Assembly: GCF_032854445.1 (NCBI RefSeq) | Contig: NC_088302.1 | Coordinates: forward strand, 22,827,788-22,891,787 | Length of the DNA stretch: 64,000 nucleotides | Direction: 5' to 3' | DNA from: Liolophura sinensis | Lineage: Eukaryota; Mollusca; Polyplacophora; Chitonida; Chitonidae | Shown here: positions 1-64,000 of the stretch, in pieces | How positions within the stretch are numbered: the first letter of the stretch is position 1 | Layout of the letters: each line of letters opens with the position of its first letter | The notes under the pieces: model-generated | What the model was told of the DNA's origin: nothing | What the model saw: only the letters and a program-made list of their open reading frames with translations | Databases searched by the model: none | Made by a program: the position numbers and the translations under genes

Positions 1-281
1 CTTACGTAAGGTTTACACTGTGAAATTATTCTGCTATTTTGCGAGGTTGGATTGGCGTCCATATCTATCTCAACTCGACTGCATGACAATGCATGTTAGT
101 GTAATAGTTTCAAATATATGAATGCATGATTTAACAAGTAAGTTAAGAAATATAATTTAAAAATTGGAAATTCATATTACATGATGTTGGTGATATGTTC
201 AGTTATACTCCATATAATCATATTAATTCTACATCCGCAAACCTGATCGCTGTGGATATTCTTGCAAATGATATAGTCTTA

Positions 282-1550
282 TGTGATGAATAAGTTAGCT
301 GGATTATGTGATGGATATGTTAGATGGATTCTGTGATGGTTATGTTCGAAGGATTATGCGATGAATATGTTAGTTGAATTATGTGATGGCTTTGTTAGAA
401 GAATTGTGTGATGGCTTTGTTAGAAGGGTTATGTGATGAATATATTAGATAGATTATGTGATGGATATGTTTGATGAATTGCGTGATTGATTTGTTAGAT
501 GGATTATGTGATGGATATTTTGATGGATTTTGTGATGAATATGTTAGATGGATTATGTGGTGGATATGTTAGATGGATTATGTGATGGATATTTTGATGG
601 ATTTTGTGATGAATATGTTAGATGGATTGTGTGGTGGATATGTTAGATGGATTATGTGATGGATATTTTGATGGATTTTGTGATGAATATGTTAGATGGA
701 TTGTGTGATGGATTTGTTAGATGGATTATGTGATGGATATTTTGATGGATTTTGTGATGAATATGTTAGATGGATTGTGTGGTGGATATGTTAGATGGAT
801 TATGTGATGGATATGTTGGACGGATTATGTGATGATAAATGGATTCTGTGATGGATATGTTAGATGGATTATGTGATGGATATGTTTGATGGATTATGTA
901 ATGGATATGTTAGATGGATTGTGTGATGAATATGTTAAATGGATTGTGTGATGGATATATTTGATTGATTATGTGAGATGGATTATGTGATGGATGTGGC
1001 AGATGGATTCTGTGATGGATACGTTAGGTAGATTATGAGATAGACATGTTAGATGGATTATGTGATGAGTACGTTAGATGGATTATGTGATTGCTTTGTT
1101 GGAAGAATTATGTAATGAATATATTAGATGGATTATGGGATGGATATGTTTGATGGATTATGTGATGATATGTTAGATGGATTGTGTGATGAATATGCAA
1201 GATGGGATTGTGTGATGAATATGCAAGATGGGATTTGTGATGGATTTGTTAAATGGATTCTGTGATGGATTTTAGATGGATTATGTGATGGAAAATTTCA
1301 GATGGATTATGGGATATATACGTTAAATGGATTATGTGATGAATGTGTTAGATGGATTATGTGATGCATATGTTTGATGGATTATGTCATGGATATGTTT
1401 GATGGATTATGTGATGGAAAATTTCAGATGGATTATGGGATATATATGTTAAATGGATTATGTGATGAATGTGTTAAATGGATTATGTGATGAATGTGTT
1501 AGATGGATTATGTGATGGATATGTTTGATGGATTATGTGATCGATTATGT
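282..1550. repeat. Minisatellite, about 25-bp unit, with a 74-bp higher-order repeat
   Basis: Dozens of diverged copies of a 24-25-bp unit of the type TTAGATGGATTATGTGATGG plus ATATG run through the region. From about 522 to 817 a higher-order unit of three subrepeats recurs exactly every 74 bp (the variant GATGGATTTT starts at 522, 596, 670 and 744). The remaining copies are irregular, with units truncated or fused. No coding potential. Confidence 0.95.
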
Positions 1551-2500
1551 GATTACACACACATTTATTGAGGCATGTAGTCATACATTTTCAGCTGGCC
1601 CCTCGTCGATCTTGCCTGCACATAGCATGCATACACGCTTAGTTGTACGTCCCCTGTTTTATCCCACAACGCCAATACAAGTAGGAAGGCCTCGGAGAGC
1701 TGCCACAAACAACTGGTCTGTTGGGAGGGGAAGTGCCAGAATTAGACAGTTATAAATGTTTAACTCAATCCATATGACACCCTTCTGGTCCCTCCGCTAA
1801 TTATCAGAAACCCCAAACATATGTTTATTGCGCAAAAGTTGTAATGCAGAACTGGAACATCCTCGTGCTAAGTGATTTACGACATGCAGTTTTATTTGGA
1901 CTTCCAGGATGGTCTCTGGGTGGGTCGGTAAGGAGGTGGGGGAAGGGATACACAAGACATACCCAGTGTGTCCAGGGCTGGCTTGCACCGGCACCCACTC
2001 AACCACGACTTCTCCATCCGACAATTATAATGGGGAGAAAATTGGCAAGTAATCGGGTTAAAACAGAACTTATTTTGGGGAGCCACACGGACAAAATCTG
2101 GCAGCCTCTTGGAGGACTACCGTTGCATCCTGAAGGCGGTCCTTGATTCTTGCATTCCGCAGAGCGTTCTGTTTAGCGAGGTATATAGCACTGACACAGA
2201 TGAGTCGAGCCAGATGTGCGATGTCATTAAAGACGAATTAAGTCAACATGAAAGTCTATATTAAAAAAAGGATTTACTCTCCGTTAGCTTTCAAAGTTAT
2301 CCAATGAAATACTAGTAGTTGAATTATGTTTCACGCATTTCTGCGTCGAAAGATTAGATTAGATTACGGGACTATACTCATTACAGTAATATAGTCCTTA
2401 TCAGTATTTGTGGGCTTTTCTGTCTGTCTGTATATCTTTCTGAGCAAAATATTTGGGTGTCAACAAATTCTACATTATGTATGGTACAAATAAATATCTG

Positions 2501-2548
<48 letters not shown>

Positions 2549-2870
2549 GCTGTTGTATTTTTTTAAATATCTTGCACTATCATGAAAATTAAAATGTATC
2601 AGCTAATACATCTAGGTGCATGGTATACCTTTCGGGACAACTTCCTGTTAATAACGGTTAAATAAATATCGCACATTTACAATGTTTGGCCTTCGTTCTG
2701 CAGTTCTACCTCAGTCACGCAGAAACACTCATAAGACCATGGAACAAATACTGTCCGATGCGCTGCGGCGGCAAGCCTCCATAATGGGTTGATTTAGCCA
2801 TTTTATATCCGTCTGTACTCTAATGCATCTTGAACACCACACTCGTACAGACTAATCAGTGCGCGCACTA
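1551..2870. other. Noncoding stretch with one TA microsatellite
   Basis: No supported gene. The stretch at 1.55-2.15 kb is somewhat more GC-rich with short overlapping ORFs on both strands that match nothing I recognise. A TA-rich microsatellite lies at about 2500-2545. Confidence 0.6.
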
Positions 2871-2962
2871 TTACATATTTATAACAGTACACTATATTAC
2901 ATATTTATAGCAATACACTATATTACATATTTATAGCAATACACTATATTATATATTTTACC
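2870..2962. repeat. Short tandem repeat, about 30-bp AT-rich unit
   Basis: About three copies of a unit containing ACACTATATTACATATTTATA, separated by AGCA or ACAG variants. Confidence 0.75.
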
Positions 2963-3200
2963 GTACACTACACGTGCATATTTATCAACACATGGGTTTT
3001 CACATTTTCATTATATACCGTACATTTGTATCGTGTTCTAAAGAGAGCACTGTCAAATAATTAACACTATACATTTACTATTAACAATACATTCTCGAAA
3101 ATTTCAAATTACATTTTAAGTCTAATAGTACATTATATTGCATCTTTAACAGTAGGCCTACACTATTACACTTATTTAACGGTATACTGGCCGGTGCATC

Positions 3201-3398
3201 TTTAACAGTTCACTCGTGCAGACAAAATAGCACGTTATCACAGACTTTAACAGTACATTAGTACAGACAAAATAACACGTTATCACAGACTTTAAAAGTT
3301 CACTCGTACACACAAAATAGCATGTTATCACAGACTTTAACAGTTCACTCGTACACACAAAATCGCACGTTATCACAGACTTTAACAGTACACTCGAA
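3201..3398. repeat. Tandem repeat, 45-bp unit, about 4.4 copies
   Basis: TTTAACAGT-type units begin at 3201, 3246, 3291, 3336 and 3381, a constant 45-bp period, each with a TCGTACA-type segment and GTTATCACAGAC. Because 45 is a multiple of three, the - strand stays open for 66 codons with a 15-residue repeat. This is a by-product, not a gene. Confidence 0.93.
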
Positions 3399-6139
3399 CT
3401 GATTTAACAGTGCACTAGTAATATTTTAAAATAGGCCAGTATCTTGGAGCAGAATTCCATTGGTGGCGTATTTTCTTTATGAGTTAAGTTTAGTTAACAT
3501 CATCAAAATGCTGTCTGCACGGGACAAACATGCAGTTACATGTATATAAACGCCAGGTGAGTAATAGGTCATCGGGCCAATAGGTCTATGTCGGCGACTA
3601 ATGTACAGGTGTGCAGTGTGTCTTCTGAGCTAACGGTAAACACACACGGTGGGAGAAGACAGGATGAAGGCTTGCAGGCATGGTAGTAGAGAGGAAGTTG
3701 TCCAACAACAAAGGAGTTGTTAACTGTGTGATAAAGACATGGAGGTACAGACCGCAGACGAGTGCGTGGACATATCTCTGGTTGGAATTAAGACGTTTTT
3801 ATGTACAGAGGTAAACTAGGGAACCAGCTAAAGCTTGTTATCGCAAATTAAGCAGATCTTCAATGAGAGCTTAGTAATCAAGATTAATGGAATTCGTGTC
3901 GTGCATACGGAGATAGAATAATGAAACTTAACCGAGCAGATCGTTTTCCGTGCAAGAACACATGCGAGCGGTTGTAAAGACTTAGTCGAGGAAATACTAA
4001 AACATTTTGGACCGATTCACAATCGACGGTGCGGAACGTCTTTGCCAAATGGTGTAGGGATGCTAGCCAGCTGAGAGTTGGTTAGGGCTATAAGCTCTGT
4101 TTTTGTGTGTGTACCGGTGCAAGCTTATAAATACACTACAGACAGGAACAACAACCCCGACACTTGAACCGCTTTGCTCATTGCCGCTATTTAACAAACG
4201 GTACCTTTTTAAGAGTCATTTCCGTTGGTATAGAACTAGCTGGCATCGCGGATGATTGAAAACAGAACATTTACAGCCGAGATTTAATTCGAAGATTTAT
4301 TACGCAGACAATGTAGACACATAGATCAAGACGAAAATTTGTTTCCATTTATCACCACACGCGCCAAACTTACGAAGACATTAAGCTGTCTTTAAAGTTC
4401 ACGAGCCAAAAAAAAAAAACATGAAATGGAAAGAAAAAATGGAAGTTGAAATAGTGAGACATACATTCATTGACCCCCCCCCCCCCCCCACCACCACCCA
4501 CCTTATTATTTGGGATTCTAAAACACCACGCATATATATATATAGTTTCTGTTTATAAATCAATAGTTGAGTACGGTGTAAAGCACCATACAGATAAATA
4601 AATAATAAATAAATAAATCAATCAAGAGTTCAAGATCCAAAGTAGCTGTGTTTTTGTGTTCAATTATTGATGTAAATATATTTCGATGCATGGCCACCAC
4701 ATTACATATTTATTTTCTTGACGAGGGTTTTAGGTAGCTTTTCACTTATACGACATCGATCATCGGTTTATTGCAACTGTTTAATCTGAGTCCTTCACGT
4801 AGAAATGAGTCGCCAGTCGTTTATTTTAATTATATTTTTTATTCACACGTGTATGGAAAACCATTCATTAACAGTGTTTGGAAAAATTAAGAAGATAAGT
4901 AGCCAATTGCTTACTGCAACATTTGAAAACCTGCGTGTCAAGTACACGTAGGTGAGTGGATGGAAATTCAGATATTCATGACTTGCGTGCCTAGCTGAGT
5001 GTTTATTGCAATGACAGACTGATACGGCCATCTGTTCAATAGGGAGGTAGGAACGCAAAACACAACGAGCGATATTCGCTGATTTTATCTAGAAATACAG
5101 CTCATTACCAATTCCCCGGCCAGTTGTAAGACCGTAATATAGGAACCACGAACTAGAATAGAAAAATTTGAGCAAAAATCTTCAAAGCTTGAAACTGAAA
5201 CATTTTTCGTGAAACCTTGATGACAAACGTACACCGTTTTTTGCCCGTGTCGTTTATCTCCCCTTGTTTGTCAACACGCCTGACCTCATCAAGGACATCG
5301 TTCATAGACAAACTACCAAGAGTGCCATAATATTCTAGATTATCAAATATAACTTGATTAGATTTGAAGATTGGCATGTTCAAATGAATTTGGATATGAA
5401 AGTTTATTTTAAATTTCAACATTCGCGAGCGCTCATTTGCGCACTGACCTATATAAAGATATATTTTTACCCACAATCCTGCAGTATATTTCGAAGCGTT
5501 ATGATAGAATATTAAGCAGAATTACGACATACTGGGTCCATACGGTAGGTATAGAGGCTAATACAAAAACCGGAAGTGTGTATGAGCTAGCCAGATACTC
5601 GAACCTCCCTTACTAAAGCATGAAACACCTGTGTGCAATTTTACATCCGTGTGTGCGTACAGCGTACTTGCCCAGGAAAAAACATACCAATTAAGAAGCA
5701 ATGTGTTGTTAATGGTATATTCAGTTTTCACATGGTGTTAATATTAGAGTCTGTCATGAAGGTGCTGTATGACTTTAGAATAGGATCATAGGGTATACAC
5801 TTACGCTGATAAGTATGAAATCTCTATGTTCAAAAGTGTTTAAATTTGAATTGATTTTGATTGATCAGAAGAAAAAAATCTTACATCGTTTAATACATTA
5901 TGTGAAAGACGTGAACTGTGCTCAGTATATGTATTTCAGCCCAGATCTTGTCCTTTTAAGCATGTCTAAAATTATACTTTCAGGACAGTCAAGATTATGG
6001 TAGCATGTAGTCTTGTAGTCAATGGCAATGAGCATGTAACCAGGTCACATGAGTGACATACTCTTGATTAAAAAGGTCGAACATCCATACTCTTAGTGGG
6101 GATTTTGTATTCAACAAAACATTTGAATCTACAGGAGTC
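3399..6139. other. Noncoding stretch
   Basis: AT-rich with no convincing exon. A C16 run followed by CCA repeats lies at 4474-4500. A fragment resembling a SINE-A tail lies at about 4565-4625. Small ORFs on both strands have no recognisable domain. Confidence 0.55.
4565..4625 (+). mobile_element. SINE-A tail remnant
   Basis: GAGTACGGTGTAAAGCACCA followed by an AAATAAATA-type tail matches the 3' end of the tRNA-derived SINE family seen in full elsewhere in the window (consensus GAGTACGGCGTAAAACACCA). Confidence 0.6.
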
Positions 6140-6250
6140 AAAAGAGACGTTCGTACACCAGGTGTCAACCAAAAGAGACGTTCGTACACCAGGTGTCAAC
6201 CAAAAGAGACGTTCGTACACCAGGTGTCAACCAAAATGGACGTTCCAGGT
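6140..6250. repeat. Tandem repeat, 31-bp unit, about 3.5 copies
   Basis: Identical units starting AAAAGAGACGTTCGTACACC begin at 6140, 6171 and 6202, with a degenerate partial copy from 6233. The near-perfect identity suggests recent expansion. Confidence 0.93.
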
Positions 6251-6969
6251 CAATCATCGTCATGCTAATTCCCAAACTAATGTTCAACACACACCACCAA
6301 AGAATTAAGAAAGTATATAAGCAGCGAAATTAGAGCGAATTCATGAAAGGCGCATGCATGTCTAGCAAAACATTTTTCAGTGATGATGGAAAGACGCGAG
6401 GAATGTTCTGGGCAGAGAGACTATCAAGGAAATAACGTAGGTTCATGCCCACAACTGTGACCGTAACCGCATGGAGACCTTTCTCTTACACCGGAAACAT
6501 CTTCGTCACAGATTTTAATTACCAATAACGTATCAGATTTATTCCATATTTCAACAACATCGATGCAACGGCCTTCGTCAGAAGAACACGGCGTGCCCAG
6601 TACACATATACGGAGAAAACTGTCTGATTATTCCACACGGAGTTATTGCCCTTGAATCCTCTGATCAAAGCGCCAAATGAATGACAATTTATCTTCCCAA
6701 AATATTGGTGATCGCCAGCACGCGGAAATCCCATGATCCCTGGTTTATAAGTCTTTCCCATAACATAATTCCAGTGGATTTTTGATAAAGCATTTAGAAA
6801 TAAAGTGGACATGTTCGGGTGTATTTTTATGTATGCTTTTTTTTATCAAGCGACATGTACAAACAAGCTTAAGATAAGTGCCAAGGGAACAATATAATCT
6901 CGTTACTAAATTAAGAAAACTACGCGAAGCCTTCTGGAGTGCAGTCAGACTGTAGATCCATTTTTTTCG

Positions 6970-7174
6970 AAAGTGTTATACTAGCATTTAGTCACATTTT
7001 ATATTTAAATTTTAGCCAAACTGAGCAGCCAATGCAGTTCTCTAAAGTCATCAGTTTTAGTTCATAATTAACATAATGTTAGGCAATTTTTTTAGGCTAA
7101 GTACAAAATTGAAGACATGGCTTACAGTGAAATCTGGTATTAAGTTTTAAACCAGTTTTGAACAACTAGTCCCA
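6970..7174 (+). mobile_element. Diverged copy of MITE family 2
   Basis: It matches the element at 61440-61661 in order: ATTTTATATTT, TTTTAG.CAAA, AGCAGCCAATGC, AGTTTTAGTT, ATATAATGTTA-type, TAGGCTAAG, AAAATTGAAGAC, ATCTGGTATTAAG. The right inverted end survives in part (ACTAGTCCCAG) and the left end is decayed. Confidence 0.75.
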
Positions 7175-7694
7175 GATGTTCAGACTGCCATTACATGGAT
7201 GTCCTACCTTACAAACGAAAAAAAAAAAAAAGAAGGGTGCTCATTTGATGAATTGTTTGTATATATCTAGCATTTGTACATTCCATTGGGCTTAACGTTG
7301 GGTTTATGAATGTTTCACACATATGGCGCCTATCAGGATAATTTCTGCAGAAAACTACCTGACGCCCCAAACAGCGCGAGCTGGGTTCGAACCCGCTACC
7401 TCATTTTAAAAGGGCTCGTTGACTTCGGCGAGCTCGACAACATAAATCAATTCGACGCTCGGCAAAGTATTGACAAACTTTCCAACCCTGTGAGGTACAG
7501 ATAGCGAAATCAAATTGATGAGAAACAGTGGTCTTCAACAAATGTTACAGACTGCACAAACGGTCGAATTCCGTTGATCAATTATTTTGTCGCGAAGACC
7601 CGAACGAACAGTGAGAAAAGCGTAATCCACAACATCTCTGCCCAAGGCCGGAATCGAACCAACACCTCGAGTTTCCCGGCGACTGGAATTTATG
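7175..7694. other. Noncoding stretch with tRNA-like fragments
   Basis: Holds a poly-A tract (about 7219-7233) and two B-box-like stretches (GGTTCGAACCC near 7384 and, on the - strand, GGTTCGATTCCGGCC near 7656). They are not flanked by foldable arms and look like old SINE debris. No gene seen. Confidence 0.5.
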
Positions 7695-7800
7695 TATTCA
7701 TTTTATTTGATTGGTGTTTTACGCCGCACTTAGGAGAATTTCACTTATCCGACGGCGGCCAGCATCATCGGGTATAGATCATGCAGGTAAAACCGATGAC
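7695..7800 (-). mobile_element. Old 5'-truncated SINE-A fragment
   Basis: Tail-first copy: TTTGATTGGTGTTTTACGCC, then TTTCACTTAT.CGACGGCGGCCAGCAT, then a decayed body. It is the reverse complement of the SINE-A 3' half. Confidence 0.75.
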
Positions 7801-7896
7801 CATCCACAAGATCGATTGCAATAGAAGCACAAAAATGTGGCAGATAAGTGTTTAAGCATACAAGTTTCGACTTCAAGTTAACAAATTAATTTCCAC

Positions 7897-8221
7897 CTCT
7901 AGAGCGTCCGTTTCGAATTCGGGAGACCTGGGATCAAACCTGGGTCTGGTCATACCAAAGACTTTAAAAATGGTAATCTCAACAGTGAGATGTTAGAGCA
8001 AGAAAACAGGGTTGGTTGGATTGGTGTCAGTGTAATGTGACTGGGTGGGGTGTCATGTCTGGTGTCTTCGGCAGGATACTTCAGTGGTGGCAGCACTTTG
8101 GCGGCATAGACTCGCCCTGCCACAAGATGACACAGTATATGTACATAAACCTAATGACTCCTCGTCGTCATATGACTGAAAAATTGTTATGTATGACGTT
8201 AAACCCCCAAGCGCAGCCAGG
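7897..8221 (+). mobile_element. SINE-B copy
   Basis: tRNA-like head (AGAGCGTCCGTTTCG, then GGGATCAAACCTGGG), a body with GACTGGGTGGGGTGTCATGT and TTCAGTGGTGGCAGCACTTT, and a tail CGTCGTCATATGACTGAAAA ending GACGTTAAACCCCCAAGC. It lies head-on to the SINE-B copy immediately downstream. Confidence 0.88.
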
Positions 8222-8260
8222 TTGATTTTGAGCAGCGAAGTTCTCTCCCTTGTTTAGTTG

Positions 8261-8619
8261 AGTGAGTGAGTGCGTGCTTGGGGTTTAAACGTCGTACCGG
8301 TACTCAACAATTTTTCAGTCATATGACGACGAAGGAATCATTAGGGTGCATGTACGTGTAATGTGCCTCCTTGTTGCAGGACGGATTTCCACCGCTCTTT
8401 TATTTAGTGCTGCTTCACTGAGACGACTTACCGAAGGCAAGTAAGGCGCCCCGCCCGAGCCATTATACTGATACGGGTCAACCAGTCGTTGTACTATCCC
8501 CTTCATGCTGAACGCCAAGCGAGGAAGTTACAACTTCCTCTTTTAAAGTCTTAGGTGTGACTTGATCTAGGATTGATCCTGGATCTACCGATCCCGAAGC
8601 GGACGCTCTACCAACTGTG
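8261..8619 (-). mobile_element. Full-length SINE-B with perfect 12-bp target-site duplication
   Basis: Flanked by CTTGTTTAGTTG at 8249-8260 and 8620-8631, a perfect 12-bp duplication. Read on the - strand it starts with a tRNA-like head (CAGTTGGTAGAGCGTCCGCT, then GGATCAATCC as B box). It carries a variable central body and ends with the conserved CATATGACTGAAAAATTGTT region and a CACT-repeat tail. Length 359 bp. tRNA-head SINEs with such duplications are moved by a partner LINE. Confidence 0.93.
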
Positions 8620-8965
8620 CTTGTTTAGTTGTTCTCCATGTATATTCGTTCGGGATACAAACTAGAGTCTACTACTGTCAAAATATTAGGGTGTTTCAAC
8701 TTTGTTATATTTAAGCTCAAAGAAACAGTTACGAGTATAGCTGATACAAAAAATTAATTCTCTCGATAGTGCTTTAGCAGTGTTGATTGTGCCATCTACC
8801 TCCTTGATAGCGCATACTGAATTTTGACTCAAGAAATACATGTATTTGTCAAAGGTTTTTAAGGTTGTAACATGTTATCGGCTTACTGTTCCACAATATA
8901 AGCAACTTCGGTTTATCTTACAGATTAAATAAAAGCAATACAGTATAGCCTACTCAATAATAAAG

Positions 8966-9020
8966 TTCGTCGTCATATGACTGAAAAATTGTTGAGCACG
9001 ACTTTAAACCCCAATCACTC
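8966..9020 (+). mobile_element. 5'-truncated SINE-B tail with near-perfect target-site duplication
   Basis: Only CGTCGTCATATGACTGAAAA through the CACT-repeat tail is present. CTCAATAATAAAGT before it and CTCAGTAATAAAGT after it form a 14-bp duplication with one mismatch. Confidence 0.82.
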
Positions 9021-9029
9021 ACTCACTCA

Positions 9030-9990
9030 CTCAGTAATAAAGTATGCTTTTCGTGGCTTTATTTCACCTGTGACTATAGATCTCTCGGTCGTTCTGTCAG
9101 TGGGTCGTTCGGTCGAATTGTTCAAGTTATATCTTTTAATGTGAGATATTAATATAACGAGGAACCTGGGTGCAAGACGACGCGAAATCGTACTTGTGAA
9201 ATAGTTATTGTGAAATTGCGCTTGCTTTTGTGTATGTGCTCCAGATTTATGCTGCCCTGTAAACGGGTATTGTTGATCGACCACATCTCTTTAATATTAG
9301 CTTATCATACATTATGCGTATGTATCCAGTATGTTGCTTTTCACATATGCATGCGTCTTAAAGAGGCTATACCAGAGATTTTTGGCACACAAAAAAAAAT
9401 ATCAATCAGCGCAAATTCAATTGAAATTTAGCTATTGTTTTAAAATAACTCAAAAAAAAAAATAGTTTCACAAAGTATCAACCTCGCCTGTGCATGTATT
9501 ATAGCGTAATACCCTTCAAAAACGATAGTAAAGTTAGTAAAATTTATAAAGCCAGTCGGAGATTTTAAAATCATTTTAACCCATTTTAGATAGTACAGGT
9601 ACAAGTCTAATATTTACTGGATGGCAATATTGTGAGCAATTCGGTGTATTATGATACGCTGAAAATTTCTATTAAAGAAAATGTCTTTCATATGATGGTG
9701 GCCGGTATATAGCTGGCCTCTGGATCACACAGCTGTCTTAACCTTAAGTCAGATTTAGCCTAAACTTGTGTTATTGTTTTAAATATTTGAATTCAAATGC
9801 CAGGTTTCATGATTATCACGAAAGCCCAGGACAAAAATAAAGAAATTATATTAAGATATAAATTTCTATTACTTGTATAAGTCACCATTTTAGCCCGGTA
9901 AAATGTCTTCACGATAAGACAAAATCAGACTTACGTGTGAGACAGCTCGTGATCCCACTGCCAAGTATGGAATGTATCGGAGTGTCCAAA
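9030..9990. other. Noncoding stretch
   Basis: AT-rich with short poly-A tracts (for example near 9390 and 9455). No exon, RNA gene or repeat family recognised. Confidence 0.55.
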
Positions 9991-9995
9991 GTATA

Positions 9996-10253
9996 CACTC
10001 CTAAAATCAATCTGTTTAATTTAACAGGGAAAGTCTGTTCTCTGAGTGATGGTAGAATGTATTCTGTTATTACAACAGATTATTTTGTTAAATATAATAC
10101 ACATATTCTATTAATTCGACATTAAGTTTCTATCAGGGTAATAGGATATTATGTTGAATATGTCGCAGTGTTATAATAATAACAGAAAGCGTTCTAGCAT
10201 CACTTATGCAGACCACTGACTTTGTTAAACTTAACAGATTAATTTTTTGAGTG
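9996..10253 (+). mobile_element. MITE family 1, copy 1 (258 bp, TA duplication)
   Basis: Long imperfect terminal inverted repeats: the left end CACTCCTAAAATCAATCTG pairs with the right end, which reads CACTCAAAAAATTAATCTG on the - strand, and both continue into TTTAACA and AAGTC. TA flanks each end (9994-9995 and 10254-10255). The interior is homologous to a second copy at 51218-51470. The TA target site suggests mobilisation by a Tc1/mariner-type transposase. Confidence 0.87.
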
Positions 10254-10470
10254 TATTTTCGGAAAATTCTAAACTGGTGGACCTTTCCATATGTGACATA
10301 TCTCATATTGCATATAGGAAGACAATGTAGTCAACAAAAATCTTCATATAAGACTACGCCACACAAACAGAGAGCAACGGTAGCTAGGTTTTCTTGAGGA
10401 TTCTCTGCTCCAAGAACAGCGCTGAACTCACGTCGCGTGTGACTTAGCCACTGAATGCATGAATGGATGC

Positions 10471-10700
10471 CTGGAGTTAAACGTTGCAGTTTTTCATTCA
10501 CATAAGTGTGTGTACATATACTGTGTCTTCTTGTGACAGGGCCGCCAAAATGCTGCCGCCACTGAAGTATCATGCCGAAGACACCAAGCATGACACTCCA
10601 CCAAGTCACATTCCACTGATACCGAGCTAACCAGTCATGTTTCCTTGCTCTAAACTCTCAGTGCTGAGCGCCAAGCGAGGCAACAAGTACCAACTCAGCG
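10471..10700 (-). mobile_element. SINE-B fragment
   Basis: Reverse-complement match to the SINE-B body: GTTAAACG..GCAG.TTTTTCA, GTGTCTTCTTGTGACAGGG, TGCTGCCGCCACTGAAGTAT, CATGACACTCCACC..GTCACATT and GCGCCAAGCGAGG. The tRNA-like head is missing. Confidence 0.85.
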
Positions 10701-13700
10701 GTTGAAAGGAAAGCCCCGAAATGTCATGCAGTAAAACAATTCCACTTTGAGAGGTGTCTAAAACACAGAAATGAAAGGAACCAGTCCCTATATACCTACA
10801 CCAATTGTTCCCTTACACACCATGAATATAAAATACATGTACATCAATGTTGGTGAGAAAAATTATCATTTGAATGCAATTAGCTACCATGTAGATGTAA
10901 AATCGGCAGCCAACGTAACTCTCACCGTAACAGTTAACGAAAGTCACTTCAAAATGTCTGGGCAATAAGTGAATATCAAACAAAATAAATTTGTGACAAT
11001 TTCCTGCAATGCATCGTAACAGGAACCGACACAACAGAGAGTAACAACGCATCTTTATAGCGAACTTGTTGATCATGCAGCATCTTTCAGTTCCCTGCAC
11101 CTGCACCTGTTTTGTGTTTATTAGCTGCATCAGATTCATGCATCATGGTAATTACTTCTCTAGGTATAGTTACAACTCATGTATCTGCACACACTGCGCA
11201 TGTGTGCGTGAAACAAGCAATACGATTCATACATTCTACACATAAGTGAACTTCCGCAAAGTCCTGAACACTTCAGTTACTATATTTACACCCCTTCTTC
11301 TACTGTATATCGACATACCCTTATTAAACACGAAGCTATTATTATACTCTGTGTACAAATACTACACATATGCATAGATCCTATACACCCCAATTAATAA
11401 AGGAAATTACGTTTTGATTTCCTGGGAACACCAGCACATAACTTTATATCGAGAGCACAGAGTATAGTATTTAGGTGGAAAATTTGAATGCAAGGCTTCC
11501 TGTAAATGGCATCGACCTTGCGTATAATATGATATCGTGTATTCTATTCTGTGCATATATAGATATTTTTGAATCACCACATGTTTTAGCTGAAGATCTG
11601 ACGACAATATCAAGTTACAGGTGCACCAGTTTGTGTAGATATGTCTATATATATACCACCTAAGTTTAATTGGGAGAGTTCCCCATCCGGTATGGCCATG
11701 TGGACGAGACTCTAGGACAATAGATATAAGTATGTAGATATACAGGGACGGGTCGGCGTTAAACAGACTTCACAGTACAACAGGTATGATCATCAAAGTG
11801 GCGCACTTCACTGGAATGCCGACCAGATCACCTGAAGCAATACTCAGGTATTTCCACGTGTGAACTGATGATCAGTCCAACACAAAAGGCGACAGGTAAC
11901 TCACCCTGGGCGGCGGAGGTGACAAGTCATGCGTAAACAATTTAGTACACTGTTGTTGTTTTCCGGTATATCAAGTTGTAGTTTTCTGGTCAACATGATT
12001 TTTTTTTATCCTTGTACAAAAATATACACCTGTATTTCTGATATTTTATAGCTAAGTGATTTTAACCACATATAATGTAGTCCATACGACAGTATAGAAG
12101 ACAGCTTGAACAGTGTCGCCACTCTTTCAGTAAGTGTATGTTTATATTTATTGTGTGTAAAGTTTTTCGATGGCTCCACATATGTAAAAATATCCCACAT
12201 TAATTTTTCTAATCTCTAATTAGAATAATTAGACATTCTTATTAGATTTATGCACAATAAGTATATGTCTATATATACATGTATATAGATTTTAGTCCGT
12301 TTTCTGGATATTTTCTAAGAGAATATATTATATATATATAAAATCAAAGTCCCTTTAATACTACATTTATGTGTGTTTATATATACTTCACTTTGTCAGA
12401 CGTCTTCATACAGCACACAAATAAATTATACACTAAAGGCAATATAGCTCGTCTCTAAATATTACAAATATATAACTACCTTGTGATCGTTGACGGATTA
12501 TTGGTAAGTGTATAAACTGCCTGTCAATTTTGGGATATTGATTACTTGATTTGTAGTTAACACAGGTGTCAAAAGAATCATTAGTCGTTGTGTTATGAGT
12601 AATTACCCTCGAGGTAATAAGAGTGGAGAAAGCAGCCTGTATAGGGTGCAGTGGGTACTTGAGGTCGACTGTGGGTGTGGTATAGGGCGGGGCAGAGTGT
12701 ATATAGGGTCGGGGTCTACACACTGTAGTGATCGGTATATTATACTTAGTTTGAATGTTCAATGTGCATCAAAAAATTTTGCTAAATATCCACTTCAAAC
12801 TACTTTGTTTCAAAGGGGCTTGTATTTATGTGGATTTGTAGGAAGAAAGCCAAATGATTAATCATGATACGTGAAAAAACGCTTAATCAGGCATTGATTT
12901 TCAATAATCCCCGAGCTAATTCCTCTAGTGTACGTTCCTTATCTAGGTGGATACAACAGGGTTCCGGTCTGAGTACATGTACATTCTTATACTACTATAA
13001 TAGTACTGCAGAATTTTGTTGCACAAAAATTCCAAAATAATTCAGCTATTTTGAAGCGTTATGTGATTAATAAAGGGCTGCAGAGTTTTAGTTAGAATTT
13101 CATAAACCCAATAAAGCCTCAAAATATCTTAATTATTTTTTTGTAGCTTTTCTTGAACATAGTATATGTGACATCACAAATATGGCGGTGATTTGGGTTT
13201 TCTTGCACGTACATATTTGCCTTTTTTTTAAATATTATGTAGGCGCCTATCTAGATTTGCATCCTTTGATTGAGCGCGACAGTTTTACGGTTATAGTGCT
13301 ATATATTTTATTTCAATAAATTTCCGAAGAAAGAATGCAATATAGAAACCAACGGTATATTTAAATGGCATGTATTAATGGCACAAAATATACCATTTTA
13401 TCGGCCACGACAAAGTCTTTATATATCAAGAGCCACAAACTAAATTCAACAAACTAAGTTTTCGTTTATTTTCTTTTAGGCTAAATTTCATGATACAAAC
13501 ACTGAAAATGGATCCATAATTACGTTTATATCACATGAATGGGATAACAAAAACAAAAGTCTATCGACTTGAATATCCATATAACTGAAGTTATGAGATG
13601 TCTTTAACAAACCCTTGTTATATACAGTACATGTGGTACTGTTATTCGATCGGGCACTTTCTGGCTACAAAACATGGGTTGGTAGCGAGTATGTATAAGT

Positions 13701-13917
13701 TTGGCTCTCAGGTCGATGGTTCGAAACCTTATTTGGTTTCCACAAAATTCGCGCTCTACAAATGAAGTACAATTCAAAAATCTCACGATGAAACAAATGT
13801 TTACCTTTTTGGTGTACTTGCAATTTCATTGAATCTAGGTTGTGTATATACTCTCTAAGCAAGGCTTTGGGAGACTCAATATTTATAGTACAAATGTGTA
13901 TGTACATTACATACATT
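10701..13917. other. Noncoding stretch
   Basis: AT-rich throughout. No exon pair with matching splice sites was recognised. Short ORFs overlap on both strands without domain signals. Small TATATA tracts occur near 12325-12340. Confidence 0.5.
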
Positions 13918-14075
13918 AGTTTATTTATTTATTTCATTGGAGTTTGACGCCTTATTTACAAACATTTATGTCGTGTGCACATATACATATTATACAAGTG
14001 CCGCCGTCGTATAAGTGAAATATTCTTGAGTAAATAAATAAATAAATAAATAAAGAAATAAATAAATAAGTAAAT
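13918..14075. mobile_element. Two SINE-A tails in opposite orientation
   Basis: The left end (13918-13955) is a - strand tail, TTTATTTATTTATTTCATTGG then GACGCC. The right end (about 14000-14075) is a + strand tail, GCCGCCGTCGTATAAGTGAA through ATTCTTGAG and an AAATA-repeat run. The two tails face outward, as if a younger copy inserted into or recombined with an older one. Confidence 0.7.
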
Positions 14076-14559
14076 GTTATAACATGCATACACAGCCAAA
14101 TGTGACTATAGACTAAGGTTAAAACGACATACCTATGTAACATGGAAGCATTTTTCCCTCACAAGAGCAACATGCATGGCATGTTTATGTAGCCTGTCTG
14201 TCTACGACGTCAGTGCCAAACACACAGACATGCAGACAGACAGACGGACTGGAGTTGAGAGCTCACTTGTGGTCGTGACAAGCCGAACCTTCGTTGTCAA
14301 TACCTTAGGCATACACATGCCAAAGTTCCCCCATTTAAAGTACAATTTGGTTTTGTCATATACAAGGCTGGTATATATGTCTGTACAATGTTTTTTTATG
14401 TGGATGTGATAGTAACACCTCAAGCAAACAAACACAGATTCACCAGATGCCTGAAAAGTTTGCTATATAAGTTGTGCTCCATTCCTGAATTCAAATTCTT
14501 TATTTTCCCTTTTTTAGCGTTAAGTCTATAACTGTATCTCAGAGGTTGAAAGCGTAAGC

Positions 14560-14634
14560 ACTGACAAGACGCCGTATTTCACCGGTTGCCAATTTACACA
14601 ATTGTCGTCACTGCTCTTTGTTTACTCTCCCTGG
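14560..14634 (+). repeat. Unnamed dispersed repeat (family D), copy 1
   Basis: ACTGACAAGACGCCGTATTT, CACCGGTTGCCAATTT, ATTGTCGTCACTGCTC and TTTACTCTC match the four other copies near 51.8, 52.1, 57.0 and 63.9 kb. Confidence 0.75.
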
Positions 14635-14776
14635 TTAAGTTTCATCACAGAAAAAAAACCCAAAATCAAAATATCGACATTTAAAAAATGAATAAAGGTA
14701 ACGTTATAATTATGGTTTCCTTTATTTCTTTCAACTAAACTGAAATTTTATAATATATACCCAATTATATCCAATC

Positions 14777-14837
14777 CTTGCCACAAGAGTTAGGCACAGG
14801 AAAAATATAGAGAAAAAATGAAAAAGTAACTTGTGAA
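14777..14837 (+). repeat. Local duplicate, left copy
   Basis: CCTTGCCACAAGAGTTAGG, then a purine-rich run ending GAAAAAGTAACTTGTGAA. The same order recurs about 430 bp downstream at 15208-15273. Confidence 0.75.
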
Positions 14838-15207
14838 TATCCAGTTCTGTCTAAATAAAGATGAAATAGACCTATTTGCCGAGTAGCCTATTAAAAAAAT
14901 AGGGCACGTTCAACTTCAAACAAGGTTTGAGGAGTTCAGTCTCCTTAAAGAACATTTCGATGCCAGTTATGACTAGACAGTCGTAGCCTGTCCCACTCGT
15001 CTATGTGTCATCGTACAGAGCTATAGGTAGATCACAACGACGTCCCTCTCTCATGGAGAGCAGTTATTGACGGTCTTATCCCGTCGGCGCGTGTTCGTGC
15101 TGGTTCGCCCGTCAGCACTCTGCCCTCTCTCCCCGGGGGTGAAGCTAGAGGTGGTGTCACACCGTCCTCAGTGGACAATCGGAGCTCCTCTGTCCAGACT
15201 CGAGCAA

Positions 15208-15273
15208 TAATCCTTGCCAAAAGAGTTAGGGACAAGAATAAAATAGAGAAAATATGAAAAAGTAACTTGTGAA
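15208..15273 (+). repeat. Local duplicate, right copy
   Basis: Repeats the 14777-14837 segment with about six differences. Between the two copies lies a GC-rich patch (about 15040-15200) with no identified product. Confidence 0.75.
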
Positions 15274-15279
15274 AGAAAT

Positions 15280-17651
15280 CGGAATACGCCAATTCCCAAA
15301 CAATATAGGTGGATTGAAATAATTACCAACATTGACTGAATTTTAGTTATTACCAATAAAATTACTTTCTAAGTCTAATGTTATAATTAAAATTAAAAAC
15401 TTATTGAACAGCGGTTGAATTAGACCGCTAAAATTAAAATTAAAGTTTAGGGTAAAATAATTTGCCAGCAGTTACCACATGCTTAGAAAAATTTCACACT
15501 GGAGGTAATTTTTCTCTCTCAACATTTAGAATTTGTCTATTTCGCTGACGGAGAACAGGTTTTCGTGTTTGGGCACCGAGAACCATTAAATACCAATGAA
15601 ATTCTTTTTAAAAAAAATGCTCGTGGTTGCAAAACATGGATATAAATAGTGCACATCCAGAATCTGGTGCCCTTTAAGGAGAACTGTTTGTCACAGCGGT
15701 GTGGGCGTGGTGGGTGCGTGGTGGAGAGGAAGGAAGGGGGGGGGGAGGGGGGAAAGGGTTTTGGCAGTAAGGCGCCGCCGGACTAGTTCTCCAAAGCCTA
15801 GTTATTAGACAACGTTCACCGCCCAGGCCAATCAGTGGTGCACAGGGATTAAGATGTGGGGGATTACCTCCTGAGGAGAGATCTGGGTATATTAAAGGAT
15901 AGGCAGTAAATCATAGCTTACAAATGAACCAAATGGTCCTGGGGGAAACAACGACTTTAAACACTACTTTGGACCACACATAACAGGCCTATGACAGCCA
16001 GTATACGGCTATCATATAGGTAGGTACGTGTATAGCTACGTGATTCATCTACTCGTGTCATAAACTCGCAAATCTAGCTTATTGATTTGTGTTTAATATA
16101 CAAAATATTTCAAGTTACTTTTTGTCCAAAAATGTGAGTATTAAGTGGATGAATTTTGCCTCGTTGATCATAGATTGCTTAATCACCGGATCCACTTCAG
16201 ATCTATGCTAAAAAGAATATTAACAGTTCTTATTTTTCAAAGGTATGTATATAATGAGGATGCTGCGCTGAGAAGTTTGAATACTGTTCAGTTATTCATC
16301 GATTGATAAATGATAAATAGTTATCATAGGATTTTGATAGGAAGATGATACTATTTATGGTATTCAAATTGCACTGCGCATTATCCTACATCTATAAGGT
16401 TATATCGAAAGATTTGTAGAATAATATGAAAACAAGAGCCAATAATTGCAACATACAACAAAAATGCGATCTGGTTTTTCATCCATGACATTTGTTAAGT
16501 GTACGGCCAATGTTAAAGAAAGAATGTACCAAAAAAAAACCAAAAAATAAAAAACCACTGACACAGACAGAGCGATTTACAGAGCAGTTTGTTGCAGCTA
16601 ATAGGCATGTTAGGCCAGATGTAACAAATAGCGTAACAAATAACAGATGTGACATTACACACTGTGAAAAACAAGTGTGATCAGTTACAATAATCCTGAC
16701 ATTTCTCTTTTGTATAAAGGTGAAGTAAACGTGAAAACTGTATAGATCTGCATGTTTCCACAGCTGTGTTCGAGACCGCGGAGGGCGTGTCGCCTACTAC
16801 ACGTTTTTGGTACTACATGTACTACATTTAAAGTGTCTTTTGACTAAAATGACTTGTTCCCCACGTGTACAGGTGTAGTTTTTAAATTGTGTATATATGT
16901 CATTTTATTACATATACCGTCTTTTCTGTCAAGAAAAGACACAGGATCAAAAGGCTAAAGTGTTGTCCAGTTTCATTGTTTCAAGAGAACATGCAAGGAC
17001 TTGAATTTTTGCTGACTATTTAAAAATGATTTAAAAAACTTACTCAAATGGAAAATCATGACCCAGTCTAAATAACTTTTTAAATTTGTTCACAAATGTC
17101 TTACTTTTACCTGTATCTAGTCCATAATAATTACCCCATATTGCTCTAGAGAGTGGCGTCAGTCAATCAACATGTAGGCCTATGGGGCTATAGGACTCTC
17201 ATTTCGTTTTTGTAAATTACTGTGGGATGGTATAATATACATTTGATGCGTTGCGCAAATAGTCTTATATATATAGGCCTAATTACACAAATTTGCTTAC
17301 TCTCTCATCGGAAACAAGCTGTGTATAAAATTTTTAAATATGGCAATGATGTAAAATTTGTTTTGTTTTCAGGCTATCAAATTCTGATCATATCATTTCG
17401 AGAAAAGTGTTGAACCAAAGCCCACCATTTTCGTCTGCATGGATTTGTCACAGAAATGACTGATGCTTGATGAATGTGATTCCTGTGTGAAGTATTAAAT
17501 ACGTGGGATTCTAAAGCCTGCATACATTGGGCAATACTGACTGACCTGGAATTCGGTGAAGTGCACTTTCCAAAGACAGGAAGTTGGCTTAATCGCCAGA
17601 GACGTAAATAACAGGCAGGGTAGTCAATTACAAGATCTTGCGGTTTTTCCG
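15280..17651. other. Upstream region of protocadherin A; no gene seen
   Basis: Contains a G-rich tract at about 15735-15762 (G10, G6 and GGG runs) that could form a G-quadruplex. No clear TATA box or start site can be assigned for Pcdh-A. The frame of exon 1 is open back to about 17556 without an ATG, so this short part is presumably 5'UTR. Confidence 0.5.
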
Positions 17652-20249
17652 ATGGCTTGTAGGTTGTGTTTTATTTGTGCGGCTGTTTTGATACGGTACG
17701 CGAATGCCCAGCCCATTCAGTTATCTGTGAAAGAGAACCAGCCGAGTGGAACCTCGGTAGGGTTTGTCACGCGTGGAGCCGGCTTCCTGGACATACTTGA
17801 TCTGTCACAGAAGACCGACCTCAGGTACAAAATCTTAACCCAGGGAAATCCGTGGAAGGAATTTTTCACAGTAAACCAGGGAACTGGAGAAATTAGCACC
17901 GCTGCTGTGCTGGACCGTGAAGCTTTGTGTCCGGATCAACAAGCAATATGTCAAGCGGATATAGATGTCGCTGCTCACTCGGAAACCTTCCTTCGCCTTT
18001 TCCGAGTTGAGTTGACTGTTGTAGACATCAATGACAATGCCCCGGAATTTTCTGAATCGGAAGTGACTGTTAGCATACCGGAATCAGCGCCTATCGGTTT
18101 TAATGTACCCATCAGAGGAGCCACTGACAAAGACACCGGTAAGTCCCACGGTGTCCAGAAATACGAGATTTTCCCAGCGGACGGTCAATTCACTGTCAGT
18201 GTAATCGAAAACTTGGACGGCTCGCCTGAAGTGGGAATTGTGGTTGGCCAGAAGCTGGACAGAGAGCTCATGTCATCTCACTCGGTGGAAATTCTGGCTA
18301 AAGATGGCGGTGTTCCTCCGAGGACAGGAACCGTTAAGGTGACAATTCTGGTGACAGACGCCAACGACCATTCTCCCACGTTTAGTCGATCTGTGTACAA
18401 CATCAGTGTTCTGGAAAACCTCCCCGTGAACACCAGTATCATCCAGGTGAAAGCCACAGACAGAGACACCGGAGTAAACGGCAAAATCAGTTACCGATTC
18501 AGCCCAAGAACAGTCTCCAAATTTCCGAACTTCTTTGTCACTGATGCTGCCTCGGGAAAAATTCTACTGAAAGATACGTTAGATTTCGAAGCTAGGAGAG
18601 AATACCGTTTGGTCGTGGAAGCCACTGATGAAGGGAACCCGCGGCAGACTTCGCAGGCGTTGGTAATCGTTAACGTCCAGGATGTGAACGACAACGTCCC
18701 CGTTGTCAGCTTTAACTTTCTGTCCGACAGAAACGAAGCAGAAGTATCCGAAAGCAGCCAAGTGGACGACTTTGTTGCCCATATTTCGGTGTCTGATCGT
18801 GATCAGGGTCTGAACTCCGACGTCGACTGCCGGACAACGTCAGATGCTTTCAAAATTGAGTGGCTGTACGACAATGAGTTCCAGGTGATGTTGAACACCA
18901 CACTGGATCGAGAACTGATATCAGAGATTAATGTTACGGTGAAGTGTACTGACAAAGGTAATCTCCCTCTGAGCGACACTAGAACATTCAAGGTGATAGT
19001 TCTGGATGAAAATGACAATAGCCCCTATTTTGTCGAGCCTGAATATACGGTTACAATTCGAGAAGATCTACCCATAGGGGAGGAAGTTATAACCCTGTTA
19101 GCTTCAGACGCGGACCCCACAGAGAACGGCAAGGTCAGGTACTTCTTGATCGGAGAAAACAAGGACTTCTTTTCTGTTAACCCAGACTCCGGTAGGATAG
19201 AAGTGTCGCAGGCTCTGGATTACGAATCGAAGAGGCAGATGACGGTGATGGTTGAAGCACGAGACGGAGGTAACCCTTATCGTAATTCATCCGCAGTCAT
19301 CGAAGTGACGATTTTGGATGTTAATGACGAGGCACCGGAGTTCAACCAAACAACGTACGAGTTTTATTTGAAAGAAAACAGTACAAAGGGCGCTTATGTG
19401 GGACAGGTAGCCGCTTCCGATCCAGATAAAAACTATGGTGGGCTCGTGACTTACTCTTTGAGAGAGGAACGCTCTGTTATTCCTGCCTTCTCAATTTCCG
19501 CCAATGGCGTTATCACGACCTTGCGGCCATTAGACAGGGAGACAACTTCTGACGTCACGATAACCGCCATAGCCGCTGACATCAATAGATCTTCGCAAAT
19601 CTCCTCGGCTGAAGTGACGATTCGACTCCTTGATATCAATGACAATAGACCCGTTATAATGTTCCCAAACGACATCAACAATACAGTAGTTTTATCTACA
19701 GATCTTCAATACAGCACTGTACCAATAGCCACAGTCCTGGCACAGGACGCCGACTTCGGAGAAAACAAAGCTCTTGTGTATGAAATGGAGAACGAAGATC
19801 TTCGCCATACTTTCCGTGTAGATTCAGAGAACGGAAGCATCTGGCTCGTGAATAAGGGAGAGAACTTTGAAGGACGAACATACACCATTGACATCCTGGT
19901 CAGAGACCGTGGAAACCCACCACTGGAAGATGTCACCCGTTTGTTTGTCGTCTTCCCTCTTGGCAGTTCGTCTGAAATCTCAGACATTGCCTCTAATGTG
20001 ACAACAGTTATCATCGTAATCTGCATCACCACACTTTTGTCGATTCTGATACTGATTGGGATATGCATCGTCAGGAGATCCACTCCCAAACCGCCTCGGC
20101 AAGGAGCGATAACTACTGACTCTTTTGGGTACAACGTAAAAGTGGAAGCTTCGCAGAATGTCGATGTGGCCAACAAATCTGTGAATGAGAACATTGAGAA
20201 CAAGGCCAATCTGATACTTGCTGATGATACTCTGCTACAAAAATCTGAG
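17652..20249 (+). CDS. Protocadherin A exon 1: signal peptide, EC1-EC7, transmembrane helix, proximal tail
   Basis: This exon encodes residues 1-866. A signal peptide covers about 1-20 (MACRLC start, hydrophobic core, cleavage near ANA-QP). EC boundaries are marked by calcium-binding linkers: DINDNAPEF at 125, DANDHSPTF at 236, DVNDN at 344, DENDNSPYF at 452, DVNDEAPEF at 556 and DINDN at 661. EC7 runs to about 777 and lacks a final DxND linker, as expected next to the membrane. EC1 has the protocadherin-type cysteine pair (CPDQQAIC, about residues 95-102). LDRE/DRE and DxD calcium motifs recur in the repeats. The transmembrane helix is about 784-807 (TVIIVICITTLLSILILIGI) followed by RR. One intronless exon for the whole ectodomain is typical of protocadherins. 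The donor is GAG|GTACAA. Unspliced, the frame would add five codons (VQFPL) and stop. Confidence 0.95.
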
Positions 20250-22850
20250 GTACAATTCCCTCTTTGATTTCACTTGATATATTTCATTTTTAATGATAAA
20301 GTAGAACGCAGATATACGATATTTAAAGACTAGCATTGTTGCTCAAGTAAAATACGGTTTTACAGCCTAGTTTTTAAAAAAAGATATATTGAAATATCCA
20401 ACAGACGAATATAAATATATTTAATATTTAATGTGTGCTTTATATTACAGACTTGCTCTCCCCTGAGACTGACATCCGACAGCCCCATCGATGTCTTCAC
20501 GCTCTCGCAACACGGACACACGGGAGTCTGGCTCAACTACTCAAGGAAGAATGAGGTAAGACTTAAAACTGTTTTCTTGTATAATACGACGAAGTTGGAC
20601 ACTTATCCCTGAATTCAGTTTTGTTGTTTTTCGCAACAAGATGTGTATCTAAGCGTATAAAGTCGGTGTTCTTCGGCATAACTGATTATGTGTAATTACT
20701 GCAAAATTCACCGTTACTTTAGGCCTGGCGTTTAAGCTTCGCGGCAAATAACATATTCAGCGTCTCAAGAAGTCACGCCAAATAGGAGAGTCACTGAGTT
20801 GTGAAGTGGCATCTTCTAGAAAAACTGAGACGACCATTTTTCTGTTCCGCTTAAACCCATGGCGTGGAGTGCATGTACTGATCAAAGCCAAATCAGATTT
20901 ATGTCTTGGACAAGGTTTAATCATAATGCATTATACACACAGCCTGGTGCACTTAATCTGTTTCCTGTATACATATTACCATATCCTAATCACTGGCTTA
21001 AAGTTAATACCTACTCGTTAAACGTGGATTAATCTTTAACCGAGATCAGCCGCGATCATCGGTGTAGCGATCAGGTAATAAGTACTTGTTTAGACCTGTC
21101 ATGTTTGGTGACATTAGCAAGGCACTGAAGACATTTCCTAATACTTACTTATTCTTTGATTCCTCGTCAATGTTCTATATACTCAACTTTTTCATTACAT
21201 TACAGAAACTTATATTTTGTCTCGGCTTCATGATTTGATTGTTAAGTGTAGAATTTCAACATTCAATGCATGTATATCAGAACGCCAACTTTAATCGCCT
21301 GTACGGTATTGCACGAATGCAGGTTTGCCATGCGATGCACATGTTACGCCCTTAATCACGATTGATTTATTCATTCATTTATTTATTTATTTGCTAGCTT
21401 AAACTATCTTGTCAGAAATTAAACCCGCAATGCGGATGTGCGGAGCAGATCAGACGACTCGCTAAGACGTCATTTCACGCCTACGCAAGCCGGTTCCAAG
21501 CTGTGTAAAAACACACATTCTCTGCTGTAATTACGTTGAAGTGCTCGCGGCCTAAAACTTTGCTTTTCCAGCACAATGATACACGAACAGTTACTTAATA
21601 CAGAAAAGATTAATAGAGAACGGCCTTTGGATCGACATGTGTAAGGATTTCTCATGTTCTCCATTTTGAAACCTCTCAGAAACTAATCATACTTACACAC
21701 AGACATTTTATCCACTGATAAGATCTGATCTAGTATATTTGTACCTTACAGCATCTCATCCCACGGACGTCCAGCACGAACAGTCGCTTCACAGCGAAGA
21801 GTTTTAGTCAGATGTCCCTGGAGACGATGGCCAGTGACAGTGGGCGGGGAGTGAGTGAGGCGGACAGCCAGGAAAACATCAACAGCCACCAAGGTAAGCA
21901 CAATCGATCACATTTCTGTTTGCTTTTATCCGCATGAGTAGGCCTCCACATCTTTGTGCAATGAGGTGCGACTTCCCGTTCAAACTGAAATGACCATTGG
22001 TCTTTTGTAATGCATTGTGAAGGCAGGGGTGAACAACAGATCAGGACCGAATTACATTAAGCTAGAGAGGTTCTTCTGTACCCTTTAACACCACGCAGGA
22101 AACGTCGGCACGACGGCCACGACGAGGATGCAATGAATGGATGAATGAATGAAGTTTCACTCCACAATGGCAGTATTTCAGCCATACATCGTGTCGAGAC
22201 TGAAACAGCAACAGGCACAAGGAGAAACTCAATGAACTTGTTACTTAAGGAATATCTGTTTAAGAAATAATAATATTAGAAATTTGAAAGTTTTTCAAAG
22301 TGTTTTAACTGGTTTTGGAAGTGAATTATCCATTTATCCATTTGGAACACACCGTCATGGTGTACGAGTGGTCATACATTTTGTCCATGTAATGGGTGTT
22401 TATTTTATCTCTTCAGATCACACCATCCAAGAATCAACAAACACCAGCAAAACAGAATGTCCAGAAGGAGACTACATGGATATGCAGAGGTCTTGTTTAT
22501 CCTCAATTTCTACTTTACCAGAAAACGGACGGATGTACAGCAACTTTCACAATCACCGTCAAACTTCATCGCACGCTTCTTGTCACACTTCCGTTCACAA
22601 CCCCTCGTCTGCTAGGCAGTCGATATTCAAAGGGAGTAACGTCGACCCACCATTCCATATTCCCATGAAGAACAACGCCACAATAGACAATTACCGAAAA
22701 GGGCATCTAGCTAAACATTCTAAACACACCGTAGGCGATGGGACAGAGTATGTCAGACAGTCAAGTCATTCAGACAGTGATGATGGTGCAACAACAACAT
22801 CTGGCAGTTATACTGTCGACTTTGTAGAATGTGCTGAGTTTGATGTTTAG
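17652..22850 (+). CDS. Protocadherin A, seven EC repeats, four coding exons (gene-level CDS)
   Basis: Spliced CDS join(17652..20249, 20451..20555, 21752..21893, 22417..22850), 1092 aa. It is a type I membrane adhesion protein, by family a calcium-dependent, largely homophilic cell-recognition cadherin. The reading frame runs unbroken across all four exons, with GT-AG introns of phases 0, 0 and 1. The tail contains SDSGRG (about 929-934), YMDM (968-971) and a near-terminal ATTTSGSY motif ending at Y1080. The start is the first ATG in the open frame. Upstream codons of that frame contain no ATG, and the chosen Met begins a good signal peptide. The gene converges on a paralog 4.2 kb away that has the same exon plan. 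Seven EC repeats with short downstream cytoplasmic exons resemble delta-type protocadherins. I do not assign an ortholog. Transcript evidence could move the 5' end or add alternative exons. Confidence 0.93.
20451..20555 (+). CDS. Protocadherin A exon 2 (cytoplasmic, 35 aa)
   Basis: The acceptor is TATATTACAG and the donor GAATGAG|GTAAGA. The exon is 105 nt, phase 0 on both sides, and encodes residues 867-901 in the frame left open by exon 1. It contains TSDSPIDVF and GVWLNY. The WL near its end aligns with AKLWLHG in the matching exon of the paralog, which supports a real exon rather than a chance open stretch. It is too short to be seen as a standalone ORF. Confidence 0.85.
21752..21893 (+). 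CDS. Protocadherin A exon 3 (cytoplasmic, SDSGRG motif)
   Basis: The acceptor is GTACCTTACAG and the donor CCAAG|GTAAGC. It is 142 nt, phase 0 in and phase 1 out, encoding residues 902-948 plus the first base of codon 949. It contains MASDSGRGVSEAD (about 927-939). The paralog's exon has TSDSGRGGSEED at the same place. SDSGRG followed by acidic/serine residues resembles the conserved CM2 motif of delta-protocadherin tails; this is a match from memory of the family and no alignment was run. Confidence 0.87.
22417..22850 (+). CDS. Protocadherin A exon 4 (C-terminal cytoplasmic, YxxM and TSGSY motifs)
   Basis: The acceptor is TATCTCTTCAG and the frame continues at phase 1 to TAG. The exon encodes residues 949-1092. 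Near its start is EGDYMDMQRS, where Y968-M971 fits the YxxM consensus for the SH2 domains of the PI3-kinase p85 subunit. The paralog has EGEYVDMQRS at the same position. The end has DDGATTTSGSYTVD, also conserved in the paralog. Between these anchors the two tails are poorly conserved, rich in Ser, His and Asn, and look disordered. There is no PDZ-type C-terminus (ends EFDV). Confidence 0.93.
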
Positions 22851-22895
22851 CGCTCGCTATGTGTCTATTTATTAATTATCATGGGGACTCGTTTT

Positions 22896-23155
22896 GTTTA
22901 TTTATTTATTTATTTGATTGGTGTTTTACGCCGTACTCAAGAATATTTCAATTATACGACAGCGGCCAGCATTATGGTGAGTGGAAACCGGGTACAGCCC
23001 GGGGGAGACCCACGACCATCCTCAGGTTGCTGCGCAGGCCTTTACGGTGGGAGAGGAAGCCAGCATGAGCTGGACTTGAACTCACAACGACCGCATTGGT
23101 GTGAGGGGTCATTACGCTGCGCTAGCGCGCTAACCTACTGAGCCGCGGATGCCGC
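22896..23155 (-). mobile_element. SINE-A copy just after the protocadherin A stop, inverted
   Basis: Tail-first order: TTTATTTATTTATTTGATTGG, TGTTTTACGCCGTACTCAAG, GGCCAGCATTATGGTG, CCCGGGGGAGACCCACGACC, AGCATGAGCTGGACTTGAAC, ATTACGCTGCGCTAGCGCGC, then CTGAGCCGC. On the - strand this reads tRNA-like head (GGCTCAG-type A box, GTTCAAGTCCAG B box) to ATAAATA tail. It lies in the probable 3'UTR of Pcdh-A. Confidence 0.9.
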
Positions 23156-23454
23156 GGGAATCGTTTTACTAACTCGTATGAAACAAATTGTTTGATATTA
23201 CATCTGGATGAATTAGACAGTATCCAAAGCCCCTGGCCTACAGTTGCGCAACTCCCAGTTGCCTAAGGTGTACATGTACATACTTACCCTGTTGGGAGCC
23301 GAAAACCATATTATACATCGTATTATACAACGCACGATGCCAGATTGGAAGATTCCTGGCTTGATAATTTGGAACCTGCTTTGCACATCGACAATAGCCT
23401 CGTGTACGACGATAGTTACTACTTTTGTAACTACATATTAAGGAGATAGTTAGG

Positions 23455-23510
23455 CCTACTCATGGTAGTTACAATCAACTTAGTCCACAATCGCTTTGTG
23501 GAACAAGGTT
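23455..23510 (+). repeat. Short dispersed repeat, copy 1
   Basis: CATGGTAGTTACAATCAACT then CACAATCGCTTTGTGG. A direct copy occurs at about 26270-26316. Confidence 0.6.
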
Positions 23511-23880
23511 CTTGTTTCTGCCGGATGCCAATGTTGTGGAGCCCACATAACTGAAAGCTGTCCTTTCCTGTTTTTATGGACGATGACACCACAGTCTAAA
23601 AAGTTCTTTTAAAACTTCCATTCTGTTTGCCAGGTGTATACATGTATTTTAGATATGTACATGTGCCTGTGTTATATTTGGCAGTATGTGCGGGATCTGA
23701 ACCAAAATATAGGCGATCATTTTATTTTAGGAGATGAGAGGGCTTTCTAAAACTATAAACCATATGGCTGCCAGCAAAAGACTTTGTAGAGAATATGTTT
23801 GTAAATGTATTTATGTTACGGGGAATGTATTTATTTTGTAAATTATTTCATATACATCTGTGATATCATTACTATCTTCA

Positions 23881-23886
23881 AATAAA
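23881..23886 (+). promoter_or_regulatory. Candidate polyadenylation signal AATAAA for protocadherin A
   Basis: This is the AATAAA hexamer best placed about 1 kb after the Pcdh-A stop, in an AT-rich stretch. If used, the 3'UTR would contain the inverted SINE that lies just after the stop codon. Position is the only evidence. Confidence 0.4.
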
Positions 23887-23984
23887 CTATGTGCTCATAC
23901 CAGCTAAAGAGATTATCAAAGATATGTCTTTTCTTGATTGAACTTGAATATATATATTGAACTTATATATATACATCCGCTCTG

Positions 23985-24115
23985 CGGATGAAAATCTGTC
24001 AGTCAGATGTGGGCAAGTTCGTCAGATACCTGTCAAATGTCTTTGGTTTACTCCAGCTTTGCCCAACCATGAACACGAACGCATTCGTACAAGTGAAATA
24101 TTCTTGTGCTTGTAC
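23985..24115 (+). mobile_element. SINE-C fragment (diverged)
   Basis: TCAGATACCTGTCAAATGTC, TTGGTTTACTCCAGC and TACAAGTGAAATATTCTTG match in order the element near 25.9-26.1 kb (AAGTACCTGTCCAAGGACGG, GGTTTACTC). Confidence 0.55.
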
Positions 24116-24669
24116 TTTACAACGAATGAACTCCAGTCAATTAGCGAATTTCAAATCACAGTAAAATTCAAAATCAAGGTCAAAATATTGCATGACAGCG
24201 TAAATCCTGGGTATTTTATCGTGAAACAAATTTCAGCTGAAATAACGGAAAGGAAAATACGAAGTTTATTGATCGAAACTTTGACTTAAATCATTTCGTG
24301 ATCCCAGTCCCAGGGTATTAGCCCGCCAAGTTCATCAGGGAAACCACAATTCCATCTGGTTTTTAAACCATGTAAATTAACTTATTCTTAGTATTTTGAT
24401 AGTCATAGTCATTATTTATCTCTACAGTTTTCACGGTATAGGTACATCTTTGAGACCGTGGTGTACAGTCAGTTGTATTTAATTCAAACTAAATCTTAGT
24501 GGCAACAGCTCTGGGCTGTGAGAGTTGGTATATACTGTCTGGGGAAAGTATCACGTCATGTATAACAAAGCAGCTACTTAGTCCAGAAATTGCCAGGCAA
24601 GGGAAATAACTCCTAATGAGCTGAATCCTCTCGCGGCTGAATGTGTTTGCCTCCTGTCAATAGGCTGTT

Positions 24670-24929
24670 TTTTTTTGTTTTTTTTTGTTTTTTGATTGGT
24701 GTTTTACGCCGTACTCAAGAATATTTCACTTATACGACGGCGTTAGCCAGCATTATGGTGGGTGGAAACCGGGCACAGCCCGGGGGAAACCCACGACCAT
24801 CCGCAGGTTGCTGACAGACCTTCCCACTTACAGCCGGAGAGGAAGCCAGCATGATCTGGACTTTAACTCACAGCGACCGCATTGGTGAGAAGCTCCTGGG
24901 TCATTACGCTGCGCTAGCGCGCTAACCGA
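24670..24929 (-). mobile_element. SINE-A with perfect 12-bp target-site duplication
   Basis: CAATAGGCTGTT flanks the element at 24658-24669 and again at 24930-24941. Read on the - strand it begins GTCGGTTAGCGCGCTAGCGC, so the first bases of the tRNA-like head are missing, and it ends in ACACCAATCAAAAAAC with a T-rich tail on the + strand. The interior is the canonical SINE-A body. Confidence 0.93.
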
Positions 24930-25123
24930 CAATAGGCTGTTAAAATCAATACAGTGAACACCTCATTCACGGATGGCCCGGGCAACAGTCAAACTGAGTC
25001 TTACCAATGTATTTATTGTACAGATTGTGGAGAATTTGACCGATCTCAGAGGAAAGCATACCAAGTCACCATGACTGGGGAAAATGTCACTGACACCTAT
25101 ATATATGGATGTGAACATGACTA

Positions 25124-25424
25124 GGTTTTGCGTCTTACATAATAATTTTTCAGTCATATGGCGATGAAGGGTCATTCGGAGTGTCTATTGTGTGTCTTCT
25201 CTGACAGAGTGCCACTGAAGTATCATACCGAAGACATCAGCCATGACACTCCATCCAGTATACTGACACCGGACAAACTAGTTCTGTTTCCTGCTCTAAC
25301 TTCTCAATGGCCAACGCCAGTCGAGGCAACTACCTGTATTTTGAAGTCGTTGATGTGATCCGACCCGGATTAAACACAAGATCTCTCGACACCGAAGCGG
25401 ACCCTCTAACTACTGGGCCATCCA
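25124..25424 (-). mobile_element. SINE-B copy
   Basis: Tail AATTTTTCAGTCATATGGCG, body GTGCCACTGAAGTATCATAC and CATGACACTCCATCC, and head ACCGAAGCGGACCCTCTAAC, all as reverse complement of SINE-B. No clear target-site duplication. Confidence 0.87.
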
Positions 25425-25899
25425 AGCTGTCTATAAGAAGTTTGCTTAGCCATTTTCTTGGAAGTTTTTTTAAACGTTGTTGATAGTTAAATCAGTGTTA
25501 AATTAGCTTCAGAAATACAGTTTTGTGTTATCGCCTTTTATTGAGGCGGCACCAAAGTATGATGGAGTCATGACATAGTCTCGAATAGCCCTGCAATCTT
25601 GCGTTACCTGCCGCCATGAGCATACAGTGTGGGGTTTTCCGAGACTAATTATTGTTTGAGTTAGGCGGTAATGTATTATAATGGAACCTGACCATCACGC
25701 ACTTGGATACTTTGTTTTAGTGACATCACGGTACTATAATCTGATAATAACCCAACGTATTATGAAAGACACGCTCAGTACAAAAATAACCAATTGACTA
25801 CGCTCTGATAATAAATGTGTTGATGTAGGTCTACAACAGAGGTTGAGTATTCCACTTAAATTAATTGTTCGCCAGTCTGTCTGGCTCGTTCAGCTACTG

Positions 25900-26098
25900 C
25901 TTTGTTATCCCGGTTGCAATCAGACTCTCATAAAAGAGATCACAGGCTCGAATCCATATCTTGCTGGTCAGGAAGCTTGTCAAGTACCTGTCCAAGGACG
26001 GTGGTTTACTCTTGACAATTCTGTTCCCTACTAATAAAGCTAAACGATGTCTTATCAGTGAAAAATTCCTGAGTACAACGTTAAAGATCACTCGAAAC
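25900..26098 (+). mobile_element. SINE-C copy
   Basis: B-box-like GGCTCGAATCC, then AAGTACCTGTCCAAGGACGG, TGGTTTACTC, and a tail AGTGAAAAATTCCTGAGTAC then AACGTTAAAGATCACTC. Related in layout to SINE-A and SINE-B but with a different body. Confidence 0.65.
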
Positions 26099-26264
26099 AA
26101 AATCCAAATAACTTACAAATTCACTGAACAAGTTATCTCAAGCATCAACAACTTTCAGTCTCTATGATTATCAAATATCATTCATATCTGATGTTATGGT
26201 CTTCTTGCCCAAAGCATTTGTGGCCTGACTTGAGTGTAACTACCATAGCAACATGTCTTTAATA

Positions 26265-26320
26265 TGTGTCGCCATGGTGATTACAATCAACTTTGCCTAC
26301 GATCGCTTTGTGAGTAGCGT
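26265..26320 (+). repeat. Short dispersed repeat, copy 2
   Basis: CATGGTGATTACAATCAACT then TACGATCGCTTTGTGAG, direct-repeat partner of 23455-23510. Confidence 0.6.
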
Positions 26321-26567
26321 AAATAAAGACGATCACCCCCACCATTAGTCGTTGAAAGCGTCATCTATTTCACATATTCAACAGCAGATGTATCATAGGA
26401 AATACTTTATTAATAGAAATCTCCGTTTTCAAAAAGTTTTCTAGACATCTGATGCAAAACAATATCTCAGCACATTTCCGACATGCACATTGTACATAAA
26501 GTGCCTATGCACAATGCATTTTGTTGGCTTCAATGCCCAGCGCACTCAACAAACTTAGTTTGCATAA

Positions 26568-26573
26568 TTTATT
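26568..26573 (-). promoter_or_regulatory. Candidate polyadenylation signal (AATAAA on - strand) for protocadherin B
   Basis: TTTATT on the + strand reads AATAAA about 520 nt beyond the Pcdh-B stop. A second candidate lies at 26407-26412. Either would leave about 2.5 kb between the ends of the two convergent transcripts. Confidence 0.35.
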
Positions 26574-27090
26574 CAAACAATGGATGGATGATGTAAATGA
26601 CTAATTTGGCAGGAATATTACCAATTTTGAAATGAGGATTTTGAAATATATGTCAGTATAACTCAGCAGTTAAATGATGATGAGTATATCCTATAACGCA
26701 GCAGTGAACCAAGTAAGAATCTATACAACACGGTAGCGAGATGAGGATGAATCTATATAACACAGTAATGAAATGAGGACGACTATATAATACATGTACA
26801 TAATGATAGGAGGATAACTCTGTTATAACACATTGCTGCCTCAGTCCTCATACAGAGGACAAATTGAGGAAAATTTGGCACAAAACAAACGCTGCATGCA
26901 CTTCAAGCATGTAGCAAAAATGTCTTTTTCATCAAAACGATCAAGATGTTAGTCTGTTTCATCAAAGAACCGATTAACAATTTTCCATTTCAGGATAGGC
27001 ATATTCGCCATATAATAAGTGACACTGGTCGCCATGTTGATGGCGTCACTCTAATTCCAATCAGTCTTTCAGACAAATCTGACGCTGTCA

Positions 27091-27650
27091 TCACACGCTG
27101 GCCGTTTGGGCCTCCTGACTTTCACACTCGGACAAGTCGTCGATGCTGTAGCTGCCTGACGTTGTCGTTGCGCTGTCGTCATCAAACGTCGTCCCCGTGA
27201 CGTCACTTCTGTTCACGAGACTGTCATGTGAGCTGGTAATATCTTGTCGTCGCTGCGACCGACAGATCTGTCCGACGTCGATTTTAATGACAGGGTCTGA
27301 GAGTAGTGCACGTTTGTTGACCCCGTGTGAAGCTCTGAGGGAAAGCTGCTGACGTCTAGGAATGGGCGGAGGGGGCGAGGCAGACCCGGACCGAGCCTCC
27401 GAACTGACAGGAGACATCCGTGTGTAACCCTGGTGGTCATGCTCAGCACTATTCCCCGGTCGAGAAACCACGTTGTTGCCGTTGTCACACAGCCGTGGCG
27501 TTCTCCTCAGGATGTTGTAGTAATGCTCCGGCAATTTCCGGTTCATGTCGTTATGGTTACGTAGGGACGCCATGTAAGATAACGGCGACCTCTGCATGTC
27601 CACGTATTCACCTTCCAAACCACAATCACTCGAATTCTTCGTCAAGCATT
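27091..27650 (-). CDS. Protocadherin B exon 4 (C-terminal cytoplasmic, YxxM, proline-rich, TSGSY)
   Basis: The acceptor is TTTCAATTCCAG, continuing at phase 1 to TGA, residues 995-1180. In order it has LEGEYVDMQRS with Y1010 in a YxxM (p85 SH2-type) motif; ASPPPPIPRRQ (about 1085-1095), which fits the class II SH3-ligand pattern PxxPxR; a Ser/Arg-rich stretch; and DDDSATTTSGSYSIDD near the end. It is about 42 codons longer than the matching exon of Pcdh-A, mostly through the proline/serine/arginine section. Confidence 0.93.
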
Positions 27651-30600
27651 CTGGAATTGAAATGTAACAACAATGGTCAAAATGATTTTAATGCAATAAT
27701 AGCGGTTTGAAAATAATATAAAGACATAATTAATTTGTGTACAAATACCAAAAACAGTTATCTGCATTAACAAGATCATTAAAAAAAAGTCATGCACCAT
27801 GCACTAGCGCAGGATGACAAACACACTGATAAATATAGGCTATTACATTCACACGAACTTAAGACAAACGAGCAGTAAAATCCAACCGCCATCCAATAAA
27901 TATAAATGTCTCAAAAATATAAAATAATAATGTCACAAAAAGCCTCTAGAAATATTTTCAACACTCAAAATATCTGTTTAATATTGTCATATTCAGACGC
28001 AGAGGACTATTCACTTGATTATCATAATTTCTTGAGAGCTTAATTATAGATGCTAGAAGTCCAGACATCAGAAAGTTCTAAATGGATGGTTCAGGGGAAT
28101 CCCCTTCAAACCACAGCGAGTCTGTTCCGTTCCACGTGCATGAGTGTGTTAGTTACCGATACACTTATGAATGACTGTCTATTGAGGGTATTAGGTAGAA
28201 CTCAACAGTATGTAAATATGTTAAAAATGATTAACAACTCTTAGTGAGGTTTACTTAATAATTCAATGGGCCCGAGTCCACAAAACGATTTTTGACTTCT
28301 GTATTAAAACTAGATTTGAAGCCTTAATGTAATAGGCCTACGAAGTTTATGGCTCAAGATGTTCAAATTTCCATAAATTTGATAATATCGATAATCAAGA
28401 GGTTCTTTTTCAGTTTTAATTTTTACATTCCAAAAATAAACGTTTAAAATCACATTTCAGCTTTTGACTTAAGTCATGTTTGGCTTTGTGGAATCGCCTG
28501 TAGTAATTGCTTGTGGCGGTCGTTTTGAAGAAATAGCTCTGACATGTCCAGCACCAAGTAATTTATAATTCGTTTTTCCACAGAAGTTAGAAATGCTTGC
28601 GAAGCAGTGTACCATAACTTATGATGAGTGTTGAGTGGTAGTCAGTAACGAGGGCAGTAAATAACATTTAGTGCTAGTGACGACATAGAGGGCCCTAATA
28701 TGAGCTGACGTAAGGCTTGTGTCAGTCATCGCAGGCTTCAGCTGAGAGGGATTGCCCTGATATACTCCCTTCACCAGCTGCCGGTCAAGAGCAACATTCT
28801 TAGAAAAGCGCTTGACCTGACAAGCCCTAGCACCATTAGTAATCTGTCTACAAAGTAGCATTTTGGTCATTTTAAAGAAGAGAAACTGCGAACATTATTC
28901 AAGGTGGTTTTTCCTTTCCCTTAATTCAAGATATAGCACTTGTGCTCCGTAGATATTAGGTACATATTACAGTATCCACAACACATTTTTAAATTCTTTA
29001 TTTTTTTGTCGAGGATTCTCCACAGCCAGGGGCCACTTAGGAGTCTCCTCAAGAATATATAAACCATTTACCATTCTTAAGGATATATACAACATTTCCA
29101 TGCTATTCCCCAATTCATTCATGCGAAATAATAGTATGATATGGGAATATGATACAGGAAATATACAATATAGTTGTAAGTCACTTAGGTAGACAGGTAT
29201 TGTGGTCAGAATAAAGGATAGCTGTCTTTATCAATGTCGACTCTATGGGCAGTTGATACATAATTGTGAATATTTTCGAATATTTTTAAATTGTCGTATA
29301 ATCAAGTCATTTGAGCCAGTCAGTAATATAGATTTGATATATTTTGGACAATGCTTAAGAAAGACAGAGTGATGCACACTAGGAGAGACCGTATTTATGG
29401 ATGATTTGCATGCTCTCTACCACAACATACTCTACCTATACAATTTTCCCAAACGAGTCAAGCAAAAATGCCGAGAGTTATATCTTTACCACAAGTTATT
29501 TCCTCCATTGAGAGGGCTTGTTTGTCAACACCATGTAATTTCGAACTTCCACATCCGACAAAAACGTAAAAGTGTCTTCAAGTGAATTGATGTCAAAAAA
29601 CCCAGCACCCGTGCACAGTAGCAAAGCAGAATACATCAGCCACACTTGTAATGCAGTTGTCAGAAATGTGTAAAACAAGCTGATAGGTTGCCGTTGGCAT
29701 CGGCATCAACTCATTTTTTTTGTACATCACATGGTAAAGATATTTCTCTGACAAGGTACGGGTTAATGAGAAGCCCGGATGTGGGTTAGAAACATATTTC
29801 CGGAGATATCCGGAACTCACCGAGTACGTGCTAGTCCCATCACACATAGTGAGGGCTGAAGGCTGCGGAGAAATAAGGTAAAAGGTGCATGAGTTATTGT
29901 GGATGATTACAGGTTGAGCAGCTTAGAAACTACTTCAGTACCTTAATTCTTAACGGTTGCAAATTCAAAACTTACTTTTGGCGAAATAAAACACAGAAGG
30001 TTAAACGTACTGTGTATTATTTGTTAAATGTTATTGTTTTAACAATCCGACCCTCAACCCCATATATATGTTCTTTTAACTTTCCCCGCCCCTAATTTAT
30101 GAACAAATAAGTAATCAATACAACGCAAGATGACTTTCAGGCATGCGTGTTCAAGATAAGGACAGGTGGCAACCAAAATATTGATTACAGTCAAATTAAA
30201 AAGTGACACTGAAGCTATAGAGCAACTAAATGCATATAACACCTGTTTTTTTCCAAAGCAATGATTTCTGCCAAAAAATGTTGACAAACGTTATGTTTTA
30301 TTAGTGATATTATTTCTTTACCAGAACCATGCTGTTAGAGATGTAGAATTCCGTCGTGATTAGTATAATATATTATCCCTTTCTACAAAGGTGCAGATTT
30401 GCTAAAGCTGAGCCTTTTGCGAGCCTGGTGCTTTCACTTTCATTTTCGATACAGCCATGAGACATTAGCATTTGACAATATAAACAAGTCAGGCCGTGAG
30501 GCGTACTTGTCAGTGTTACTGGGAGCATTGCTAAGGACAACAACAAGGTGCAAGATTCAAACAAGAAATATATGGGTGAACCAGCGGAAGTGTCGTACCT

Positions 30601-33600
30601 TGCTCATCCATAGGATAATGGCGTCTGCTGTGCGCATCTTCCTCACTTCCGCCTCGCCCACTATCACTCGTCACTGTCTCTCCCGATACGTTACTGGTTT
30701 CATCATCACCCTACATCAATAGGTAGAAGTTCAGACTAGTACACACTATCCTTGTCTTACAGTGCAGATATTATAATCCTGGTTCCCGGGCTTTATATCA
30801 CTCCGAACATTGCATTTCTTCGATGTATCGAGGCTCGGGAACCAGGATGCGCTTTAGTATCCCTTTAACTGGCGCGATAACTGTTTTCCACTTTATGCTG
30901 ATTTATTTGTGTTACATGTCCCTAACTACTCTGATTAACTTCCCTCTACTAATACACAGCTGCAGACAATTAAGGTCAGGTGAAGCAGTGATGCATCTAA
31001 AAGCACAAATTGCAGGGCAGGTTTCAGATCAATAAAACTGTGTTAGAAATAGGCTTATGACTAACTAACAATACAAAAGCATTTATCGCTGGAAAATATC
31101 ATGCAATGCTTGGTTGGCAAGCAGTCAGCAAACAGTAACTACATGTATACGCTCTCCCCCCCCCGCCCCCCCACCCTTAACTCCGGATGCCCGCTCTATT
31201 TCCCGATTCCTGTGATGATGAATAACCTTACCCGGGGGCCATGCAGCCAAAGTTTGGCGCTAGCAGGGACATTATTGGGCGATATGATATTCGAGTATCC
31301 TTCTGTCTTTGTTCTTCCAGGTTCAGCTTTGGCATCCAGCCATATAAGGTTCAGAGAGTTTTGTGTCTGTAATAGCATAAATTTCTCGGTTTCTGTGACA
31401 TGCTAATAAAACTCTTGGCAAAAAACATACTTTTTCACACTGATGCACTTGAAAGAATGTAACATGGGTAAAGTTTGTTCTTTTTACAGATATACTAATT
31501 TATTTAAGAGTTTATAGTCTACGAGGCATTTATTTCGATGAAGATATGCAGCTAAATGATTAGTTGTAGCTGTGAAAAGCAAAAGTAAACTTTATAAAAA
31601 TACATAACTTTGCCAAAAAATCATGAATAACGACAAGCCAGTGTTAACGGTAAATTCGGATATGCACAAGATACAAGCTAAAAACTATTCACTTTCTCAG
31701 TATATATGATGGGAAGTACGACCAGGTGTAAACAGCATCATGCGACAATAAACAGGAATTGAAACTTATACACTTCAAAGCGGTGCCACAAAGTGAAACA
31801 ACGCAAAATTATTCATAATGTAGTCCGGACTCACCGTTAGTGACGCAGGCTGTCTGACGACGTCATGGGACGGTCGTTGTTTGTTGCCCGCCATCTTGGA
31901 TGGAGGGTCAGTTGTCGATTCTCCAGATAAAAGGCCTTGCTCGTTTTGAAACACAAAGTTAACTCCCTTTTTGGTTTTTCCATTGGTTTGGTTAGGATTT
32001 GTAGAGTGTGTTCCTGATTTGCCGTCAACGTTAACATTCACTTTAGCCTTATCTGGCTGTGTTTTGCCAGTAAATCCCGCGGACGGGTCTCTCCGGTTCT
32101 GGCGTCTGATGATGAATATGGTGATGATAATGATGACAGAAAGGAACGTGGTGGCACAAATAACGGCAATAACGATGATGAAGTTGTTTGGTAATCCGTC
32201 TGAGACCGGTGTCACGGAGCCGGAGACGTTCGTGGGCAACACAGTTACGTTGAACCGCTTCAGAGTGACTCGCTGTGGTGAGCCGTGGTCTTTGACTGAT
32301 ACCAAAAGGCTGGCAGATTCTTGAGAAATTATCGAGTCTTTGGAAGAACTGTTCAGTCTAAGAAAGATTTCTCCACTTTGCGCGTTCATCCCGAAGAGAG
32401 ATTTAGGATCACCAGCCTCAATGGCGAATGTTAGCGTCCCATTCTCGCCAGCATCCGGATCCTCAGCGACGAGTTTCACGAATGGCGTCTGTGGTGGCTG
32501 GTTGGAGTAGACAATAACTGAGCTGTTAGCAACATAAGGAAGTTGCACCATAGGTGAGTTATCATTAACATCCAGGATTTCAACTGCCACTCCGACGGTG
32601 GACGTCAAAGGGTTATCTCCCTTGTCTGTGGCAACGACGAAGAAGCGAACCATAGGGCTCTTTTCTCTGTCAATGTTCTTCGCTGTGGTAATCAGGCCGT
32701 CTTCAGAGGATACAGCAAACATCCCTGTGGATTCAGGCGTATCGCTTATTGTATAGGAAACCTTGCCTCCTAAACCCAAATCAGGGTCAGAAGCTACCAC
32801 ACTACCTATCACGGTGCCAAGTGGGCTGTTCTCCAAAACACTAAACCGGTAAAACGTTTGGTTAAATTTCGGCCGCTCGTCGTTAACGTCTACAATCATG
32901 ACGGCCACCGTGGCGTTAGTATGGCGAGGCGGTATCCCAGCGTCACTGGCCATCACCGTGAATGATATCTCCGATGTGTTCTCGTAGTCCAATTTCTGTC
33001 TTAGAGACAACATACCAGACACATTGTCTATTTTGAAAAATGAACTGTCGTTTCCATAGAGTTCGTAGGAGACTTTACCGTTTTTACCTATATCGTCATC
33101 AGTAGCATTTAGGTGAAGGACTCCTTCCCCAACAGAGGTGTTTTCCTTGAGGGTTATCACATATGAGGATAGTTTGAACTCGGGTGAATTATCGTTTTCG
33201 TCTGCCACAATCACAAGAAAATGGCCTGCCACGGTAAGCGAGGGTTTCCCTCTATCGTTGCACAGTATGGTCACATTATATTCCGATATGGTTTCGCGGT
33301 TAAGTTTCACGCCCAGGTTCACCTGAAACTCATTGTCATACAGCCTCTCAAGCTTAAACTCAGGGTTACCAATAGTACAGTTGACCTCAGCGTTCTGGCC
33401 ATTGTCTCTGTCCAGGGCTGATATGTGGGCCACAAAGTCGTTAATATTCGCGTTTTCAGAAATTATGGCGTGGTCACCTCTTGGTAAGAAATTGTACTTC
33501 AAGCTTGGTGTATTGTCGTTGGTGTCAGTGAGGTTCACTAGCACAAGAGCCTGCGCTGTGCGGGGTTGCACCCCCATATCCGCTGCTTCCACCACCAGGC

Positions 33601-34570
33601 GGTACTGCTGCTCCGTCTCATAATCCACCACGCCAACCACACGAATCTCACCCGAAGCGGTATTTATCTGGAATACATCTGAAAATTTTGCCGCGGTTCG
33701 GGTACTGAATCGGTAACTGATTTTGCCGTTTACTCCGGTATCTCTGTCTGTGGCTTTCACCTGGATGATACTGGTGTTCACGGGGAGGTTTTCCAGAACG
33801 CTGATGTTGTACACAGTCCGGCTAAACGTGGGAGAATGGTCATTTGCGTCTGTCACCAGAATTGTCACCTTAACGGTTCCTGTCCTCGGAGGAACACCGC
33901 CATCTTTAGCCAGAATTTCCACCGAGTGAGATGACATGAGCTCTCTGTCCAGCGTCCGGCCAACCACAATTCCCACTTCAGGTGAGCCGTCCAAGTTTTC
34001 GATTACACTGACAGTGAATTGACCGTCCGCTGGGAAAATCTCGTACTTTTCGACACCATGAGACTTACCGGTGTCTTTGTCAGTGGCTCCTCTGATGGGT
34101 ACTTTAAAACCGATAGGCGCTGACTCCGGTATGTTAACCGTCACTTCCGCCTTAGGGAATTCTGGGGCATTGTCATTAATGTCTTCTATTACAATTTTTA
34201 ACTTGAGAATTTTGAAAATGGCATCGGAGTGAACAGCCACATCGAAATCCTGAAAACATTCTGATGGCAGATCAGGGCATATAATTTCCCGATCCAAAAT
34301 TTCCGTCGTGTAAATTATTCCTGACACCTCCTCCATTCGGAAACTATTAATCCAAGGATTTCTCTGGCCAAAAAACATAAACTTGAGAGCGGTTCTGTTT
34401 ACGGAGGCCAGTGACTTAACGAACTGGGGGTCATTCTGAATGCTGCCAACCAATGTGCCCTTCGGTTTCTCTTCCACAACACTGAGGGTGTAAGTCTGTC
34501 CGTAAATCCCAGCAAAGAGCACACTTAATGCCAACAGTCTAAAACAAGACATTTTCATTGCTAAAGCCAT
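27091..34570 (-). CDS. Protocadherin B, seven EC repeats, four coding exons (gene-level CDS)
   Basis: Spliced CDS complement(join(27091..27650, 30599..30710, 31232..31366, 31835..34570)), 1180 aa. It is a paralog of the convergent protocadherin A with the same exon plan and the same intron phases (0, 0, 1). Introns are 468, 521 and 2948 bp. By family it is a calcium-dependent cell-cell recognition protein of the plasma membrane. The tail has SDSGRG (about 972-977), YVDM (1010-1013), a proline-rich PPPPIPRR (1087-1094) absent from the partner, and ATTTSGSY ending at Y1162. The start is the first ATG after an in-frame TGA and leads directly into a signal peptide. Later in-frame Mets at residues 5 and 7 would also give a signal peptide. 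EC2 and early EC3 are almost identical in DNA to the partner gene, while the rest is strongly diverged. Confidence 0.93.
27651..30598 (-). other. Intron 3 of protocadherin B (2948 bp)
   Basis: AT-rich with no repeat family or internal exon recognised. It is by far the longest intron of either gene; the matching intron of Pcdh-A is 523 bp. Confidence 0.75.
30599..30710 (-). CDS. Protocadherin B exon 3 (cytoplasmic, SDSGRG motif)
   Basis: The acceptor is TTGATGTAG and the donor GAGCAAG|GTACGA, phase 0 in and phase 1 out, as in the partner. It encodes residues 958-994 plus one base of codon 995. TSDSGRGGSEEDAH (about 971-984) is the shared CM2-like motif and is the clearest proof of the exon. 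Confidence 0.87.
31156..31176 (-). repeat. G-rich tract in intron 2 of protocadherin B
   Basis: The + strand has C9-G-C7-A-C3, so the pre-mRNA reads G3-U-G7-C-G9. It starts 55 nt after the exon 2 donor. The runs satisfy the G-quadruplex pattern, and such G-runs near a donor can act as splicing enhancers. Confidence 0.6.
31232..31366 (-). CDS. Protocadherin B exon 2 (cytoplasmic, 45 aa)
   Basis: On the - strand the acceptor is GCTATTACAG and the donor CCCCGG|GTAAGG. It is 135 nt, phase 0 on both sides, residues 913-957. It includes LIWLDAKAEPG and AKLWLHGPR. The last segment aligns with GVWLNYSRK of exon 2 in the partner gene. Its sequence is less conserved than exons 3 and 4, so the assignment rests on splice sites, phase, position and the WL anchor. 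Confidence 0.78.
31835..34570 (-). CDS. Protocadherin B exon 1: signal peptide, EC1-EC7, transmembrane helix, proximal tail
   Basis: This exon encodes residues 1-912. The signal peptide is about 1-24 (hydrophobic LLALSVLFAGIYG, cleavage near YGQ). EC linkers are DINDNAPEF at 130, DANDHSPTF at 241, DTNDN at 349, DENDNSPEF at 457, DVNDERPKF at 561 and DVNDN at 667. EC7 ends near 785. The EC1 cysteine pair is CPDLPSEC. The transmembrane helix is about 796-821 (rich in I, V and T), followed by RRQNRR. The cytoplasmic part in this exon, about 90 aa, is Lys/Asn/Gly-rich. The donor is ACG|GTGAGT; without splicing the frame reads 19 more codons before a stop. Asn-x-Ser/Thr glycosylation sites are numerous in the ECs. 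Confidence 0.95.
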
Positions 34571-36598
34571 AATTAAGTTTTCAAAGCACGAAGGAGACTG
34601 AAGAAAGTGTCCTCACCAACATAATGATGTCTCTCTGGCTCGGCTAGCACATCCGTCCCGTTGGGGAAATGCCCTGGTAATACACTTGTATTCAGTTTAA
34701 CTTCCCTGTCCCCTCTCAAGTGAAGTCAATGAGATCGGCAGTCAACAAAAAACGCTAGTGGACTCTGCAAATAGAGAGAAAATAAATATTTACCGAAGTG
34801 TTTGGGGAAGTGCTTAAGTTAAGCCCTGGCTTTGAAGGGCTAATCCTGAGCATCTATTCTCACCTGAGTAATCAGCACAGGTATGTCCTTTCTTAATTAC
34901 GGATAACTATCATACTGGCTTTATGTGAGGGTTAAAGCCGACCGGCATTCTAATTCACTTAAAAGGATCTCAGTCTGCCTCGACAGTCCCGACCAGCCGG
35001 GCCCGTCGGGATCATATTTGATGGCGTATAGAAGGAATACATTCCGCAGCCTTCACGTTGCCGCGAGCTCGGCAGGTGAAAGATTTACACGGGTTTAAAC
35101 TGGATCAACGTCTTCACAATTTGTGTCCCCTTGTAAGGAAACCGTCGTAATGAGACCGACTTCCTCGGGTACCTTCAGAAGGACGACATCCCGGGCGACG
35201 TGCACGCATCACTTGGCACCTAATCCGGGCGCTATCCTCTAAATGCCGTCATTATCACCTTATTTATCAAGGAACCTTACAGAACATATCTTAGTCCGTG
35301 CCGCAACAGTTAACGGTGATACATTCTGAAATGACCGGACATGTGCTACATAATTACAGCATACTGTTTGCCACCAGTGGTAAAATTCCACAACTGTTTG
35401 CTAATTTCGAGCGGAATTCCTTCGGGGCTTGGTCATTCCTCTCAGCTAATGAAGCCTGTATGGGCCATATTACCCAAACGCTGACATATCTAAGAACATC
35501 TACATTGCGAGAAATAATTAACTGACAGATCACCACAGCCACTTTTAGTGAACATTTCAAACTGATTGCATCCTTCAGTGGGAAGAAAATTTCGATATTA
35601 TTTCGCACCTCCGGACTTTCATCTGATTGATTTTAACCTCGAAATTAACAGTAAAAATATCTCACACACTCTTCATCTAATTTGCCTACCTGTAGTAGAC
35701 CTACTTACGGTCAAACCTCTCCCTAAACATTATCACAACGCTTTTTTCTGCAGCCCATGCTTTTAACGCATATTTGTATTTACATATGCATTCAGTACTC
35801 ATTCTAAAGTACGTCTTCGAAGGTTACGTCCCAGCTCCAAATTTCCACGGTTCACATGTCCTCATTCTGAAGTTCCAACCCGTCTTTCGAGCGAAGGTGT
35901 CTACACCGGCTATCTAAGGGCTACACCTCCCAATCATGTACTGTACTGCGATGTGCCTGATAACTCAGTTACACCAAAAACCCCAGCTGTATCAAAAACT
36001 ATTTACGATCTATTGAGCACAAAAGTCAGCGCATACATAAACACACTAATGAGGGGAGAGGGCTGGTAGTTTAGCCCAAGGGGAGAGGCCTGTAACGATG
36101 TCATATTGACAAGTTTCTATACCCATATGGTACACAATCTGGACAGTATTTAACCCTCAGGCAGTAGAAAAAAAATACAACAAAGAATAAAACGGAAAGG
36201 ACATCTGCTAAGAACTCCCCAGTACCAGACCATACTCACAGGTGTAAGATTCCCCCCCCCCCCCCGGGCGGTGATCGCTGGGTAACCGTCACAAAGTTCC
36301 CACCCTCCAACCTCACTGTCTAACAGGAAGGAGTAAAGTCGAAAATGGATAATATTGAGAGTGCAACAGGAACAAGAGCAATGATGAAGTGCCTGATGTA
36401 TTTGATCGCCCGCAACAATTTAAGTACTGTCATCTAACACTTTGTATATCCGTGAAAGATTTACCGTAAATGGCCATGGCACTGATTAAGAAGAGGACCT
36501 TTTACATTCAATGGCAAACAACGCCAATCAGTCATGAAACCATGCACGTGTAAAACATCCTGAGGTTAACATAACTACATTATCAAATGCTAGTCTTA
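34571..36598. other. Upstream region of protocadherin B; no gene seen
   Basis: Presumably holds the promoter and 5'UTR, but no TATA box or start site can be fixed. The segment at 34.95-35.25 kb is more CpG-rich than its surroundings. A C14 run lies at 36252-36265. Confidence 0.5.
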
Positions 36599-36606
36599 TT
36601 TCAAAC

Positions 36607-36885
36607 CAGGGGGCCTCCGTGGCTCAGTTGGTTAGCGCGCTAGCGCAGCGCGATGACCCAGCAGTCTCTCACCAATGCGGTCAACGTGAGTTCAAGCCCA
36701 GCTCATGCTGGCATCCTCTCCGGTCGTACGTGGGAAGGTCTCCCAGTAGCCTGCGGATGGTCGTGGGTTTCCCCCCTGCTCTGCCCGGTTTCCACCCACC
36801 ATAATGCTGGCCGCCCTCGTATAAGTGAAATATTCTTGAGTACGGCGTAAAACACCAATCAAATAAGTAAATGAATAAATAAATG
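36607..36885 (+). mobile_element. Full-length SINE-A with 8-bp target-site duplication
   Basis: TTTCAAAC flanks both ends (36599-36606 and 36886-36893). It has a complete tRNA-like head, GGGGGCCTCCGTGGCTCAGT then TGGTTAGCGCGC, with an A-box-like TGGCTCAGTTGG and a B-box-like GAGTTCAAGCCC. The body (CGTACGTGGGAAGGTCT, GGTCGTGGGTTTCC, ACCATAATGCTGGCCGCC) leads to the tail TATAAGTGAAATATTCTTGA, GTACGGCGTAAAACACCAAT and AAATAAATG. Best reference copy of the family in this window, 279 bp. Confidence 0.95.
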
Positions 36886-36893
36886 TTTCAAAC

Positions 36894-38594
36894 TATACTG
36901 CTTCATATGAAATTCTTTCACATGTGAAAGCGCTTCGTGTGTTACTGTTTCATGGGATACTGTAATACGTTTTGTTGTTTCGGGCACCGATAGTAATTTT
37001 TCATTTGTTTTCAAATGAGAGTAGAAGCCATTGTAACTTTATACCCTTTATCTGTCGTGATAAAATCAACCTATTTCGATACTGAAACTGCACTTCACAA
37101 TAGTTTTGTAAAAAATAAAAAACGCAAAACTCCTTATTGACTAAGGAGCTACGAGAAGTCATCGAAGAAAGCGTTTTCTGTTGAGCGAACTGTCGGGTTA
37201 TACACGGCAGGCTGTCAACCACAGCAAAAAGCTACAATATCTTAACAATTTCTCTTTTGTGATAACGTCAGTGTGAATAACGCCCACACATTGCCATGTT
37301 GTTAAACGTATCTGTATGTACCAACATACGGCTAGTCACGCTGTCCGAAACTACGGATTCACGTGTAGGGAATCGCTCAGCACGCTCTGATTTTCAATCA
37401 TATGAACGTATATGCATCTTAATTCAGTATGATGACTGAACCCTCATTGTATAAGCATTACCTTACAATGAAAAAAAAGATACTCATCAATAATTCACTA
37501 ACTAGTGACTTTTTTTTTGGTCGTGCGTACAGTGAGGTATAGTAAATCGGTGGTGATCAACTTACTTGATTGTATATTAGTCCGTGTCACATCCATACCA
37601 GGTTGAATCGACGTAGAAGAGAATGATCAACTGGGTTTCGAGAACCCTTGTTCTGAGTCGTTCCGGATCATTATTTTACTCAGCGTAAATAGTCTTGATT
37701 AACTATAGGCTAGAACAACTGATAATCAGCGTATTAAGGATAAGATTTTACCTGTGGTGTAATTAATACTGCATTAGAGATTCGATATCATTATACCTAT
37801 ACAGGAATGTAAATACGTGTGGAAGTGTCATGCACGCTACGTCAACACACAGTACAGCCCAAATCTCAACACGTCTATTGAAGGTAGTTGTTATTTTTTG
37901 TCTCATCTAAAGCATGGATAATATGGCTATTGTGCCCTCTGGTCAACAGATTATAGAGCACAAAAATCTGAGCGGATTAAACACCTCATTAATCCGAGGA
38001 TAAGTAGAGAGGATATATCAAGTGGTTTGTTCAATTCTCAAACATTCCTCAAAGACAGGCGATAATTTGCGTTTTAGGAAAATTACACACCTATGAAACT
38101 GTTCCGGGGTTTACAATAGACCGTCTCTAGACGTTGTTGAAGGAAGACGGCTAAAGTGCCGTATGTCATCGGTTTAATCACCTAAGCCGGTAATGATGGG
38201 TTATGGTAAAATCGGGTAGAGATCTACAGTCGGATCAAGTGGAACGGTGTACAAACAGAGCCTTAAGAAAGGCTATACATGGGGTGTGCTTGAGTGTGTG
38301 CCTATGACACGCACGTATCGGTACGAAACAAAATATATATACTTCAATTTAACTACATATTTAGTGCACAAAGCTCAGCTTTGGAGCTAACTCATCAATC
38401 ATAGCAAGCAGAGATAAAAATGTGCTGTTCTTAGACATATATTTATCTTCAAAAGCTAATGCCAAAAAAGAAATTATTATTTATCATTCACATCTTGAAC
38501 GCAGTAAAATTTTGTGATGTCAAAATGATTTAATAGGCCTACTTGTGCCACAAGTGAGTGGAATAAAGAGATATCTCAGCCTTTAATTGTATAA

Positions 38595-38595
<1 letters not shown>
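36894..38595. other. Noncoding stretch
   Basis: No exon, RNA gene or repeat family recognised. Confidence 0.5.

Positions 38596-38686
<91 letters not shown>
38596..38686. repeat. AT microsatellite, about 45 dinucleotides
   Basis: Uninterrupted ATATAT for about 90 bp. Confidence 0.97.
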
Positions 38687-38689
<3 letters not shown>

Positions 38690-39112
38690 CCTAAGAACGT
38701 ATGTCATCGAAGTGTAGGACAGATCAATAAATAAGAGCGTATCTTAGCAAACTGTACCAAGCGAATACATAGGAACATATCTCAGCACAGAGTGCTTAGC
38801 GAATACACAAGAACGTATTTCAGAACAGAGTTTAAATAAATATATAGGAACATATCTCTGCGATGAGTGCCTAGCGAAAGTTTCTCAGTAAAGACTGGAC
38901 AACCGAATACACAAGAACGTGTAACAGGCACCCATATAATAACGCAACCCAGCGGAGTGAAGGGCAATCGAGCCAATACATAAAAACGTTTGTATCTCAG
39001 TGAAGTCTAGGGAAGGCGAATATATAATGATGCACCTAACTGAAGAGTAGGACAGGCTCATACATAGAGTGTATCTCAGGTTCAGGTACAGGACAAGCGA
39101 ATACATAAAAAC
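38690..39112. repeat. Diverged minisatellite, about 37-38-bp unit
   Basis: Recurrent GCGAATACAYAAGAACGTAT followed by CTCAGCA and AGAGTGC-type segments. Clear unit starts are 38761 and 38799, with decayed units on both sides. It begins directly at the end of the AT microsatellite. Confidence 0.75.
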
Positions 39113-39277
39113 TTATATCATTATCATTTGATAAGTGTCTTACTCTTACTATAGGAGAACATTCTTATCACGTGCTTAGTAATATCAAGCCTTATCAGGC
39201 TTTTTTTCCGTATCGGTTTTGTGATATAATCGTCGAAGGAACTGGGTTGCATAGCGTAAACAGTATGTGAGTGCACT

Positions 39278-39583
39278 TTGCTGCGTACTTTAGAGACTTA
39301 TCGTCAGAGTGCAGTTGATACGATGCGCGCAGAATGCTCGAGTGTCATTTTTGTCAACGGACAACTGTTTTCTAAATGCGAGACATGTACCGAGCTAATC
39401 ACCGCTATCAATCTCAACACGTCGTTTTCATCTTCTCCGCCTTCCACTACATACCCCCGGGGCTCTACAAAACGTTTCTTTGAACTGGAATATTTCAGTC
39501 CTCTGCACAACAAAAAGAGCTACATATACCATAGATACGTTATCAGCGCTGATCGGGCCAGTCGCTGGTCACTCGACACGTAG
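39278..39583 (+). other. Unassigned 101-codon ORF with a CxxC pair
   Basis: The ORF contains FSKCETCTEL followed by a Ser/Pro/Thr-rich stretch and EYFSPLHNKK. This layout loosely recalls a short Cys-pair segment found in some transposon-related animal proteins. The frame is closed on both sides within 110 codons, the opposite strand is open too, and no splice partners were found. It may be chance or an eroded transposon fragment. Confidence 0.2.
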
Positions 39584-42500
39584 ACGCTCCGATTTTATTA
39601 ATACACGATTAGCCATGGACATTAATTTAATGACCACAAACACTTGACTGTATAAAGACGAATAGGCTTAGGCCATCAAACATATGTTAACTGACAAAAA
39701 GATTAAGAATTCTAATGAAATCAGTCAAGGTATGTATCTCCAGTGGGAAAGACGTTTTCTTGTGAACAATAAAGTCGTTCAGCCTTGAGATGAATTAATG
39801 GGTTATACAATTAACATACCGTCGAACTTTTCTTCTGCCATGATAATATGATAAACCACATATTTATTAAGTGCATGTGTTTATACAACACAGATTAAGA
39901 ATTATTTTCTATTACCATTTTTGATGATACTCCATATGCATTGTCCCTGCATGACATTCGTTTTAATTGCCCTCGAACAGGTCACACATCGCTCTTTAAT
40001 TACAGTATTTCACTGAAAGATTGGTGAAGATTAAAGAAGTACATAAAGGCCCTAAAATGATAGTGATAAAAAAAAATTCATCAAACTTCACAAAAAACAC
40101 TGAAGTTACCCTATAAGGTGGGGAATCAATTCGAATCAAGCGAAATGTGTCACTTAAAAACTCTAAATTTGAGGTGAAATGCAGTATTCCAGATTGACAG
40201 AAAATGTCACATACGTGAATACCCATCTTTACGTGTGTGACACTTAGACAATGTTGACCAAATGGTTAAGATAACTGCTACACCAATTGCTAAGTGATGA
40301 CAAAAATACAACTGTATGTAAGTAGCGAAATCTTCTTACTGGCAAGTATTAATTAATGAATATATGCAGCAATACAAAAACTGGAAAGAAATCCGTAATT
40401 ATATGCTTTATGAAAACTGAGATGCTTTTGTTTTGTTTTTGTTTTGGAAATGAACGTAAATAAACTGTCAACAGTTAGAACAATCACTGGTTAAAAACCA
40501 GGAAAAGAACAAATCCCAACGATATATAACTGTATAATCAACCCGTAGTTTTCTGCTTTTTTGGTTCATTATACTACAAACTATACAGAGCGTTTACACT
40601 AGGAAGTATATGCATGTATACAGCCGACCATTACTAAGGTCCAGCTCATCATCAACTTCGATTCTAGATCTAGTTCTAGAAACAGTCTGCTGGACAGTAT
40701 ATGCATGCATGGGGCAACTCAGCTAGATCTAATTTTCAACCATTACGATGAGCTCAGTTGTGAATTTGCACATTTCTTTCGTTTTATCCACATCAGGTTT
40801 TTTGTATTTAATGGAAATCTCACCACATAACACGCCGCATTATAAAATGTATAATGCATGTCAAATGCAGAGCCATGATTAGACATATAGTAAGAAATTC
40901 AGAGCAGTTTTTAACTTAGTGTCTGAAAAATGTGTTATGGTGTAATACATTTAAATATATCCATCTGAAGAAATGTTTCCCTTTCTAGAAAGCAAATCGC
41001 CACTAAATTGCTTAAATACTGCCAGAAGCGTTAAGCTATAATCATTCATTAACTGTAGAAAATAAAAACGAATTGACCTCAAATCTGTACTCACACTACC
41101 ACAGACTGCATTTTAAGGTAAAACTCTTGACGGTAAATCCGTGCATGCATGGTACCTGGCAAATATGTCACTTCAGTTCTCAACTGACGCAGTTGTATAT
41201 AGAGTAAGGAAAAGACCAGAGGTACTCACGGAAAGGTGATAAAATCAGCCATTGTGCTATCACCCATCGCAGTCAACCATCGTGAATATTTCAAAGGGAA
41301 GCAGATCGCTTCGCAACGATGAACAGCTTTCTCCACGCCAATGGTACCCGCCCCTTCTACTGTACGTGGCTAAAACACACCTGAATGGCCGATATGCCTT
41401 CATTAGTCACCAACCCTTTGCCTTTTGAGACCCTCTAGGTCCTGACTGGTGACAAAATTGTCGGGTCTTTTTCTAAGGAAGAAAGAGACGTCCCGGAGAT
41501 GTTCTTTAACTCAAAGTGCGCGAGGGGAAAAGCGAAGAGTAGAAGGCGCGGTTTTGGTTACTCGTTAGAAAACACTCTTCGTAAGGAGCATCAAGAGCTG
41601 TTTCTTTCTAGGAGCTAGGTGTTGACAAGACGGCAAGTCAAGAGCGTTAGATGTCATTTTACAGCCCTTCAAGCTATAGTATGTCAGTTAACTTTAGAAC
41701 CAAGGGCGTGCACACCTCGTTACCCGCTTTACATGCACACACAGGCAAATTGTGCGTTAGTAATTCTAGTACAAGAGCCGGTCGACTCTGTGAGGGATAC
41801 CTCAGCCAGTTGAAAAGACTTCGAGTATCATTTAAATGTCGATTTAACCATGCCAAATTAGCCAGGCTAGGTTGGCTGAGAGGAATTTTGGCGAAAGTCT
41901 TTTGCAATTTCTCAGCCCTTTTGCTTTCAGTTTCGTGGTTCTTTTGAAGCATTCGTCTGTTGACTTGATCTCAGTTGTCTTTAACTGAGACGTAACACAG
42001 ATTTGGCGTGGTGATATGAATATTCATGTATGCAAATCGTCTTTTGGATTGAGCTACATGTACATCAATAACGAAGGTCATCGTCGAAAATAGAGACACT
42101 ACAGAAATAATCCCCTCCCACGTTGTTCGTTATTTGAAACTTCATCCTAAATGGGTCACATCTGGAATTATGGATTACTGATGGTAACGATGCATGCTTC
42201 ACGTCAAGCAATAAAGTTAACAAGCTACAGAGCTCTTAAGCTTTCAATAAATAATTCCTTTTTTTTGCGTATAACAACTCACCAGATATTATTAATGTCT
42301 TCCTGAGTTGCCCCAAGTATGTCTTATAGACCTTTTGCATAAATGTATGGTAAGCTGCGTATGTCAATAATAAATACATCATAGAACACAATATGTATAT
42401 TCATCTACGTTTATGAATTGTCGAACATGCTATACTTACACAAGCAAAGAGAACTTAAGCAAATGCTATATATGCGTCCAATGATTTCTGTCGTATACAG

Positions 42501-44237
42501 TCTTATAAATATTGAGGCGCTTTGCGGATTAGCTCTTGTGAAACATATGTGCACATTGTATACATCCTTACACCTCGATATTTGCTGCGAGCAAACAGTA
42601 CATATTCACTTCTGTTTAATTGCAAATGTAATATATAGCATTCGGGTGCATGATCCCTTCATTTCATCGAACAATTATGCTTCAGTTGTATATGGAGACT
42701 CGTACAGTTATGGTTGATTAGTATTAACTATTTGCATCTAAAATGCCTCTTTTTTGTTCTTTTCGGACATGGCGAAATGCGTGGAATTATGCAACATGCC
42801 TGTATGCAATCAACATTACTCCTTGATCGTCTCCTATGTTAAATACTTCTAATGAGGATCTTTCCAGCTTGAGGTAAATTCGGGTCCAAGCTGTCCAGGG
42901 CCGACTGGTAACATAGTACACTTTATCTGAGAACCATCGCCAATTCGTGACGTGAACAAGAATCGCCATTACATAGGAATATGGACCCCAATACCCCACT
43001 AACCCAGACATCCCCCAATACCCCAACACATTAGGAGGAGAAAACTTGCCGGCCTTACCTGAGTTACAGCGACATCTACCACTGTGATGACTACATCCGC
43101 GGATCGAACATTATAAATCGTTCACACAGATATTGGTAATAAACAAAGGCCGGATGTAACCAAGCTCCGCCTTTCATATTCAACCCTGATTACAGGGAGG
43201 ACGGCTCCAGAACAGTCGCGACAGCTGTTTTATATTTTTGTGGATCAGGCGCATATCACATTGGACAAATATTGATCTGACACGAGCTAATTAAAGCCCG
43301 GAAGTGAAATAAAATAATTTCATGGGAGCCATAGTGCTGATCGTGTTGTACGTCTTAGCTAGCGAATTTTGCCGTGGCAAGCGGCCGCCTGCGAGCAGAG
43401 CCTGTCAGCCTAGACTAACACACAGAGGTCAGGCTGCAGCAAAAACATTCACCACGTGTAAACAACAGAAAAACGGATTAATAAGGAAAATAACAACCTT
43501 AAAAGTACATTAATCAAATGCTCCTGTGAAGAACATGTCGCGAAAGGGCTTTGTTCTTTAGGTGTTGTGTTTTATTGTTGTGCCATTTGAAAACAGTCTT
43601 GGAATTGTCGTGCCTGATGGTATGTTTTTATTCAACAAATGTTCACTCCAATGCCAATCAGTATTCCAGCCACACTGGCAACTAAAGTTTTCCGGGGTGG
43701 GTCCTTCGTCTTCGATTTAGTCCGACTCCACCTAAACATCATTCAGTATTATTATATAGTAACATTATTCACCTGACATCATATCCTCAGTCTAAGGTGA
43801 ATTCTTCATCTAATCTCTTCCAAAAAAAAAGCACAAAAAATATCATATATGGTTACACAGGTTGCTATCAGATGTATCAAATACAGACACATATCCTTTT
43901 CGTCCCTACCCATATATACATGCGTCAACAGGCTGTCTAATCACAATAGCGCTATGCAACAAGGAAAAGTAAATCAAATTACACAAAATGCCATAGAGTA
44001 AAATAGTATGTCGTCAAATCTACTGTATCACATATGGGCACTGTCCTACATTGATCAATAGACTATCAAACCACACAGCCTATATGTATATGGTTGTATA
44101 CATGCATGTAGATTGTCTTCAGATCTGTTCCAATGGCATCATATCATTCTAAAGTATGGCCTTAAACAATAATAGGGATCACATAGAGACACTCTCCTCT
44201 TTCGTTCATATATACACATTTATAGATATCGAATCAC

Positions 44238-44238
<1 letters not shown>
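39584..44238. other. Noncoding stretch
   Basis: No supported gene. A patch at 41.2-41.95 kb is open on both strands without domain signals. No SINE or MITE recognised. Confidence 0.45.

Positions 44239-44320
<82 letters not shown>
44239..44320. repeat. AT microsatellite, about 40 dinucleotides
   Basis: Pure ATAT run. Ile-Tyr ORFs on both strands are by-products of it. Confidence 0.97.
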
Positions 44321-44323
<3 letters not shown>

Positions 44324-47300
44324 GATATGTGTCTACATACATACATATCTATATATAGATATGCGTCAAAAGCCTTTCCTGATAGCTTACCTACGATTAA
44401 TGTCCAAAACAGATTAAATGGGAGACCAGTCGAGCTGTTGGTACGCCAATGAGTTCGGTAAGTCCATTCACTTATACACGAGGTACAGAAGAGTGCATCT
44501 GCTAGTAAGGTCGGCTGCCCAGGGTTGTTTGTGATTACTATGTAAGTGAGTGGGCTGTAGAGGTGCCAGGTGCAATATAGTCGACAGTGCCCACTAGATA
44601 AGTGTACGTACACCATGAAGTCACGCGGGTCAAGTAAGTAAAAACTCGACAGGTGAACTATATGAATACATAATCAATTTGATTTCAATCGCTAATTATT
44701 CTAAATAATTTCCCTCGCAGCGTTTTTTTTTTTTTCGGAATGGTTTCTCGTAGTGTACAGGACCTACGCAGCAAATTGCCGTCCATTGAACCTAACCATC
44801 CGTGACAAATTGTTTCATATAGAGCCGCTAGCGGCTGTAGTCTTCCATCACATTACCATAATTTGTTTATCCGCAAACCTATCTGATAAGCTCCAGGGCA
44901 TCCAACTCCTCGGTGATACATACCTAATTGATTTAGAGGTAGGGGTTAAGGTGATACTGTTTCTGCTGGCAACTTAACATAACTCAGACTATTGACCTTG
45001 CTTGTTCTTACAGATACCAAAGAAGTCAGATTGGCTTTTGCGAAATTAAGAAGGAATCTTGAAAATGGCACGCAGCTGAGCGGAAAAAAGGCTGAGGCGG
45101 ACAACTTCAGATAAAGAGAACATTTAATCCAAACGTGTAGCGGATGATATAATTACATTAAACTAAGATCGCTTACTTTCACTGCGTCCAATTCCTCTAC
45201 TGGAAACCCAGATGAACGCACTTAATTAAGACAATATGCATGTCTTCGGCAAGCATATTATCGATTATACAGATACACTGCAACTTTTAAATGGAATTTT
45301 AAATGGCATTCTTTTCAGGCGACTTCATAACGCCCTCTGATACTCAACTTGTTGCAGTTCCAATGAAAAAGGGATGTTCTAGATGTGATAATGATAATGG
45401 CGCAAAACATCAAACGAAGTAATTGAAAAAAAGTGCAGCGAACAGCATTATTAAATTACATTTGAGTTTATTATAATTTTATGCAGGAATGTATTAGTTC
45501 CTTCTTAATTAATTTACGTATGTTGCATGTAAGTATATGTATAACCCAATTAAGACCTAACTTTTACGTTCGACTTTAGTTGTGACGTACAAGCAAACGC
45601 CTCCGGATATACCCTGATCAGGGGAAATAATGGAGAATTAATTACAGATCATGAATAATACTAGCGGTTTATCAACCAAGAAATCCAGGTGTGATACACC
45701 ATTGATGATTCTAAGATAATAGACGGCAGGTCATGACACCTTTCACGATATATACATGGACAAGTAATCAATAAATAAGAGCGAAAACTTCACGAATTTA
45801 GCTGGGTCTACAAATGTACTCATGGAGCTAGTAATGCCAGCGCATCCCTATAGCACCTGACAGCTGGCCTGAATACTTCTCACGGACCCTAATGATTTCA
45901 TTATCGAGATAACATCTGGAAAGGGTCGGTACTTTAAAGGCATACTGGTCAGACATGACAGAATGCCCCAGTGTCCTACTGCTACAACAATTTAACATTC
46001 AGGAATGATATATGACCGATATTCAAATCAATTTAAGTCGAATCTTCCAAGGTAGATGTATACTGTCCATCAAACCAAGCAACTATATTGAAGAGAAAAG
46101 GCTATTCAGTTTGAAAATGATCAAACATTTCGGGGTCTTAGAGGTCAGAATGACATTTCATGAATATAGGTAATTGTTTTAAGAAACCTGTTATTAATAC
46201 CCAAAATGCTTCTGTGGTGTCAATGCAAGTGCATATAAAATGTGAGGTGTCAGTCGTTAGTTTGTAACGTGATGACTTTATAAAGAAAGCATGTCGTGAA
46301 TTCCTATATGAAATGACCCTATAATGCGCTGCTTAAATCAACATAGCATGCTGGGCTTTGTATAGTTTATTTTGTTCAGCAGTCAACTCGATGTCTGATG
46401 ATATGATTTAAACAGCTTTTTTTCTTAAACGAAGTCTTTGACATATTCCTGATTTATGCAGGGAATTTGTACAATGACATGACAGTCTTGCCTCTGGTGA
46501 AATTCTGAAGATGATAAAAAAAAAATGTTTTTTTTTTTTTTTTGCAGAATGACTTGACGCGTAAGAGCACTCTTGTTCGCTATGTTTTACACTAACACAC
46601 TCCGTCATACCAGGCCGTTAAAACTAACTGGTGAAAGTGACAGAGTATCCTATCGGGAGTTGGCGATAGACACGGCAACTTTAGACACGTGGGACTGCAC
46701 GGAGTTACGGAAGCACAGCGCCACATGCGGCGAATTTCAGTTGTACACCAGCGGCGCACAGTACATATATAAACTGATAGGCTCACTTACACTAGAAACT
46801 GTTACGTTTGGGACATAAAGAAATGTGAAAAAGGTTTCATATTTGTACACAAGACAACCTTAATATGTCATCAAAGTGATGACCAGTTTGCGGGGTTTGA
46901 AAAAAAAGCAAAAGAGAAAAGAAAATCGAGTCTATCATGCATCATTAAATTAATATTTTAAGACGGTATAGTCTTCAGTTTACCCTGAAGACTACCATCG
47001 CTTGCTAAAACTTTACAAGTTGCTCAGGGGCGTTACATATTCGTAGCAGTATATTTATGAAATATTGTCTTTATATACATCACTTATGTCCAAATGTCAT
47101 CATTTTCATCCATCATCATTAGCTTCCTCAGTTATATCGCCATTATCTTCGTCTTCATCATCATTCCCACTGCATGCCATTGACGTTTAACGATTGAGAT
47201 CTTGTCCTTGTTGAAACAGCTGACTGTAGGCTACTATTAAACTGGAAACTACAGCGTGTAGCCTGTTTGCAAGTTTGTCTCGTCTTCCATGCATGCAGCA

Positions 47301-48149
47301 CTCAGTAAATTTTCTCACATAAAAAAAAATCAGTTTGCATGTAATTAAGATTTAAATAAACAATATTTGACATGGAACCCAATCATTGAAATTTTTACAA
47401 GACTTTCTCTCCCATTACAAAAAAACAAGATGGGTGTTTCTATATACATTGACGCTGATATATACTAAATATTTACTGGTCACATTAGGACAGTGGATCT
47501 TAACAGATAAGTAGATGGATCGGAATTCGAAACACGTCGACTTACAGTAAATAGTCTAAAACACCGTCAGAACACTAATCAGCTTTTTTAGCGTTTCTGC
47601 CTGACTAAAACAATATGGAGATAAAGATTCGGGCATTTTTTTTTCTTCTTGCTCTTAAATAAAATTGATGTCTATGCTGATGATAATCTGATTAATTAAT
47701 TAATTTATGGGTAAGGCAAAGGTAATCGTTTGAAAGCTTAGGCGATATTTGAATTGTCTAACCTGGGGGATATAGATTACGTGTATACGTTACCACTACA
47801 GTAAGATGAAGCACGGAAATGTGTATATGTGATGTAAAACTGCATGTAATTGACCTGAACATTTACATGATGTAAGAGACAAGCAAGTTTTACAGATAGA
47901 TTTTTTTGTACCTGTGTGAATTACTTAATCAAGCATGACACACTCTGGCGTCAACAGCTCCTTAGTAACATTTCTATTACTATCCGTCGCACTGCGATGA
48001 CCGAGAGATTAGATCTCTTATACCTCTTAATGATTTTCGCCACAACACATCTGAAATATTGCCTATGTGGCTGTAAGCCATATTAATCATTCATTCATTC
48101 TTAATGATGGGTGGAGAAAGTCGTGAACGAGGGATAAAGACATTTAATC
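44321..48149. other. Noncoding stretch
   Basis: No gene or repeat family recognised. Simple tracts only (poly-A near 46520, TCATCATC-rich near 47095-47170). Confidence 0.5.
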
Positions 48150-48345
48150 ATTATAAGAAACAAGATTCGGGTTCAATCCTGACCTTTGACTGGCAGTTGG
48201 CAGATCCCCCCACACACGCTGTTTATAGAGGCCTTGCTGGATAACAAATGATTGACGACGCTCGTGCGTCCGCTTGCGCAGTCTAATGTGGAGAAAAAAA
48301 ATTCTTAAGTACGAAGCGAAACACCAATTTAATACATAAATAAAT
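48150..48345 (+). mobile_element. Decayed SINE related to SINE-A
   Basis: B-box-like GGGTTCAATCCTGACC, an unrelated-looking body, then the tail AATTCTTAAGTACGAAGCGA, AACACCAATTTAATAC and ATAAATAAATC, which parallels the SINE-A tail with several changes. Confidence 0.6.
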
Positions 48346-48349
48346 CAGT

Positions 48350-50087
48350 TAGGCCTATATGTCTTCGTCCGGCGAACAACGTATGAGTGGAATACAGCAA
48401 ATTCCGGTGTGAGTATATTTGGCTGGTGTCAGGTCTGACTTGTTCGGTATGCATGGTGATTTAGTACAGCAGCACTATATATAAGAATCACAACGATTCA
48501 TTTAATTTTTATTTCCGTAAATAATATCAGCAATAATAAATTAAAACTTTCTGCATTTGTTCCACTGTTCTGCAAATTAAGTACGCTAAACCACAAGTGA
48601 CTCAAGTGGTCTTGGCACACTGCTAGTTATAAAGCTGACGCTTTTAGAAAATGTATCACTTTCCGCAAAAACCTACAACAGTTGGCCTTGTTACAAAAAA
48701 TTTATTCATTCGGAAAATTCCTTTCTCTTTTACTTATGTCGCTTCTCCCTGTGAAAGGTGTTAACTATAGAGCCATTTATTTCCCTTCAAAGAACAGAAC
48801 GTAAAACCGAACAGATGTTAGCGTGTATTTCTCAACAAAAACTGTCAACACGTTCTTGGTTTACACGTACAACTTAGGGAGAACACCATTAAACCGGTAT
48901 CTAAGCGTTTATCATCATCATTCCATTAGGGAGGGTCCATATTTCGCGAAACAAAAACGGTACAAGGCATGTGGTAAGACGGGCCTACTACTAAGCCAGA
49001 GATACCACGGAATCAAGGCGACAAAAGAACACATTCAAACATTTTTGATTTCATATCGAGTATTTGTAAACATTACTTATCACAAAGTAAGCGCTCCAGG
49101 ATAATGGTATATTCACAGAAACACGGAGATACACTGTTCACGTTATCTTAACGGTATACGCTTTCAGCGTTGAGTGAGACACGCCGACCACGTGGTTCTT
49201 GGAGCTGTCTGCCACCCAAAACACCCAAACGTCGGCAAGGATCTCCGGGAGGGTTTGTTCCACGGCAGAGATAAGGCCTGATGTCGAGTGACAGCCGCTG
49301 ATGAGAGGTGTCGGACACAGTGCCGTAACAAGCCACAGTGCTCGATCGCATTGCGATAAAACGAGGCTGTTACACTAGCCGTCTGATGATGTTATAGAGG
49401 ACAGAGTAGCCATGCGTACTGTTCACATATCAAGTGTCCACGCCCCTGCTTCTCTGGCTTACGTCTGTCAAGTACTGTGTCCACGTTCATCTGTGTATGT
49501 TTACCTGACTGATCACATGTAAGAGAGGAATGTTTCTCTAGAAAAACCGCCAATATTCACATCGAATGAGACAAATGACCAGCTTATTCCTATCCATGTT
49601 GTAGATGTATTTGCACATATCCAGCTTAGCCAATAACAACGCCAGCTTGTGGTCAAACGTTTTCAACTTCATCGTGGAAATGTGCACTAATATATGAACA
49701 GCGAATAAAGGTATACATATAAGAATCCTTTTACAGTGCAAGCGTGCTTTACAAATAGCACTGTCTGGCCAAGAGATTTCTAAAAGCATGCCTGGTGGGG
49801 AACATTAATAAATGTATGAGCCGCTTCATGATCATGACCATAAGCGAAATATTCAGGGGGAATTTTGTTAATGCAGTATACGTCTACTGTTTATTCCAGG
49901 CTATCTATATGTGACAAAACTCTGCATACCCACCAACACAAATGCGAAGCTAAGTATACAGTAGCTTCCCAAGCAGTTGCGCTTAATTGTTGTCGTAAAA
50001 ACGTATCATACAATTAAAAGTAATCACAAAGCGATGGCCAAGTAAGTAAGGCGTCCATCTGCTTGAACGTTGTGGCCGAAGGATCAC
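48350..50087. other. Noncoding stretch
   Basis: No gene recognised. Short ORFs on both strands lack domain signals. Confidence 0.5.
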
Positions 50088-50323
50088 CACGCTAGCGATG
50101 CGCAATGACACAGGAGCCTCCCACTAATGCGGTCGCAGTGAGTTCAAGTCCAGTTAATGCTGGCTTTCCAGCCGTACGTGGAAGGTCTTGTAGCAACTTG
50201 TGGATGGTCGTGGGTTTCCCCCGAGCTATGGCCAGTTTTCTCCCACCGTAATGCTAGCCGCCACCGTATAAGTGAAATATTCTTGAGTACGGCGTAAAAC
50301 ACCAATTAAACAAATTAAATACA
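50088..50323 (+). mobile_element. SINE-A copy with decayed head
   Basis: ACAGGAGCCTCCCACTAATG, AGTTCAAGTCCAGTTAATGC, GATGGTCGTGGGTTTCCCCC, ACCGTATAAGTGAAATATTC and GTACGGCGTAAAACACCAAT in order. The tRNA-like A-box region is barely recognisable. Confidence 0.9.
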
Positions 50324-51217
50324 AGAACATTCAATCAAGTCAAACACGTTTAACACTCATTCGGAATTGGCGGAGTGTCATAACTAGGGTCAGTGGCATG
50401 GCATTATACTTATAAAGCATGCAGCACTTTAAATTAACATGACTGTATGTTAATGTAAAGGTGTTACATGAGGTGTTACAGAAATACGATTGAACGTAAG
50501 TTAAACCCATGCAAGGAAACACATGATCTGTGGCAAGGGATGTGGTGGAACCAAACAGACACGGAGAATGTTGCACTCAGTGAAAGACAAATGAAAAAAA
50601 TGAGAGTGTTAGAGCCCAAATGAACTTAAAACACGTCGCTATTTTGAGTTCCAGTTTGCAAAAACATTACATTGACAGACATCTAAGAGATTCGTTGGCA
50701 CTATCTCAAAATGTCCCGTTCCTTTAAACTTCCTGGTGTTTCTCTCTATTGCTCTAGCACAAGACGGCTCAGAAATGCTTGTCATCAAACATAAAGATAA
50801 ACCTCCACGCGAATATGATTATAGAAGGTTCACAGAAATGATTGACCTTATTCAAAAGATAATTCAACATCTCTGAGCAAGCACTGACACAGGGGAGAGC
50901 TGCCACAGTTGGGTGACATGTCAGCCGCGGTATTGTGCGAGGGACTGGTGGGAACATAGTGCAAACAGACAGTCATCAGAGCCATCCGTTGTAAGCAGGA
51001 ATCAATACTGTATCGGGCTGCCGCTAAAACTTGACAACACAGAAGAGAAATCCAGCGTGGGATGTCCAGATAGTTGATACATCAAATAACGAGCATCCTC
51101 GCTTACTTGATGGCCAACGTCAAATAAAAGCGGGACCGTTACCCAATGAGACACAAGAGAAAACGTAAAGCAGGCATGCTGTTCTATCCCATGATACACA
51201 AAGGTAACACGTAAATA

Positions 51218-51470
51218 CACTAAAAAAAATAATCTGTAATTTAACACAAAGTCTGTTATGTGAGTAATGCTATAATGTATTCTGTTAATGCAACAGATTA
51301 TTCTGTTAAACACAACACACATATTATGTTAATTCAACATCACCGTTCTATTAAAGTAACAGGAAACTGTGTTGAATGTGACACAATATTGTGCGATAAT
51401 AACGGAATTCATTCTGGCATAACTCGAACAACAGTCTTTCTGTTAAATTTAACGTTTAGTTTTTTGAGTG
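51218..51470 (+). mobile_element. MITE family 1, copy 2 (253 bp)
   Basis: The left end CACTAAAAAAAATAATCTG and right end TTTTTTGAGTG form the same inverted termini as the copy at 9996-10253. The interior shares AATGTATTCTGTTA, CAACAGATTATT.TGTTAAA, TGTTAATTCAACAT-type and ATAATAACGGAA-type segments. TA precedes it; CA follows. Confidence 0.85.
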
Positions 51471-51584
51471 CATGTGTACTAGACTTCCACATTATCAAGA
51501 AGGCATGTTGCAAACTTAGAAACTTGATGATTTATTGTAACGCCTCATTTTGTTAATGTGATTGAATGTTAAATGTGATGACAA

Positions 51585-51744
51585 CAGCCCGGGGGAAACC
51601 CACGACCACCTGCAGGTTGCTGGAAGACCTTCCCACTTACGGCCGGAGAGGAAGCCAGCATGAGCTGGACTCGAACTCACAGCGACCGCATTGGTGAGAG
51701 GCTCCTGGGTCATTACGCTGCGCTAGCGCGCTAACCGACTGAGA
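51585..51744 (-). mobile_element. SINE-A 5' half (3' end missing), inverted
   Basis: Starts abruptly at CAGCCCGGGGGAAACCCACG and runs through AGCATGAGCTGGACTCGAAC and ATTACGCTGCGCTAGCGCGC to CTAACCGACTGAG. The tail half (about 100 bp) is absent. Confidence 0.88.
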
Positions 51745-51985
51745 ACCCTGATTGCGGTAAACTGACAAGAGGTCGTATTTCACCGGTAACGTGTGACCAT
51801 TTGCCTATTATCACACTGTCGTCGCTGCTCATGGTCATGGGTTTCCCCCGGGCTCTGTCCGGTTTCCACCCACCATAATGCTGGCCGCCGTCGTATAAGT
51901 GAAATATTCTTGAGTACGGCGTAAAACACCAATCAAAAAAAAAAAAAATTCGTCGCTGCTCTGGTTTTACTCTCTATGCTGTACG
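51745..51985 (+). repeat. Dispersed repeat family D, copy 2, interrupted by a SINE
   Basis: AACTGACAAGAGGTCGTATT, TCACCGGTAACGTGTGACCA, TTTGCC and ACACTGTCGTCGCTGCTC, then a SINE-A tail insertion, then CTGGTTTTACTCTCTATGCT. Removing the insertion and one copy of its duplication restores the order seen in the copy near 57.0 kb. Confidence 0.8.
51831..51949 (+). mobile_element. 5'-truncated SINE-A with perfect 12-bp target-site duplication
   Basis: TCGTCGCTGCTC occurs at 51819-51830 and at 51950-51961. The inserted piece contains only the 3' part of SINE-A (CATGGGTTTCCCCCGGGCTC through GTACGGCGTAAAACACCAAT) and ends in a poly-A run. Confidence 0.93.
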
Positions 51986-52087
51986 TCCTTAATTATATTA
52001 TACGCCATAAACCATTTTGATTTAATTTGCTGCTACATGTATTTAAGCATTTTCATGATTAAGCACTTAAGCATTTCTATGAGTTGG

Positions 52088-52200
52088 AATAAAACCCTCA
52101 CTTAGCCTTGGTAAAATGACAAGAAGCTGTATTTCCCTGATTACGAATTATCACACTTCCTCGCTGCTCTGTTTTTACTCTCTGTGCTGTTGTCTTTCAT
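52088..52200 (+). repeat. Dispersed repeat family D, copy 3
   Basis: AATAAAACCCTCACTTAG, ATGACAAGAAGCTGTATTTC, GATTACGAATTATCACACTT and CCTCGCTGCTCTGTTTTTAC then TCTCTGTGCTGT. It lies only about 100 bp after copy 2. Confidence 0.82.
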
Positions 52201-52704
52201 CATATAGTGCATTTCATTACGACAAAGGTCTAGCCTTCCTACAGAATGACGCCTCAGCAGAGGGACTGCTAACAACAAACTTGGTTTTAGGTGTCTATTT
52301 GCACACGTTAAGACATTAGGCTCCCAAAACAAGCCCAATTTCACAGTGTAATTTCGGTCGGGAACCCAACACGCCCTTTGTGAGGTGTTGACCAACGCTA
52401 AGCTTGGCCGTTGTCCGCGAATGTCGCGAGGCGGGTGAAGGATCCGCTGACCGGTCTTAACTTCATGTACCTGGGGATTAGCACAACAACAACTACTGAG
52501 CTGACCACCATTCTCCACATTGTATCAGTCGGCGGCTGGACCCGAGGCGCCTTCGTGACTGCTGACCAAAAGGCAGGTACGTCACAAGCCGAAGTCTGGC
52601 TCGCGGGACTTTGAGGATTCGGAGTTTTAATCTTTGGCCTGTAACAGATTATTGAGTCCAACAGGCATCGTGTTTGACTTTAGTACATCTAGAGAGAAAA
52701 GCGT

Positions 52705-53405
52705 GAGGTTAAAGGGTGTAGATCTCAGTACTTCGTACAGTATGGACTTGGTCAGGAACCAGACTTAAATCAGTTCGTGACAAAGTTAACTTTATAGAAA
52801 ATGTACGTTAAGGCGTGGTATACATCTGTCTTTTCCGCTTTAGATTATGATGTACTCTTTTACTTAAAAGGGTCACAAAATCTTACCCGTATCAGCAGTT
52901 TAATACAACAGAAGTTTAACCAATGAATGTGATTGTATTTGTAAGCAACTGATCCGGATCTCAGTGTGTATTTATGATGTACACTCAAGTCAACTTTTAC
53001 TCAAATCCTAACAATATCTTTGATAATTCAACAGTTACAGGGTTAATAAAAGCTTGACCAGTGATGTGAAAGTAGCTTTGAGCGTAGCTGCATACATATA
53101 ATCTACTGCGTCCTTCATCCTGTAAGTTAAAGGGTGCACATCTGTGTACTTATTGTAATGTAAACGTTGACACCTGTAGGAATGAAACTTATATAAGTTC
53201 GTGACAAAGGTACAGAGTATTAAAATATATTATACGACACGATAAACTGTCTTTGTCATTTGCACTTGTTATTAACACTCATGCCAACTTTCACTTAAAT
53301 CTGTAACAAATTCAATAGTTAGAGACAATAAAAGCTTGACCAGTGGATATGGCAGTCTTTAGAAGTAGCTGTAAAGGATCTGCTTCGTCCTTCGTGGACG
53401 GCTCA
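52705..53405. repeat. Diverged tandem duplication, about 420-bp unit
   Basis: Two units in direct order. Each starts with GTTAAAGGGTG, then CAGTTCGTGACAAAG-type (AAGTTCGTGACAAAGG in the second), CAACTTT.ACT.AAATC, and AATAAAAGCTTGACCAGTG, and ends CTGC.TCGTCCTTC. The first runs to about 53122. The second is about 280 bp, with internal deletion. Confidence 0.7.
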
Positions 53406-56400
53406 TCCTTCGTGTTCATAGATGCCAAATCCATTCGAGCCTTTGGTCGCTACAATTGATAAAACAAATCCGCACACTGACTTTTGTTCTGAGAAAATCT
53501 CGGAAAATCTCGGAAATGACTGTAACGTGATCAATTAGCCTTGACATCCCATTTAAACTTTAATCTATCTGGTCACCTGGGAAGCTGACCGCGGGAGGTA
53601 TAGGACGGACCAGATTAAGGGACTTCAATCGAAGCCAGCAGTTTTTGGAGTCGCAGAGCCGCAGCAGGCGGCTTTCTGCATTTCTTGAGATTTTACCAGA
53701 TCTTTGGCTGATTAGAAATACTTGTAGGCTGTCTGGTGGGGGGCTGGATCAGCATCCAGGGTTGTTATAAACAGAATTCACTCCAAGGGACCTGAAGGCT
53801 GGAGTCCGAACAAACACCGGGGATTGAATGCGATCCTGTGATCTGTAGTAGAAGATGCTGTTCTGGCAAACAAGAACGGTGCAGCTAAACGAGCGAGTAA
53901 CGGTAAGAGCGCGAAGAAAGAAAACACGAGGGGGAATGTGTCAGTTTGCCATCCTAGCTAGCCATTGTCTCACATATACCCATATATATCCCATCACACG
54001 GGAATGTCGCGTACGTACAGAGCAGCCGGGAATCGTCGCACGGTATACACACTGTCATTCTTTTTCGCTCTCATCGGATTTGGGATTTGTCATCAGTTAA
54101 CTTGCCTGGGCCCTTTGGCCCTGAGGTCAGTGACTGTTGGGCTAAGCGAGAATAAAAACAGGCTCTGAATTTCATCCCCGTCGCAAACAAGATGTTCGAT
54201 CGCTTAATAGAAACAGAATTCTGAGTCAACAAGGTTGTGGATCTGGTGCATTATACAATATAGATCTTGTTTCTTTGCGTATACCTACATGTACAATACA
54301 GAGAGAAAGCGAGTATACGACCAATTGTTATACTTGGATGCAGCCATCGCTGTAGAAGGTTGCAAGAAAATACATTATTCAGACAATCACAGACACTTAA
54401 GTAGCTTGAAATAAGCATGGAATAACTTGGAATATATTTTGACCTTGTCAAAAGCAGCAAAGATCTGAGAAACGAAATTAGCTAGTCTTTAACAAAATGG
54501 ACACAATCTGTTGGTAATATAGCTCTTAATCTATGTACATCAGAAGGGCTGGTTAGATTTGAACAGCCATTCAACGCGATGAGATATAAGCTATTTTAGG
54601 CAGGTAAACATCAAACAAGTTTATGCTAATTAACTTATTATACACATTCCTACTGAAAGTAATTCAGCTAAAAATATGAACATTCACTAAACACTTCTTC
54701 AAAATAAATTTGGTCTTGATGTATGTCAGCAAAATAATGTGTTTCCATTTCCTTCATTTCTCAATGAAATGGCAGATATCGATTTGTTTTACAAATATGT
54801 CAGTGGGTCACGCCCGTTAGCTGTGGAATGAACGTGAGCTAAACCAGACGGTATAGGGACGACGTTTTGTTCGCATTCAAAACACAAAACTAATATTCTG
54901 ACAATGAAAAGCAAATAATTATATCGTAAATGCACCCTTGTCTATTTCTTAAGTAACCAAAATTCCTACCTTGTTTGCAGGATAAATAATACCGGCGTCC
55001 GGTTAATTCAAAATGAAACGCCAGAGAACTGTATTAAAATGCTTGTTTGATGCTACGAAAAAAGCAGTGAGATTAATTTGTCATTGTGCACCTTTAACAC
55101 ATTTATAAACTTTATGAAAAATGATTTTAATGGGAAAAATCGTAAATGAGTACAGAGTACACATCCTATTTAATCTCATCGACATATCATAAGTATACAT
55201 TGTTGATACCCTCGTTGCCTTGCAGATTCCAATGTTTTCAAAGAGCATAACATCCACTGTATAGCAAAAAGAATGTCTGTGTGTTGTTTTACAGAAAGTA
55301 GCATCATTCGAAAAGCCCCACGAAAGAATCAAAGGACAAATATTCCACGTTGTAACGGTGACGGCCATGTTTTTTAATCAAGCCAGGTGGGGACTAATAT
55401 TGACTTCCCTCCCTCCACGTGACCTGACTGTCGTCTGCTTTCAGGCCAAAACCGACGCTATTCTCACGCCATTTCGTGCCCAGATACAAACAGTTAATTT
55501 GCTACTTTGAAAACGCAAATAATAGCTAATTAGGTGTTAGCTGATTAAATATTAGGACACAGGCCAGGCCGAATCGTTAATATGAAATAATTAAAGTCCT
55601 CGTGAAAACTCCTGTTAGTTGAAGGCATGATTAATCGGGACCTTCACTTTGGTTTTATTCTAATGAATGTATTTAAATGGCACAACATGCTCAAGGTTAT
55701 GTTATAACGAAAGCTGGGGGACTTTGTAAATTAAGCAGGGAATTATTAGTATATCGTATGCTATCACCCAAGACTTAAGAGTGAGAATTGCCTACAGAAT
55801 TAAAAGCATAACCCCCAAATAACCCTACAGGCCTATTCACTTTGGTTTAAGAGAAGTTTAACATTGAACTGTTTCCCGCGTGCAATATGGGCTCAGCAGA
55901 TGCCAAAGTGGCCAGGCTGAGTAGAAACTGTAAACTTTCGCCCCAGCCTAAAATGTAGACTATCAGATGTCCGAATGGTTGGCATAGTACAGATATCCGG
56001 GGTTAGATAGCGACAGTTCCCCCCTGCGTATGCAACATACCCAGAAACAATGTCGGTTGAGGATGGCCGAGGAATTAATGATGGCAAATGTCACGTCGCT
56101 AATTAAGCGATCTACTTAAAAGGTTCCAGAGTTCGCTGTTACAGCTGAGTGACGTGCCGAAAACCGATAACTGCTGACACGTTTACAGTCCTGTGATAAC
56201 CAACGTAGCGAAGTAAAAGCGAAGCAGCTGACCACCGATATCTTACAGAGTTGTGTGAGAGGGAAAAGAATCCTTTATGTACCATTAAAGGCAACAAATG
56301 GCTTCAGAATAAAAGGGTGAAGGATGTTTAAGTGCCAGGTGGCTGTAATGCGATAACTATGTTGCACGTCGCCTTTACTGAGTGGCCAGGCTTACATGGA

Positions 56401-56988
56401 CAGACATATCACTTGATATATCTGTTGTATCATTAGCTTTCAATGTGTACAATACATTGGTTTACTCAATAAATGCTCAAATGTTTACATAATGGGGGTT
56501 TTGAAGAGTGTACTCTATGAATTGTGTCTAATTCGGTTTAACCCGGGGCAAGGGACTGTATATTCATCGTGTTGAATTAGATCACCACGTTGGATATATG
56601 AACTGTTTCAATCAAAGCGCAAAATGAGATACATATTTTGCTACTGACAACTGATATTCTAGCATGAATATTGATTTGAATACTGATTTCACTCATTCGC
56701 CTAGAAGATACCTTGAGTCTTTGGGTATTCAGTTGATACAGAGTGAACCATTTCTCGTGATAAAAACTGAGACGGACACAACACTACCAGGATCAAACCT
56801 AAAGTTTGTGTAAATTCCTAATTGTTTACAATAGGGAAGGTAGAAAGCCCTGGTGAGGAAAGACCAGTGATGTTGCTATGAGCCATTTCACGGATTTCAT
56901 CTTTTCCCTTCACTGAAATCCACCATGGTCTGAGAACACCAACGGTTATTATTCTAGATCATATTCTATACATTTACATGAATACTTA
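53406..56988. other. Noncoding stretch
   Basis: No gene, RNA or repeat family recognised. Confidence 0.5.
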
Positions 56989-56989
56989 G

Positions 56990-57120
56990 AATAAAACCCC
57001 AACTGAGTTAAACTGACAAGAGGCCCTATTTCAGCGATTACGTGTAACCATTTGCCAGCTATCCCAATGCCAACGCTGCTCTGGATATACTCTCTATGCT
57101 GTCGTTTATAGTCTTAATTG
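56990..57120 (+). repeat. Dispersed repeat family D, copy 4
   Basis: AATAAAACCCC, AAACTGACAAGAGGCCCTAT, GATTACGTGTAACCATTTGC, ACGCTGCTCTGGATATACTC, TCTATGCTGTCG and CTTAATTG. The most complete uninterrupted copy. Confidence 0.82.
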
Positions 57121-58184
57121 TACGTGTTCTTCGGCTGAACTGCAGCTCCATGTCTTAGATTCCAAGTTTCAAGTTTACTCTGTCTTCAAAGGAACCCTTA
57201 GATAAGCCACCTGCAAAAATGTTTTTGTCTGTAAACACTAAGTTTTCTGGTATACTGCAGTCAATAGATATCATTTACAAATTCTCAAGATTCGCCTATG
57301 TACCGGAATACATTTGCATGGAAGAAATGAGCGGTATGTTACGTTACAGAATACGCTGGAGGGGCATTTTTCTCTTGCACAAATGCGTTTCACAAGGCTG
57401 AATTTTGTCTGTACACAAAGTCATGGGGTACAGCTTGCAAGGTTCTGCATTCTTTGCAATGTCCCTTCAAAGCAGCCGAAAGAAACGTTATATTGGAAAC
57501 GGTATCCTTCATTAAGAATGTATGTTCCACAGGGGTTTTGTATGACAGAGTATCCCAAGCTGCAGATAAGAAACAGTTGTTTCATTTTGCCAAAGGCTAT
57601 ACGACACTTGACGCTGAAATAGCACATCAAAATAGACGGCACATTCAGTGGGCGCTGTTTTACACCGAGACCACACGCGAGTGGGCCAGCCCTGCTTTGT
57701 TACCCCGTTATCTGTGCAAACAAATATCCGACTTATAACACAAACATTTCTCGCCGAAGCTATTTGCCATCCTTAATTTTGGCTTGCTAACTATTCTTTA
57801 GCAAACAAGGTCAAGTTCTGTGCCTTCCTATAAACAAACAGAGGCAATCTCCGTCATTTTTCCTTTTCGATTCCTTCGAATAACAAACGCGTCATTGTTG
57901 ATATCTCTCGCAGACAAGTTTAGGGGTCAGAATATAATAGTCCCAGCATTGCAGCCTGTACTTCATTCTTATCCAGCGCGGAATCTACTCATGGAGGCAA
58001 AGCACAAAGTGGAAGGAGTGGACCTTGTGAATTTTTTGGATAAAATTGATAATATGCCGACACTGTGCGGGATTTTACTTACTTTTAGCTGCGATATATC
58101 GGTTGGGCAACGTCACAAAAATAAAAAGTTTCGCCATCTACATTTCCTCTGATGTACATTATCGATGCATATATACACTTGGTC
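57121..58184. other. Noncoding stretch with overlapping short ORFs
   Basis: Three overlapping ORFs of 73-102 codons occur on both strands near 57.3-57.75 kb, and one of 110 codons at 57820-58152. None shows a domain or splice partners. Confidence 0.45.
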
Positions 58185-58443
58185 CTTGGCCGAGGGGGTT
58201 AGCAGACCCACACGGCCCAATGACCCAGGAGCCCCTCACCAAATCGGTCGCAGTTAGTTCAAGTCCAGCTCATGCTGGCTTCCTCACCGGCTGTACGTGG
58301 GAATTTCTGACAGCAGCCTGCGGATCGCTGTGGATTTCCCCCGGGCTCTGCAGGATTTCCTCCCACCATAATGCTGGCCGCCGTCGTATATCTGAAATAT
58401 TCTTGTGTACGGCGTAAAACACCAATCAAATAAATAAATAAAT
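58185..58443 (+). mobile_element. SINE-A copy
   Basis: Head decayed (GGGGGTTAGCAGACCC), then CCAATGACCCAGGAGCCCCT, AGTTCAAGTCCAGCTCATGC, CCCACCATAATGCTGGCCGC, and tail GTACGGCGTAAAACACCAAT plus AAATAAATAAATAAATC. Confidence 0.9.
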
Positions 58444-61439
58444 CTTTTCTTGAGTCTATCTTGGGCAAGGCGAAATCTTGTTCCTTAGGATATTATATTC
58501 CTACAGTTTAAATATTCGTGAAAGGTATATGTTTATATGGATTATAAGAAGCGTGAATATTTCTGATGACTTCTTACAAAAAAAGTTAAACATTTTCTCA
58601 TCCAATCGTCGGATTAGAAACATAAACCAAGGTTCTCAGCATGACAACGAATATGGTAAAATGTACTGAATATTACAGGCACCTGTGCGACATGATATTG
58701 ACGTTTATTCCATTAAGTTATTAACATTTAACAACATCTGGTTTCAGATGATTTAAGTATGTGAAAGCAATTTTCTTTTCTGCCCTTTTTTCAGAAATGT
58801 ATATATAGAGGATATAAAATGAGTGACCCATTACAACAATTTTATTAAACGATTGATGTAATTTTCATTTGTTCCGAGCTTTATGGCGAGATTAATAAAT
58901 TTTATATAATGGGCCACGAATTGCATTTCCTACTTACTCCATAATTTATTTTAAACGGTTTAAGGTGGTTATCGATATATGTGAAACGGCTGAAACCGAA
59001 CCACACATTTCATTAAAGTTCATTATAGTTCTCGAAAACATCGACGAAATCCGAGATTTCTGTGATCAGAAAACATCACAGTCCATTAGTTTAGAATAAG
59101 ATGACAAGCTTTTATTTTTTCTAAAATATCAACATTCATAATAGCTCATTTATCGAAACGTTTGACTTCAAAATTGTGACATAAATCTAGGTCATGTCTT
59201 TTGACAACTGATGCCACGCGATGACTTGGAGGGTGGGAGGAGCTGTGATTTCAAAAATCATACTTAACGAAATATTCAAATTTAGGCTTTTAGCATGAAC
59301 AATTGAACTAAAAACTTATTTGCTGGTTTCATTATCCATCTTAGAACTTGGCGAATGCAACAAAACACTATTTACGATCTTTCGAAGACCTTGGTTTCAG
59401 TTTTGTCTTGGGCTTTCCGATAGATGATAGACGTGATGTTGAATCAAAAAGTCACAGTGCGACCAATTATCCTGTTCGATGTGGCAAATAGAATGGACTA
59501 GATCTAAGAATAATCTTGAGGTACATCAGTTGCAGACCAGTTCACACACACGAGACAGTTCCTCGATGCTCTACAAAGTAGTAAGGTAAGTTTGTAGGTG
59601 TTTAACTTCGTGAATATCTGATACCGAGGCATGCTGCTGTCGTTGACAGTTGAACTCGTGTTTATCAGTATCTTGTTTCAGATAAGCGCTTCATCTCCTT
59701 TCATCAACCTTTGTAATTTTTCACATTTCATGACGATAAAGTTTATGCCCATTAACTGTACAAATGAACCGTTTGGTACCAAGAAACCGGTGGAAAACGG
59801 TGTCGCGGTGTAGTAAGTGATCGCTAGCCTGGCTTGTTTTTTCACGGCAACAGTCCGGTATGCAGTTTTTTTTTATTGGATTAACTTGTCAATGAAAGTT
59901 CAGGTGGCCAGTCAAAATTGCGGTTTATTTGTATAACGTGTGGAATACTGAAAATTAACATTACTGTTGTTATATCACTGATAAGGGCGAGCTATGGGAT
60001 AAATGATTACATATCACTCCTGAGTAATTTTAGCTTAAATAGAACAATAAATACAAGTTAAAACTTGTCTAAAGCTGTAACTTTTTATAATCAACCTTCT
60101 GTATCATGCACTTGGCCAAATATTCTTTTATATAATCCTACAAGATGCTGTCGCCCTCTTTGTACAACGGAAGTCTAAGGCGGAAATCGCTAATAACATT
60201 TGCGCACAAGTATTCAGATATATATCTGTTCTTGTTAGCGGTTGTCGCATTCAGCGGCAATTTTTCACGTCATTTTATCGCTCGGAACATTTTTTAAAAA
60301 GCTTACACACATGTCTTGGGCCGGATCTGCAAAATACCTCAGTCGACATCCAGATCCAAACCTCTAATTTGCGACTGTAAGTTCTAAGCTTATTTGATCA
60401 GATACATAGTTTATGGCGAAAGAGATTCCATGATTAGAGGGCTTGTGTTACTAGTTGATGCAGAAGGGGTGGCTTCGGCATCGCAAACGGAACGCGAAAA
60501 ACCAGTAACAGTATTAATTTCACTACAATTATGCGAAACACGGGATAGACTTGTGGCTGCTCACTTTGTGATCACATAGATAGCAGCGGGGAAATTATAG
60601 CCGTTTGTCCGACACCCTACCCAAGGGCTGTTTAGAGGGGCCCCACCCCTCGGGCGGAGAGATAAAGGCGGTACGTAATATTGGCACCTCTTTTCCTTGG
60701 CGCGGGAGCGAGCCTATAGACACACACATGGGTGATGTATCTGCGCGACATCGTGCCGGCATTTTCGGCACGTAGGTCTCAACTCACCCAGAACACAACA
60801 GGCCCGGTGTTATCTCACAAGGTGAAATCGTTGGGCATACACTCTTATTAAGCAGACAGTTTGACTACTTCATTGAGTGGCTGTTACAGAGCACAGATAA
60901 CACCTCAGCAAATCATATGTTTACGGGAAGGGATCTGTTCGTAATCGCCGAGGATTTGTTATGTGTTTAACAGAACAGACACTCCTCATACCGCCTGGAG
61001 TGATATAAGATAACGCCCTACCAATCTAAACCTTACTCTGACTCTCCACGAATTACCATTCCTCGACCGGGATCACAAAGCGATATAAGACTTAAGTCAA
61101 CATGTTGATCATTAAATTTGGTATGTTCCGTTCCGTTATTTAAGATGAAATTTGCAATGACATACCCAAAATTTACGTTGTCAAGGAATATTTTGACCTT
61201 GTTACATAAGAAACAACAACTTTGAAGTGATTTAAAGTTTGACTTAAGTCTAAGATCGCCAAGTGGCCCCGTGGCCTGCTATTAACCAGAACTCTATAAT
61301 ACTGACTGTTCTTTTCATTTCCATTTGCAAAATGGAACCACATCCCACGAAACGTCAAGCTTATTTATGATAAGCTCTGAATTCTACAAACGTGTAACAT
61401 TCAATTTATGAACGGAATATTGTGCTATCGTTTAAAGTA
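58444..61439. other. Noncoding stretch
   Basis: No gene or repeat family recognised. Confidence 0.5.
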
Positions 61440-61661
61440 CAGGGCCCAGTTCTCATGCTGGTATTAAGTAATATTTTATATTTCAAATTTTAGTCAAATT
61501 TAGCAGCCAATGCTGTACTCCAAAGTCAAAGTACAACAGCAGCAGTTTTAGTTTATATTCAATATAATGTTACTCAATATGTTATAGGCTAAGCAAAATT
61601 GAAGACTTGGTTAGTTAAATCTGGTATTAAGTCTCACACCAGTTTAGAAGAACTTGGCCCA
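61440..61661 (+). mobile_element. MITE family 2 (222 bp, TA duplication)
   Basis: The left terminus CAGGGCCCAGTTCT and the right terminus, which reads TGGGCCAAGTTCT on the - strand, are imperfect inverted repeats followed by further matching GCTGGT/ACTGGT. TA flanks both ends (61438-61439 and 61662-61663). A diverged copy lies at 6970-7174. No coding capacity. Confidence 0.82.
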
Positions 61662-61690
61662 TAGGTTTAAGCACTTTAATTTCTTTTCAT

Positions 61691-61762
61691 TTATTTATTT
61701 GATTGCAGTCTTACGCATTATGTGGGAGGAAACCGGACAGAGCCAGGAGAAACCCACGACCG
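61691..61762 (-). mobile_element. SINE-A fragment with internal deletion
   Basis: TTTATTTATTTGATTG..GT.TTACGC is followed at once by CATTATGTGGGAGGAAACCG and GAGAAACCCACGACC. The segment normally between tail and body is missing. Confidence 0.7.
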
Positions 61763-63491
61763 CTTTTGTTTTTAGTTAGAAGTTTAGTCAGAAGTAGATA
61801 TATTTTCTTCGCACTGATTCAGCTTGAAGGGTATCATCTGTAAGCACACATACACTTACAAAGACAAACAAAACATTTCAGGATGCCACCCACAAATTAC
61901 CCTAGGGGTAAGTTTCTGAAAAGCCCTATCGGTTGTTAAGTGAGTAGCGCCATCCATGTTATATTCGTGAGAGCTGGCTTCCGCTATAAACAGAGTACAT
62001 GTTTTTCTTACTTAGCATCCTTAACCCTCTGGAAAACGTTAGAACCCGTCAGCAAACTGAGAGCCTCCACTTCCCTCTGGCGTGAATATCTTGTCCTCAG
62101 AGAAGCAGTAGGTGAAATAGGCTCAAAACCACTGGGCATCACAGCAGATGTAAGATTTGAGAAAACGTATTCCGCGTTACGCGAGCATAATAAATAATAA
62201 TTGGCATCTGGTCAAAACTAAGTGACTATTCACGACGACGCTTAAACTGAAACCATTAAGGTATAGTTTCATTCCCTAGTAAACTAGCAGTGTAGGAACC
62301 AAAATACCACAATTGAATGCAACATTTTGCATTCTTTTGTTTCCCGTTTTCCGTGGGTTATATCTGAAAATATCTCAAAACGCAGAGTTAAATTCTTGAA
62401 TTCTGCTGAAAACATACAAATTCAAAGGACATCGAAGGTGCTATCATTATCACCGTTCTGCACTCACTTAGCTTTAATTAAGTAATCACAAGTAGGTGTC
62501 CTGATAATGATTGGCCAAAAGTCGAACAAAACAGTGAATACTGAATATTTTTAAAAACGTTCAAATGTTACATCAGTTCCGGTTGTTGTGTTTTAAGCAA
62601 ACTAAGTCTGTCTACGGGGATATAAATAAATATTTACATTTACTATATGGCTTCTTTAATCTGTCGGTCATTTATCTTCATTGGGAACTCCCACTTCACT
62701 TGAACCAAGATCATCTTGGTTTTGTTAAAAGATGCCAAGTCTAGCCTGTCACCTCGGGGGCTAAAACGATCTCTTTGACGATACTGGAGGAGTGATTGTG
62801 GTCGGGGTGGGGGTGGTGAAGCTAGTTAAGCATGCACCTGACTCCTGTCTTATTTCACCCTCATCTTCACGCCACGGTGAAGACATCTGACCAGTGGTCA
62901 GCCAGTCTGACGGACAGCTATCAACGCTGACCGGTCATGGATATCACTGGGCAGTCTCAAAACGTCTAACTGGCCAGTTTGTTTACACACTATACAGTAA
63001 GCTGTCTTAAGTTGGCTTGGTCCAATTTCAATTGGGGGCAGAATTACTGCAACAAACCCCCAGTCTAATGCGAGTGTTTATTTAAGAAAAGTGGAACCAG
63101 AGGTTGAATTAAGATGGCCATTTTTAAACATCCTGGCATGTACTTTTGATGTGATAAGTAAATTGACCACATATACAAAATTTGCTGGTTTAAATGAGAG
63201 CGTTAATGTACCAAGGATATTTGCTCTGGCTATTCTTAGGAAAAAAGGAGACCCAGACATGGAGGAACCGTATATGCACATATATAGAGAAAATTTAGGT
63301 TGAAAAAAAATATGCAACTAAATTTTACTAAAGCTTCTTTCAGGGGCATTCATATATACACATATACACTCAACGGAAGGAATTGAAAGGCTCAATATCA
63401 TCTGTTGTTTTCACTACACTGATTCGTATTTAAACATTTATTTGTGTTTAAATGACAATTCTAACAATATAACAGAAGTAATAGGCCATTA
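61763..63491. other. Noncoding stretch
   Basis: A frame open from about 62998 to 63303 on the + strand has no recognisable domain and no ATG until late. No gene can be claimed. Confidence 0.45.
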
Positions 63492-63602
63492 GTGTAACCC
63501 TGAAACATGACTTCATTTTGACTCAATATTTCAGGATGATGACAAAATAGCATGCTGAAATATTGGGGTCAAAAATAAAGCTTTCGTGTTTCAGTGTTAC
63601 AC
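63492..63602. mobile_element. Hairpin MITE (111 bp, TA duplication)
   Basis: Almost the whole element is an imperfect inverted repeat. The left arm GTGTAACCCTGAAACATGA to CAATATTTCAG pairs with the right arm, which reads GTGTAACACTGAAACACGA to CAATATTTCAG on the - strand, around a loop of about 20 bp. TA flanks both ends (63490-63491 and 63603-63604). Confidence 0.82.
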
Positions 63603-63883
63603 TACACTACTTCCTTCATGCGTTTAGAAAATTACACTACTAGTATGTTACTTCTTTTTTCACTTTTAGAATAGCACTACTTGTGTGTTACGTGAAACTT
63701 TACAATGGATCTACTGGAGTGTGAAAAAATGTCACTTAAAGATTTAAAAGAGCGACTTTATAGCGAACTAATGACTGAGGAAGGTTGTGGCTAATGTGGA
63801 AGGAAGGTGGTGGGTTTCAAGGGTGTGTGTGGGGGGGGGGGGAGTCTACGCTGCTACTGTTCAAGCCTTTACGTGAGCAGCTA

Positions 63884-64000
63884 AATAAAAGCATAAAACT
63901 GAACTAAACTTACAAGAAGCCGAATTTTGTGCGTGTGGCCATGTGCTAACCACGACACTGTCGTCGCTGTTCTAGTTTTGCTCTCCAATTCTGTAAGGTT
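63884..64000 (+). repeat. Dispersed repeat family D, copy 5 (runs to window end)
   Basis: AATAAAAGCATAAAACTG, CTTACAAGAAGCCGAATTTT, GTGTGGCCATGTGC, CACTGTCGTCGCTGTTCTAG and TTTTGCTCTC match the other copies in order. Confidence 0.75.

Follow-up and report, generated by a model that had tools for sequence, protein, structure and literature searches.

Two convergent protocadherin genes with probably separate tail exons

The window, that is the whole analysed stretch of 64,000 nucleotides, corresponds to C8:22827788-22891787 of a 609-Mb chiton assembly with 632 contigs, which also served as the searched genome. It contains two large protocadherin exons, Pcdh-A and Pcdh-B (in the following A and B). 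The large exon of A (17541..20264, plus strand) is a stop-to-stop ORF of 908 amino acids with residue 38 as the likely start methionine. It comprises the repeats EC1-EC7, connected by linkers with six recognisable EC-linker motifs, and the beginning of the cytoplasmic tail; the signal peptide and the transmembrane (TM) segment were recognised by eye. The large exon of B (31778..34612, minus strand) is an ORF of 945 amino acids, is convergent with A, and showed by alignment the same architecture. Both proteins matched the Pfam family PF00028 (A: E 4.3e-102, 7 stretches; B: E 1.3e-106, 6 stretches), and B additionally matched Cadherin_2 at its N-terminus. Six to seven EC repeats, one TM segment (by eye only) and a single large ectodomain exon, as is typical of protocadherins, were thus found in both genes. 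In a sequence search of the PDB, the top row was CELSR1, matched in several stretches; protocadherins came next, some of them as one long alignment.

The ends of the two ORFs lie 11.5 kb apart, and the overall identity of the proteins is 48%. Judged from the sequences, A and B are old paralogs which have one younger block in common.

The cytoplasmic ends were identified from ORFs and motifs. The probable last exon of A is located at 22417..22847 (plus strand), possesses a TCTCTTCAG acceptor and encodes the motifs EGDYMDMQRS and DDGATTTSGSY. The ORF with the probable last exon of B (27094..27687, minus strand) encodes EGEYVDMQRS and DDSATTTSGSY; a GTGAGT donor is present in the tail of B, and no acceptor of this last exon was found with the pattern used. 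The last-exon ORFs of A and B are homologous to each other and separate for each gene. A motif search detected TTTSGSY exons also downstream of the genes E and F, and A, B, E and F seem to lack a shared constant cytoplasmic exon. Both tails contain a YxxM motif (YMDM in A, 22470-22490, plus strand; YVDM in B, 27590-27609, minus strand), which we take to be of the PI3K SH2-binding type, and in both the TTTSGSY motif is located near the C-terminus.

Beside the genes, the window contains a tandem array at 241-1520 (period approximately 25 bp, together with longer repeated units) and seven copies of GATTGGTGTTTTACGCCG, at 7709, 22916 and 24694 on the plus strand and at 36843, 50290, 51917 and 58410 on the minus strand. 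One of these copies has 1 mismatch, and a mean of 0.00 copies was expected. This dispersed repeat is presumably part of mollusc V-SINE (RUDI-like) elements.

A near-identical block with sharp edges

A 443-bp stretch of A (18060-18502, plus strand) and a stretch of B of the same length (33705-34147, minus strand) are identical at 424 of 443 bases. The 19 differences agree well with the approximately 20 differing sites that a sequence-only reading of this DNA had counted by eye, and the longest identical run, for which about 100 bp had been given, comprises 108 bp (18254-18361). In a slightly longer form (18023-18524 and 33683-34184, 502 nt, 93%) the pair is the longest inverted repeat listed by the repeat finder for the window, with a gap of 15,158 nt between the arms.

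The best two-changepoint fit placed the left edge of the tract in A at 18023 (2-lnL support 18021-18030) and the right edge at 18502 (18500-18502). The tract in A (18023..18502, plus strand), delimited by this fit, dS/dN and permutation, and its partner in B (33705..34184, minus strand), delimited by the inverted repeat and the changepoint fit, include the EC1-EC2 linker, the whole of EC2 and roughly the first 40% of EC3. Identity is 94.6% within the fitted tract and 48.5% outside. At the left end, 7 of 36 bases differ between 18024 and 18059 (approximately 80% identity), and this stretch may be just the conserved DINDNAPEF calcium linker; a left edge at 18060 is therefore also reasonable.

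In codon windows, the amino acid identity of A and B is 0.23-0.50 across EC1 and 0.90-1.00 from residue 177 of A through EC2, and drops sharply at 18503. For whole domains it amounts to 39% in EC1, 52% in EC4, 40% in both EC5 and EC6, 23% in EC7 and 29% in the TM/tail region, so that the fall to the similarity of distant paralogs beyond both edges, with EC1 below 45%, was correctly described before. The higher value for whole EC3 (67%) is owed to its first part, which lies in the tract.

The first coding bases beyond the right edge (18503..18533, plus strand) are not homogenised and encode a loop of EC3, which this analysis matched, at the YRF|S edge, to the Phe-X10-Phe loop. Residues 321-331 of A read SPRTVSKFPNF and their counterparts in B STRTAAKFSDV; 6 of 11 residues differ, and the second Phe is located one residue later in B. 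The tract hence omits most of this Phe-X10-Phe-type loop.

Silent sites and uniqueness of the block

Inside the block, dS is 0.132 and dN 0.018, whereas dS reaches 1.58 in the 5' flank (38% amino acid identity) and the synonymous sites are saturated in the 3' flank (41%). The sequence-only reading had named equal dS in block and flanks as an argument against homogenisation; the block value is far below that of the flanks. Between A and B, pS is 0.66 in EC1, 0.12 in EC2, 0.64 in EC3, 0.85 in EC4 and in EC5, 0.81 in EC6, 0.83 in EC7 and 0.87 in the TM/tail region, and the value for EC2 is the lowest of all pairs in the per-domain table. Where A and B have the same residue, they use the same codon at 134 of 149 positions in the tract and at 108 of 280 outside. 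The segment score was reached in 0 of 20,000 permutations; the scored segment (17934-18500) extends slightly further to the left than the changepoint fit.

The changes within the block (13 synonymous, 6 nonsynonymous; dN/dS in the tract approximately 0.14-0.15) are mostly silent, and both copies therefore appear to be functional. GC3 in the block (A 0.547, B 0.541) is only slightly raised over the EC1 and EC3-EC7 flanks (0.48-0.53) and the TM/tail region (0.475-0.505). Several events within the tract were considered and rejected, as the clustering of the differences was not significant (286 of 5000 and 731 of 5000 permutations).

A DNA search of the genome with a 504-bp stretch yielded two matches among the best candidates scored, A itself and B. 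The protein search yielded at least 131 matches at E up to 1e-5 (150 of 475 candidates were scored, and counts are lower bounds); B was 93% identical and the next best match among those scored 51%. Among the candidates scored, the block was thus seen in no further paralog of the genome, a point on which the earlier interpretation had also been made to depend. EC2 of A and EC2 of B are about equally distant from each other paralog. A pattern search of prokaryote and viral collections matched 99 and 5 stretches, respectively, none of which was confirmed as a relative.

These observations show that A and B, diverged as they are, have in common one block of nearly identical DNA with sharp edges and low synonymous divergence between saturated flanks, which is absent from the other genes searched and in which later changes were mostly silent.

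Distribution among the paralogs of the cluster

Pair tests were performed with the loci of this cluster, i.e. with 78 pairs from 13 sequences (A, B, C, three of the eleven array genes described below, E-J and fragment M); ORF K was included in the per-domain table alone. Tracts were detected in 3 of the 78 pairs, A-B, D3-D4 and D3-D6 (each 0 of 1000 permutations), and the next pair followed at 25 of 1000. A second run with 15 pairs gave 0 of 2000 permutations for A-B and for five pairs from the array, and 122-1995 of 2000 for nine controls. One of these controls, E-F, is likewise oppositely oriented but showed no tract (564 of 2000), so that opposite orientation alone is not sufficient. A protocadherin fragment (L036, C8:23285400-23286700, minus strand) with an ORF of 341 amino acids extends from EC2 into the start of EC5, aligns to residues 168-508 of A and is approximately 39-43% identical to its best-matching paralogs; no tract was detected for it in the pair test.

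The mean amino acid identity of the paralogs (ten genes, pair A-B excluded) is 0.291 in EC1, 0.374 in EC2, 0.385 in EC3, 0.381 in EC4 and 0.327 in EC5 (44 pairs each), and 0.347 in EC6 and 0.287 in EC7 (35 pairs each). The paralogs are most alike in EC2-EC4. Either EC2-EC3 do not carry the diversity of the chiton cluster, or their greater similarity eases conversion there.

Homogenisation in the adjoining alternating-strand array

A 264-kb region around the window contains 16 ORFs with a match to A or B and a length of 120 amino acids or more. According to the ORF matches, an array of eleven protocadherin ORFs on alternating strands (L012-L018; C8:22911086-22961853, window-relative 83299-134066) lies beyond the window. 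It consists of tandem units of approximately 9.8 kb, which are mostly 93-97% alike. The ORFs are shorter and align to EC1-EC5 of A; D7 is shortened to an ORF of 439 amino acids, and its match in the genome continues through one TAA. In the EC2-EC3 linker of D1-D6, D8 and D10, AVNRSP or TVNRSP is found by eye in place of DxNDNxP, and the DRE motif of EC2 reads LDK, IDK or FDK. Calcium binding at the EC2-EC3 junction of these proteins may be weakened.

The minus- and plus-strand members form two lineages with 64-70% protein similarity. Pooled pS between the minus type and the plus sets I and II, respectively, is high in EC1 (0.66 and 0.72), EC4b (0.59 and 0.56), EC5 (0.53 and 0.54) and the TM-tail region (0.53 and 0.56), lower in EC2a (0.37 and 0.37) and EC2b (0.30 and 0.07), and low in EC3 (0.11 and 0.08) and EC4a (0.10 and 0.10). 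Among the minus-strand copies themselves it is 0.02-0.09 (EC3 0.07, EC4a 0.09). Going by the sequences, the lineages are old except for EC2b-EC3-EC4a, in which they have evidently been homogenised. These data show that a like homogenisation arose independently in the array and again affected EC2-EC3.

In EC2b, the distance from the minus type is 0.30 for D2, D4 and D8 and 0.07 for D6 and D10, while in EC1 D6 and D10 remain with D2, D4 and D8 (0.06). The distances suggest at least two conversion events and, for D6/D10, a transfer from minus to plus. The simplest reading would be an older conversion of EC3, followed by a conversion of EC2 into the ancestor of D6 and D10. In the trees, the plus-strand members formed a clade with 100/100 support in EC1 (10 rows, D7 absent) and in EC4b-EC5 (11 rows), and the trees of EC2b and EC3 placed D6/D10 together with the minus type. 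Since a monophyletic plus-strand group was compatible with the AU test in both EC2b (p 0.34) and EC3 (p 0.46), the reading with two events rests on the distances and not on topology. Order and copy number in the array are less sure than the structure of A and B, because the units of approximately 9.8 kb are longer than the mean read of 8.3 kb.

Origin of the common block

It is highly probable that approximately 480 bp, comprising EC2 and the start of EC3, were copied by ectopic gene conversion between convergent protocadherins which were elsewhere already near the background distance of paralogs. The high amino acid identity in the block could also be explained by constraint, if EC2 evolved slowly in all these genes through the protein or through an overlapping DNA or RNA element. 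This explanation was rejected and is scarcely conceivable: among the compared genes pS of EC2 is low only in A-B and the array pairs (next pair 0.66), the other genome matches scored are at most 51% identical, and the window showed no Rfam match at gathering score. The dS far below that of the flanks and the best protein match of 51% after B argue for homogenisation of DNA and not for constraint on the protein, as had been proposed from the silent sites in the sequence-only reading. A common block could otherwise have been produced by collapse or a mis-join during assembly. The passages on sequencing in the publication of the Liolophura japonica assembly report 14x HiFi coverage with mean reads of 8.3 kb and a heterozygosity of 1.24% (PMC11068029), and both this coverage and the array units exceeding the mean read leave some room for such an error. 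The copies of A and B differ, however, at 4.3-5.4% of sites with silent changes in excess and lie within unlike flanks, and the window is free of N (the sole N run in the 264 kb is at window-relative 183653-183852). Collapse is unlikely because this difference exceeds the heterozygosity and because short tracts lie in different flanks, and we consider an artefact very improbable.

The sequence-only reading had also suggested that the tract could mediate an inversion of the 15-kb interval. If the inverted blocks recombined by crossover, A and B would exchange their 3' parts (EC3b to the tail exon), and the homology might be kept for such an inversion switch. The arms are indeed inverted with 15,158 nt between them, the block has the same reading frame in both genes, and an in-silico crossover resulted in open chimeras of 963 and 890 codons. 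Against this, the one assembly analysed shows one orientation, and other evidence was not found; a switch of this kind is thus also very unlikely.

With gene conversion as the preferred explanation, the inverted neighbours would exchange sequence via a fold-back or a sister-chromatid template, and exchanges in EC2/EC3 would be tolerated or favoured, if partners gain from matched contact surfaces. The position of the tracts might as well be a neutral by-product, which concerns the selective part of this explanation and not conversion itself: EC2-EC3 are more alike between paralogs (see the domain means above), and strand invasion would succeed there for no functional reason. As EC2-EC4 are the most conserved domains, conversion may start in them for want of mismatches, and the pattern, found at two loci only and absent from E-F, is too rare to show selection for the place. 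On the other hand, EC4 is equally conserved, yet in the array only its beginning is homogenised, and in A and B it is not; the differences in identity between the domains are small; and a higher identity of EC2-EC3 itself wants explaining, since the vertebrate papers call EC2-EC3, in the relevant passages, the diversified region. We give a neutral origin of the position a little less than an even chance.

Possible consequences for recognition

In work on protocadherin recognition, specificity is attributed to the contacts between EC2 and EC3, while EC1:EC4 is said to provide affinity of a non-selective kind, and the Phe-X10-Phe loop of EC3 is described as contacting EC2 (PMC5001838). If the antiparallel EC1-EC4 handshake of known protocadherins applies to the chiton proteins, an A:B heterodimer would use the contacts EC2:EC3A and EC2:EC3B, which the two homodimers already contain, and EC1:EC4 would be its sole new contact surface. 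The types of the array have EC2b as well as EC3 in common. Of the earlier interpretation, gene conversion and the contrast with vertebrates were borne out, while for common or cross-recognised partners of A and B we infer from the matched EC2 only that they may exist. Caution is appropriate here, because the tract ends at the EC3 contact loop and because A and B have seven EC repeats like PCDH1, for which the section on the interface gives EC1:EC4 contacts about twice as large as EC2:EC3 (486 vs 231 square angstroms; PMC6769022). For protocadherins with seven EC repeats, the contribution of EC2:EC3 may be smaller.

A further-reaching and rather doubtful reading is that the roles of the domains in the chiton cluster are reversed relative to vertebrates. 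Conversion would then repeatedly re-equalise EC2-EC3 between oppositely oriented neighbours and keep otherwise different receptors compatible, i.e. serve a matched-pair recognition, with diversification left to EC1, the membrane-proximal repeats and the tails. Such genes represent a natural domain swap: the two proteins of a pair agree in EC2 (or EC2-EC3) and not in EC1, EC4 and tail, so that the share of each domain in recognition can be measured directly. EC2-EC3, the diversifying specificity region according to vertebrate work, is homogenised here at two loci, which hints that the protocadherin expansions of molluscs may use these domains otherwise than vertebrates.

Comparison with known systems

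The clustered protocadherins of vertebrates (fugu, zebrafish and Xenopus) are, in the parts of the publications concerned, likewise described as clustered, with large ectodomain exons and regional homogenisation recognisable by high silent-site identity or low dS (PMC1852091, PMC4978886). The homogenised 3' parts begin in EC4 or EC5, and EC2-EC3 are, by the same sections, seldom converted (PMC1852091) or appear to lie outside gene conversion (PMC4978886), in agreement with the contrast drawn in the sequence-only reading. Vertebrate clusters thus homogenise EC4/5 to EC6, as far as these sections go, and the chiton cluster EC2-EC3; on the present sequences, the placement of conversion is reversed. 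In plain diversity the contrast is less clean than in conversion: in a passage of PMC4978886, EC3 is the least alike domain in 4 of 5 within-species averages, EC2 is not low throughout, and for many Xenopus isoforms another isoform exists with a closely matching EC2-EC3. The chiton conversion partners are located on opposite strands, unlike those of vertebrate clusters, and according to ORFs and motifs A, B, E and F each have their own tail exon, so that shared constant cytoplasmic exons of the vertebrate type were not found for these genes.

In a mollusc, the octopus, a large cluster of protocadherins contains very similar copies, which are attributed to recent duplications or gene conversions; this cluster is described as head-to-tail, in contrast to the oppositely oriented partners in the chiton, and the passages concerned assign conversion to no domain (PMC6339937). 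An earlier description of EC2-EC3 conversion in mollusc protocadherins was not found in titles and abstract starts of the open-licence literature.

Receptor pairs such as Siglec-11/Siglec-16 and those of the CEACAM1/CEACAM3 type resemble A and B, since in the sections concerned they are described as oppositely oriented, with a binding region kept alike by conversion while the rest differs (PMC5701461, PMC2832619). These pairs are immune receptors of the immunoglobulin type with opposed ITIM/ITAM-type signalling, whereas the tails of A and B share YxDM and TTTSGSY, and no opposed signalling motif (ITIM/ITAM) was seen by eye in these tails as read from ORFs and motifs. In terms of this comparison, A and B are matched in EC2 but not in EC1, the EC3 loop or EC4.
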